Assembly (NCBI RefSeq): GCF_007097205.2 | Contig: NZ_VJYK02000007.1 | Span: 1 to 44,271 of the forward strand | Source of the DNA: Streptomyces alkaliterrae | Lineage (GTDB): Bacteria; Actinomycetota; Actinomycetes; Streptomycetales; Streptomycetaceae | DNA length: 44,271 nt | Direction: 5' to 3' | Part shown: positions 1 through 44,271 of the stretch, in pieces | Position numbering within the stretch: position 1 is the first letter of the stretch | How the letters are laid out: each line of letters begins with the position of its first letter | Notes under the pieces: model-generated | The model's input: the letters and a program-made list of their open reading frames with translations, nothing else | Databases searched by the model: none | Told to the model about the DNA's origin: nothing | Translations under genes and position numbers: made by a program

Positions 1-828
1 CCCTATGGCGCCCCGTCCGGCTACCCCGCCCCGCAGCCACCCGGTCACCAGGGATACCCGGGCCAGCCCGGCTACCCGGGGACCGGCGGTGTGCCAGGAC
101 AGGCAAGCCCGCCAGGGCCGCCGATGGCCCAGGGCCACGCCGGCTACGGCGTACCGCAGGGGGGCGGCAGCGGACTGGGCGTGACGCTGGAGAAGTACCG
201 TGAAGCGCCCAACGGCCAGCGGTGGACCCTCCAGAACTCCCAACTCGTCCGGGCGGACCTGGGGGTGGACGGCCAGCCGGTGCTCGCCCGGCAGGGCAGC
301 ATGGTCCTCTACCAGGGCAAAGCCGAGTTCAGCTACAAGGGCGCGGGCTTCCGCGGCAGGATCGTCGGCAACGCCACCGGGCAGGAGATGCAGCTCATGC
401 GCTGCACCGGCTCGGGCCAGGTGTTCTTCGCCGAGGAGGCCGCGTACCTGCACCCCATCGAGCTCCAGGGAGACGCGATCTGCGTCTCCGCGGAGAACGT
501 GCTGGCCTTCGACGAGTCGCTGCAGTACGAGGTGCGGCGTGTCGAGGGGCACGGAATCCCCGGCGGCGCGCTGTTCACCATGCAGTTCCACGGCACCGGC
601 ACGCTGGTGGTGAAGACGAAGGGCACCCCCGTCGTCCTGCCCGTCACCCCGGCCACCTACGCGGACGCCCAGGCCGTCATCGCCTGGTCGGCCGCCGCGC
701 AGGTCATCGTCACCAGCCAGGTGAGACTGCGCCGGCACGCCTACCCCGGCCACAGCGGAGAGAGCGTCAATCTCCAGTTCCGCGGTGCGCCGGGCAACTT
801 CATCGTCGTCCAGCCGTACGAGGTCTGA
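1..828 (+). CDS. AIM24 family protein (5' end outside window)
   Basis: This is the C-terminal part of an AIM24 (DUF124) family protein. The frame is open from base 1, and the first ~30 codons encode Pro/Gly/Tyr repeats (PSGYPAP, GQPGYPG), which look like a flexible linker, so the true start lies upstream. The folded region shows the family pattern: a GSM-type strand near the start, NVLAFDESLQYEV in the middle, a GTGTLVV strand, and a VVQPYE ending. AIM24 proteins are beta-rich; the name comes from a yeast mitochondrial protein, and the bacterial role is unknown. In some actinomycetes an AIM24 domain follows a TerD domain and a Pro-rich linker, so the missing part may be TerD-like; that is inference. 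It is followed after 11 bases by a second AIM24 gene and is probably in one operon with it. Confidence 0.85.
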   Translation, partial: PYGAPSGYPAPQPPGHQGYPGQPGYPGTGGVPGQASPPGPPMAQGHAGYGVPQGGGSGLGVTLEKYREAPNGQRWTLQNSQLVRADLGVDGQPVLARQGSMVLYQGKAEFSYKGAGFRGRIVGNATGQEMQLMRCTGSGQVFFAEEAAYLHPIELQGDAICVSAENVLAFDESLQYEVRRVEGHGIPGGALFTMQFHGTGTLVVKTKGTPVVLPVTPATYADAQAVIAWSAAAQVIVTSQVRLRRHAYPGHSGESVNLQFRGAPGNFIVVQPYEV

Positions 829-839
829 GGGAGCCCGTC

Positions 840-1523
840 ATGAACCAGCAGTCGATCGCGGGCTACGCCCCGACCCCGCCCGCCGCCCGTATGGAGACAC
901 ACGGAAGCAGCATTCTGAAGGTCGCCATGGCAAGCGGCCAGGACCTCTTCGCCCGCACCGGCTCGATGATCGCCTACGAGGGCTTCGTCCAGTACGAGCC
1001 CAATCCGCCGGCGATCCGCCGCATGGCCTCGCAGTGGCTGACCGGGGAGGGCGCCCCGCTGATGCGCTGCCACGGCGACGGCCTGCTCTATCTCGCCGAC
1101 TACGGCGCCGACGTGGTCGTGCTGCACCTCAACGAGGACAGCCTCTCCGTCAACGGCACCAACGTCCTCGCGTTCGACGCCCACCTCAACTGGGGTGTGG
1201 AACGGGTCAAGGGCATGGCCAAGTTCGCCGGTCAGGGTCTGTTCAACGTCGGCATATCCGGTACCGGCTGGGTCGCGCTGACCTCGCGCGGCACACCGAT
1301 CGTGGTGGACTGCGGACGCGGAGCGGACGAGACCTACGTCGACCCGGACGCCCTGGTGGCGTGGTCCAGCGGGCTGAAGATGAAGGGCAAGCGCAGCTTC
1401 AAGGCGTCCGCCATGATCGGCCGGGGCAGCGGCGAGGCCTACCAACTCGGCTTCTCGGGGCAGGGCTTTGTGGTCGTCCAGCCCAGCGAGGACAGCGCCG
1501 ACCGCCTGCGTGCGCGCGGCTGA
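840..1523 (+). CDS. AIM24 family protein, second of three
   Basis: A 227-residue AIM24 (DUF124) protein. The ATG at 840 follows a GAGGGAG ribosome-binding site that overlaps the stop of the previous gene. Family marks are TGSMIAYEGFVQYE near residue 40, NVLAFDAHLNWGVERV near residue 105, GTGWVALTSRG and the closing GQGFVVVQPSE. No signal peptide or membrane helix is visible, so it is probably cytoplasmic. It is co-directional and tightly spaced with the AIM24 genes on either side, so the three products are likely made together and may form a hetero-oligomeric beta assembly (inference). Sequence divergence between the three is large, which argues against a recent duplication. Confidence 0.85.
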   Translation: MNQQSIAGYAPTPPAARMETHGSSILKVAMASGQDLFARTGSMIAYEGFVQYEPNPPAIRRMASQWLTGEGAPLMRCHGDGLLYLADYGADVVVLHLNEDSLSVNGTNVLAFDAHLNWGVERVKGMAKFAGQGLFNVGISGTGWVALTSRGTPIVVDCGRGADETYVDPDALVAWSSGLKMKGKRSFKASAMIGRGSGEAYQLGFSGQGFVVVQPSEDSADRLRARG

Positions 1524-1539
1524 GGGGAGCAACGACAAC

Positions 1540-2337
1540 ATGCAGAGCCCGCTTTTCGCCCACACCGAGGTCCAGACCCAGGAGCGGTACGCCCTCCAGA
1601 ACGACAAGCTGCTGCGCGTCGCACTCACGGGCCACGAGGACGTGCTCGCCCGCAAGGGCAGCATGGTCGCCTACCAGGGCATGATCGAGTTCGACGGCGA
1701 GTACCAGAGCCCGAGCCAGCGTCACGCCCAGCACATGACCGGCGAGGTCGTGGAACTGATGCGCTGCTCGGGCCAGGGGGTGGTGTACTTCGCCAACCTC
1801 GCCCAGTCGGTGCACATCCTCGACGTCGACCACAACGGCCTGACCGTCGACAGCTCCTACGTCCTCGCGCTCGACTCCCATCTGCACTGGGACGTCATCA
1901 GCGTGGACAGCCAGTACGGAATATCGGGTTCGGGCAAGTACAACCTGGTGATCACCGGCCAGGGCAAGGTCGCCCTGATGACCTCGGGCCAGCCGCTGAT
2001 GCTCACGGTCACTCCCGACAAGTACGCCAGTGCCGACTCGGACGCCGTGGTCGCCTGGTCGACCTCCCTCCAGGTACAGCTCCAGGCGCAGACCAGCTCC
2101 TCGGGAGTCTGGCGGCGCCGCGGCAGCACCGGGGAGGGCTGGGAACTCAGCTTCATGGGCAACGGCTACGCGCTGGTGCAGCCGAGTGAACTCCTGCCGC
2201 CGCAGGGCGCTGTCATCGGGCAGGGCGTGCGCGCCCAGTTCGGCATGGGAGGACAGGGAGCCCACGGGATGAACCAGGGCAACGCCTGGGGCCACGGCGG
2301 CCCGGGCCACGGCCAGGGCAACATCTTCACCAACTGA
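1540..2337 (+). CDS. AIM24 family protein, third of three
   Basis: A 265-residue AIM24 protein starting at ATG 1540, 16 bases after the previous stop and behind a GAGGGGAGC ribosome-binding site. It carries the family marks RKGSMVAYQGMIEFDG, YVLALDSHLHWDV, a GQGKVALMTSG strand and GNGYALVQPSE. The last ~45 residues form a Gly/His/Gln/Asn-rich tail (AHGMNQGNAWGHGGPGHG), probably disordered. A Gly/Pro-rich N-terminal extension on the first gene and a Gly-rich C-terminal tail on the third suggest that low-complexity arms at the ends of the operon help assembly or surface interaction (inference). A strong hairpin follows immediately, so this is the last gene of the unit. Confidence 0.85.
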   Translation: MQSPLFAHTEVQTQERYALQNDKLLRVALTGHEDVLARKGSMVAYQGMIEFDGEYQSPSQRHAQHMTGEVVELMRCSGQGVVYFANLAQSVHILDVDHNGLTVDSSYVLALDSHLHWDVISVDSQYGISGSGKYNLVITGQGKVALMTSGQPLMLTVTPDKYASADSDAVVAWSTSLQVQLQAQTSSSGVWRRRGSTGEGWELSFMGNGYALVQPSELLPPQGAVIGQGVRAQFGMGGQGAHGMNQGNAWGHGGPGHGQGNIFTN

Positions 2338-2341
2338 GAAC

Positions 2342-2372
2342 GGTTGGGGCGCGGCCCGGCCGCGCCCCAACC
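2342..2372. terminator. Hairpin terminator between convergent genes
   Basis: A 14-bp perfect GC-rich stem (GGTTGGGGCGCGGC paired with GCCGCGCCCCAACC, 3-base loop) lies just after the third AIM24 stop and before the stop of the opposing NUDIX gene. It could serve both directions. No U-tract follows, as is usual in this lineage. Confidence 0.7.
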
Positions 2373-2421
2373 ACAGGCCGACCGCTACAGGCAGCGCAGA
2401 CCGCTGAAGGCAGGCCGACCG

Positions 2422-3012
2422 TTACAGGCGGTGGCGGGCGGCCGTCACCAGACGCAGTACGGAGTCGTCCGCGACGGCGGCGAGTTCGGCGAGGTCCGCC
2501 GGCTGCGTGTAGCGGTACCAGCGCAGCTCCAGGGACTCCTCGCTGACGGTCTCGGCCGCGCCCGGCGGTGCCAGCGCCGCGTACTGCACGTCGAGATGGA
2601 CCGCGCACGGTGTGCTGTGCCGGTCCAGCCTCACCGGTCCACCGGGCAGCAGGGCGAGCCCGTCGACGCCGGACTCCTCCGTCGCCTCGCGCAGCGCGGC
2701 GGCGGCCAGGGTCGCGTCCTCGGGCTCGCAGTGCCCGCCCGTCTGGAGCCACATCTCCAGCTTGCGGTGCAGGGTGAGCAGCACCCGTTCCCCGACCGGG
2801 TCGATCACCAGCGCGCTGGCGGTGAGATGACCGGCGCGGCAGGCCTTCCACATGCCGTCCGGATGCTCGTCGAGATGGTCCAGATAGGCCCGGCGCAGGC
2901 CGTCCTGCGCCGGGTCCGGGGCGGTCCACTCACGAAGGGTCCGCGCGGCGTCCGCGTGGAGGGGCCGCGCGCCGGCCGGGCGGGCGGGCGCGTTGTGTTC
3001 AGCGGGGTTCAC
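2422..3012 (-). CDS. NUDIX hydrolase
   Basis: A 196-residue NUDIX-fold protein, the family that cleaves nucleoside diphosphates linked to another group. The NUDIX-like block is GGHCEPEDATLAAAALREATEESG, with the characteristic REATEESG helix; the acidic residue expected before the helix is Asp and there is one extra residue compared with the canonical spacing. The GTG start at 3012 shares GTGA with the stop of the upstream zincin-like gene, so translation is probably coupled. An upstream start is unlikely because it would run through that gene. The substrate cannot be told from sequence. Confidence 0.85.
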   Translation of the reverse strand: MNPAEHNAPARPAGARPLHADAARTLREWTAPDPAQDGLRRAYLDHLDEHPDGMWKACRAGHLTASALVIDPVGERVLLTLHRKLEMWLQTGGHCEPEDATLAAAALREATEESGVDGLALLPGGPVRLDRHSTPCAVHLDVQYAALAPPGAAETVSEESLELRWYRYTQPADLAELAAVADDSVLRLVTAARHRL

Positions 3013-4526
3013 TTGGCGCTGTCGCCCTTGCCGCCGTCGTCTCCCGTGGAGTCTCCTCCGGCCTCGCCACCCGACGCGCCGCCGGATTTCCCGCCCGCCT
3101 CGCCACCGGCGTTTCCGCCGGGCCCCTTGCGCAGGTCCGGGCCGCTGCCGGCCGCGTCGCCGAGCATCCGGTCGAGCTCGGAGAAGTCGGTCTGCTCGCG
3201 GTGGACAAAGCCGTCCGGGTCGTCGAGGTCGTCGGCGGTCGGCAGCATGTCCGGGTGTGCCCACAGTGCGTCGCGGCCGTCCGTGCCCCGGGCATCGGCG
3301 AGCGAGGCCCACAGTCGGGAGGCGTCCCGCAGCCGGCGGGGCCGCAGCTGGAGACCGATGAGGGTGGCGAAGGTCTGCTCGGCCGGACCACCCGTGGCCC
3401 GGCGGCGGCGCAGCGTCTCGCGCAGCGCACCGGCGGACGGCAGGTGCGGTTCTGCGGCGGCGTGCACCACGGCGTCGACCCAGCCCTCGACAAGTGCCAG
3501 GGCCGTCTCCAGCCGGGCCAGCGCCGCCAGCTGCTCGGGGGTGTCCTCCGGCTGGAACATGCCCTGCTGGAGTTTCTCCTGGATCTCCTCCGGTCGGCTC
3601 GGGTCGAGCTGACCGACGACGTCCTCCAGCTTCTCGGTGTCCACCTTGATGCCGCGGGCGTATCCCTCGACCGCGCCGAAGAGGTGCGACCGCAGCCACG
3701 GGACGTGCGCGAACAGCCGCTGGTGCGCCGCCTCGCGCAGGGCGAGGTAGAGCCGCACGTCCCCTTCCGGCACGCCGAGGCCCTTGCCGAAGGCCGCCAC
3801 GTTGCCGGGCAGCAGTGCGGCCTTGCCGGCCGGGCCGAGCGGCAGACCGATGTCCGCCGAGCCGACGACCTCGCCGGCGAGCACGCCGAGCGCCTGGCCG
3901 ATCTGCGTGCCGAACATGGCGCCGCCCATCGAGCGCATCATGCCCAGCAGCGGGCCGGCCATCGCCTGCATCTCCTCGGGCAGCACGTCACCCATGGCGG
4001 TGCCGACCCGCTCGGCGACCGGGTCGACCAGGTCGCGCCAGACCGGCAGTGTCGCCTCCACCCACTCGGCGCGGCTCCAGGCGACGACGGAACCGGCACC
4101 GGAGGGCAGGGACGTCACGCCGTCGAGCCACAGGTCGGCCAGCCGGACGGCCTCCTCCACGGCGGACCGCTCGGCCGCGGACACACTGGCGTCCTTAGAG
4201 CCGTCGGCGGCACCCTGGGCGACGGTCTGGCGGGCGATCTCCTTGGCCATGTCCCAGTTGACCGGGCCGCCCTCGTAGCTGAGCATCTGGCCGAGCCGCT
4301 GAAAGGCAGCCCCGAGGTCGGCCGGGCCGCCGGCGCCACCGCCGAGCGAGCCGAACATGGCGGCCAGCGGGTTGTCCGCGCCGCCGCCGAAGCCGAAGCC
4401 GAACGGATCGGAGCCCTGGCCCGGGCCGTCGCCCTCGCCGCTGTCCTTACGGCGCTTGTCCTTGCCGCCTTCGCCGTCCTCCGGCTCTTCCGGCGGTAGG
4501 CCGAATCCGAATGGGATGTCACTCAC
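3009..4526 (-). CDS. Zincin-like (DUF2342/Zincin_2) protein with degenerate HExxH
   Basis: A 505-residue protein of the family annotated as 'zinc-dependent metalloprotease' (DUF2342). The GTG start at 4526 follows GAGGAAACCC. The N-terminus is low complexity: FGFGLPPEEPEDG, then a Lys/Glu/Asp-rich patch, then PFGFGFGGGADNP (residues 1-70). A helical body with many Ala/Leu helices follows, and the C-terminal ~40 residues are again Gly/Ser/Asp-rich. The place of the zincin HExxH motif reads R264-E-A-A-H268, so the first zinc-binding His is Arg. I therefore doubt that it is an active protease of the classical kind. It overlaps the downstream NUDIX gene by four bases. Confidence 0.75.
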   Translation of the reverse strand: MSDIPFGFGLPPEEPEDGEGGKDKRRKDSGEGDGPGQGSDPFGFGFGGGADNPLAAMFGSLGGGAGGPADLGAAFQRLGQMLSYEGGPVNWDMAKEIARQTVAQGAADGSKDASVSAAERSAVEEAVRLADLWLDGVTSLPSGAGSVVAWSRAEWVEATLPVWRDLVDPVAERVGTAMGDVLPEEMQAMAGPLLGMMRSMGGAMFGTQIGQALGVLAGEVVGSADIGLPLGPAGKAALLPGNVAAFGKGLGVPEGDVRLYLALREAAHQRLFAHVPWLRSHLFGAVEGYARGIKVDTEKLEDVVGQLDPSRPEEIQEKLQQGMFQPEDTPEQLAALARLETALALVEGWVDAVVHAAAEPHLPSAGALRETLRRRRATGGPAEQTFATLIGLQLRPRRLRDASRLWASLADARGTDGRDALWAHPDMLPTADDLDDPDGFVHREQTDFSELDRMLGDAAGSGPDLRKGPGGNAGGEAGGKSGGASGGEAGGDSTGDDGGKGDSAK

Positions 4527-4622
4527 GGGTTTCCTCGGATCTTCTGCGGTCGCGGATGGATCGCCCACACCGTTCGCGGGCGGACGGGAAGCGGGCACGC
4601 GGGTGTGACCGGCACTACCCCC

Positions 4623-4651
4623 AGCCTAGACACCCGTCGCCCGGGCGTCAG
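4623..4651 (-). promoter_or_regulatory. Possible sigma-70-type promoter for the zincin-NUDIX pair
   Basis: On the minus strand CTGACG is followed after 17 bases by TAGGCT, a good match to the actinomycete housekeeping promoter pattern (TTGACN, 16-18 bases, TANNNT). It lies ~100 bases before the GTG start at 4526 in the gap between two divergent genes. Motif evidence only. Confidence 0.4.
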
Positions 4652-4703
4652 GCAGGATGGGGACTGCGCACGCCGTACCAGAGACAACAGCTGGAGAAGC
4701 CCG

Positions 4704-5813
4704 GTGAGTTCCCAGGAACCTAACGTTCGCGCAGCGCGAAACGGCGCTGCGGGCCCGACCGTCGCGGTCACCGGTGCGGCCTCGGGGGTGGGCGCGCTGC
4801 TGACCAGGCGGCTCGTGGACTCGCCGGAGATCGGGCACGTCATCGCGCTCGACGAGCGCCGAGGAGACGTCCCGGAGGCCCAGTGGCACGTACTGGACGT
4901 GCGCGATCCGACCATCGCCGAGCTGCTGCGTCCCGACGGCCGCCCGGTGGACGTGGTCGTCCATCTCGCGCTGGACCTGGACCTCGGCGCGGACCCGGCC
5001 GCCCGGACCGCGTACAACGTGCGGGGCGCGCAGACGGTGCTGACCGCGGCGGCCGCGGCCGGTGTCCGCCGGGTCGTGCTGTGCACGTCCGCGATGGTGT
5101 ACGGCGCGCTGCCGGACAACGACGTCCCGCTGGCCGAGGACGCGGAGCTGAACGCCACCGCCGAGGCCACCGGCGTCGGCGACCTGCTGGAGATCGAGGC
5201 GTTGGCCCGGCGGGCGCCCCGGGCGCATCCGGGGCTGAACGTGACCGTGCTGCGGCCCGCCGTGCTGGTGGGCGGCACGGACACGGCGCTCACCCGCTAC
5301 TTCGAGTCGCCCCGGCTGCTGGTCGTGGCGGGCTCCCGACCCTGCTGGCAGTTCTGCCACGTGGAGGACCTGGCGAGTGCGCTGGAGTTCGCCGCGCTGG
5401 AGAAGGCGGAGGGCGAGCTGGCGGTCGGCTGCGCGGGCTGGCTGGAGCAGGAGGAGGTCGAGCAGCTGTCGGGCATGCGGCGGATGGAGCTGCCCTCGGC
5501 GGTGGCGCTCGGTGCCGCCTCCCGGCTGCACCGGCTCGGGCTGACGCCCTCCCCGGCCGGCGACCTGGCCTACACGATGTACCCGTGGGTGGTCAGCGGC
5601 AGTCGGCTGCACGACGCCGGGTGGCGGCCGGAGTACACCAACGAGGAAGCGCTGGCCGCGCTGCTGGAGGAGGTCTCCGGGCGGCACGCGGTCGCCGGGC
5701 GCCGGCTGGGCCGGAAGGACGCGGCGACGACGCTCGGCGCGGCGGGCGCCACGGTCGCCCTGGTGGGCACGGCCGCTCTGGTACGCCGGGCCCGCAAGCG
5801 CCGGGGTCTGTGA
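4704..5813 (+). CDS. Atypical SDR / NAD-dependent epimerase-like membrane-tailed protein
   Basis: A 369-residue extended short-chain dehydrogenase/reductase-like protein. The GTG at 4704 follows CTGGAGAAG. A Rossmann motif TGAASGVG lies at residues 23-30, a DVRDP acidic segment near 67, and the CTSAMVYG strand near 127-134 that in epimerases supplies the Ser. The catalytic YxxxK expected ~20-30 residues later is absent (the region reads GVGDLLEIE), so it may bind NAD without classical oxidoreductase chemistry. The C-terminus has a hydrophobic segment (~346-362, GAAGATVALVGTAALV) followed by RRARKRRGL, which looks like a tail anchor with a cytoplasmic basic end. The stop region is duplicated downstream (see repeat). 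Confidence 0.8.
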   Translation: MSSQEPNVRAARNGAAGPTVAVTGAASGVGALLTRRLVDSPEIGHVIALDERRGDVPEAQWHVLDVRDPTIAELLRPDGRPVDVVVHLALDLDLGADPAARTAYNVRGAQTVLTAAAAAGVRRVVLCTSAMVYGALPDNDVPLAEDAELNATAEATGVGDLLEIEALARRAPRAHPGLNVTVLRPAVLVGGTDTALTRYFESPRLLVVAGSRPCWQFCHVEDLASALEFAALEKAEGELAVGCAGWLEQEEVEQLSGMRRMELPSAVALGAASRLHRLGLTPSPAGDLAYTMYPWVVSGSRLHDAGWRPEYTNEEALAALLEEVSGRHAVAGRRLGRKDAATTLGAAGATVALVGTAALVRRARKRRGL

Positions 5814-5875
5814 GTGCCGGGCCCGCAAGCACCGGGCCCATAAGCGTCGGGCCCGCGAGCGCCGGGGTCTGTGAG
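5785..5875 (+). repeat. 15-bp tandem repeat duplicating the gene end and its stop codon
   Basis: The last codons of the SDR-like gene consist of GCCGGGCCCGCAAGC followed by GCCGGGGTCTGTGAG (5785-5814). After one base the same material recurs as three 15-bp units of the form nnCGGGCCCnnnAGC (5816-5860) and then the identical GCCGGGGTCTGTGAG (5861-5875). The stop codon and its surroundings have thus been copied downstream of the gene, with one unit expanded to three. Confidence 0.85.
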
Positions 5876-5960
5876 CCGCGGCCCGGGGGCCGGCTCGATG
5901 GCGCTGACCGAAGGGTGAGCGGGGTTTTGCGCCGTCCGCCGGTTGCGGCAGCATGGCCCC

Positions 5961-6422
5961 ATGTCACAGACCTACGACCACCCCGGTGAGCAGGGCTCGA
6001 AGGAGCCGATCCGACTTCTCGCGGTGCGGGACTCCCCGCTCTCGCTGGACGAGGTCTTCGCTGCCGTGGGTGACGACGCGGCGGGCGGTACCGCCCTGTT
6101 CGTCGGCACCGTCCGGGACCACGACGGCGGCGCCGACGTCGACAAGCTCGGCTACTCGGCGCACCCGACGGTGGAGGCGGAGATGCGGCGCGTCGCGGAG
6201 CGGGTGGCCGAGGCGTATCCGGTTCGCGCGCTGGCCGCGGTGCACCGGGTGGGGGATCTGGCGGTGGGCGACCTGGCCGTGGTCGTAGCGGTGTCCTGTC
6301 CGCACCGGGCCGAGGCCTTCGAGGCCTGCCGGAAGCTGATCGACGACCTCAAGCACGAGGTGCCGATCTGGAAGCACCAGACCTTCGCCGACGGCACCGA
6401 GGAGTGGGTGGGCGCCTGCTGA
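5961..6422 (+). CDS. moaE: Molybdopterin synthase large subunit MoaE
   Basis: A 153-residue MoaE, the catalytic subunit of molybdopterin synthase, which with the MoaD thiocarboxylate puts two sulfurs into cyclic pyranopterin monophosphate. Family signatures are ALFVGTVRDHDGG (~50-62), the VHRVGDLAVGD strand, CPHRAEAFEACRKLIDDLK, and KHEVPIWKHQTFADGTEEW with the probable catalytic Lys138. The ATG at 5961 has only a weak ribosome-binding site and lies ~85 bases after the repeat. No moaD or other molybdenum-cofactor gene is nearby, so the partner must be encoded elsewhere. Confidence 0.92.
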   Translation: MSQTYDHPGEQGSKEPIRLLAVRDSPLSLDEVFAAVGDDAAGGTALFVGTVRDHDGGADVDKLGYSAHPTVEAEMRRVAERVAEAYPVRALAAVHRVGDLAVGDLAVVVAVSCPHRAEAFEACRKLIDDLKHEVPIWKHQTFADGTEEWVGAC

Positions 6423-6576
6423 GCCCGCCGCCCGCGACCGCCCGGCCCCGCAGCCCCGGGCCGTGAAACACCCGTGGCGTGAAACGCCCGGAACGGCCTA
6501 AACCGGCTTGCGTGACCGCCCGGCCGACCCGAACGTTGGATTCTCCGACCAACGGCTTTTCCGGGAGGTTGTGGAC

Positions 6577-7005
6577 ATGGCATCGCTGATCTGGCTGCTC
6601 ATACCCCTGATCGCCACCTGCATAGCGGGGCTGTGGTCCTCCTGGGCCGCCCGCCGCCAGACCAACGGAGCCGGAGACGCCGCGGGCGTGGCCGGCTACG
6701 ACGCGTTCCGGAGCGCGATGGAACGCTCGCGCCATCCCCGACCCTTCGTCCGGACCGGACAGCCGTCCATGTCGCTGCCGCCCTCCGAGCCGCGGTCCGC
6801 GGCCTCCCCCGCGCAGCACGCCCCCGCCGCGCCGCCCGCGCCGCTGGAACCCGTGGCCGCCCTGGTCCGTGACCGGCGCCCGCGTCGCAGCCCCCGCCGC
6901 CGACTGGCGCTCTACGTGGCCGGCCGCGTGCGGCACGGCCGCCGCGACGCCGAGCCGGTCCCCACCGCGGCCTCCTCGGACGGACCGTCCCGGCGGGCCG
7001 ACTGA
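6577..7005 (+). CDS. Small membrane-anchored hypothetical protein
   Basis: A 142-residue protein I do not recognise beyond its type. The ATG at 6577 follows GGGAGG. One N-terminal hydrophobic helix (ASLIWLLIPLIATCIAGLW, residues 2-20) is followed by WAARRQ and a short helical part. Next come a long Pro/Ala/Ser-rich linker (~65-105) and a C-terminal Arg-rich region (RDRRPRRSPRRRLALYVAGRVRHGRRDAE). The picture is a single-pass protein with a disordered cytoplasmic tail that could bind nucleic acid or phospholipid; that is inference. It lies 25 bases before the PDZ protease on the same strand, so an operon is possible. Confidence 0.7.
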   Translation: MASLIWLLIPLIATCIAGLWSSWAARRQTNGAGDAAGVAGYDAFRSAMERSRHPRPFVRTGQPSMSLPPSEPRSAASPAQHAPAAPPAPLEPVAALVRDRRPRRSPRRRLALYVAGRVRHGRRDAEPVPTAASSDGPSRRAD

Positions 7006-7030
7006 ACCGCCCGTCCCTTAGTGTCATGGC

Positions 7031-8125
7031 ATGTCACGCCGCCATGCGACGATCTTCAGCTCGCTCCTGCTGCTCATAGGCCTCGTCTGCACCCTGCTCG
7101 TGGTGCGGGTGCCGTACTCGGAGCTGTCCCCGGGGCCGACGGTGAACACACTCGGCAAGCACGGCGGCGATCCGGTGCTCAGCATCGAAGGCCGCCGCAC
7201 GTACCCGACGTCGGGGCACCTCAACATGACAACGGTCCGGGTCACCAGCGCGGACTACCAGATGTCGCTGCCGGAGGCGCTGTACGGCTGGTTCCGGGAC
7301 GACAGCTCCGTGGTGCCGCACGAGACGCTGTACCCGGACGGCAAGACGGCCGAGGAGGCCGAGCAGGAGAACGCGGAGGAGTTCACCCAGTCCCAGGAGA
7401 GCGCCAAGGCGGCGGCGCTGAAGGAGTTGGGGATCGAGGTGCCGACGCGGACGGTGGTGGCGGCCGTCGTCAAGGACGGTCCCGCCGAGGGGACGCTGCG
7501 GGCCGGTGACATCGTCAAGGCGGTGGACGGCGAGCCCGTGAAGCAGCCGGCCGACGTGGCGAAGCTGGTCACCGAGCACAAACCGGGCGAGGAGGTGGTC
7601 TTCACCGTCGTGCCGGTCAAGCAGGCGGAGGCCGCCGAGAAGGCCGGGCAGGACCCGACCGCGAGCCCGACCAAGGAGGTCACCGTCCGTACGGTGGCGG
7701 CCGAGGAGGACAACCGGGCGATCGTCGGCATCCAGGCCGGGAGTGCGCACACCTTCCCGTTCCGCATCGACATCAAGCTGGCCGACGTGGGCGGGCCGAG
7801 CGCAGGGCTGATGTTCTCGCTCGCGATAGTCGACAAGCTGAGCCGGCCCGACCTCACCGGCGGAGCGTTTGTCGCCGGTACGGGAACGATCAACGCGGAC
7901 GGCGAGGTCGGCCCGATCGGCGGTGTCCAGATGAAGACCGTCGCCGCGCGGCGCGCGGGCGCGACGCACTTCCTGACCCCGGAGGCGAACTGCCCCTCCG
8001 CGCTCGGGAACGCGCCCGACGGCCTCACCCTGGTGAAGGTCGGCTCGCTGGACGACGCGCTGAAGGCACTGGAGGCGCTGCGCGAGGACCGCCCGGCGGA
8101 CATCCCGCGCTGCACCGCCGACTGA
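7031..8125 (+). CDS. PDZ-domain Lon-like serine protease (YlbL type)
   Basis: A 364-residue membrane-anchored protease. An N-terminal helix (~8-26, IFSSLLLLIGLVCTLLVV) is followed by an extracytoplasmic segment and a PDZ domain (~130-200: VKDGPAEGTLRAGDIVKAVDGEPV). The C-terminal S16 (Lon-type) domain (~225-355) has the catalytic Ser257 in GGPSAGLMFSLA and Lys302 in VQMKTVAARRAGA, a complete Ser-Lys dyad. Members of this family act on the outer face of the membrane; the substrate is unknown here. The ATG at 7031 is the only start that keeps the membrane helix at the N-terminus. Confidence 0.92.
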   Translation: MSRRHATIFSSLLLLIGLVCTLLVVRVPYSELSPGPTVNTLGKHGGDPVLSIEGRRTYPTSGHLNMTTVRVTSADYQMSLPEALYGWFRDDSSVVPHETLYPDGKTAEEAEQENAEEFTQSQESAKAAALKELGIEVPTRTVVAAVVKDGPAEGTLRAGDIVKAVDGEPVKQPADVAKLVTEHKPGEEVVFTVVPVKQAEAAEKAGQDPTASPTKEVTVRTVAAEEDNRAIVGIQAGSAHTFPFRIDIKLADVGGPSAGLMFSLAIVDKLSRPDLTGGAFVAGTGTINADGEVGPIGGVQMKTVAARRAGATHFLTPEANCPSALGNAPDGLTLVKVGSLDDALKALEALREDRPADIPRCTAD

Positions 8126-8130
8126 CCTCG

Positions 8131-8190
8131 CACCGCCCAGCGAAGCCGCACCGCCCAGCGAACCCGGACCGCCCAGCGAACCCGGACCGC
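8131..8190 (+). repeat. 18-bp tandem repeat between convergent genes
   Basis: Three and a third copies of an 18-bp unit, CACCGCCCAGCGAACCCG with small changes (8131-8148, 8149-8166, 8167-8184, then a partial copy), fill the short gap between the protease stop and the convergent PPA1309-type gene. Confidence 0.85.
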
Positions 8191-8198
8191 CGCGGCGG

Positions 8199-8780
8199 TC
8201 AGTCCTCGAACGTGGCGGCCAGCGCGTCGGCCAGCCCGGGGACCAGCGAGGACCCGGTCAGCACCTCGGTCGCGGCGTCCTTCTCCCGCAGCCGCAGCGC
8301 GGACTCGCGCCGGCCGTCGCGCAGCACGGCCACCGTCATCCGTACCTCCTGCCGGTCCGGGTGCTCGGCGACCCACGTGTTCAGCGCGGCCTCGTCGAGG
8401 CCTTCGGGGATGGACTCCTCGGCGGTGGCCGGCAGCATCAGCCGTTCGACGGTCAGCGCGCAGCCGGCGACGGGGTCGGGCCAGGCGATGGTGCCCAGGA
8501 ACTCGTCGAGCGGGACGCCCGCCGGCAGCTCGTCCTGCTCGATCGGGGTGAGGGCGGCCTGCCGGCCGCCGGTGTCGGTGTCGGCGTCGTCGGGCTCGGC
8601 GAGCCCGAGCTGGTCGGCTAGCGCGGGTTCCTGGGCGCGCAGCGCTTCGGTGTCGACGAGGGCGAAGAGCCGGGCTGGTTGGTCCCAGCCCAGGCCGGCG
8701 GCGTACTCGTCGATCTCCAGCACGGCGCGGGTGAGGGGGGTGGCGGCCAGCGGTGTGCCGTCAACGGGGAGGTTGCTCAT
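8199..8780 (-). CDS. PPA1309 family protein
   Basis: A 193-residue conserved actinobacterial protein of unknown function, recognised as the PPA1309 family from its N-terminal TPLTRAVLEIDEYAAGLGWDQPARLFALVDT and the central FLGTIAWPDPVAGCALTVERLMLP. No membrane segment or catalytic motif is visible. The ATG at 8780 is the first Met of the conserved part. It is divergent from the UPF0182 gene across a 147-base gap and convergent with the PDZ protease. From memory the same neighbours occur together in other streptomycetes, so a link with membrane or protease function is possible but not shown. Confidence 0.8.
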   Translation of the reverse strand: MSNLPVDGTPLAATPLTRAVLEIDEYAAGLGWDQPARLFALVDTEALRAQEPALADQLGLAEPDDADTDTGGRQAALTPIEQDELPAGVPLDEFLGTIAWPDPVAGCALTVERLMLPATAEESIPEGLDEAALNTWVAEHPDRQEVRMTVAVLRDGRRESALRLREKDAATEVLTGSSLVPGLADALAATFED

Positions 8781-8927
8781 GCCCTTATCGTGCCTTGCCC
8801 TACCCCGGAAACGGGAACTGAGTAAAGCTTGAGTAAGTTGATGAGGTAGGGCCCTGGGTTATGGGGCCAACTTAAGTCCATGTGATTGACCCACTGCGAT
8901 CTCGAGGTGCGCACCTTGGCTTTCCAG

Positions 8928-11813
8928 ATGCCGGACCGGGGCTCAGGTGGCCCCTCCGGGCCACGGATCAGAGTCGGCCAGCCCTCCAGGCGCGCCAAGA
9001 CGCTGCTGATGACAGCAGGCGTACTGGCAGTGCTGGCCATGCTCTTTGTCATGTTCGCCGGGTTCTGGACCGACTGGCTCTGGTACCGGTCCGTCCAGTA
9101 CACCAACGTCTTCACGACCACCCTGTGGACGAAGATCGGCCTGTTCGCCGCCTTCGGTCTGCTGATGGCCGTCACGGTCGGCTTCAACATCTGGCTCGCG
9201 CACCGGCTCCGGCCGCCGCTGAGCGCGATGTCCCTGGAGCAGCAGAGCCTGGACCGCTACCGGATGAGCATCGCCCCCTTCAAGAAGTGGGTGCTCATCG
9301 GGGTCGCCGCGCTGGTGGGTCTGATCTCCGGTGCCTCGGCGGCCGGGCAGTGGCGCACCTGGCTGATGTGGGTGAACGGCACGCCGTTCGGCAGGACGGA
9401 CGCCCAGTTCAACAAGGACATCTCCTTCTTCACCTTCGATCTGCCGTTCTACCGTTTCCTGCTGAGCTTCGGCTTCGCTGCGACGGTGCTGTCGCTGATC
9501 GCCGCCGCGCTGGTGCACTACCTCTACGGCGGGCTGCGGCTCACCACGCCGGGCGCCCGCGCCACCTCGCAGGCGACCGGCCACCTGTCGGTGCTGCTCG
9601 GTGTCTTCGTGGCGCTGAAGGCGGTGGCCTACTGGCTGGACCGCTACGGGCTGGCGGTGAAGTCCAGTGAGATCCGGGGCACGAGCGACTGGACGGGTCT
9701 GCGGTACACGGACGCCAACGCCTACCTGCCGGCGAAGACGATCCTGTTCTTCATCGCGGCGATCTGCGCGCTGCTCTTCTTCGCCGCGCTGTGGCGCCGC
9801 ACGTGGCAGCTTCCGGTCATCGGCTTCGGCCTGATGGTCCTCTCGGCGATCCTGATTGGCGGCCTGTACCCGGCCATCGTGCAGAAGTTCCAGGTCCAGC
9901 CGAACGAGCAGGCCAAGGAGACGCCGTACATCGAGAAGAACATGAAGGCGACGCGCGAGGCCTACGGCATCGACGACGCCGACATGTCCGACTACCGGGG
10001 CACCACGCCGGACACCGAGGAGGAGAACGGCAGGCTGCGCGACGCCGTCGACGAGACGGCGAGCCTGCGTCTGCTCGACCCGAGCGTCGTGCCGCCCGCG
10101 TTCCGCCAGCTCCAGCAGGTCCGCGGCTACTACGGCTTCCCGGCCACGCTGGACGTCGACCGCTACAAGGACAAGGACGGCAACGAGCGCGACACGGTGG
10201 TCGGTCTCCGCGAGATCAACATCGAGGGCATCCCCGAGCGGAACTGGATCAACGACCACTTCAAGTACACGCACGGCTTCGGCATGGTCGCCGCCAGCGG
10301 TACCGACGTGGCGCCGGACGGCACCCCGGTGTTCAGCGAGAAGAACCTGCCGCCGGAGGAGACGCTGGCCGGTGACTACCAGCCGCGCATCTACTACGGC
10401 GAGCGGACGACCCAGTACTCCATCGTCGGCGGCCCCCAGCAGGAGCTGGACTACGCCGACGACGAGGGCGAGAAGACGTACACCTACACCGGCAAGAGCG
10501 GTGTCAGCATCTCCGGCCTGCTGAACCGGTCGGCGTACGCGCTGACGTTCGGCGAGCCGCAGTTCCTGTACTCCACGGCGATCGGCGAGGGTTCGCGGAT
10601 CCTCTACAACCGGACGCCCAAGGAGCGGGTCGAGGCGGTCGCCCCGTGGCTGACCATCGACGGCGACCCGTACCCGGCGATCGTGGACGGCAAGATCCAG
10701 TGGATCGTGGACGCCTACACGACGTCGAACGGCTACCCGTACTCCTCGCGCACCACGCTGGGCGACACCACACAGGACTCGCTCACCGACGGCCAGCGCG
10801 CGCTGATCGCCCAGCAGGACCGGGTCAACTACATCCGCAACTCGGTCAAGGCGACGGTCGACGCCTACACCGGTGACGTGAAGCTCTACGAGTGGGACAC
10901 CGAGGACCCGGTGCTCAAGACGTGGCGCAAGGCGTTCCCCGGCACGGTCGAGTCCAAGGACAAGATCAGCGACGCGCTGATGGACCACCTGCGCTACCCG
11001 CAGGATCTGTTCAAGGTCCAGCGTGAGCTGCTCCAGCGCTACCACGTGGACACCGCGAGCCAGTTCTACTCGGGCAGTGAGCGGTGGCAGATTCCGGACG
11101 ACCCGACGCACAAGGGCAACCCGGTGCCGCCGTACTACCTGAGCATGAAGATGCCGGACCAGGACGACCAGGTCTTCTCGCTCACGACGACGTTCAACCC
11201 GAACCAGCGTGAGACGTTGGGCGCCTTCATGGCGGTCGACGCGGACGCGAGAAGCGACGACTACGGCAAGATCAGAATCCTGAAGCTGCCGTCCAACACC
11301 ACGGTCGCCGGCCCGCAGCAGGTGCAGAGCAAGTTCAACTCCGATCCGACGATCGCCCAGCAGATCAACATCCTGCAACGCGGTGACTCCGAGGTGGAGT
11401 ACGGAAACCTGCTCACGGTGCCGTTGGAGGGCGGCCTGCTCTACGTGGAGCCGGTGTACGTCCGCGGTGCCGGCACCAACTACCCGCGTATGCGGAAGGT
11501 GTTGGTGACGTACGGCGAGCGGATCGCCTTCGAGGACACCCTGGAGGCCGCGCTCGACAAGGTCTTCGGCATCGAGGGCGAGCGGCCGTCGCCGCCGCCG
11601 GAGGATCCCGAGGACCCGGAGGAGCCGGGTGAGGAGCAGCCCGGCGCCACACCGCCGGCCACTCCCGACGAGGCGTTGAAGGAGGCCGCCGACGCGGCCA
11701 AGAAGATGGACGACGCCATGAAGAAGGGTGACTGGGAGGCCTACGGCAAGGCCTGGAGGGAGCTCCAGGACGCGCTGAAGGAGGCCGAGGAGGCCGCGGA
11801 CGCGGGCGACTGA
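8928..11813 (+). CDS. UPF0182 family large membrane protein
   Basis: A 961-residue UPF0182 protein. The first ~300 residues hold several membrane helices (for example ~25-45 [21 protein letters not shown], ~65-85, ~110-130, ~165-190, and later pairs). A large, mostly hydrophilic domain follows (~310-880), probably outside the membrane, with motifs such as [22 protein letters not shown] and [23 protein letters not shown]. The end is a Pro/Glu linker ([18 protein letters not shown]) and a charged helix. Function is unknown. I chose ATG 8928 to begin with MPDRGSGG as I recall for homologues; GTG 8907 or TTG 8916 in the same frame are alternatives, since no clear ribosome-binding site decides it. 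Confidence 0.85.
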
Positions 11814-11820
11814 GCCGGCG

Positions 11821-11865
11821 CCTGGACCGGCCGGGCGGGGTCGTACCCCGGTCGGCCGGTCCAGG
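11821..11865 (+). terminator. Hairpin terminator after UPF0182 gene
   Basis: CCTGGACCGGCCG (11821-11833) pairs perfectly with CGGCCGGTCCAGG (11853-11865), a 13-bp stem just after the stop and before the tRNA gene. Confidence 0.7.
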
Positions 11866-11902
11866 CCCGCCACGCGGCGTGATAGTGTCGGTCAGACAAC
11901 GG

Positions 11903-11976
11903 CGCGGGGTGGAGCAGCTCGGTAGCTCGCTGGGCTCATAACCCAGAGGTCGCAGGTTCAAATCCTGTCCCCGCTA
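11903..11976 (+). tRNA. Initiator tRNA-fMet (CAT), copy 1
   Basis: A 74-base cloverleaf. The acceptor CGCGGGG/CCCCGCT leaves the first pair as a C1-T72 mismatch, the D arm is GAGC/GCTC, the anticodon arm CTGGG-CTCATAA-CCCAG, and the T arm GCAGG-TTCAAAT-CCTGT. The unpaired 1-72 position and the three G-C pairs at the base of the anticodon stem are the hallmarks of an initiator tRNA, not elongator Met. The 3' CCA is not encoded. A TAGTGT -10-like element begins 20 bases upstream of the tRNA, and a hairpin follows. Confidence 0.97.
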
Positions 11977-11981
11977 CTGGA

Positions 11982-12014
11982 GAAGGACCCGGAGTCATCG
12001 ACTCCGGGTCCTTC
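11982..12014 (+). terminator. Terminator of tRNA-fMet copy 1
   Basis: GAAGGACCCGGAGT pairs with ACTCCGGGTCCTTC around a CATCG loop, a perfect 14-bp stem six bases after the tRNA. Confidence 0.85.
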
Positions 12015-12257
12015 GGCGTGTTGTGTACGTCCTGTGGTGAAACCGGCGACGCGCGCGGCGGGGCGCGCGTGGGGGCCGCGAGGTCGGCACACTGGGGCAC
12101 GGTCGGCGGGCCTCGCGGGCGCCGCCGGGCCAACTCCCAAACGTGTGAGCGAGTTTGGCGACTCGCCATGTCGGGAAGTCGACAAAACGCTGAAGTGACC
12201 TTCTGGGTGCGATATACCAGATGTACGCGGGTTACGGGTGGTGCGACGATGAGACTC

Positions 12258-14207
12258 ATGGGGGACAAGGCGAAGCTTGACGACGCAGGCCGCCCGGCCG
12301 CCCATGACGCCCAGGCGGTCCACATGACGGAGGCGGTCCACACGACGGAGGCGACCGGCGAGGGCGCGGGGCGGGACGGCGAGGCGCGGCAGGGGGCAGT
12401 GCCCTCCGCCACTCCCGCGACCCGGGCCGCCGCCGAGCGCGGCGAGACGGGCGCGCAGAGCCTGCTCGGCGCCGCACTGCTGCGCCAGGGCGATCTGGAG
12501 GGCGCCGAACCGCACCTGCGGGCCGCCGCGCTGGCCGGCGACCGCGCGGCAGCGAACAACCTCGGCGTCCTGCTGCACCAGCTCGGCCGCCGTACGGAGG
12601 CCGCCGAGTGGTGGCGCACGGCGGCGGTCGCCGGTTCGGCCGCCGCCGCCCACGCGCTCGGCCGACACCAGCGGGAACGCGGGGACGAGCCGGCCGCCGA
12701 GTACTGGCTGCGGCAGGCCGCCGAGTCCGGCCACACCCTGGGCGCCTACGCGCTGGCCGACCTGTTGGAGCACCGGGGCGAGGACGGTGCCGAACAGTGG
12801 TTCCGGGCCGCCGCCGAGCGCGGACACCGGGAGGCCGCCTACCGGGTCGGCATGGCCCTGCTGCGCCGCTCCGGCGGCGCGGAGCCGTCACCGCTGGTCG
12901 AGTCGCCGGGTCCGGTCGGCGGTCGGGACCGCGGCGGCGCCGCCACCGAGGCCGAACGCTGGTTCCGGCAGGCCGCCGCGCGCGGCCACCGCCGGGCGGC
13001 GCTGCGTCTCGGCACCCAGCTGGAGGAGCGCGGTGAGGTCCGGGAGGCCGGTCGCTGGTACCTGATCGCCGCCAACGACGGCGAGCCGCGCGCCGCCTGC
13101 GCCCTGGGCTTCCTGCTGCGCGACGCGGGCAACGACGAGGCCGCCGAGCAGTGGTGGCGACGCGCCGCCGAGGCAGGCGACGGCAACGCGGCCAACGCGC
13201 TCGGCGCGCTCTGCGCGGAGCGCGGCGAACGCGCCGCGGCCGAGCGCTGGTACCACACCGCGCTGGACGCCGGCGACGCCAACGGCGCCTTCAACCTCGG
13301 GCTGCTGTGCGCCGGTCAGGGCCGCACCGCGCAGGCCGAGAAGTGGTATCGCCGCGCCGCCTACGCCGGACACGTCGAGGCGGCCAACGCGCTGGCCGTG
13401 CTGCTGCTCCAGCGCGGTGACGCGCAGGGCGCCGAGCCGTGGTTCTCCAAGGCGGCCGAGGGCGGCAGCGTGGACGCCGCGTTCAACCTGGGCATCCTGC
13501 ACGCCGGTCGCGGCGAGGAGGACCGCGCCCGGCGCTGGTACGAGCGGGCGTGCGCCGCCGGGCACCCGGAGGCGGCCCTCCAGGTTGCCGTGGCGCTGCT
13601 CGCCGAGGGCGACGAGGAGGCGGCCGAACGGCGGCTGCGGGAGGCGGCCGAGGGCGGCAGCGTGGAGGGCGCGTTCCGCCTCGCCGACCTGCTGGAGCGC
13701 CAGGACCCGGAGGTCGCGGTCGGCACCGGCACCTTCGGCGCCACCGACACCTTCGGCGGCCGGTCCCACCGAGCCGCCGGTACCGGGACCGGCGACGCGG
13801 AGAGTGAGCACGCCGAGTACGAGGACTGGTACCGCCGGGCGGCCGAGGCCGGACACCGCCGGGCCCAGGTCCGGCTCGGCATGTGCGCCGCCGCCCGGGG
13901 CGACGTGGTGGAGGCCGCGCGCTGGTACCGGGCCGCCGCCGAGGCGGGCAGCAGCCACGGCGCCTTCAACCTCGGGCTGCTGCTCGCCCGTGAGGGCGCC
14001 GAGCCGGAGGCCGCGCTGTGGTGGACCAGGGCCGCCGAGGCCGGGCACGGTCGTGCCGCGCTGCGGCTGGCCCTGCTCGCCGCGCGTCGGGGCGAGCTGG
14101 CCGAGGGGCGCCACTGGTGCGCCCGGGCGCGGGAGCTCGGGCCGGACGAGGTGGCGCGACGCGCCCAGCGGCTGAGCGAGGCGCTGCACACCGAGCTGAC
14201 GGCGTGA
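12258..14207 (+). CDS. Sel1/TPR-repeat protein
   Basis: A 649-residue protein built almost entirely of ~35-residue Sel1-like (SLR/TPR) helical repeats. Recurring signatures are AAxxWYRRAAEAGHxxAA and GAFNLGLLxAxxG; at least a dozen are visible from residue ~75 to the end. The N-terminal ~70 residues are hydrophilic and unstructured, and an insertion at ~490-515 (GTGTFGATDTFGGRSHRAAG) interrupts the repeats. Such solenoids act as protein-binding scaffolds; partners are unknown. I chose ATG 12258 (MGDKAKL); ATG 12249 is an alternative in the same frame. The gene sits between two identical initiator tRNA genes, with a strong terminator separating it from the first. Confidence 0.85.
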   Translation: MGDKAKLDDAGRPAAHDAQAVHMTEAVHTTEATGEGAGRDGEARQGAVPSATPATRAAAERGETGAQSLLGAALLRQGDLEGAEPHLRAAALAGDRAAANNLGVLLHQLGRRTEAAEWWRTAAVAGSAAAAHALGRHQRERGDEPAAEYWLRQAAESGHTLGAYALADLLEHRGEDGAEQWFRAAAERGHREAAYRVGMALLRRSGGAEPSPLVESPGPVGGRDRGGAATEAERWFRQAAARGHRRAALRLGTQLEERGEVREAGRWYLIAANDGEPRAACALGFLLRDAGNDEAAEQWWRRAAEAGDGNAANALGALCAERGERAAAERWYHTALDAGDANGAFNLGLLCAGQGRTAQAEKWYRRAAYAGHVEAANALAVLLLQRGDAQGAEPWFSKAAEGGSVDAAFNLGILHAGRGEEDRARRWYERACAAGHPEAALQVAVALLAEGDEEAAERRLREAAEGGSVEGAFRLADLLERQDPEVAVGTGTFGATDTFGGRSHRAAGTGTGDAESEHAEYEDWYRRAAEAGHRRAQVRLGMCAAARGDVVEAARWYRAAAEAGSSHGAFNLGLLLAREGAEPEAALWWTRAAEAGHGRAALRLALLAARRGELAEGRHWCARARELGPDEVARRAQRLSEALHTELTA

Positions 14208-14250
14208 GCCGTGCCGCCCCCCCCCGGCGGAGTGGCCGCTGGGGCGGGAT

Positions 14251-14280
14251 TTGCACCGAGGGTCACCGGACGGCTAGAGT
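14251..14280 (+). promoter_or_regulatory. Probable promoter of tRNA-fMet copy 2
   Basis: TTGCAC (14251-14256), an 18-base spacer and TAGAGT (14275-14280) fit the housekeeping promoter pattern. The -10 begins 20 bases before the mature tRNA, the same distance as the TAGTGT in front of copy 1. Confidence 0.5.
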
Positions 14281-14294
14281 GGGGAACACAACGA

Positions 14295-14368
14295 CGCGGG
14301 GTGGAGCAGCTCGGTAGCTCGCTGGGCTCATAACCCAGAGGTCGCAGGTTCAAATCCTGTCCCCGCTA
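14295..14368 (+). tRNA. Initiator tRNA-fMet (CAT), copy 2
   Basis: The 74 bases are identical to copy 1 at 11903-11976, including the C1-T72 mismatch, the GGG/CCC anticodon-stem base, the CAT anticodon and the lack of an encoded CCA. Flanking sequences differ apart from a few bases on each side, so the copies are kept identical by selection or gene conversion and do not come from a recent large duplication. Confidence 0.97.
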
Positions 14369-14375
14369 CTGAAGG

Positions 14376-14409
14376 CCGAGGCCCGGTTCCGCAAGGAACC
14401 GGGCCTCGG
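14376..14409 (+). terminator. Terminator of tRNA-fMet copy 2
   Basis: CCGAGGCCCGGTTCC pairs with GGAACCGGGCCTCGG around GCAA, a perfect 15-bp stem with a GNRA-type tetraloop, 7 bases after the tRNA. Confidence 0.85.
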
Positions 14410-14500
14410 TCGTGTTGTCGTGTTCGCGTGTCGCCGCGCCGGGATTCGCGTGCCGTCGCGCCGGGGGAGTCGCCCCCGATCCGGGGCTCGGGTGGCCGGA

Positions 14501-14917
14501 TCAGGCCGTGGCGCAGTGGGGGCACAGGCCCCGGTAGGTGACGGTCGCCTCGGAGATCGTGAAGCCGAAGCGCTCGTTCTCGGGCAGCGCGCTCAGCGGG
14601 TCGCCCTCCGGGTGGACGTCCCGGATCATGCCGCAGCGGGAGCAGATCAGGTGCTGGTGGCTGTGGTGTGCGTTGGGGTCGTAGCGCTTGGCGCGGCCGT
14701 CGGTGCTGACCTCCAGCACCTCGCCGAGGGCGACGAGCTCGCTGAGCGTGTTGTACACGGTCGCCCGGGCGATCTCCGGAAGCCGCTCGGCGGCCAGGGC
14801 GTGGACCTCGTCCGCCGTGTAGTGCACGTGCTGCCCGTTCAGGACCTCGGCGACGACGCGTCGCTGCGCGGTCAGCCGCCAGCCCCGCTCGCGGAGCCGT
14901 TCCAGCAGGTCACTCAT
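14501..14917 (-). CDS. catR: Fur-family peroxide regulator (CatR/PerR type)
   Basis: A 138-residue Fur-family repressor. The N-terminal winged helix includes RLTAQRRVVAEVL and the recognition segment ARATVYNTLSELVALGEV. The dimerisation half carries the regulatory-metal His cluster HHSHQHLIC and two Cys pairs for structural zinc (CSRCG and GLCPHC). I chose ATG 14917 because GGTGGAA lies just upstream; GTG 14926 in the same frame is an alternative. It is divergent from a catalase gene with a palindromic operator between them. By family knowledge this matches CatR, the H2O2-sensitive repressor of catA in Streptomyces; metal-catalysed oxidation would release the operator. The symbol is by analogy. 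Confidence 0.85.
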   Translation of the reverse strand: MSDLLERLRERGWRLTAQRRVVAEVLNGQHVHYTADEVHALAAERLPEIARATVYNTLSELVALGEVLEVSTDGRAKRYDPNAHHSHQHLICSRCGMIRDVHPEGDPLSALPENERFGFTISEATVTYRGLCPHCATA

Positions 14918-15000
14918 CACTTCCACCCATCGCTCAGGTAAGGGCCAGCTTAGCAGCGGATCAAGCCATCCCCGGACTCGGTATCCTCTTCCTCGTCATC

Positions 15001-15028
15001 TTGACTTGGACAAAGTCCAATGTAAGCT
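15001..15028 (+). promoter_or_regulatory. Catalase promoter with embedded Fur-family operator
   Basis: TTGACT (15001-15006), a 16-base spacer and TAAGCT (15023-15028) look like a housekeeping promoter for the catalase. Inside the spacer lies a perfect 15-bp palindrome TTGGAC-AAA-GTCCAA (15006-15020), of the size and A/T-centred form bound by Fur-family dimers. A bound repressor would cover the -35 and the spacer and so block the polymerase. Confidence 0.75.
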
Positions 15029-15076
15029 CGGGTCTCGGCGCACGCCAAGGGACAGGACAAAGCGCAGGAGGCGCAA

Positions 15077-16543
15077 GTGACTGCACAGCACGAGAGCACC
15101 GGCCCGCTGACCACGGAGGCCGGCGCACCGGTCGCGGACAACCAGAACAGCCAGACCGCCGGGGTCGGCGGCCCGGTACTGGTGCAGGACCAGCTGCTCC
15201 TGGAGAAGCTCGCCCACTTCAACCGTGAGCGCATCCCGGAGCGGGTCGTCCACGCCCGCGGCGCGGGTGCCTACGGCACGTTCACCGTGACGGCCGACGT
15301 GACGCCGTACACCCGGGCCAAGTTCCTCTCCGAGATCGGCAAGGAGACCGAGGTCTTCCTGCGCTTCTCCACCGTCGCCGGCAACCTCGGCGCGGCCGAC
15401 GCGGTCCGCGACCCCCGCGGCTTCGCGCTGAAGTTCTACACCGAGGAGGGCAACTACGACCTCGTCGGCAACAACACCCCGGTGTTCTTCATCAAGGACG
15501 CCATCAAGTTCCCGGACTTCATCCACACCCAGAAGCGCGACCCGTACACCGGCTCGCAGGAGGCGGACAACGTCTGGGACTTCTGGGGGCTCTCCCCCGA
15601 GTCGACGCACCAGGTGACCTGGCTCTTCGGCGACCGCGGCATCCCGGCCAGCTACCGCCACATGAACGGCTACGGCTCGCACACCTTCCAGTGGACGAAC
15701 GAGGCCGGCGAGGCCTTCTGGGTCAAGTACCACTTCAAGACCGACCAGGGGATCAGGACCCTTGCCCAGGACGAGGCGGACCTGCTCGCGGGCAAGGACC
15801 CCGACAGCCACCAGCGGGACCTGCGCGAGGCCATCGAGCGCGGCGAGTACCCGACCTGGACGGTGCAGGTGCAGATCATGCCGGCGGCCGAGGCGGCCAC
15901 CTACCGTTTCAACCCGTTCGACCTCACCAAGGTGTGGCCGCACGCGGACTACCCGCCGATCGAGATCGGCAAGCTGGAGCTGAACCGCAACCCGGAGAAC
16001 ATCTTCGCCGAGGTCGAGCAGTCGATCTTCTCGCCGCACCACTTCGTGCCCGGCATCGGCCCGTCCCCGGACAAGATGCTCCAGGGTCGGCTGTTCGCCT
16101 ACGGCGACGCGCACCGCTACCGGGTCGGCATCAACGGCGACCACCTGCCGGTGAACCGCCCGCGTGCCACCGAGGCCCGCTCGCACGGCCGTGACGGCGC
16201 GATGTACGACGGGCGGCACGGCGGTGCGAAGAACTACGAGCCCAACAGCTTCGGCGGCCCGACCGAGACCGGCCGGGCGCTGTGGGAGCCGCAGCCGGTC
16301 TCCGGTGTGACCGGCGACCACGTCGCGCCCTCGCATGCCGAGGACGACGACTTCGTCCAGGCCGGCAACCTCTACCGGCTGATGTCCGAGGACGAGAAGA
16401 GCCGTCTGATCGACAATCTCGCGGGCTTCATCTCGAAGGTCTCCAGGGACGACATCGCCCAGCGGGCGATCGAGAACTTCCGCAAGGCCGACGAGGACTA
16501 CGGCAAGCGCCTGGAGGCCGCCGTCGCCGCTCTCCGCGGCTGA
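15077..16543 (+). CDS. catA: Monofunctional haem catalase
   Basis: A 488-residue small-subunit haem catalase that converts hydrogen peroxide to water and oxygen in the cytoplasm. The GTG at 15077 follows AGGAGG. Visible marks are the catalytic His59 in [18 protein letters not shown], the haem-side Asn segment [20 protein letters not shown] (~130-150), and the proximal haem ligand Tyr342 in [12 protein letters not shown]. Length is normal for a small-subunit catalase. It is divergent from the Fur-family regulator and preceded by the palindromic operator, so peroxide induction is expected. The catA symbol is by analogy with the Streptomyces catR-catA pair. Confidence 0.93.
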
Positions 16544-16634
16544 CCCGGCGGTCCGTCGAGACCGCGGTGGGCCGCGCCGGCGGTGCCTGATCGGCCCTGC
16601 GCCGACGGCGGCGGTCCACCGCACCTCGCCTGGA

Positions 16635-16665
16635 GGAGGGCGGGAGCTCAAGGCTCCCGCCCTCC
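16635..16665. terminator. Bidirectional terminator, catalase / CBS protein
   Basis: GGAGGGCGGGAG and CTCCCGCCCTCC form a perfect 12-bp stem with a 7-base loop between the two convergent genes. Confidence 0.8.
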
Positions 16666-16684
16666 GACGTGTGCGCGGCCGCGG

Positions 16685-17092
16685 TCAGGCCGAGACGGCC
16701 GCCGGCCGGCGGCCGCTGTCGGTCCAGCAGCGCACGACGTCCCGTACCGACACGATCCCGACGGGTTCGTGTCCGGCGAGCACGATCAGGTGGCGGAAGC
16801 CGCCCCGCGCCATCGCGGCGGCGGCCTCGTCCAGCGTCCAGTGGGGTGCGGCGAACACCACGTCGGTGGTGGTGTGCGCCTGCGCCCGTTCGACGTCCGG
16901 GTCCTCGTCGAGGCCGAGTGAGACGAGGATGTCCCGCTCGGTGAGGATGCCGATGCCGCAGCCGCCCGGGTCGTGCACGACCGCGGCGCCGACGCGGCGG
17001 GCGGCCATCAGCCGGGCGGCCTGGCGGAGAGTGTGGTCGGGGCCGATGGTGAGGATCACGGTGCTCATGGCGTCGCGTACGAGGATGGGCAT
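16685..17092 (-). CDS. Two-CBS-domain protein
   Basis: A 135-residue protein made only of a CBS-domain pair: CBS1 at ~5-62 (MSTVILTIGPDHTLRQAARLMAARRVGAAVV ... GILTERDIL) and CBS2 at ~73-128 (PHWTLDEAAAAMARGGFRHLIVL ... GIVSVRDVV). CBS pairs bind adenine nucleotides such as AMP, ATP or SAM and often act as energy sensors. No effector domain is attached. ATG 17092 follows a clear GGAGGTGG ribosome-binding site. The gene is probably transcribed alone, as the upstream 232-base gap separates it from hisN. Confidence 0.88.
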   Translation of the reverse strand: MPILVRDAMSTVILTIGPDHTLRQAARLMAARRVGAAVVHDPGGCGIGILTERDILVSLGLDEDPDVERAQAHTTTDVVFAAPHWTLDEAAAAMARGGFRHLIVLAGHEPVGIVSVRDVVRCWTDSGRRPAAVSA

Positions 17093-17324
17093 AGGGGTGC
17101 CACCTCCATGGGTCCGTTTGTCCGCGTGTGAGCGAGCCGGCCCGGTCGACCCGGCGGCCGTTTGAGAGTGGATTCACAAACTCACAAGCGCGGGATTCTC
17201 ATGTTCACACGGTGGCGGTCCGGCTACAAGGGGTGCGAACGGCGGGCCGGTGCGCACGGCGCACCACCGCCCCGCGCGGGTCCTCCGCACCGGCGCGGGG
17301 CGGTTCTTGAAGCGTGGGCGCGGC

Positions 17325-18122
17325 TCAGCCGCCCAGATACGACAGCAGGTCCTGGTGCAGCAGCCCGTTGGAGGCCGCCGCGTCGCCGCTGTGCGGGCCG
17401 GGGCGGCCGTCCAGTCCCGTGAAGACGCCGCCGGCCTCCTGGACGATGACCGCGGTGGCCGCCATGTCCCACAGCGACAGCTCCGGCTCGGCGCAGATGT
17501 CCACCGAGCCCTCGGCGACCATCATGTACGGCCAGAAGTCGCCGTAGGCCCGGGTGCGCCAGCACTCCCTGGTCAGGTCGAGGAAGCTGCCGAGCCGCCC
17601 CCGCTCCTCCCAGCCGCTGAGCGAGGAGTACGCGAACGACGCGTCTCGCAGGCGGCCGACCCGGGAGACGTGCAGCCGGGTGGCCGAGGACAGCGAACGC
17701 CCGGTGTAGGCGCCCGCGCCCTCCGCCGCCCACCAGCGCCGGTTCAGCGCGGGCGCCGAGACGACGCCGACCACCGGACGGTCGCCGCCCTCACCGCGTT
17801 CCATCAGCGCGATGAGCGTGGCCCACACCGGCACCCCGCGAACGTAGTTCTTGGTGCCGTCGATCGGGTCGATGATCCAGCGGCGCGGCCCGCTGCCGTC
17901 GGTGGCCCCGAACTCCTCGCCGAGCACGGAGTCGCGCGGCCTGGCCCGCTGGAGGGCGGTGCGGAGCAGTTCCTCGGCGGCCTTGTCCGCCTCGCTGACC
18001 GGAGTCATGTCCGGTTTGGTCTCCACCTTCAGGTCCAGCGCGCGGAAGCGTTCCATCGTGGCGGAGTCGGCGGTGTCGGCCAGCACGTGGGCCAGACGCA
18101 GGTCATCGAGGTAGTCGGACAT
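17325..18122 (-). CDS. hisN: Histidinol-phosphatase, inositol-monophosphatase family
   Basis: A 265-residue member of the inositol monophosphatase superfamily, which uses Mg2+ to hydrolyse small phosphate monoesters. The metal site is complete: GEEFG (68-72), DPIDGT (85-90) and LWDMAAT (W218-D219). In actinomycetes the close relative HisN is the histidinol-phosphate phosphatase of histidine biosynthesis, and this protein matches my recollection of streptomycete HisN in its start ([19 protein letters not shown]) and in [15 protein letters not shown]. Another small-phosphate substrate cannot be excluded. ATG 18122 is the first Met of the conserved part; an upstream open frame has no family features. 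Confidence 0.85.
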
Positions 18123-18270
18123 GGGCGAACAGTATCCAGAGCCCGCCGGGAGCGGCCACAGCAGCGCCGCCGGCCGGGTGTCCGCGAGATGACCGGCATA
18201 TGTCTTGACATCACCTGGCGGTCCGTCAATTCTGTGCGCGGGTCCGCCCCAGGGGCCCGGAAAGGTAGCC

Positions 18271-18927
18271 ATGCCCACAGCGCGTGAGTCCCTGCTGGAC
18301 GCCGCACAGGCGGTCCTCGTCCACCGGCCGTGGTCAACCGTGCGGATGGTCGAGGTGGCGGCGCTCGCGGGCGTGTCACGCCAGACGCTCTACAACGAGT
18401 TCAGCTCCAAGGAGGGCCTGGGCGCGGCGCTGGTGCACCAGCGGGTGGAGGTTTTCCTCAGGGGCGCCGCCGCGACGGTGGCCACCGCCCGCCGGGAGGG
18501 CGGCGACCCGGCGGTGTGCTGGGCCACCGGCGTGGTCTGGATACTTCACCGCGCACGCGAGGAACCGCTGGTCAGAGCGGCCATGACGGGCTGCTGGTCG
18601 TCCCGGTTACCCCTCCCGCAGGCGCCTCCCGAGCGGCTGCTGGAGCGACTGTGCGAGCGGATGCTGGCCGCGCTCGACGCCGCCGGCGCGGTCACCTGCT
18701 GGGAGGCCCCGGTGGTCCGGCGGGCCTGCGAGGCAGGACTGCGGATGGCGCTCAGCTACGTCGTCGCACCGCCCGACGAACCGGAGGCCGCCGCCCGGGT
18801 CGCGGACGTGGTGACGGCGATGCTGCGGCACCTCGGCGACGCCCCCGCCGACACCTGCCCGCCGGATGCCGCCGACCCGCCGGATGCCGCCAACCCGCCG
18901 GAGAACGGCCACGGCAGGACCGCTTAG
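18271..18927 (+). CDS. TetR-family transcriptional regulator
   Basis: A 218-residue TetR regulator. The N-terminal helix-turn-helix spans ~8-50 ([44 protein letters not shown]), followed by a helical ligand domain. ATG 18271 follows GGAAAGG. Upstream, TTGACA at 18205 and a TGAC...GTCA inverted pair within the next bases suggest a promoter with an autoregulatory operator between this gene and divergent hisN (weak). The C-terminus has an in-frame repeat [14 protein letters not shown] and the stop overlaps that of convergent rsgA. The ligand is unknown. Confidence 0.85.
18859..18900 (+). repeat. 18-bp in-frame tandem repeat at the end of the TetR gene
   Basis: CCGCCGGATGCCGCCGAC (18859-18876) is repeated with one change (18877-18894) and a third partial copy, giving [14 protein letters not shown] in the disordered tail. 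Confidence 0.85.
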
Positions 18928-19916
18928 TCGCCCTCGTGGTGTTCCCGCGTGGCGAGCAGCCGGCGCAGGGAGTCGAGCCGGGCCGGATCGGCGTGACCGG
19001 CCGCCACCCACTCGTCCAGCGCGCAGTCCGGCTCGTCGTGGCTGCACGCGCGGGGGCAGCCGGCGGTGCCCGGCTCCAGGTCGGGGAACGCCAGGACGAC
19101 CCGCCCGGGCTCCACGTGGTTGAGGCCGAACGACCGCACGCCAGGGGTGTCGATGACCCAGCCGGCGCCCTCCGGCAGCGGCAGCGCCAGCGCGGAGGTG
19201 GTGGTGTGCCGGCCGCGTCCGGTGACCGCGTTGACGAGCCCCGTGGCGCGCTGCCGGTCCGGCACCAGGGCGTTGACCAGGGTGGTCTTGCCGACGCCTG
19301 AGTGCCCGACAAACGCCGTCACCCGGTCGGTCAGCAGCTCGGTGACGGCGTCCACCGGCTCGTCCCGGTTCACCGCGACCGCCCGGACGCCCAGCGGCGC
19401 GTACCGCCCCAGCAGCGCCTCCGCCGGAGCCAGGTCCGACTTGGTGAGCACCAGCAGCGGTTCCAGACCGGCGTCGTAGGCGGCGACCAGGCAGCGGTCG
19501 ATCATCCGGGGCCGCGGCTCCGGGTCGGCGAGCGCGGTGACGATCGCGAGCTGGTCCGCGTTGGCGACGATGACCCGCTCGTAGGGGTCGTCGTCGTCCG
19601 CCGTGCGGCGCAGCACCGAGGAGCGTTCCTCGACCCGGACGACCCGTGCGAGGGTGTCCTTGGCGCCGCTCAGATCACCCACGACGGCGACCCGGTCGCC
19701 CACCACGACACCCTTGCGGCCCAGCTCCCTGGCCTTCATCGCGGTGACCGTGCGGTCCTCCACCAGGCAGGTGATCCGGCCGCGGTCGACGGTGAGGACC
19801 ATGCCCTCGGCGGCGTCCTCGTGCCTGGGCCGCAGCCGGGTGCGCGGACGGGTGCCGCGCCGGCTGGGCCGGGCGCGGATGTCGTCCTCGTCGGTGTGCT
19901 TGCCGTACCGGCGCAT
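18924..19916 (-). CDS. rsgA: Small-ribosomal-subunit GTPase RsgA
   Basis: A 330-residue RsgA (YjeQ), the GTPase that helps late maturation of the 30S subunit. The circular permutation of G motifs that defines the family is clear: LTKSD (158-161, G4) comes before GHSGVGKTT (204-212, G1), then the TTT switch near 238-240 and DTPG (256-259, G3). An N-terminal OB fold (~35-100) precedes the GTPase domain, and a C-terminal zinc site follows with C287, C291, H293 and C298 (CPRACSHDEPDC). ATG 19916 follows the aroA stop by 10 bases, so the two genes form an aroA-rsgA unit. The stop overlaps that of the convergent TetR gene. Confidence 0.95.
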   Translation of the reverse strand: MRRYGKHTDEDDIRARPSRRGTRPRTRLRPRHEDAAEGMVLTVDRGRITCLVEDRTVTAMKARELGRKGVVVGDRVAVVGDLSGAKDTLARVVRVEERSSVLRRTADDDDPYERVIVANADQLAIVTALADPEPRPRMIDRCLVAAYDAGLEPLLVLTKSDLAPAEALLGRYAPLGVRAVAVNRDEPVDAVTELLTDRVTAFVGHSGVGKTTLVNALVPDRQRATGLVNAVTGRGRHTTTSALALPLPEGAGWVIDTPGVRSFGLNHVEPGRVVLAFPDLEPGTAGCPRACSHDEPDCALDEWVAAGHADPARLDSLRRLLATREHHEGD

Positions 19917-19926
19917 CGTGCGCCTC

Positions 19927-21246
19927 TCAGTCCCGCCCGAGCATGCCGTGCCACAGCGCGGGGAAGTCGGGCAGCGTCTTGGCGGTGGTCTCGACGTTCT
20001 CCACCTCCACACCGGGGACGACCAGGCCGAGCAGCGCGCCGGCGGTCGCCAGCCGGTGGTCCTCGTAGGTGTGGAAGACCCCGCCGTGCAGCTTCCGGGG
20101 GCGGATGCGCAGCCCGTCGGCGGTCTCCTCGACATCGCCGCCCAGCCCGTTGATCTCCTTGGTCAGCGCGGCGAGCCGGTCCGTCTCGTGCAGCCGCAGG
20201 TGCGCCACGCCCCGCAGCACCGACTCGGAGTCCGCGAGCGCGGCGACGGCCGCGATGCCCGGCGTCAGCTCGCCCACGTCGCCCAGGTCCACGTCGATGC
20301 CGTGGATCTTGCCGCTGCCGGTCAGCGTCAGCCCGGCCTCGGTCAGCTCGCAACTACCGCCCATGGCGGTGAAGATGTCCCGCAGCGCGTCACCCGGCTG
20401 GGTGGTCCGGGCCGGCCAGTCCGGGATGGTGACCCGGCCGCCGGTGACCAGGGCGGCGGCGAGGAACGGCTGCGCGTTGGACAGGTCGGGCTCGACGACG
20501 AGGTCGCGGCCGAGCAGCGCGCCGGGCGTGACCCGCCACACGTTGGCCTCGCCGCCGGACTCCGGGGTGTCGACCTGGGCGCCGGCGGCCCGCAGCATGT
20601 CCACGGTCATCCGGATGTGCGGCATGGACGGCAGCGTCCCGCCGACGTGCCGCACCTCGACGCCCTGGTTGAAGCGCGGCGCCGACAGCAGCAGCGCGGA
20701 GACGAACTGGCTGGAGGAGGACGCGTCGATCTCCACCCGGCCGCCGTCCAGCGACCCGGTGCCGTGCACGGTCATCGGAAGGGCGCCCCGGCCCTCGTCG
20801 TCGATCCGGGCGCCCAGCGCGCGCAGCGCGTCGATGACGCCGTGCAGGGGCCGCTCGTAGGAGCGGGGGTCGCCGTCGAAGCGGATCGGCCCGTCGGCGA
20901 GCGCCGCGAGCGGCGGCAGGAAGCGCATGACCGTGCCCGCGTTGCCGACGTCCACGGTGGCCGGGCCGTGCAGCCCCGCCGGGATGATCCGCCAGGCCTC
21001 GCCGCCGCCGTCCGGGCCGACGCCCTCCTCGATGCCCACGCCCAGGTCGCGCAGCGCCTCGGCCATCAGCAGCGTGTCGCGGGAGCGCAGCGGGCGGCGC
21101 AGCCAGCCCGGCTCGGAGGCCAGCGCGGCCAGGACCAGGCCCCGGTTGGTGACCGACTTCGATCCGGGCACGGTGACGGTGGCGTCGACGGGGCCCGTCG
21201 TCTGCGGCGCGGACCAGTTGGTGCTGTTCGTGGACTCGTCGGTCAT
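19927..21246 (-). CDS. aroA: 3-phosphoshikimate 1-carboxyvinyltransferase (EPSP synthase)
   Basis: A 439-residue EPSP synthase, which joins shikimate-3-phosphate and phosphoenolpyruvate in aromatic amino acid biosynthesis. Visible signatures are [18 protein letters not shown] (Lys30), [13 protein letters not shown] (101-113), [39 protein letters not shown] and [14 protein letters not shown]. The residue aligned with Pro101 of the E. coli enzyme is Phe109, as I recall for other actinobacterial enzymes. ATG 21246 was chosen because MTDESTN begins the conserved frame; GTG 21255 is possible. No clear ribosome-binding site is present, so initiation may be leaderless or nearly so. Confidence 0.95.
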
Positions 21247-21349
21247 GGTGCTCACTTTAGTGGCTACCCCACGACCCGGTTCCCGGCACATAGGGCCCGC
21301 CCACGCGAGAAACCGGTCAGGAACGAACATGTTCGGGCCGCGGCCACGG

Positions 21350-22087
21350 CTACAGACCGAGCAGCCAGCGGCCGCCGCCGAGCAGCGAACACACCGTGAC
21401 GACGTGGAAGAACAGCAGCCACACCACCGCCGGCACGTTCGTGAGCCGGTGCAGCTGGTCGACGTCGGAGTCCGGGGCACCGCCGCGCCTCCTCTTGTTC
21501 TGAAGCTCGAACACCGGCCGTACGCCCCCCAACAGGAGGAACCACACCGCCCCGTAGGCGAACACCGACTGCACCTCGGGTGCGGTCAGCCAGCTGACCA
21601 GCAGGAACGCGCCGCCGGTCAGGAACACCGTGAGTACCCCGTAGACGTTCCTGATCATCACCAGCATCACCACCAGCAGCGCGGTCGCGCCCCACAGCAG
21701 CGCCGTGATGTGGCCGGCTGCCAGCAGCCAGGCGCCCAGCAGCCCGAGCAGCGAGGGCGCGGTGTAGCCGGCGGCGGCCGTCAGCACCATGCCGAGCCCG
21801 GTCGGACGGCCCCGGGAGACGGTCAGCCCCGAGGTGTCCGAGTGCAGCCGTATGCCCTCCAGTCGGCGGCCGGTGAGCACCGCGACCAGGCCGTGTCCGC
21901 CCTCGTGGGCGATGGTCACCGCGTTGCGCGCCAGCAGCCACACCGGCCGGTAGGCCACCACCGCCAGCGCAAGCACGCCGACCAACACCACCAGCAGCAC
22001 CGGTGGCGCCGGCTGGGTGCCGGTCACCCGGTCCCAGACGCCCGCCACCGGCCCCGCCGCCCACTCCGCCGCGTCCGTGCTGCTCAC
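21350..22087 (-). CDS. M50-type (M50B) membrane metallopeptidase
   Basis: A 245-residue protein with about six hydrophobic segments (~28-48, ~95-115, ~118-140, ~143-160, ~165-185, ~215-240). The zinc motif H61-E-G-G-H65 follows the first membrane helix ([19 protein letters not shown]). The second NPDG-type motif of classical site-2 proteases is not visible, which fits the M50B group. It probably cleaves membrane substrates or has a regulatory role; the substrate is unknown. The GTG at 22087 follows a GAGGGGGCGG sequence. It is divergent from the SRAP gene and 103 bases upstream of aroA on the same strand. Confidence 0.8.
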
Positions 22088-22170
22088 TGTGCCGCCCCCT
22101 CGGGTTCTCGCTTCGGCTCATCCGGCCAACGGACGACACCGCCCGGCCGTGCCGTGGCAGTGTGGCACCC

Positions 22171-22989
22171 ATGTGCGGAAGGTATGCGGCCAGCCGTAAG
22201 GCGGAGGACCTCGTCCAGCTCTTCGACGTCCGGCAGTGGGACGGCGAGGAGACGCTGGAACCCGACTGGAACGTGGCGCCCACCAAGGAGGTGTACGCCG
22301 TACTCGAACGCCCGATACGCGGCAGCGACGACCCCGCTCCCGTGCGGCAGCTGCGGACGCTGCGCTGGGGGCTCGTGCCCTCCTGGTCCAAGAGCCCGGA
22401 CACCGGCGTCAAGATGATCAACGCGCGGGCCGAGACCGTCCGGGACAAGCCCGCCTACCGGCAGGCCTTCGCCGCCCGCCGCTGCCTGCTGCCGGCCGAC
22501 GGCTACTACGAGTGGGCGACCGCGAAGGACGAACTCGACCTGGAGCAGCAGGGCCGGCGGAAGCGGCCCCGGAAGCAGCCCTACTTCGTCACCCCGGTGG
22601 ACGGCTCGGTCATGGCCTTCGCCGGCCTCTACGAGTTCTGGCGCGACCGCACCCTGCCGGACGGCGACCCCGGGGCGTGGTGGGTGACCTGCACGGTGCT
22701 GACCACCGACGCGGAGACCGCCCCGCTCCCCGGCGCCGGCGAGGGGCCCGGGCCGCACGCGCTGGCCGAAATCCACCCCCGGATGCCGGTCGCCCTGCCG
22801 CCCGACCGGTGGGACACCTGGCTCGACCCGCGCCACGACGATCCGGAGGAGCTGACCGCCCTCCTCTCGTCCCTGCCCACCGGACGCCACCGCGCGTACC
22901 CGGTCGGCACGGCCGTGTCCAACGTGCGGAACAACTCCCCGGAGCTGGTCAGGGAACTCGACGAACCCGAGATCGGCACGCTCTTCTGA
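22171..22989 (+). CDS. SRAP-domain abasic-site-binding protein (YedK/HMCES type)
   Basis: A 272-residue SOS response-associated peptidase. The family crosslinks abasic sites in single-stranded DNA through the Cys exposed after removal of the first Met. All key residues are visible: Cys2 (MCGRYAAS), Asn34 (WNVAPT), Glu114 (DGYYEW) and His202 (EIHPRMPV). Two charged insertions are present (~120-135, LEQQGRRKRPRKQ, and ~183-196). Because Cys2 is essential, ATG 22171 must be the start, even though the frame is open further upstream. No LexA-type box was recognised next to it. Confidence 0.93.
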   Translation: MCGRYAASRKAEDLVQLFDVRQWDGEETLEPDWNVAPTKEVYAVLERPIRGSDDPAPVRQLRTLRWGLVPSWSKSPDTGVKMINARAETVRDKPAYRQAFAARRCLLPADGYYEWATAKDELDLEQQGRRKRPRKQPYFVTPVDGSVMAFAGLYEFWRDRTLPDGDPGAWWVTCTVLTTDAETAPLPGAGEGPGPHALAEIHPRMPVALPPDRWDTWLDPRHDDPEELTALLSSLPTGRHRAYPVGTAVSNVRNNSPELVRELDEPEIGTLF

Positions 22990-23021
22990 CCAGCGGGGCG
23001 GCGCGGTGGTTCGATAGCGCC

Positions 23022-23744
23022 ATGACACGCTCTGACAGCCCCGACATCCCCGGAGCACCCGACGCCCCCGGAGCACCCGACGCCGCCGTGACCGTGCCCA
23101 CCCCGGTCGGTGACGCCCGGATCAGCTGGTACCGGGCCGCGGCGCCGTCCGGGCCGCGCCGCGTCCTCGCCCTGGGGCACGGCGCGGGCGGCGGCGTCGA
23201 GGCGCGCGACCTGCGGGCGCTCGCCGCCGCGCTGCCCGCCCTGGGCTGCACGGTCGCGCTGGTGGAGCAGCCGTGGCGGGTGGCCGGACGCAAGGTGGCC
23301 CCCGCGCCGAAGACGCTGGACGCGGCCTGGACGGCGCTGTGGCCGGAGCTGGCCGCCGAGGGCGTGCCGGTGGTCGCCGGCGGACGCAGCGCGGGCGCGC
23401 GGGTGGCCTGCCGCACCGCCGCCGACCTCGGCGCCGCCGCCGTGCTGGCGCTCGCCTTCCCGCTGCACCCGCCGGGTCGCCCGGAGCGCTCCCGGGCCGC
23501 CGAACTGCTCGCCGCCCCCGCCGCCGGACTGCCGACCCTGGTGGTCCAGGGCGACCGGGACACCTTCGGCCGTCCGGAGGAGTTCCCGGCGGCCGACGGG
23601 CTGGAGGTGGCCGCCGTGCCCTGGGGCGACCACGGCTTCGCGGTGCCGAAGAAGGCCTCCGCCGACGGGATCGGCCAGGCCGGCACGCTCGGGACGATCA
23701 CCACCGCGGTCGCCGACTGGCTCGGCGGGACACCCGGAGGCTGA
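23022..23744 (+). CDS. Alpha/beta hydrolase of the KANL3/Tex30 type
   Basis: A 240-residue alpha/beta hydrolase. [14 protein letters not shown] (~51-64) forms the oxyanion loop, [11 protein letters not shown] carries the nucleophile Ser123, [12 protein letters not shown] (177-188) the acid, and [11 protein letters not shown] the catalytic His204. Members of this KANL3/Tex30-like group have no firm function in bacteria. No signal peptide is present. ATG 23022 lies 32 bases after the SRAP stop, so co-transcription is possible. The N-terminus contains a perfect 18-bp duplication giving PGAPDA twice, which is probably disordered. Confidence 0.85.
23048..23084 (+). repeat. 18-bp perfect tandem duplication in the hydrolase N-terminus
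   Basis: The unit CCCGGAGCACCCGACGCC occurs twice head to tail, encoding a duplicated PGAPDA segment near residues 10-21. Confidence 0.85.
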
Positions 23745-23791
23745 GCGGAACCCGTCCCTCCCCATCCCGTCGCGGATATCTCCCGGCCGCG

Positions 23792-23818
23792 GGAATGCCA
23801 GGCGGGTGTCCGCTTGTT
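23792..23818 (+). promoter_or_regulatory. SigR-dependent autoregulatory promoter (sigRp2 type)
   Basis: GGAAT (23792-23796; GGGAAT with the preceding G), a 19-base spacer and GTT (23816-23818; TGTTGG) match the known SigR promoter consensus (GGAAT, 18-19 bases, GTT). Transcription would start near 23826-23830, upstream of the long-isoform ATG at 23873, so the induced transcript would encode the extended protein. Confidence 0.8.
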
Positions 23819-23872
23819 GGCACGGACAGTCGGTACGAAGTCGAGCGATGCACACGAGAGGGAGCCGCCCCC

Positions 23873-24724
23873 ATGGGTTCTGTCGCCTGCCCCCAGCGTC
23901 CCCAGGCCGCCAGGCTGGACTGGGCCACTCTGGCGCTGGCCGGCGCCGCGGACGGCCACCCGGTCGACGCTACCGCTCGCGGCCTGCTACAGGAGCTATC
24001 CTCCGAGGCGGGCGTGCCCGCAGCGGCGTCGCCCGCCGCACGTCGCACCGCAACGGAGGAGGTGGGTCTGGTCGCCGGGCCCGAGGACGGAAGCACACGG
24101 TCGGAGACGGAGGCCGAGCGCAACGCCCGCTTCGAGCGGGACGCGCTGGAGTTCCTCGACCAGATGTACTCCGCCGCGCTGCGCATGACCCGCAATCCGG
24201 CCGACGCCGAGGACCTGGTCCAGGAGACCTACGCCAAGGCGTACGGGTCCTTCCACCAGTTCCGCGAGGGCACGAACCTCAAGGCGTGGCTCTACCGCAT
24301 CCTGACGAACACCTTCATCAACTCCTACCGCAAGAAGCAGCGCGAGCCGCAGCGCAGCGCCGCGGAGGAGATCGAGGACTGGCAGCTGGCCAGGGCGGAG
24401 TCCCACATGTCGACGGGGCTGCGCTCGGCGGAGTCGCAGGCGCTGGACCACCTGCCGGACTCCGACGTCAAGGAGGCCCTTCAGGCCATTCCCGAGGAGT
24501 TCCGCATCGCGGTCTACCTTGCGGACGTCGAGGGCTTTGCCTACAAGGAGATCGCGGACATCATGGGTACGCCTATCGGCACCGTGATGTCCCGACTGCA
24601 CCGGGGGCGGCGCCAGCTGCGCGGCATGTTGGAGGACTACGCGCGTGAGCGCGGCATGGTCCCCGCGGCCGCCGGTGGGGGCGCGTTGGAGGAGTCGCAC
24701 AACCGGAAAGGCTCGGGCTCATGA
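23873..24724 (+). other. sigR: Extended SigR isoform reading frame (SigR' type)
   Basis: An in-frame ATG at 23873, with GAGGGAG upstream, adds 63 codons before the standard SigR start at 24062. The extension ([23 protein letters not shown]...) keeps normal codon usage with no stop. In S. coelicolor an unstable SigR' with an N-terminal extension of about 55 residues is made from the SigR-induced transcript and degraded by SigR-dependent proteases, closing a negative loop. The arrangement here, with the SigR promoter just upstream of this start, fits that model. Confidence 0.7.
24062..24724 (+). CDS. sigR: ECF sigma factor SigR (thiol-oxidative stress)
   Basis: A 220-residue ECF sigma factor. 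Region 2 (~20-95) includes [30 protein letters not shown] and [24 protein letters not shown]; region 4 (~140-200) includes [44 protein letters not shown]. It is near-identical to what I recall of S. coelicolor SigR, which drives thioredoxin, proteolysis and mycothiol genes under thiol stress. The GTG at 24062 is the start of the short, stable form; GGAGG lies close to it. ATG of rsrA overlaps the stop (ATGA), so sigma factor and anti-sigma are translationally coupled. Confidence 0.96.
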
Positions 24725-25095
24725 GTAGCTCAGACCCCAATGAGAAGAACTGCTCTGAGGTCCTGGACCATCTCTACGAGTATCTGGACCAGGAGATGCC
24801 CGACTGCGACCGGGACAAGCTCGCCGAGCACTTCGACGAGTGTTCGCCCTGCCTGGAGAAGTACGGTCTGGAGCAGGCGGTGAAGAAGCTCGTCAAGCGC
24901 TGCTGCGGCCACGACGAGGTGCCGACCGACCTCCGGTCGAAGGTGATGAGCCGGATCGAGCTGATCCGGGCCGGCCAGGCGGTGCCGGAGCAGGCCGTGG
25001 TCGACATGGCCGGGTACACCCATCCGGCGCCCTCCGCCGAGGAGTCCGAGGAGGACCCCGCCGCCTCGTCCGGACCCCGCAAGAACACCCACTGA
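24721..25095 (+). CDS. rsrA: Zinc-binding redox-sensing anti-sigma factor RsrA
   Basis: A 124-residue ZAS-family anti-sigma factor. The zinc-site residues sit at the same numbers as in S. coelicolor RsrA: Cys11, His37, Cys41 and Cys44 (HFDECSPC), with the additional Cys61-Cys62 pair. By family knowledge, reduced RsrA with zinc holds SigR inactive; disulphide formation releases zinc and SigR. The C-terminal ~40 residues are acidic and probably disordered ([18 protein letters not shown]). The ATG overlaps the sigR stop by four bases, giving close to equal synthesis of the two proteins. Confidence 0.96.
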
Positions 25096-25370
25096 GCCGA
25101 CGGCCCGCCTCCCGGGTCCCACGCTCGGGGGTACTTCCGGATTTCCCCTCGCGCGCGAGCGCACCCTGTCGCAAGCTGACCCCAGGAACCCTCCGGGTCT
25201 GTCCCCGACCGGCGGCACCCGTGGGTAATGAGCGCGCCTCGCGGCGGGCATGGTTGGATGCGAGAGCAGTTTTCCCGGCGACGGTTCGACGGCTTGACGT
25301 CGGACGTCGGTCGACGGGTACCGGCAAGGGTGTCTCTCAACCGACAGGCGGGAATGCAGGCGGGATCATC

Positions 25371-26375
25371 GTGAAGTTCTTCGGCAGGGCACGGCATCGG
25401 CCATCCACCGACTGGCGGCTGGCCACCGACCGCGCGTTCACCCTCATCGGCGACGGCCGGTACGAGGACGCGGGCGCGCTGCTCACCCGTGCCGCCGATC
25501 TCGAACCCTGGCTTTCGGAGTCCTGGTTCAACCTGGCCCTGCTGCACAAGTTCCGGCACGACTGGGAGCAGGCCCGCACCGCGGGGCTGCGGGCCGTGGC
25601 GCTGCTGGACCGGTCCGCCGGCGCCCCCGACTGGTGGAACCTGGGCATCGCCGCCACCGCACTCCAGGACTGGCCGCTGGCACGGCGCGCCTGGCAGGCG
25701 TACGGGCTGCGGGTGCCGGCCGCCGCGGAGGAGTCCGGCGACGAGCCGCTCGGCATGGGCCTGGGCAGCGCCGCGCTGCGGCTCTCCCCGGAGGGTGAGG
25801 CGGAGGTCGTCTGGGGCCGCAGGCTGGACCCGGCCCGGATCGAGGTGCAGTCCATCCCGCTGCCGTCCTCCGGCCGCCGCTGGGGCGAGGTCGTCCTGCA
25901 CGACGGGGTCCCGCACGGCGAGCGACTGTTGACGATGTCCGGCACGCCGACGGCCTTCCCGGTGTTCGACGAGATAGAGCTGTGGGCGCCCTCCCCGGTA
26001 CCCACCTGGGTGGTCCTGCTGGAGGCCGCCACGGAGGCCGACCGGGACGCCCTCGAACAGCTGGCGGCGGACGCCGGCTTCGCCGCCGAGGACTGGTCGG
26101 CGTCCGTACGGCTGCTGTGCCGCTCCTGCTCGGAGTCGCGCATGCCCAGCGACGAGGGCGACGGCAACCACCGCCAGGACCCGCACGACCACAGCGCCCC
26201 GGGGCAGCCCGGCCCGCTCGGGCACATGAACACCGGCGGCCCCGGCCAGCTGTGGCACCCGGAGCGAGAGTGCGGTGTCGCGGCCCCGGCCGGCCTGGTA
26301 CGAGGCCTGCTGGACGGCTGGGTCGCGGACAGCCCTGACACCCGCGAGTGGCGGGATCTGGAAGAGGTCTGCTGA
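25371..26375 (+). CDS. TPR-like protein with C-terminal CxxC...HxxxxC site
   Basis: A 334-residue protein. The N-terminal ~110 residues are TPR-like helices ([55 protein letters not shown]). The middle part is beta-rich and recalls a conserved actinobacterial domain I cannot name ([35 protein letters not shown]). The C-terminal part has a probable metal site, Cys250-x2-Cys253 and His296-x4-Cys301, separated by a His/Asp/Gly-rich loop. The GTG at 25371 is the likely start. It is 275 bases after rsrA on the same strand. A link to thiol stress is attractive because of the Cys cluster, but it is inference. Confidence 0.75.
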
Positions 26376-26463
26376 GCCGTCCCGGTCGGCCCCGTACCCT
26401 GTAGGGCGACACCCGGCGGACAGTAGGACGGCCGGCAGGTTCGAGGAAGGCGTACGGCTGAAG

Positions 26464-27108
26464 ATGGCCCAGCAGCAGGAGACCCGCTCCCAGGACGCGG
26501 CGGACGGCCCGGACGAGTTCATCGTCGACACCGAGGACTGCGCGGCGCGTGAGGAGGCGCACCGGCTGCGCGGCACCGCCCGGCCGATCACGGTCGTCGG
26601 CAACCCGGTGCTGCACCGGGAGTGCCGGGACGTCACCGACTTCGGTCCGGAGCTCGCCGCGCTCGTGGACGACATGTTCGCCTCGCAGCGGGCGGCCGAG
26701 GGCGTGGGCCTGGCGGCGAACCAGATCGGTGTGGACCTGAAGGTCTTCGTCTACGACTGCCCCGACGACGAGGGCGCCCGCCACGTGGGCGTCGTCTGCA
26801 ACCCGGTGCTCGAGGAACTGCCCGCCGAGCGGCGGCGGTTGGACGACAGCAACGAGGGCTGCCTGTCCGTTCCCGGCGCCTACGCCGAGCTGGCCCGGCC
26901 CGACTACGCCGTGGTGCGCGGCCAGGACCTCGAGGGCAAGCCGATCGCCGTGCGCGGCACGGGCTACTTCGCGCGCTGCCTGCAGCACGAGACGGACCAC
27001 CTCTACGGCCGGCTGTACATCGACCGGCTCTCCAAGCGGGACCGCAAGGACGCGCTGCGGCAGATGGCCGAGGGCACCCCGCGCTACGAGACCGTCCCCA
27101 ACGACTGA
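26464..27108 (+). CDS. def: Peptide deformylase
   Basis: A 214-residue peptide deformylase, which removes the N-formyl group from new proteins. All three active-site motifs are present: [10 protein letters not shown] (80-89), EGCLSVP (131-137, metal ligand Cys133) and QHETDHL (174-180, two His ligands and the catalytic Glu). The N-terminal ~35 residues are a hydrophilic extension ([17 protein letters not shown]) not found in the minimal E. coli enzyme. ATG 26464 follows GAGGAAGG at a long distance. It shares the translation-initiation theme with the fMet tRNA genes in this window, though they are not linked in one operon. Confidence 0.95.
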
Positions 27109-27308
27109 CCGCCCCGGGGACGGGGGCCCTTTCACAGGTCGGCCCACTGGCGTTTCCGCTGGAAACCCGGTGAGTTGTTGACGTGTTCCGGCGGTTGGGC
27201 GACGCTCTGTTGTCATGCCCGGACGCGGTGCGCACACCGTCGTCCGGGCACCGCTCACGCGACCTGACCAGCACCGTGATCGACCGTCACCGTGAAGGGG
27301 AACACTCC

Positions 27309-27821
27309 TTGAAGACCACCCTGCGCCGCCTCGCCGCCGTCGGCACGGCCCTGGCGCTGCCGCTGCTCGCCGTGCCCGCCACCGCCCAGGCCGCCGCGCC
27401 CCCGGCCGCCGGCGAGGTGAGCGCCGCCGCCAAGCTCACCCACTCCCAGGCGACGACGATGTTCCGCAACGCCGGCATCACCTGGTCCTCCAGCGGCAAC
27501 TGCTCGGACCGCAACAGGCCCACCTGCACGTCCTTCGAGCAGATCCGCGAGGACACGGTGAAGGGCGCGATCACCCTGAAGCGGGCCAGTGGCTGCGCGC
27601 TCAACGTCACCGGCGGCACGGAGACCGGTCACGCCAGCGGCACCTACAGCCACTGGAACGGCTACAAGCTCGACTACTCGCTCTCCACCTGCGTCCAGAA
27701 CTACGTGAACGCCAACTTCAGCTACATCGGCGGCAACAAGTGGCGTTCCGGTTCCGGGAACGTCTACTACCGCGAGAGCAACCACTGGGACGTGACGTAC
27801 TACAACTGCGGCGGCTGCTGA
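27309..27821 (+). CDS. Small secreted M15-like (D-Ala-D-Ala carboxypeptidase-like) protein
   Basis: A 170-residue exported protein. The TTG at 27309 follows a good AAGGGGAA ribosome-binding site. A signal peptide (MKTTLRRLAAVGTALALPLLAVPATAQA) ends near residue 28. The mature part carries SHWNGYKLD (S114, H115, D122) and E156..H159-W160-D161, which resemble the SxHxxGxAxD and ExxH zinc motifs of M15 peptidases that cut peptidoglycan cross-links. Six Cys (65, 73, 96, 128, 167, 170) suggest disulphides. The remaining fold is not recognisable by eye, so the enzymatic role is inference. Confidence 0.7.
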   Translation: MKTTLRRLAAVGTALALPLLAVPATAQAAAPPAAGEVSAAAKLTHSQATTMFRNAGITWSSSGNCSDRNRPTCTSFEQIREDTVKGAITLKRASGCALNVTGGTETGHASGTYSHWNGYKLDYSLSTCVQNYVNANFSYIGGNKWRSGSGNVYYRESNHWDVTYYNCGGC

Positions 27822-27839
27822 GCCCCGCGACCGACACGG

Positions 27840-27875
27840 CCGGCCCGGGCGCTCCCTTCGGGGCGCCCGGGCCGG
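27840..27875. terminator. Bidirectional terminator, M15-like gene / nrdB
   Basis: CCGGCCCGGGCGC (27840-27852) pairs with GCGCCCGGGCCGG (27863-27875), a 13-bp perfect stem between two convergent genes. Confidence 0.8.
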
Positions 27876-27882
27876 ACGGGCT

Positions 27883-28941
27883 CTAGAAGTCGTCGTCGAA
27901 GGAGACCGAGCCCTCGACCGCGACCTGGTAGGCGGAGGCGCGACGCTCGAAGAAGTTCGTCAGCTCCTGCACGTTCTGCAACTCCATGAAGGAGAAGGGG
28001 TTCTCCGAGCCGAACACCGGCTCAAGGCCCAGCCGCACCAGCCGCTGGTCGGCCACACAGCGCAGGTACTCGCGCATCGACTCGGTGTTCATGCCGGGCA
28101 GCCCCTCCCCGCACAGGTCGCGGCCGAACTGCAGCTCGGCCTCCACCGCCTCCTCCAGCATGGCGGTCACCTGCTTGCCCAACTCCTCGTCGAACAGCTC
28201 GGGTTCCTCCTGGCGCACGGTGTCCACCACGTGGAAGGCGAAGTCCATGTGGCAGCTCTCGTCGCGGAACACCCAGTTGGTGCCGGTGGCCAGACCGTGC
28301 AGCAGGCCGCGCGAGCGGAACCAGTACACGTAGGCGAAGGCGCCGTAGAAGAACAGCCCCTCGATGCAGGCGGCGAAGCAGATCAGGTTGAGCAGGAAGC
28401 GGCGGCGGTCCTCCTTCGTCTCCAGCCGGTCGATGTTCTCCACCGAGTCCATCCAGCGGAAGCAGAACTGCGCCTTCTCCCGGATGGAGGGGATGTTCTC
28501 CACGGCGGCGAACGCCTCGGCGCGCTCGTCCGGATCGGGCAGGTAGGTGTCGAGCAGCGTCAGGTAGAACTGGACGTGCACGGCCTCCTCGAAGAGCTGT
28601 CGCGACAGGTACAGCCGCGCCTCGGGGGAGTTGATGTGCTTGTAGAGAGTCAGCACCAGGTTGTTGGCGACGATCGAGTCTCCGGTGGCGAAGAACGCCA
28701 CCAGCCGCCCGATGAGGTGCTGTTCGCCGGGGGAGAGCTTGGCCAGGTCGGCCACGTCGGAGTGGAGGTCGACCTCCTCGACGGTCCAGGTGTTCTTGAT
28801 GGCGTCCCGGTAGCGGTCGTAGAAGTCCGGGTAGCGCATCGGGCGCAGGGTCAGCTCGAAGCCCGGGTCGAGCAGGTTCCTGACCCGCTCGGCGGCGTTC
28901 TCACCGGCGGTCGGGGCGTCGGTCTCGACGGGGGTGTTCAC
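27883..28941 (-). CDS. nrdB: Class Ia ribonucleotide reductase, small subunit
   Basis: A 352-residue NrdB, the diiron-tyrosyl radical subunit. Metal ligands are visible: Asp88 (FATGDSIV), Glu119 and His122 (FEEAVHVQFY), the Glu in FAACIEGLFF, and Glu/His in RDESCHMDFAFH. Tyr126 lies four residues after His122 as in E. coli Tyr122, so a stable tyrosyl radical is expected. The C-terminal acidic tail (SFDDDF) would dock on NrdA. The GTG start at 28941 shares GTGA with the nrdA stop, so the subunits are translationally coupled. Confidence 0.95.
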   Translation of the reverse strand: MNTPVETDAPTAGENAAERVRNLLDPGFELTLRPMRYPDFYDRYRDAIKNTWTVEEVDLHSDVADLAKLSPGEQHLIGRLVAFFATGDSIVANNLVLTLYKHINSPEARLYLSRQLFEEAVHVQFYLTLLDTYLPDPDERAEAFAAVENIPSIREKAQFCFRWMDSVENIDRLETKEDRRRFLLNLICFAACIEGLFFYGAFAYVYWFRSRGLLHGLATGTNWVFRDESCHMDFAFHVVDTVRQEEPELFDEELGKQVTAMLEEAVEAELQFGRDLCGEGLPGMNTESMREYLRCVADQRLVRLGLEPVFGSENPFSFMELQNVQELTNFFERRASAYQVAVEGSVSFDDDF

Positions 28942-31301
28942 TGGCAGGCCTCGCAGGACTCGGGGTTCTCAAGGGAGCAGGCGACGGCGTCCTCGGCGGG
29001 CGCCGTCTGCTGGGTCGGCAGTTGGGCGGCGGCGGAGGAGCGGGCCGACTGGGCGATCCGGGTCGCCGGTCGCGACCGCAGGTAGTACGTGGTCTTGATG
29101 CCGCGCTTCCAGGCGTAGGCGTACATCGAGCTGAGCTTGCCGATGGTCGGCGCGGCCATGAAGAGGTTGAGCGACTGGCTCTGGTCCAGGTACGGGGTGC
29201 GGGCCGCGGCCAGGTCGATCAGCGCCCGCTGCGGGACCTCCCACGCCGTGCGGTACAGCGCCCGCACGTCCTCGGGCAGTCCGGGCAGCTCCTGCACCGA
29301 GCCGCCTGCCTCCCGCAGCGCCTGCCTGGTCGCCTCGTCCCAGCGGCCCAGCCGCTTCAACTCCTCCACCAGGTAGGTGTTGACCTGAAGGAACTCACCG
29401 CTGAGCGTTTCGCGTTTGAAGAGGTTGGACACCTGAGGCTCGATGCACTCGTAGACGCCGGCGATGGAGGCGATCGTCGCGGTGGGCGCGATGGCCAGCA
29501 GCAGCGAGTTGCGCATCCCGGTGCGGGCGATCCGCGTCCGCAGCGCCTCCCAGCGGTCCGGCCAGGTGGGCTCGGCGTCCGGGTAGTGGTCCGGGTGCAG
29601 CACGCCGCGCGCTGTGCGGGTGGCGGACCACGCCTCGTGCGGGCCGTGCCGCTCGGCGAGGTCGGCGGAGGCCTCGTAGGCGGCGAGCATGATCCGCTCG
29701 GAGATCCGGGTGGAGAGCGCCTTCGCCTCGGGGGAGTCGAACGGCAGGCGGAGGCGGAAGAAGACGTCCTGGAGTCCCATCAGGCCCAGGCCCACCGGGC
29801 GCCAGCGGGCGTTGGAGTTCCGGGCCTGCTCGGTGGGGTAGAAGTTGATGTCCACCACCCGGTCGAGGAAGGTGACGGCCGTTCGGACGGTGTTGTCCAG
29901 CCGCTCCCAGTCCAGAGTGCCGTCCGCGTCCAGGTGTGCGGCGAGGTTGACCGAGCCGAGGTTGCAGACGGCCGTCTCGCCGTCGTCGGTGACCTCCAGG
30001 ATCTCGGTGCACAGGTTCGAGGAGTGCACGACCCGGCCCGGTTCGGCGGTCTGGTTGGCGGTGCGGTTGGCGGCGTCCTTGAACGTCATCCAGCCGTTGC
30101 CGGTCTGCGCGAGGGTGCGCATCATGCGGGCGTACAACTGCCGGGCCGGCACCGACCGGACGGCCAGACCGGCGTCCTCGGCGGCCCGATAGGCGGCGTC
30201 GAACTCCGCCCCCCACAGGTCGACGAGCTGCGGCACGTCCACGGGGGAGAACAGCGACCACTGCCCGTCCGCCTCCACGCGGCGCATGAACTCGTCCGGG
30301 ATCCAGTGCGCGATGTTCAGGTTGTGGGTGCGCCGCGCCTCCTCGCCGGTGTTGTCGCGCAGCTCCAGGAACTCCTCGATGTCCGCGTGCCAGGTCTCCA
30401 GGTAGACGCAGGCGGCGCCCTTGCGCCGGCCGCCCTGGTTGACGGCGGCGACCGAGGAGTCCAGCGTCCGCAGGAACGGCACGATGCCGTTGGAGTGGCC
30501 GTTGGTGCCCCGGATCAGCGAACCGCGGGCCCGGATGCGGGAGTAGGAGAGCCCGATGCCGCCGGCGTGCTTCGACAGCCGGGCCACCTGGTGGTAGCGG
30601 TCGTAGATGGAGTCCAGCTCGTCCAGCGGCGAGTCCAGCAGGTAGCAGGAGGACATCTGCGGGTGCCGGGTACCGGAGTTGAACAGCGTGGGCGAGGACG
30701 GCAGGTAGGAGAGCGTGCTGGTGAGCCGGTACAGCTCGGCGACCTCGGCGAGCGCGCTGCTCTCGTCGGGGTCGGCGGCGTCCGCCAGGCCGCAGGCCAC
30801 CCGCAGCAGGAAGTGCTGCGGGGTCTCGACGACCTGGCGGGTCATCGGGTGCCGCAGCAGGTAGCGGGAGTGCACGGTCCGCAGGCCGAAGTAGCCGAAG
30901 CGGTCGTCCGCGCCCTCCGCGAGCGCCCGCTCGACGAGTGCGTCGAGCGCGGCCGCGTGCCGCCGGACGAACGCTGCGGTGGAGTCGGCGATCAGCCCCT
31001 CGCGGTGCCCGACGGCCACCGAGGCGGAGAAGGACTCCGCGCCCTGGCCGGCGGCCTCCTCGCGGATGGCGAGTGTCAGCAGGCGCGCGGCGAGCCGGGA
31101 GTACTGCGGCTCGTCACCGATCAGTCCGGCCGCCGCCTCGATGGCCAGCGACCGCAGTTCGGCCTCGTCCGAACCGGGGTGCCGGCCGCGCAGCGCGGCG
31201 GCGGCGACTCTGCCCGGCTCGGTCGCGGTCAGGTCGGCGGTCAGATCGGTCAGTGTGCGCAGCAGTGCCGCTGACACGGGCTCCGTGGGTGCGATGGTCA
31301 C
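28938..31301 (-). CDS. nrdA: Class Ia ribonucleotide reductase, large subunit
   Basis: A 787-residue NrdA that reduces ribonucleoside diphosphates. Active-site residues are present: redox pair Cys219 (MSSCYLL) and Cys446 (AVCNLGSVNL), thiyl Cys431 with Asn/Glu (SSNLCTEI), the Tyr pair in TTYYLRS, and the C-terminal shuttle Cys783 and Cys786 (CEACQ). The first ~65 residues lack a recognisable VxKRDG nucleotide-binding hairpin of the ATP cone; only the last part (AELRSLAIEAAAGLI..EPQYSRLAARL) resembles the cone's C-terminal helices. GTG 31301 was chosen with GAGGGAG upstream. The leader contains a cobalamin riboswitch and NrdR boxes. Confidence 0.95.
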   Translation of the reverse strand: MTIAPTEPVSAALLRTLTDLTADLTATEPGRVAAAALRGRHPGSDEAELRSLAIEAAAGLIGDEPQYSRLAARLLTLAIREEAAGQGAESFSASVAVGHREGLIADSTAAFVRRHAAALDALVERALAEGADDRFGYFGLRTVHSRYLLRHPMTRQVVETPQHFLLRVACGLADAADPDESSALAEVAELYRLTSTLSYLPSSPTLFNSGTRHPQMSSCYLLDSPLDELDSIYDRYHQVARLSKHAGGIGLSYSRIRARGSLIRGTNGHSNGIVPFLRTLDSSVAAVNQGGRRKGAACVYLETWHADIEEFLELRDNTGEEARRTHNLNIAHWIPDEFMRRVEADGQWSLFSPVDVPQLVDLWGAEFDAAYRAAEDAGLAVRSVPARQLYARMMRTLAQTGNGWMTFKDAANRTANQTAEPGRVVHSSNLCTEILEVTDDGETAVCNLGSVNLAAHLDADGTLDWERLDNTVRTAVTFLDRVVDINFYPTEQARNSNARWRPVGLGLMGLQDVFFRLRLPFDSPEAKALSTRISERIMLAAYEASADLAERHGPHEAWSATRTARGVLHPDHYPDAEPTWPDRWEALRTRIARTGMRNSLLLAIAPTATIASIAGVYECIEPQVSNLFKRETLSGEFLQVNTYLVEELKRLGRWDEATRQALREAGGSVQELPGLPEDVRALYRTAWEVPQRALIDLAAARTPYLDQSQSLNLFMAAPTIGKLSSMYAYAWKRGIKTTYYLRSRPATRIAQSARSSAAAQLPTQQTAPAEDAVACSLENPESCEACQ

Positions 31302-31446
31302 GGGGCGTGCTCTCCCTCGCTCGGCGTGGCCTGCGCGGGCGGGCGGGGGAGCGCGCACGTGACGGTCCGCACGGCCCGATGGCCGTACGGCGTGTCAAAT
31401 GGCGTCCCTCAGCCCATCCCACGAGACCCGGACGTCTTCGAAGGCC

Positions 31447-31545
31447 GCCGGCAGGTCTTCGGACTCGCGCCGGAGCCGTGTTCCGGCTCGGCGCACACCG
31501 TTGCGGGACAGTCCCGGACTCGCACCGGGTTCCCCTGCGTCAGCG
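31447..31545 (-). promoter_or_regulatory. Cobalamin (AdoCbl) riboswitch in the nrdAB leader
   Basis: On the minus strand the leader shows the conserved core of the B12 riboswitch: GGGAACCCGGTGCGAGTCCG, then GTCCCGCAACGGTG, a variable stem (GAGCCGGAACACGGCTC) and a near-perfect B12 box, AGTCCGAAGACCTGCC (31450-31465). It ends ~145 bases before the GTG of nrdA. Coenzyme B12 should lower expression, so that the B12-dependent class II enzyme (expected elsewhere) takes over when B12 is available. A stem with no U-tract downstream leaves open whether control is by termination or translation. Confidence 0.93.
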
Positions 31546-31554
31546 GCGAGGATG

Positions 31555-31601
31555 AGCATACATCTAGTGGCGCGGTGTTGACGCGCCCCCATATGTTGTG
31601 T
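31555..31601 (-). promoter_or_regulatory. Paired NrdR boxes upstream of the nrdAB leader
   Basis: On the minus strand ACACAACATATGGGGG (31586-31601) and CCACTAGATGTATGCT (31555-31570) resemble the 16-bp NrdR box and are separated by 15 bases, so their starts are 31 bp apart. This is the classic tandem spacing of NrdR sites. They lie just upstream of the riboswitch, over the likely promoter. NrdR represses nrd genes when dATP/ATP levels are high. Confidence 0.8.
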
Positions 31602-31623
31602 CGCCCACGGTGGCGTCCCGCGC

Positions 31624-31830
31624 TCAGCAGCAGCGGAAGCCCTCGCGCGGATCGGCCTCCCTGGCGTCCGTCCGGCGCCGCTCGAACTCGCGTCGGCTGA
31701 GCACCGCCGCGCCTGGCTCGTTTCGGCGGGCGTGCGCCACGTAGCGGTCGTAGGCGGCCTCGCCGGTGGCCTCCCGCCAGAACCACCGGACGCGGGCGGC
31801 CAGCGCCCGCAGCCGCGCGGCGTGCCTCAC
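31624..31830 (-). CDS. YbdD/YjiX-type small protein (DUF466)
   Basis: A 68-residue protein, basic and Arg-rich, with the family core ARVRWFWREATGEAAYDRYVAHARR. Such small proteins sit next to CstA/BtsT transporters and are thought to assist them. The GTG at 31830 shares GTGA with the cstA stop, so it is translationally coupled to that gene. The last residues are FRCC. It is too short to support any further inference. Confidence 0.85.
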   Translation of the reverse strand: MRHAARLRALAARVRWFWREATGEAAYDRYVAHARRNEPGAAVLSRREFERRRTDAREADPREGFRCC

Positions 31831-34058
31831 GCCCGCCTCCCGACGGGCTCGGGGCGCTCGTCCCCGGACCCGCTGTCGCGCGCGGCCGCCTCCGCGGCGG
31901 CGAGCTCGGCCTTCTCCTCGGCGGTCGCGAGGAGTCCGGCCGGCGCGATGATCCTCGACTGCTCGAACGGCGCCTCGTGCAGCCGGATCTGCTCCGGGTG
32001 GCGGATGGCGCGGTAGCAGACCCGTCCGGCGTCCAGGATCACCACGATGATCAGTACCGCGAACAGGGCGGCCAGCACTCCGTCGACCGTCGAGTTGGTG
32101 ACGATGGTCCGCATCTCGCCCATGTCCTTGGCGGGCGCGATGAGTTCGCCGGCGTTGATGCCGTCCTGGTAGACCTGCCGCTGGGTGAAGAAGCCGACGC
32201 GCGGGTCCCCGGAGAAGACCTTCTGCCAGGTCGCGGTGAGCGTGACGGCGACGTCCCAGGCGAGCGGGACGCCGGTGACCCACGCCCATCTCAGCCGTCC
32301 GGACTTCACCAGCAGTGTGGTGCAGACGGCCAGTGCGACGGCGGCGAGCAGTTGGTTGGCGATGCCGAAGAGGGGGAAGAGCTGGTTGATGCCGCCGAGC
32401 GGGTCGTGCACGCCGACCCACAGGAAGTAGCCCCAGGCGCCGACGACGACCGCGCTGGTGAACCACACGCCCGGTGTCCAGCTGACTTGCCGGAACGGCT
32501 TGTAGAGGTTGCCGAGGGTGTCCTGGAGCATGAAGCGGCCGACGCGGGTGCCGGCGTCGAGGGTGGTCAGGATGAACAGCGCCTCGAACATGATCGCGAA
32601 GTGGTACCAGAACGCCTTCATCGCGCTGCCGCCGACAACCGCCGAGAAGATCTCCGACATGCCGAGCGCGAACGTCGGGGCGCCTCCGGTGCGGGAGAGC
32701 AGGCTGTCCTCCTCGACCGCCTCGGCCGCCGCCGCCAACTCCTGCGGCGAGATGGTGAACCCGAAGTTCGCCACCGCAGCCGAGGCCGACTCCACGGTCG
32801 AACCGATCATCCCCGAGGGCGAGTTGACGGCGAAGAACAGCCCGGGGTCGATGATGCAGGCGGCGATCATCGCCATCACGGCCACAAACGACTCGGTGAG
32901 CATGGCGCCGTAGCCGACCATGCGGACCTGCGTCTCCTTCTGGATCATCTTCGGCGTGGTGCCGGAGGCGACCAGCGAGTGGAAGCCGGAGAGCGCGCCG
33001 CAGGCGATCGTGACGAAGACGAACGGGAAGAGCGAGCCGGCGAAGACCGGCCCGTCGCCCCGGGCGGCGAAGTCGGTGACCGCGGGCATCTTCAGCGTCG
33101 GCGTCGCGACCAGCACGCCGATGGCCAGCAGGACGATCGTGCCGATCTTCATGAACGTCGACAGGTAGTCGCGGGGCGCCAGCAGCATCCACACCGGAAG
33201 CACGGAGGCGACGAAGCCGTAGACGACCATCCAGATGACCAGCGCGCCCGGCGAGAGCGTGAAGGTGTCGGCCCAGGAGGACTCGGCCACCCAGCCGCCC
33301 GCGACGATCGCCAGCAGGAGCAGCAGCACTCCGATGACCGAGACCTCGGTGACCCGGCCCGGGCGGAGGATTCGCAGGTAGAAGCCCATGAAGAAGGCGA
33401 TCGGGATGGTCATGCCGATCGAGAAGACGCCCCAGGGGGAGTGGGCGAGCGCGTTCACGATGACCAGGGCGAGCACCGCGAGCAGGATGATCATGATGGC
33501 GAACACCGCGATCAGGGCCGCCGCACCGCCGAACGGGCCGATCTCGTCGCGGGCCATCTGGCCGAGCGAGCGGCCGTTGCGCCGGGTGGAGAAGAACAGC
33601 GTGACCATGTCCTGAACCGCGCCGGCGAAGATCACGCCGACGATGATCCAGATGGTGCCGGGCAGATAGCCCATCTGCGCGGCGAGCACCGGTCCGACCA
33701 GCGGTCCCGCGCCGGCGACCGCGGCGAAGTGGTGGCCGAAGAGCACCCGGCGGTCGGTGGGGTGGAAGTCCACGCCGTTGTCGAGCCGTTCGGCCGGGGT
33801 GGCCCGGTTCTTGTCGACGCGCAGCACCCGGGTGGCGATGAAGCGGGAGTAGAAGCGGTACGCGATGGCGTACGTGCCGAGGGCGGCGGCGACCATCCAG
33901 GCCGCCGAGATCTCCTCGCCGCGGGCCAGTGCCAGCATGCTCCAGCCGAGGCCGCCGGCCACCGCGACGGCGGCCCAGCCCGCCATCGCGGCCGGGGACA
34001 TCCGGCTTCGGGCCGGTCGCCCGGCCTCGTCGGGTGGCGCTGCGGCGCGCTTGGTCAT
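31827..34058 (-). CDS. cstA: CstA-family pyruvate/peptide transporter
   Basis: A 743-residue CstA-family carbon-starvation protein with about 15-18 membrane helices spread over residues 25-680. Family signatures include the N-terminal RVLFGHHFAAVAGAGPLVGPVLAAQMGYLPG (~105-135), FFSTRRNGRSLGQ and SLVASGTTPKMI. The E. coli members CstA and BtsT (YjiY) are linked to peptide use and pyruvate import during carbon starvation. The ATG at 34058 follows GGAACGGAG. The C-terminal ~60 residues are a hydrophilic tail. It overlaps the downstream YbdD-type gene by four bases. It is separated from nrd by the NrdR/riboswitch region. Confidence 0.92.
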   Translation of the reverse strand: MTKRAAAPPDEAGRPARSRMSPAAMAGWAAVAVAGGLGWSMLALARGEEISAAWMVAAALGTYAIAYRFYSRFIATRVLRVDKNRATPAERLDNGVDFHPTDRRVLFGHHFAAVAGAGPLVGPVLAAQMGYLPGTIWIIVGVIFAGAVQDMVTLFFSTRRNGRSLGQMARDEIGPFGGAAALIAVFAIMIILLAVLALVIVNALAHSPWGVFSIGMTIPIAFFMGFYLRILRPGRVTEVSVIGVLLLLLAIVAGGWVAESSWADTFTLSPGALVIWMVVYGFVASVLPVWMLLAPRDYLSTFMKIGTIVLLAIGVLVATPTLKMPAVTDFAARGDGPVFAGSLFPFVFVTIACGALSGFHSLVASGTTPKMIQKETQVRMVGYGAMLTESFVAVMAMIAACIIDPGLFFAVNSPSGMIGSTVESASAAVANFGFTISPQELAAAAEAVEEDSLLSRTGGAPTFALGMSEIFSAVVGGSAMKAFWYHFAIMFEALFILTTLDAGTRVGRFMLQDTLGNLYKPFRQVSWTPGVWFTSAVVVGAWGYFLWVGVHDPLGGINQLFPLFGIANQLLAAVALAVCTTLLVKSGRLRWAWVTGVPLAWDVAVTLTATWQKVFSGDPRVGFFTQRQVYQDGINAGELIAPAKDMGEMRTIVTNSTVDGVLAALFAVLIIVVILDAGRVCYRAIRHPEQIRLHEAPFEQSRIIAPAGLLATAEEKAELAAAEAAARDSGSGDERPEPVGRRA

Positions 34059-34222
34059 GGCGCGGCTCCGTTCCTGCGAGGGCCGACCACCCCCGGTGGG
34101 ACGCCGGAGGTGGTCGCGTCCGCTGATCTGTCAGAACGCGCAGGAATCTAGGGCCGGTGGTGGCGGGCCGTCATCAGTGCGACGGCCGACCGGCGGACGA
34201 GCGGTCGTGTTCTGCGCCGAAC

Positions 34223-34257
34223 GGTGCCCGGTGTCCGGGGAGCGGACACCGGGCACC
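34223..34257. terminator. Terminator after dasR
   Basis: GGTGCCCGGTGTCC (34223-34236) pairs perfectly with GGACACCGGGCACC (34244-34257), a 14-bp stem just past the dasR stop on the minus strand. Confidence 0.8.
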
Positions 34258-34263
34258 GGGAGC

Positions 34264-35049
34264 TCAGTCCGTCGGGCGCTGGAGCCTGGCGACGAACTTG
34301 TAGCGATCGCCGCGGTAGACCGAACGCACCCACTCCACGGGTTCGCCGTCCCGGTCGAAGGAGTGCCGGGACAGCATCAGCATCGGCAGGCCCACGTCCG
34401 TGCCGAGCAGTCCGGCCTCCCTCGGGGTGGCCAGCGAGGTCTCGATGGTCTCCTCGGCCTCGGCGAGGTGGACGCCGTAGACCTCGGAGAGCGCGGTGTA
34501 CAGCGAGGCGTACCGCACGAGGCTGCGGCGCAGCGCGGGGAAGCGCTTCTGCGACAGGTGCGTGGTCTCGATGGCCATGGGTTCGCCGCTGGCCAGCCGC
34601 AGCCGTTCGATGCGCAGCACCCGGCCGCCGGCCGGCACGCCGAGCAGGGCGGCGAGCCGGTCGTCGGCCGTCACGTAGCCGATGTCCAGCAGCTGGGACG
34701 TCGGCTCCAGGCCCTGGGCGCGCATGTCCTCGGTGTAGGAGGTCAGCTGCAGGGCCTGGGAGACCTTGGGCTTGGCGACGAACGTGCCCTTGCCCTGGAT
34801 GCGCTCCAGCCGGCCCTCGACGACGAGTTCGCTGAGCGCCTGGCGGACGGTGGTGCGGGAGGTGTCGAACTCCGTCGCCAGGGTCCGCTCCGGCGGGACA
34901 GGGGTGCCGGGCGGCATGGTTTCGGTCATCTCCAGGAGATGACGCTTGAGTCGGTAGTACTTGGGTACACGGGCGGTCCTGGTGGCACCGGCCGGGCCGT
35001 TCTCGGCCGCCGTCCGTCCGTCCGGCCCGTGTTGTGCTGCTGCCGTCAC
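34264..35049 (-). CDS. dasR: GntR/HutC-family regulator DasR
   Basis: A 261-residue GntR-family (HutC subfamily) regulator. The winged helix spans ~28-95 ([63 protein letters not shown]), and the UTRA ligand domain ~105-255. It is close to S. coelicolor DasR over the whole length as I recall it ([57 protein letters not shown]). DasR binds dre operators and is released by glucosamine-6-phosphate or related sugars, linking chitin use to development and antibiotic production. The GTG at 35049 has GGAGGAAGCG upstream. It is divergent from dasA. Confidence 0.95.
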
Positions 35050-35257
35050 CGCTTCCTCCGACTCCTACGTTGCGACCCGCGTCCGACCGCGCGCGGCGGG
35101 TGGCGGGTCCCGGTTCCAGCCGTCCGCCTGACGGCGGAGTGCCGCCGGGCCCGGGCCGCCCGTGCTGGGCCGTACCGCGCCGCCGGCTTCAGGTGGCTGG
35201 GTTGTCCCTTCTTATACACCGCGAGCGCGGCCCGGGTCCCGTCCCGGTCCGGAGCCG

Positions 35258-35273
35258 TTTGGTCTACACCATT
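35258..35273. promoter_or_regulatory. dre site (DasR operator) near the dasR promoter
   Basis: TTTGGTCTACACCATT matches the dre consensus ACTGGTCTAGACCAGT at 12 of 16 positions, with an intact GGTCTA and ACCA core. It lies in the 497-base dasR-dasA gap, about 210 bases upstream of the dasR start, so it is probably an autoregulatory site. Confidence 0.7.
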
Positions 35274-35416
35274 AAAGGTCGCTTCCGTCGCGCTGACCAG
35301 GGCCGGTGCGCCGGCGTGTCGGTTCTTCCCAACGAGCGGCGGCGGGAGGGCGGCTGGAGTACGTGTCGGTCCGATAACGGACCGGTCCGGGCCTTTCGTA
35401 CTCTCTTGACACCCCT

Positions 35417-35432
35417 AAAGGTCTAGGCCAAG
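35417..35432. promoter_or_regulatory. dre site 1 upstream of dasA
   Basis: AAAGGTCTAGGCCAAG shares the GGTCTAG core of the dre consensus. It starts 6 bases after a TTGACA at 35406-35411, so a bound repressor would overlap the promoter core of dasA. Confidence 0.7.
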
Positions 35433-35441
35433 CTGCGGGGC

Positions 35442-35457
35442 ACTGGTCCAGACCATT
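35442..35457. promoter_or_regulatory. dre site 2 upstream of dasA
   Basis: ACTGGTCCAGACCATT differs from the dre consensus at only three positions. It is 25 bp downstream of dre site 1 (start to start), 90 bases before the dasA start. Confidence 0.85.
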
Positions 35458-35546
35458 TGGGCCGGCGTCCCAGCCCCACGGGCAGTGCTCGTTGTGTGCC
35501 TCCGCGGTGGGCGGGAGATCATTGGCATCCCCGAGGAGGGTGTGAC

Positions 35547-36842
35547 GTGCAGCGCAAGCTCATAGCGGCCATCGGAGCCGTCGCGATGACGGCCTCGCTG
35601 GCCGCCTGCGGTGGCGACAGCGACAACTCGTCCAAGGACCCGAAGGACCGGGACGAGACGCTCACCGTGTGGCTGATGAACGACGCCGAGAGCACCTGGC
35701 CGGAACTGGTCAAGGACGTCAACGACCAGTTCAAGAAGAAGTACCCCAAGGTGACCGTCAAGGTCCAGTACCAGCAGTGGGGTGACAAGGCCAAGAAGCT
35801 CGACACCGCCCTGGGCGGAAGCAAGTTCCCGGACGTCGTCGAACTCGGCAACACCGAGACGATGACCTACATCCTCAACGGCGCCCTGGCCGAGATCGAC
35901 GAGAAGAAGTACGAGAACTCGGACACCTGGATCCAGGGCCTGAAGGACACCTGCAGCTTCGAGGGCAAGCTCTACTGCGTGCCCTACTACGCCGGTGCCC
36001 GCGTCGCGATCCTGAACACCGAGATGTTCGACAAGGCGACCGGCTCCAAGGAGCTCCCGCAGACCGAGGACGACCTGAAGAAGGCGCTCGCCAAGGTCGG
36101 CGACGAGTACGGCAAGGACAAGGCGTTCTCCTCGCTCTACCTGCCGGGCAAGTACTGGTACGCGGCCATGTCCTACGTCGCGGCGTACAACGGCAGCATC
36201 GCCGAGTACGACGAGGGCAAGAAGGAGTGGAAGGGCAACCTCTCCAGCCCCGAGTCGCAGAAGGGCATCAAGCACTTCGTCGACCTGGTCAACACGTACA
36301 ACAACGCCGACAAGACCAAGGACGAGCAGGACCACGCCAACGTCATGGCCAACGAGAAGGCGGCTGTGATCTACGGCAACGGCTGGGAGGCCGGCTCGGT
36401 CGTCACCGGCGAGAGCGGCAACCCCAAGCTCGAGGGCAAGATCGCCACGGCCGGTATGCCGGGCCCGAACGGCAAGGCGCTGCCGTCCTTCATCGGCGGC
36501 TCGGACCTCGCGGTCATCGAGAAGTCCAAGGTCAAGGACCTCGGCGAAGAGTGGATCTCGATGTTCACCAGCGGCAAGTCCATGGAGGTGCTGGCCTCCA
36601 AGAACATCCTGCCGAACAACACCAAGCAGCTCGAGCCCCTGAAGGACAACCCGGAGACCGCGCCGATCGCCAACGCGGTGCCGGACGCCTGGTTCACCCC
36701 GATCGCCCCCGGCTGGACCGCGATCGAGAAGCAGCTCGTGCTCGAGAACATGCTGCTCGAGGTCGTCCGCGGCGGCTCCGTCGAAGCCGCGACCAAGAAG
36801 GCCGACGCCAAGATCAACGAACTGATCAACAGCGAAGCCTGA
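35547..36842 (+). CDS. dasA: Chitobiose-type sugar-binding lipoprotein DasA
   Basis: A 431-residue ABC-transporter binding protein. The GTG at 35547 follows GAGGAGGG. A lipoprotein signal (VQRKLIAAIGAVAMTASLAAC) gives a lipid-modified Cys21, so it is anchored on the outer membrane face. The mature part is a family 1 (CUT1) sugar-binding fold with conserved WLMNDAESTWPELV and PFSGG-like FIGGSDLAV strands. In S. coelicolor DasA binds N,N'-diacetylchitobiose and is important for chitin uptake. Two dre sites upstream indicate DasR control. A stem after the stop may protect the dasA part of the mRNA. Confidence 0.93.
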   Translation: MQRKLIAAIGAVAMTASLAACGGDSDNSSKDPKDRDETLTVWLMNDAESTWPELVKDVNDQFKKKYPKVTVKVQYQQWGDKAKKLDTALGGSKFPDVVELGNTETMTYILNGALAEIDEKKYENSDTWIQGLKDTCSFEGKLYCVPYYAGARVAILNTEMFDKATGSKELPQTEDDLKKALAKVGDEYGKDKAFSSLYLPGKYWYAAMSYVAAYNGSIAEYDEGKKEWKGNLSSPESQKGIKHFVDLVNTYNNADKTKDEQDHANVMANEKAAVIYGNGWEAGSVVTGESGNPKLEGKIATAGMPGPNGKALPSFIGGSDLAVIEKSKVKDLGEEWISMFTSGKSMEVLASKNILPNNTKQLEPLKDNPETAPIANAVPDAWFTPIAPGWTAIEKQLVLENMLLEVVRGGSVEAATKKADAKINELINSEA

Positions 36843-36859
36843 CCGGACGGACACGACAC

Positions 36860-36896
36860 GCGCGGGTGGGGGCTGACGACTCGCCTCCACCCGCGC
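36860..36896 (+). terminator. Stem-loop between dasA and dasB (attenuator or mRNA stabiliser)
   Basis: GCGCGGGTGGGGGC (from 36860) pairs with GCCTCCACCCGCGC (to 36896) over 14 positions with one G-T wobble. In transporter operons such stems after the binding-protein gene commonly give more binding protein than permease. Read-through into dasB must still occur. Confidence 0.65.
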
Positions 36897-36933
36897 GCCC
36901 CCGGGTGAACTGACAAGACGGAAGGCCAGCACA

Positions 36934-37938
36934 GTGACTGCCGCCGACACCAAAGCCGCCGAACCTCCGGTAGCCGACTCCCCGCCCACGGGGGAGGCCG
37001 GCGGGTCCGGGAAGGGCAAGGGGAGAGCACGCCGTCCCGGCGGCTCCAGATCCGGCGGCCTCCTGCCCTACCTCCTCATCGGACCGGCCATCGTCGCGAT
37101 CGCCGCCGTCTTCGCCTGGCCCCTGGTGAAGACGGTGATCATGTCCTTCCAGGACATGGGACGCCGCGAACTGTGGACCGGGAACACCCCGCCCTGGGTC
37201 GGCTTCGAGAACTTCAGCACGATCCTCGCCGACTCCCACTTCTGGTCGGTGACCTTCAAGACGGTCCTGTTCATGGTCGTCTGCGTCACCCTCACCATGG
37301 GCCTCGGCCTGCTGCTCGCCATGATGATGCAGCGCATGTCGACCTGGGTCCGGCTGCTGCTGACCGGGGCGCTCGTCGCCGCCTGGTCCATGCCGCTCCT
37401 CGTCGCCACCTCCATCTTCCGCTGGCTCGCCGACTCCGACTACGGCGTCATCAACAGCACACTCAGCAAGATCCCCGGCCTCGACTTCCAGGGCCACAAC
37501 TGGTTCCTCGACCCGTGGCAGGGCTTCGGCGTCATCGCCGCCGTCGTCGTCTGGGGCGCCATCCCGTTTGTCGTCGTCACCCTGTACGCCGCGCTCACCC
37601 AGGTCCCGCAGGAACTGGAGGAGGCCGCCCAGCTCGACGGCGCCGGCCGCTGGGGCGTGTTCAAGCACGTGATCTTCCCGGTCATCAAGCCCGTCTTCCA
37701 GATGGTCGCCACGCTCTCCGTGATCTGGGACTTCAACGTCTTCGGCCAGGTCTTCCTGATGCGCGGCAACAAGCCCGAGCCGGAGTACGAGCTCCTGGGC
37801 ATCTACTCCTTCCAGAAGGCCTTCTCCAGCTCCTCGTTCAGCCAGGGCACCGCGATCGCCCTGATCACCGTGCTGCTGCTGTCCGGGGTGGCCGTCTACT
37901 ACCTGCGCCAGCTGCTCAAGACGGGAGAAGTCGAGTGA
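36934..37938 (+). CDS. dasB: Sugar ABC transporter permease DasB
   Basis: A 334-residue CUT1-family permease. About six membrane helices follow a hydrophilic N-terminus (residues 1-45); the first is ~48-70 (LLPYLLIGPAIVAIAAVFAWPLVKTVI). The ATPase-contact EAA loop is LEEAAQLDGAGRWGVFKHVIFP (~227-248). The GTG at 36934 follows GGAAGG. The stop overlaps the dasC start. It forms the membrane channel with DasC; as in other das loci no ATPase gene is linked, so the multiple-sugar ATPase MsiK, encoded elsewhere, is the expected partner (family knowledge). Confidence 0.93.
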   Translation: MTAADTKAAEPPVADSPPTGEAGGSGKGKGRARRPGGSRSGGLLPYLLIGPAIVAIAAVFAWPLVKTVIMSFQDMGRRELWTGNTPPWVGFENFSTILADSHFWSVTFKTVLFMVVCVTLTMGLGLLLAMMMQRMSTWVRLLLTGALVAAWSMPLLVATSIFRWLADSDYGVINSTLSKIPGLDFQGHNWFLDPWQGFGVIAAVVVWGAIPFVVVTLYAALTQVPQELEEAAQLDGAGRWGVFKHVIFPVIKPVFQMVATLSVIWDFNVFGQVFLMRGNKPEPEYELLGIYSFQKAFSSSSFSQGTAIALITVLLLSGVAVYYLRQLLKTGEVE

Positions 37939-38846
37939 GCGCCCCCACCTCCACACTCAAGGTCCCGGAGGCCGGCGGCACCCCGCCGGTCAAGCCGCCC
38001 GCCCCGGCGGCCCTGCGGCCGGACCGCAAGAAGCGCCGCATCGGCTACAACGTCGTCGGTCTGATCGCGTTCGTGTTCATGGCCTTCCCGGTCTACTGGC
38101 TGCTGCTCAGCGCCTTCCGCCCGAACCACGAGATCCGCAGCTACGACCAGTCCCTGCTGCCGACCTCGATCACCTTCGACAACTTCGTCCGCGCCAGCGA
38201 GACCCGGTTCTTCTGGACCGCGATCCAGAGCAGCCTCATCATCTGCGTGACGTCCGTGCTGGGCGCCATCGTGCTCGGCACCATCGCCGCGTACGCCATC
38301 GGCCGCTTCAACTTCATCGGCCGCAAACCGTTCATGATGGTGCTCATCCTGGTCCAGGTGCTGCCGCCGACCGCGATGCTCATCCCCATCTACGTGCAGC
38401 TCAACGCGATGGGCGCGCTCAACGAGTACTGGGGCGTCATCGTCGTCTACCTGGTGTCCGTGCTGCCGTTCAGCATCTGGATGATCCGCGGCTTCGTCGT
38501 CAACGTGCCCAAGGAGCTCGAGGAGTCGGCGATGGTCGACGGCTGCTCCCGGATGGGTGCGTTCTGGCGGGTGATCTTCCCGCTGCTGGCACCCGGCCTC
38601 GCCGCCGCCTCCATCTTCGCCCTGATCACCGCCTGGAACGAGTACCTGTTCGCCTATGTCCTCATGCAGGACAACGACAAGTACACCCTGAACGTGTGGC
38701 TGATGAACTTCACCACCGACCGCGGCACCGACTACGGCGGTCTGATGGCGGGTTCCGTGATCATCGCCGTGCCCGTGGTCATCTTCTTCATGATCGTGCA
38801 GAAGAAGATGGCGGCCGGTCTCACCTCCGGCGCAGTGAAGGGATAG
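37935..38846 (+). CDS. dasC: Sugar ABC transporter permease DasC
   Basis: A 303-residue CUT1 permease. The GTG at 37935 overlaps the dasB stop (GTGA), so the two permeases are made in equal amounts. Helices include ~37-57 (GYNVVGLIAFVFMAFPVYWLL) and five more to residue ~295. The EAA loop is LEESAMVDGCSRMGAFWRVIFP (~195-216). It is followed after 6 bases by the GH3 gene, whose ribosome-binding site overlaps its end. Part of the dasABC chitobiose uptake system. Confidence 0.93.
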   Translation: MSAPTSTLKVPEAGGTPPVKPPAPAALRPDRKKRRIGYNVVGLIAFVFMAFPVYWLLLSAFRPNHEIRSYDQSLLPTSITFDNFVRASETRFFWTAIQSSLIICVTSVLGAIVLGTIAAYAIGRFNFIGRKPFMMVLILVQVLPPTAMLIPIYVQLNAMGALNEYWGVIVVYLVSVLPFSIWMIRGFVVNVPKELEESAMVDGCSRMGAFWRVIFPLLAPGLAAASIFALITAWNEYLFAYVLMQDNDKYTLNVWLMNFTTDRGTDYGGLMAGSVIIAVPVVIFFMIVQKKMAAGLTSGAVKG

Positions 38847-38852
38847 GACCGC

Positions 38853-40385
38853 ATGACCACGCTCGTGTCCGAGACCGACACCGTCACCCGGGACGCGCTC
38901 GCCGTCCTGCAACCGGGATTTGTCGGCACCACTGCCCCCGACTGGCTGCTGCGCCGACTCGACGACGGCCTCGCCGCCGTCGGCCTCTTCGGCCGCAACA
39001 TCCAGTCCCCGGAGCAGCTGGCCGCGCTCACCACCCAACTCCGCGCCGTGCGCCCCGACGTGCTGGTGGCCATCGACGAGGAGGGCGGCGACGTCACCCG
39101 ACTGGAGGTGCGCACCGGCTCCTCCTTCCCCGGCAACCTCGCCCTCGGCGCCGTCGACGACCCCGAACTGACCCACCGGGTCGCCCGGGAACTCGGCCGC
39201 CGCCTCGCCGCCTGCGGCGTCAACCTCAACTGGGCGCCCTCCGCGGACGTCAACTCCAACCCCGGCAACCCCGTCATCGGAGTGCGCTCCTTCGGCGCCG
39301 ACCCCCAGCTCGTCGCCCGCCACACCACCGCCTACATCCAGGGCATGCAGTCCGCCGGAGTCGCCGCCTGCACCAAGCACTTCCCCGGCCACGGCGACAC
39401 CAACGTCGACTCCCACCACGCCCTGCCCCGCATCGACGCCGACCTGAGCACGCTCAGCACCCGGGAACTCGTACCGTTCCGGGCGGCAGTCGCCGCCGGC
39501 ACCAAGGTGGTGATGAGCGCCCACATCCTGCTGCCCGCACTGGACGCCGCGCTGCCCGCCACCCTCAGCCACTCGGCGCTCACCGGGCTGCTCCGCGCGC
39601 CCGTCACCGCCGGCGGGCTCGGCTTCGACGGTCTGATCGTGACGGACGCCGTGGAGATGAAGGCCATCGCAGACACCCACGGCATCGAGCGCGGCACCGT
39701 GCTCGCGCTGGCCGCCGGCGCCGACGCGATCTGCGTGGGCGGCGGACTGGCGGACGAGGACATCGTGCTGCGGCTGCGGGACGCCCTGGTGACGGCCGTG
39801 CGCTCCGGTGAACTGTCGGAGGAGCGGCTGGCCGAGGCCGCCGGGCGGGTCCGCGACCTGGCCCGCTGGACCGCCGAGGGCTCCGGTGCGGGGGAGGGGG
39901 GCGCACCGGAGCCCGAGGTCGGCCTCGTCGCCGCCCGGCGCGCGCTGCGGATCACCGGCGCGGAGTCCTACACCCCGCCCACCGAGCCGCCCTACGTCGC
40001 GGCGCTCACTCCGATGGCGAACATCGCCGTCGGCGACGAGACGCCCTGGGGCGTCGCCGCCGAGCTGGCTCGGCTGCTGCCGGGCACCCGCACCGGCGAC
40101 CTCGGGCGCGACCAGGCGGGTGACGTACCGGCCGCGCTGCGGCGGGTGCTCTCCGAGGCCGGCGACCGGCGGATCGTCGCCGTCGTCCGCGACGCGCACC
40201 GGCACCCGTGGATGACGGCGCTGCTGGACGCGCTGGTCGCCGCCCGGCCCGAGACGGTCGTCGTGGAGATGGGAGTGCCGCAGGCCCCGCCGTCCGGGGC
40301 ACTGCACATCAGCACCCACGGCGCGGCGCGGGTCTGCGGGACGGCCGCCGCCGAGGTCATCGCGGGCCGCCGCACGGCGGACTGA
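38853..40385 (+). CDS. dasD: GH3 beta-N-acetylglucosaminidase DasD
   Basis: A 510-residue family 3 glycoside hydrolase of the NagZ-like N-acetylglucosaminidase group. Signatures are AIDEEGGDVTRL (~73-84), KHFPGHGDT (175-183) with the Asp186-Ser-His188 acid/base loop that marks GlcNAc-specific enzymes, and the nucleophile Asp265 in GLIVTDAVEMK. A C-terminal domain (~360-510) with GDETPWGVAAELARLLPG follows. No signal peptide is present, so it acts in the cytoplasm, splitting the chitobiose brought in by DasABC. ATG 38853 follows GGATAGGACC. It closes the das operon, before a very strong terminator. Confidence 0.92.
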   Translation: MTTLVSETDTVTRDALAVLQPGFVGTTAPDWLLRRLDDGLAAVGLFGRNIQSPEQLAALTTQLRAVRPDVLVAIDEEGGDVTRLEVRTGSSFPGNLALGAVDDPELTHRVARELGRRLAACGVNLNWAPSADVNSNPGNPVIGVRSFGADPQLVARHTTAYIQGMQSAGVAACTKHFPGHGDTNVDSHHALPRIDADLSTLSTRELVPFRAAVAAGTKVVMSAHILLPALDAALPATLSHSALTGLLRAPVTAGGLGFDGLIVTDAVEMKAIADTHGIERGTVLALAAGADAICVGGGLADEDIVLRLRDALVTAVRSGELSEERLAEAAGRVRDLARWTAEGSGAGEGGAPEPEVGLVAARRALRITGAESYTPPTEPPYVAALTPMANIAVGDETPWGVAAELARLLPGTRTGDLGRDQAGDVPAALRRVLSEAGDRRIVAVVRDAHRHPWMTALLDALVAARPETVVVEMGVPQAPPSGALHISTHGAARVCGTAAAEVIAGRRTAD

Positions 40386-40395
40386 GCTACCGCCG

Positions 40396-40445
40396 GACGG
40401 CCGAGAGCCGGCCACCGCGCATGCGGTGGTCGGCTCTCGGCCGTC
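40396..40445 (+). terminator. Strong terminator of the das operon
   Basis: GACGGCCGAGAGCCG... and ...CGGCTCTCGGCCGTC form a 23-bp stem (40396-40418 and 40423-40445) with one G-T pair and a 4-base loop (GCAT). Confidence 0.9.
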
Positions 40446-40839
40446 ATGTGTCGGCGCTGCCTGTGTCGGGCACCGCTTGTGTTCGAAAGTCGAACGCTGA
40501 CTGGGGGCGGTCGTGCGCTCGGCACGGCGGGCGAGAAGGCCCCGGACCCCGGAAAACACTTCGGGCCGCGGCGCCTGGGAGGGACCCTCAACCCACCCGG
40601 CACCGCAGCCCGGAGCGATCGGAGACCGGTGCGCGGTCAGGGCAGAGAGCGCATCGGTCTCGTTCCGCCCTCCTGTGCGGGGAGAGCAGAAGTCTTCGTT
40701 TCGATGCCATTCTGGACTAGACCAGGCGGATCTGTCCATGCCTTGAACAGAAAGGATCGGTGTGAGGGCCGTGCGGCCGCACCACCGGCCGTCGCGCCAG
40801 GTGCCGGCCGCGGGACCCGCACCGGCTAGGCTCGGCCCC
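40446..40839. other. 394-base intergenic region before the sensor kinase
   Basis: No gene is visible. It holds the dre-like palindrome at 40711-40726 and a TAGGCT -10-like element at 40827-40832 placed seven bases before the kinase GTG. A GC-poor stretch (TTCGTTTCGATGCCATTC) precedes the dre-like site. Short open frames here lack codon bias. Confidence 0.6.
40711..40726. promoter_or_regulatory. dre-like site upstream of the sensor kinase
   Basis: TCTGGACTAGACCAGG contains the 14-bp CTGGACTAGACCAG, one base away from the CTGGTCTAGACCAG core of the DasR consensus. It lies 129 bases before the kinase GTG and 325 bases after the dasD stop, beyond the das terminator. Confidence 0.6.
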
Positions 40840-42318
40840 GTGCCCTCCATGAACGATCTCGTACGCCAGCACACCGCGCTCGGCGAGTCCGACCTCGAAT
40901 GGCTGCACCTGCTCGTCTCCGAGTGGCAGCTGCTGTCGGACCTGTCCTTCGCCGACCTCGTGCTGTGGGTGCCGACCAGGGACGGCACCCGGTACGTCTC
41001 CGTGGCCCAGATGCGGCCGAACACCGGGCCGACCTCCTACCAGGACGACATGGTCGGCCATCTGGTGCCCAGGGGCCGGCGGCCGCTGCTGGACTCCGCG
41101 CTGGACGAGGGGCGCATCGTCCGCGAGGGCGACCCGGAGTGGCGCGAGGAGGTGCCGGTGCGGGTCGAGTCGATCCCCGTCCGGCGCGCCGGACGGGTGC
41201 TGGGAGTGATCGCCCGCAACACCAACCTGCTGACGGTGCGCACCCCGAGCCGCCTGGAGCTGACCTACCTGCAGAGCGCGTCCGACCTGGCGCAGATGAT
41301 CGCGGCCGGCGAGTTCCCGTTCGCCGAGCAGCAGGGCGACATGGACGTCTCGCCCCGGGTGGGGGACGGCCTGATCCGGCTGGACGCCGACGGCGTCGTC
41401 CAGTACGCGAGCCCCAACGCGCTGTCCGCCTACCACCGGTTGGGCCTGGCGGCCGACCTCGTCGGACTGCACCTCGGGCAGACCACCGCGCGGCTCGCGC
41501 CCTCGCGCGGCCCGATCGACGAGTCCCTGGCGAAGCTGGCCAGCGGCTGGGCGCCGCGCGAGGCGGAGATCGACGGTGACGAGTGCGTGGTGCAGTTGCG
41601 CGCCATCCCGCTCAAGCCGAAGGGCAGCAGAATCGGTTCTCTCGTGCTGCTGCGCGACGTCACCGAACTCCGCCGCCGCGAAAGAGAGTTGATCACCAAG
41701 GACGCCACCATCCGGGAGATCCACCACCGGGTGAAGAACAACCTCCAGACGGTCGCCGCCCTGTTGCGGCTCCAGGCCAGGCGGATCGGCTCCCAGGAGG
41801 GGCGCGAGGCGCTGGAGGAGGCCGTGCGCCGGGTCGGCTCGATCGCCATCGTGCACGAGACGCTCTCCCAGAACCTCGACGAGCGGGTGGAGTTCGACGC
41901 CATCGCCGACCGGGTGCTGGCGATGGTGGCGGAGATCTCCCCGGGGAAGGTCGTCGGTCGGCGCGGCGGCCGGTTCGGCATCCTGGACGCGGAGGTCGCG
42001 ACGCCGCTGTCCATGGTGCTCACCGAGGTGCTGCAGAACGCGCTGGAGCACGGCTTCGGTCCGGGCGAGCACGGCACGGTCGAGGTGGGCGCCGTGCGGG
42101 GCGGCCCGCCGGGCAGGGACCGGCTGCTGGTGACGATCCTGGACGACGGCAAGGGACTGCCGTCCGGTTTCGACGCGCGGACCGGCGGCAACCTCGGACT
42201 CCAGATCGTCCGGACCCTCGTCGAGGGTGAACTCGGCGGCACCTTCGGGATGGAACCGGGGGAGGAGCGCGGCACCCGCGTCACTTTCGACATCCCGCTG
42301 GGGACCGGCCGCGCTTGA
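40840..42318 (+). CDS. HisKA_2 sensor histidine kinase (PdtaS type)
   Basis: A 492-residue soluble kinase. An N-terminal GAF-like domain (~10-160; WLHLLVSEWQLLSDLSFADLVLWVPTRDGT) is followed by a PAS domain (~170-275; GDGLIRLDADGVVQYASPNALSAYHRLGL), then the HisKA_2 segment with the phospho-accepting His295/296 in IREIHHRVKNNLQTVAALL. The HATPase domain has the N box EVLQNALEHGF, DDGKGLP and GNLGLQIV. No membrane helix is present. It resembles PdtaS, whose partner PdtaR is an ANTAR RNA-binding regulator; none is encoded here. The GTG at 40840 appears leaderless (TAGGCT seven bases upstream); ATG 40849 is the alternative. Confidence 0.9.
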   Translation: MPSMNDLVRQHTALGESDLEWLHLLVSEWQLLSDLSFADLVLWVPTRDGTRYVSVAQMRPNTGPTSYQDDMVGHLVPRGRRPLLDSALDEGRIVREGDPEWREEVPVRVESIPVRRAGRVLGVIARNTNLLTVRTPSRLELTYLQSASDLAQMIAAGEFPFAEQQGDMDVSPRVGDGLIRLDADGVVQYASPNALSAYHRLGLAADLVGLHLGQTTARLAPSRGPIDESLAKLASGWAPREAEIDGDECVVQLRAIPLKPKGSRIGSLVLLRDVTELRRRERELITKDATIREIHHRVKNNLQTVAALLRLQARRIGSQEGREALEEAVRRVGSIAIVHETLSQNLDERVEFDAIADRVLAMVAEISPGKVVGRRGGRFGILDAEVATPLSMVLTEVLQNALEHGFGPGEHGTVEVGAVRGGPPGRDRLLVTILDDGKGLPSGFDARTGGNLGLQIVRTLVEGELGGTFGMEPGEERGTRVTFDIPLGTGRA

Positions 42319-42608
42319 GGCGCGGCCCGTCGCACACCGTCGCACCCCGTCGCTGACGGGTCGTCCACGGCCGCCGGCGTAGGCGCCCCGGCGTGCCCCG
42401 CCACCCGCGCGCCTGTCCAAGCACCCGTGCGCGCACCTGTGCTGGCCACTCGTGCGGGCCACTTGTGCCGGCCGTCGCACACACGGCGAACCCCGGCCCG
42501 TCGGGGACGGGCCGGGGTTCGGCCGATGTGGTGAGTGCGTACGGGTTTCTCACCCGGTGCACTGCGATGCTGCGTCTCGGGGGGCAGCGGGCGATGCGGT
42601 GGGGCGCG
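42319..42608. other. Convergent intergenic region with GTGC-rich imperfect repeats
   Basis: No gene is visible between the kinase and wblE stops. 42420-42472 contains degenerate repeats of the form GTGCxGGCCACTxGTGC, including GGCCACTCGTGC and GGCCACTTGTGC. The terminator hairpin is at 42487-42521. Confidence 0.6.
42487..42521. terminator. Bidirectional terminator, kinase / wblE
   Basis: CGAACCCCGGCCCGTC (42487-42502) pairs perfectly with GACGGGCCGGGGTTCG (42506-42521), a 16-bp stem with a 3-base loop, between convergent genes. Confidence 0.9.
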
Positions 42609-42866
42609 TCAGGCGGTGGCCTTGCGCGCACGGTTGCGGGCGGCGCGGCGCTTCATCGCGCGGCGCTCGTCCTCGCTCAGGCCACCCCACACACCGGAGT
42701 CCTGGCCGGACTCCAGGGCCCACTGCAGGCACTGCTCCTGAACGGGGCAGCGGCGGCAGACGGCCTTGGCTTCCTCGATCTGCAACAGCGCAGGACCGGT
42801 GTTGCCGATGGGGAAGAAGAGCTCGGGGTCTTCCTCGCGGCAAACGGCGCGGTGACGCCAGTCCAT
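42609..42866 (-). CDS. wblE: WhiB-family [4Fe-4S] regulator WblE (WhiB1 type)
   Basis: An 85-residue WhiB-like protein. The four cluster Cys are C9, C37, C40 and C46 (AVCREEDPELFF; AVCRRCPVQEQC), followed by the turn GVWGGLSEDERR and a basic DNA-contact tail (MKRRAARNRARKATA). Length and sequence match WblE, the orthologue of M. tuberculosis WhiB1, which binds the primary sigma factor and senses nitric oxide through the cluster. ATG 42866 follows GGAGATGGAG; an upstream open frame is out of the family. A CRP-like site lies 42-57 bases upstream. Confidence 0.96.
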   Translation of the reverse strand: MDWRHRAVCREEDPELFFPIGNTGPALLQIEEAKAVCRRCPVQEQCLQWALESGQDSGVWGGLSEDERRAMKRRAARNRARKATA

Positions 42867-43180
42867 GGCTGCTCCATCTCCTGTGTTTCGAAAAGGTTGC
42901 TTGTGAATGTGAACGCTTTCACGAATCCCTGGGCAACGGAAGATCCGCACGGATAATGTGATGCGGGTCCCATGTCTGCTGCGTGGAGGGGATTCCGGCT
43001 CTCAAGGGGCCCTGTGGGCTCTCCCGATCGCCAAGAAGAGACTCGCAAACCTCGGCGGCGGACACAAGCCCTTCCGGCAAGTTTTTTTCGATTCCTTGGT
43101 GTCGCCTGGCTCACAGCCGTACTTCTAGTGGGTGGAGGCTGGCCTAAACGTTCGACTGGAAGGACTTTGCAGCCTTCTAC
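42867..43180. other. 314-base upstream region of wblE
   Basis: No protein-coding gene is visible. It includes the CRP-like site, a T7 run at 43082-43088, and AT-richer sequence (43120-43200) compared with the surroundings. The lipid kinase stop lies at its far end. A long 5' leader for wblE is likely. Confidence 0.5.
42908..42923. promoter_or_regulatory. CRP-like binding site upstream of wblE
   Basis: TGTGAACGCTTTCACG fits the CRP/cAMP consensus TGTGA-N6-TCACA (here TGTGA-N6-TCACG). A second TGTGA half-site lies at 42902-42906. In the 314-base gap upstream of wblE this is the only strong palindrome I found. M. tuberculosis whiB1 is known to be CRP-regulated. Confidence 0.6.
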
Positions 43181-44149
43181 TTACACAATCACACGCAGTG
43201 CACGGCGTACGCCTGTGAAGGTGACGCTCCGACGCAGTCCCAGGTGGTCACCGTCCATCTGAAACGGCAGTGGCGCCTGCGATTCCAAGGTGAACTCCGT
43301 GAGGTCGTGCAGTGTCACCGCGTGCTTGCCGCGCAGTCCGCGCTCGGGCGAGGAGGTGAGCAACTGGGTGCCGTAACGGGTCACCGCGCCGGTGGACAAC
43401 CTCGCCAGGCCCAGCACGTCCAGCGCGCAGTCGAAGGACGCCTGCGGTGCCGCGTACACCGGACGATTCCCCAGGTAGGTCCAGGGAGCGGTGTTGCAGA
43501 CTATGGACAGCGCCAGGTCGTGCACGGGCTCCTGCCCCGGCACCGACAGCGTGATCGTCCCCCGCCGCCGGTGCGGCTCCCCGACGAACTGACGCAGCGC
43601 CTGCCGCACGTAGAGGGCGTGTGTTGATCTCTTGCCGCGCTCCCGCGCCTGTTCGACCCGGCCCACCACGCCCGCGTCGAACCCGAACCCCGCGCAGAAG
43701 GTGAACCAGCGCCCGGGGACCGCCGAGTCGTCGGAGCCCTCCGTGCCGGCGGCCAACCCGAGACCGATGTGCCTTGACCGCCGCGCGGCGAGTGCGTCGA
43801 GCAGCGCGCCGGTGGCCTCCACCACGTCGTTGGGCAGCCCCAGCGCCCGCGCGAAGACGTTTGTCGAGCCGCCCGGCACCACGGCCACCCCGGGCAGCCG
43901 GTCCGGATCGGGGCCCGCGTGCAGCAGCCCGTTGACGACCTCGTTGACCGTGCCGTCGCCGCCGAGCGCGATCACCAGCTCGACCTCGCCGCCCGCCGCG
44001 GCCTCCCGGGCCAGGTCGCGGGCGTGCCCCCGGTACTCGGTGGTGGCCACTTCCAGCTTGAGGTCGCTGGCGAGCGCGTGCGTCAGCACATCACGGGTCC
44101 GCGTACTGGTGGTGGTGGCTTTCGGGTTGACCACTAGGAGCGCACGCAT
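43181..44149 (-). CDS. Diacylglycerol-kinase-like lipid kinase
   Basis: A 322-residue protein of the diacylglycerol/sphingosine kinase catalytic family. The nucleotide-binding motif GGDGTVNE (63-70) and PGGSTNVFAR (92-101) are intact, followed by a beta-rich C-terminal domain (~160-320). It probably phosphorylates a membrane lipid; diacylglycerol, ceramide or a polyprenol are all possible. ATG 44149 opens the conserved MRALLVVNPKATTTS; the ribosome-binding site is weak. It is transcribed towards wblE with 314 bases between them, so it may have its own or a shared unit. Confidence 0.88.
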   Translation of the reverse strand: MRALLVVNPKATTTSTRTRDVLTHALASDLKLEVATTEYRGHARDLAREAAAGGEVELVIALGGDGTVNEVVNGLLHAGPDPDRLPGVAVVPGGSTNVFARALGLPNDVVEATGALLDALAARRSRHIGLGLAAGTEGSDDSAVPGRWFTFCAGFGFDAGVVGRVEQARERGKRSTHALYVRQALRQFVGEPHRRRGTITLSVPGQEPVHDLALSIVCNTAPWTYLGNRPVYAAPQASFDCALDVLGLARLSTGAVTRYGTQLLTSSPERGLRGKHAVTLHDLTEFTLESQAPLPFQMDGDHLGLRRSVTFTGVRRALRVIV

Positions 44150-44224
44150 GCCTGAGAGGTTACCTCGCTGGAGTGTTCCTCCACCCTGCACCGGCCGGTC
44201 GCCGCCGCCGCACGCCCCCGGGCT

Positions 44225-44271
44225 GATAGGGGCGTGACGCGCCGCGCGCGGGGGCGCGTCACGCCCCTATC
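44225..44271. terminator. Perfect 19-bp hairpin at the window end
   Basis: GATAGGGGCGTGACGCGCC (44225-44243) pairs perfectly with GGCGCGTCACGCCCCTATC (44253-44271) around a 9-base loop. The arm may continue beyond the window. It most likely terminates a gene entering from outside. Confidence 0.75.

Follow-up and report, generated by a model that had tools for sequence, protein, structure and literature searches.

The first genes on this contig raise the question of why a streptomycete should keep three divergent AIM24 genes side by side in one operon, and whether their products act together or apart. According to a 2019 paper, the function of every bacterial AIM24 member is unknown (PMC6677890). 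The window, meaning the whole stretch of 44,271 nucleotides that was analysed, corresponds to contig C667 in a Streptomyces-group draft genome of 769 contigs. The original prediction described three tightly spaced and strongly unlike AIM24 genes with low-complexity arms, and this description holds. All three genes (A1, A2, and A3; Table 1) exceed the AIM24 (PF01987) cut-off of 25.7 bits in a profile search, with 87.3, 131.1, and 105.7 bits, respectively, and their products are 32% (A1 and A2), 36% (A1 and A3), and 33% (A2 and A3) identical. Gaps of 11 bp (A1 to A2) and 16 bp (A2 to A3) separate the genes, each gap holding a GGGAG-type ribosome site, and both arms are present, as a Pro/Gly/Tyr linker in A1 and a Gly/His tail in A3. 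The hairpin that follows A3 is probably the 3' end of the operon transcript. Membership of the TIGR00266 equivalog was rejected for all three proteins, the scores of A1 (22.4 bits), A2 (48.6 bits), and A3 (33.3 bits) lying below the cut-off of 96.6.

Table 1. Coordinates of the AIM24 genes, their arms, and the adjoining features in the window
Feature	Position	Strand	Evidence
A1, C-terminal part of a TerD-linker-AIM24 protein	1..828	+	PF01987 E 1.5e-24; 5' end cut by contig edge
A1 linker, 3' part only (Pro/Gly/Tyr/Gln-rich, low-complexity)	about 1..180	+	sequence; linkers of relatives compared
A2, stand-alone AIM24 protein, 227 aa	840..1523	+	PF01987 E 5.7e-38; predicted structure model
A3, AIM24 protein with Gly-rich tail, 265 aa	1540..2337	+	PF01987 E 3.5e-30
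A3 tail (Gly/His/Gln/Asn), predicted disordered	about 2188..2334	+	pLDDT <50 at residues 217-265; tails of relatives
Hairpin with 14-bp stem, directly 3' of A3	2342..2372	+	-37.7 kcal/mol over 2330-2400, z -3.5; 0/200 shuffles as good
Nudix hydrolase, convergent neighbour, outside the module	2425..3012	-	PF00293 E 3.5e-10
Zincin_2 protein, neighbour, outside the module	3012..4598	-	PF10103 E 4.6e-141

Elsewhere in the window, a cobalamin riboswitch (31433-31562, minus strand) lies before a ribonucleotide reductase gene (28941-31358, minus strand), and the Streptomyces small RNA scr5239 (40571-40692, minus strand) adjoins a PdtaS-type histidine kinase gene. Two tRNA genes of equal Rfam score (11903-11976 and 14295-14368, both on the plus strand) stand on either side of a TPR protein gene.

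The edge of the window is also the end of the contig, and A1 is therefore incomplete in it. The suggestion that a TerD-like domain lies upstream was borne out by extending the search past the window. Contig C119 of the same genome carries a TerD half at 9318-9935, just short of its own end at 9977, which shares 80% identity with the TerD portion in a relative and scores 132.5 bits against TerD (PF02342; cut-off 25.3), where relatives score 122-128 bits. A metallopeptidase-like gene with a HELAH motif lies just upstream of this half and corresponds to the YgjP/SprT-like neighbour found before A1 in relatives. Based on the position of the TerD half at the contig end and on the matching upstream gene, C119 and C667 very probably carry the two halves of one A1 gene, with the assembly break inside the linker. 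With the missing half located, A1 as an AIM24 protein lacking TerD was ruled out. Full-length A1 proteins of relatives measure about 536-614 aa and consist of TerD, a Pro/Ala/Gln/Gly-rich linker of about 150-220 aa, and AIM24. Among the best 80 of 521 confirmed relatives, TerD precedes the AIM24 part in the same frame at 56 loci and in a separate frame at four (L108, L120, L129, and L177), where the frame break sits in the linker; at the remaining 20 it is out of view, the record starting too late. In 19 of the 80 the record opens within A1, short of TerD.

The acidic loop of TerD proteins binds calcium. In A1, some 150 residues of the TerD domain align with TerD structures that have been solved, with a five-residue deletion in this loop; structures of the family include 2KXT/2KXV, from Klebsiella. 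The full loop, GDNxTGxGxGDDE, occurs in none of 56 A1 proteins and is present in a control TerD of the same genome (C163; L008/L009). In A1 the FDLDAS stretch is replaced by a (F/W)DISCFG-like one with a nearly constant cysteine, apart from one FDISAFG case and a few records that do not match the pattern. With the acidic loop absent, the TerD domain of A1 may have lost calcium binding.

The A1 linker and the A3 tail are both of low complexity and variable length, consistent with flexible arms that serve as tethers on a conserved core. Within the otherwise variable linker (that of L029:5901-7694 and others), the motif H-x-[AQ]-P-T-x-x-[AG]-P is conserved in most Streptomycetaceae; it matched as a strict pattern in 46 of 66 A1 records, a set in which L029 and L134 are the same genome and L030 is a fragment, and in none of the nine A1 records from Frankia and Micromonosporaceae. 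It is possible that this motif is a phosphothreonine or docking site. The A3 tails read in other Streptomyces are shorter and usually end in ...NQxNxW(N/S), the extra Gly/His stretch in the window being an extension of this strain's own. A tail core resembling GQFGxGQxG...NQ is shared with Frankia-type A3 proteins, in which it is enlarged to long Gly/His/Phe repeats and accompanied by a Gly/Pro/Tyr arm at the N-terminus.

Of 101 genomes of the genus, 96 carry exactly one copy each of A1, A2, and A3, the other five lack all three, and none of the 101 retains only one or two of them (counted at E 1e-60, a threshold above the paralogue level). Two of the five genomes without the triplet are only about 80% complete (G001 and G050), and the other three (G008, G047, and G051) are 98-100% complete. 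In all 96 the genes share a contig and a strand and run A1-A2-A3, separated by 11-38 and 16-30 bp. The triplet is likewise kept in a scan of named genomes, all three genes being found at 78 of 80 loci in three families, the remaining two (L107 and L161) being cut by a contig end. These loci represent Streptomycetaceae (Streptomyces, Actinacidiphila, and Wenjunlia), Frankia, Parafrankia, and Pseudofrankia, and Dactylosporangium and Virgisporangium; as they are the best 80 of 521 confirmed relatives, distant cases are under-sampled. Outside Streptomycetaceae the A triplet is found in Frankia relatives and in some Micromonosporaceae. The surrounding genes change between lineages while the triplet itself is retained. 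Comparison with three Streptomyces relatives gave dN/dS values of roughly 0.15-0.24 for A1, 0.13-0.27 for A2, and 0.24-0.40 for A3, and the three genes are under purifying selection; the values of about 0.6-0.74 against a Frankia-type relative carry the caveat that base composition constrains the synonymous sites.

The genome holds a further AIM24 triplet, B1-B2-B3 (contig C118, L007 7861-9850, minus strand), with no TerD in the same frame. It occurs in constant order in 11 further Streptomyces and in six genomes of three other families, and in one relative it is followed by a MarR-type gene. Of 12 Streptomyces-group B3 proteins inspected by eye, eight terminate in a PRLPGQLGDLQRRFGL-like motif at the C-terminus; the four that lack it include that of the genome studied here. 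In a tree of 111 domains, A1, A2, A3, B1, B2, and B3 each form one orthologous clade with members from several families. The sister of A1 is A3 (97/87), that of B1 is B2, and B3 is very divergent, with the caveat that long-branch attraction may affect B2 and B3. The case set beforehand against the original prediction, a recent duplication in one species, is ruled out by the presence of the triplet in 96 of 101 genomes and by these cross-family clades.

AIM24 genes were found in 41 of 78 genomes of a class-wide sample. By hand count, the 34 AIM24-bearing genomes outside the genus comprise 12 with a tandem three, one with a pair (G072, of a different AIM24 subgroup), and 21 with scattered single copies only. 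For the fold, the predicted model of A2 (pLDDT 76, moderate) found by far its best matches in 1pg6 (Foldseek E 5e-11, Z 17.2, rmsd 5.6, 199 residues aligned) and 1yox (E 6.5e-10, Z 17.3, rmsd 5.1, 171 aligned). The only other match on a second look, 5dz9 (Z 2.7), was taken as noise. Comparison of the putative internal AIM24 repeats gave probabilities of 82% (R2 and R3), 26% (R1 and R2), and 4% (R1 and R3), which favours a common unit for the first pair, weakly for the second, and hardly for the third; R2-R3 and R1-R3 are near register, and the R1-R2 match is confined to the second half of the repeat. Based on two bacterial structures, the AIM24 chain has been described as three TRAP-like repeats and modelled as a homotrimer whose ring has a flat surface (PMC6677890). 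Yeast Aim24, for which a TRAP-like fold was predicted, was reported at about 400 kDa in the inner membrane of mitochondria (PMC3975624).

We infer, with a confidence of about one half, that the operon encodes an obligate heterotrimeric ring of A1, A2, and A3 (1:1:1, nine repeats) that bears a single TerD arm and a single Gly-rich tail. Each chain would contribute three TRAP-like repeats, so that three chains close a nine-repeat ring; in bacteria with a single gene the ring would be a homotrimer, and an ancient triplication would have produced three subunits that complete it only together. A1 would bear the TerD-family domain, without its usual acidic loop, on a long flexible linker, and A3 would add the disordered Gly-rich tail. 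The argument for a ring that needs all three is that the cluster has as many genes as the modelled ring has subunits, that the genes are inherited all or none, and that each has a separate ancient identity. Our confidence stays near one half because operon linkage alone can yield co-inheritance without contact between the products.

Such a ring would be an asymmetric scaffold, probably near the membrane, that holds one TerD sensor or adaptor arm and may act in a general Ter/oxidative stress response. The stress role is suggested by the TerD fusion, by the TerD neighbours of the triplet in Dactylosporangium, and by a published account of other TerD-type proteins of Streptomyces being regulated by stress (PMC3912134). 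The Dactylosporangium neighbours are two further genes with TerD domains, immediately upstream of the triplet in Dactylosporangium aurantiacum (L112 1063-4327). The genes upstream of A1 in Streptomyces relatives (L031 2508-7147) encode a WhiB-type regulator, an ABC1 kinase, a ThiF-type protein, and the YgjP/SprT-like metallopeptidase, the WhiB-type gene being possibly WblC/WhiB7.

The foremost alternative, a possible though tentative one, is that the operon encodes three separate AIM24 homotrimers with partners of their own, the TerD-linked one being a stress sensor and the others serving the same pathway unjoined. Three A-type homotrimers are possible because known AIM24 proteins self-associate: the published template model is a homotrimer (PMC6677890), and the Neurospora AIM24 protein EOP-1 interacts with itself by yeast two-hybrid (PMC13075794). 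Lone AIM24 genes are common across the class, and covariation between A1, A2, and A3 shows no block above background, at an effective depth of 28.6 and with a weak signal within the proteins as well. Only nine paralogue-specific positions are conserved in both clades, too few to point either way on an interface, and they are not concentrated in the end repeats; the covariation result likewise favours neither reading. Against separate homotrimers, however, stand the all-or-none presence in 101 genomes without partial loss, the near-constant number of exactly three genes in tandem clusters, and the equal gene number of the otherwise unlike triplets A and B.

That the genes are ordinary lineage paralogues, retained by dosage or chance without a joint function, is disfavoured and improbable. 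Tandem duplication is common, but every copy here is an old separate clade retained across families, the genes show purifying selection, and in none of 101 genomes is one copy lost on its own. It is very improbable that the ring is an RNA-binding regulator like TRAP with TerD as its signal sensor; the repeats are TRAP-like (PMC6677890, PMC3975624), but the eukaryotic AIM24 proteins studied target membrane or protein complexes and not RNA (PMC3975624, PMC6677890, PMC13075794). A shell or compartment, which the original prediction had offered beside a hetero-oligomer, would suit a set of three related units that carry flexible arms but is scarcely credible, as we found no evidence for it, the closest solved relatives (1yox and 1pg6) are three-repeat ring-type chains, no shell fold is among the significant Foldseek matches (non-listing being no proof against ring or shell families), and the neighbours scanned include no cargo-like partner gene that recurs in every lineage.

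Returning to the heterotrimeric ring, we consider a wider evolutionary reading somewhat less than evenly likely, namely that obligate AIM24 heterotrimers with nine-repeat rings arose in Actinobacteria, perhaps on two occasions (A and B), out of a homotrimeric ancestor, and that the A ring, with exactly one loop-less TerD arm and one low-complexity tail, would be an asymmetric stress scaffold unlike known AIM24 assemblies. Through the operon, three bacterial AIM24 members are linked with each other as well as with TerD, and the triplet, as a clean single-copy unit in genetically tractable Streptomyces that lends itself to deletion as a whole or one gene at a time, makes the need for all three subunits directly testable.

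The association of AIM24 with TerD is already in print: Anantharaman, Iyer and Aravind (2012; cited in PMC5822837) placed AIM24 genes near TerD genes and suggested an interaction. In the literature searched, mostly papers outside subscription and largely at the level of titles and the beginnings of abstracts, no account of the obligate triplet came up. Ter stress systems share the AIM24-TerD neighbourhood, but among the scanned neighbours of the Streptomyces triplet at L029 and L031 no TerB, TerC, or kinase/phosphatase partner was found. The N-terminal half of A1 aligns with the TerD family (PF02342; 2KXT/2KXV, 3IBZ) over the domain, but its acidic loop is deleted. TRAP has a repeat unit resembling that of AIM24 and, in the published modelling, both build rings (PMC6677890), whereas AIM24 has three repeats per chain. 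With the AIM24 family itself (PA3696, 1YOX; SpyM3_0169, 1PG6; yeast Aim24; plant PAWH1/2; fungal EOP-1/IDC4) the triplet shares domain and fold, and EOP-1 likewise has a disordered Pro/Gln-rich N-terminal arm ahead of its AIM24 domain (PMC13075794). In contrast to the solved bacterial structures 1YOX and 1PG6, which are single proteins, the triplet comprises three unlike subunits encoded in one operon, one of them fused to TerD.
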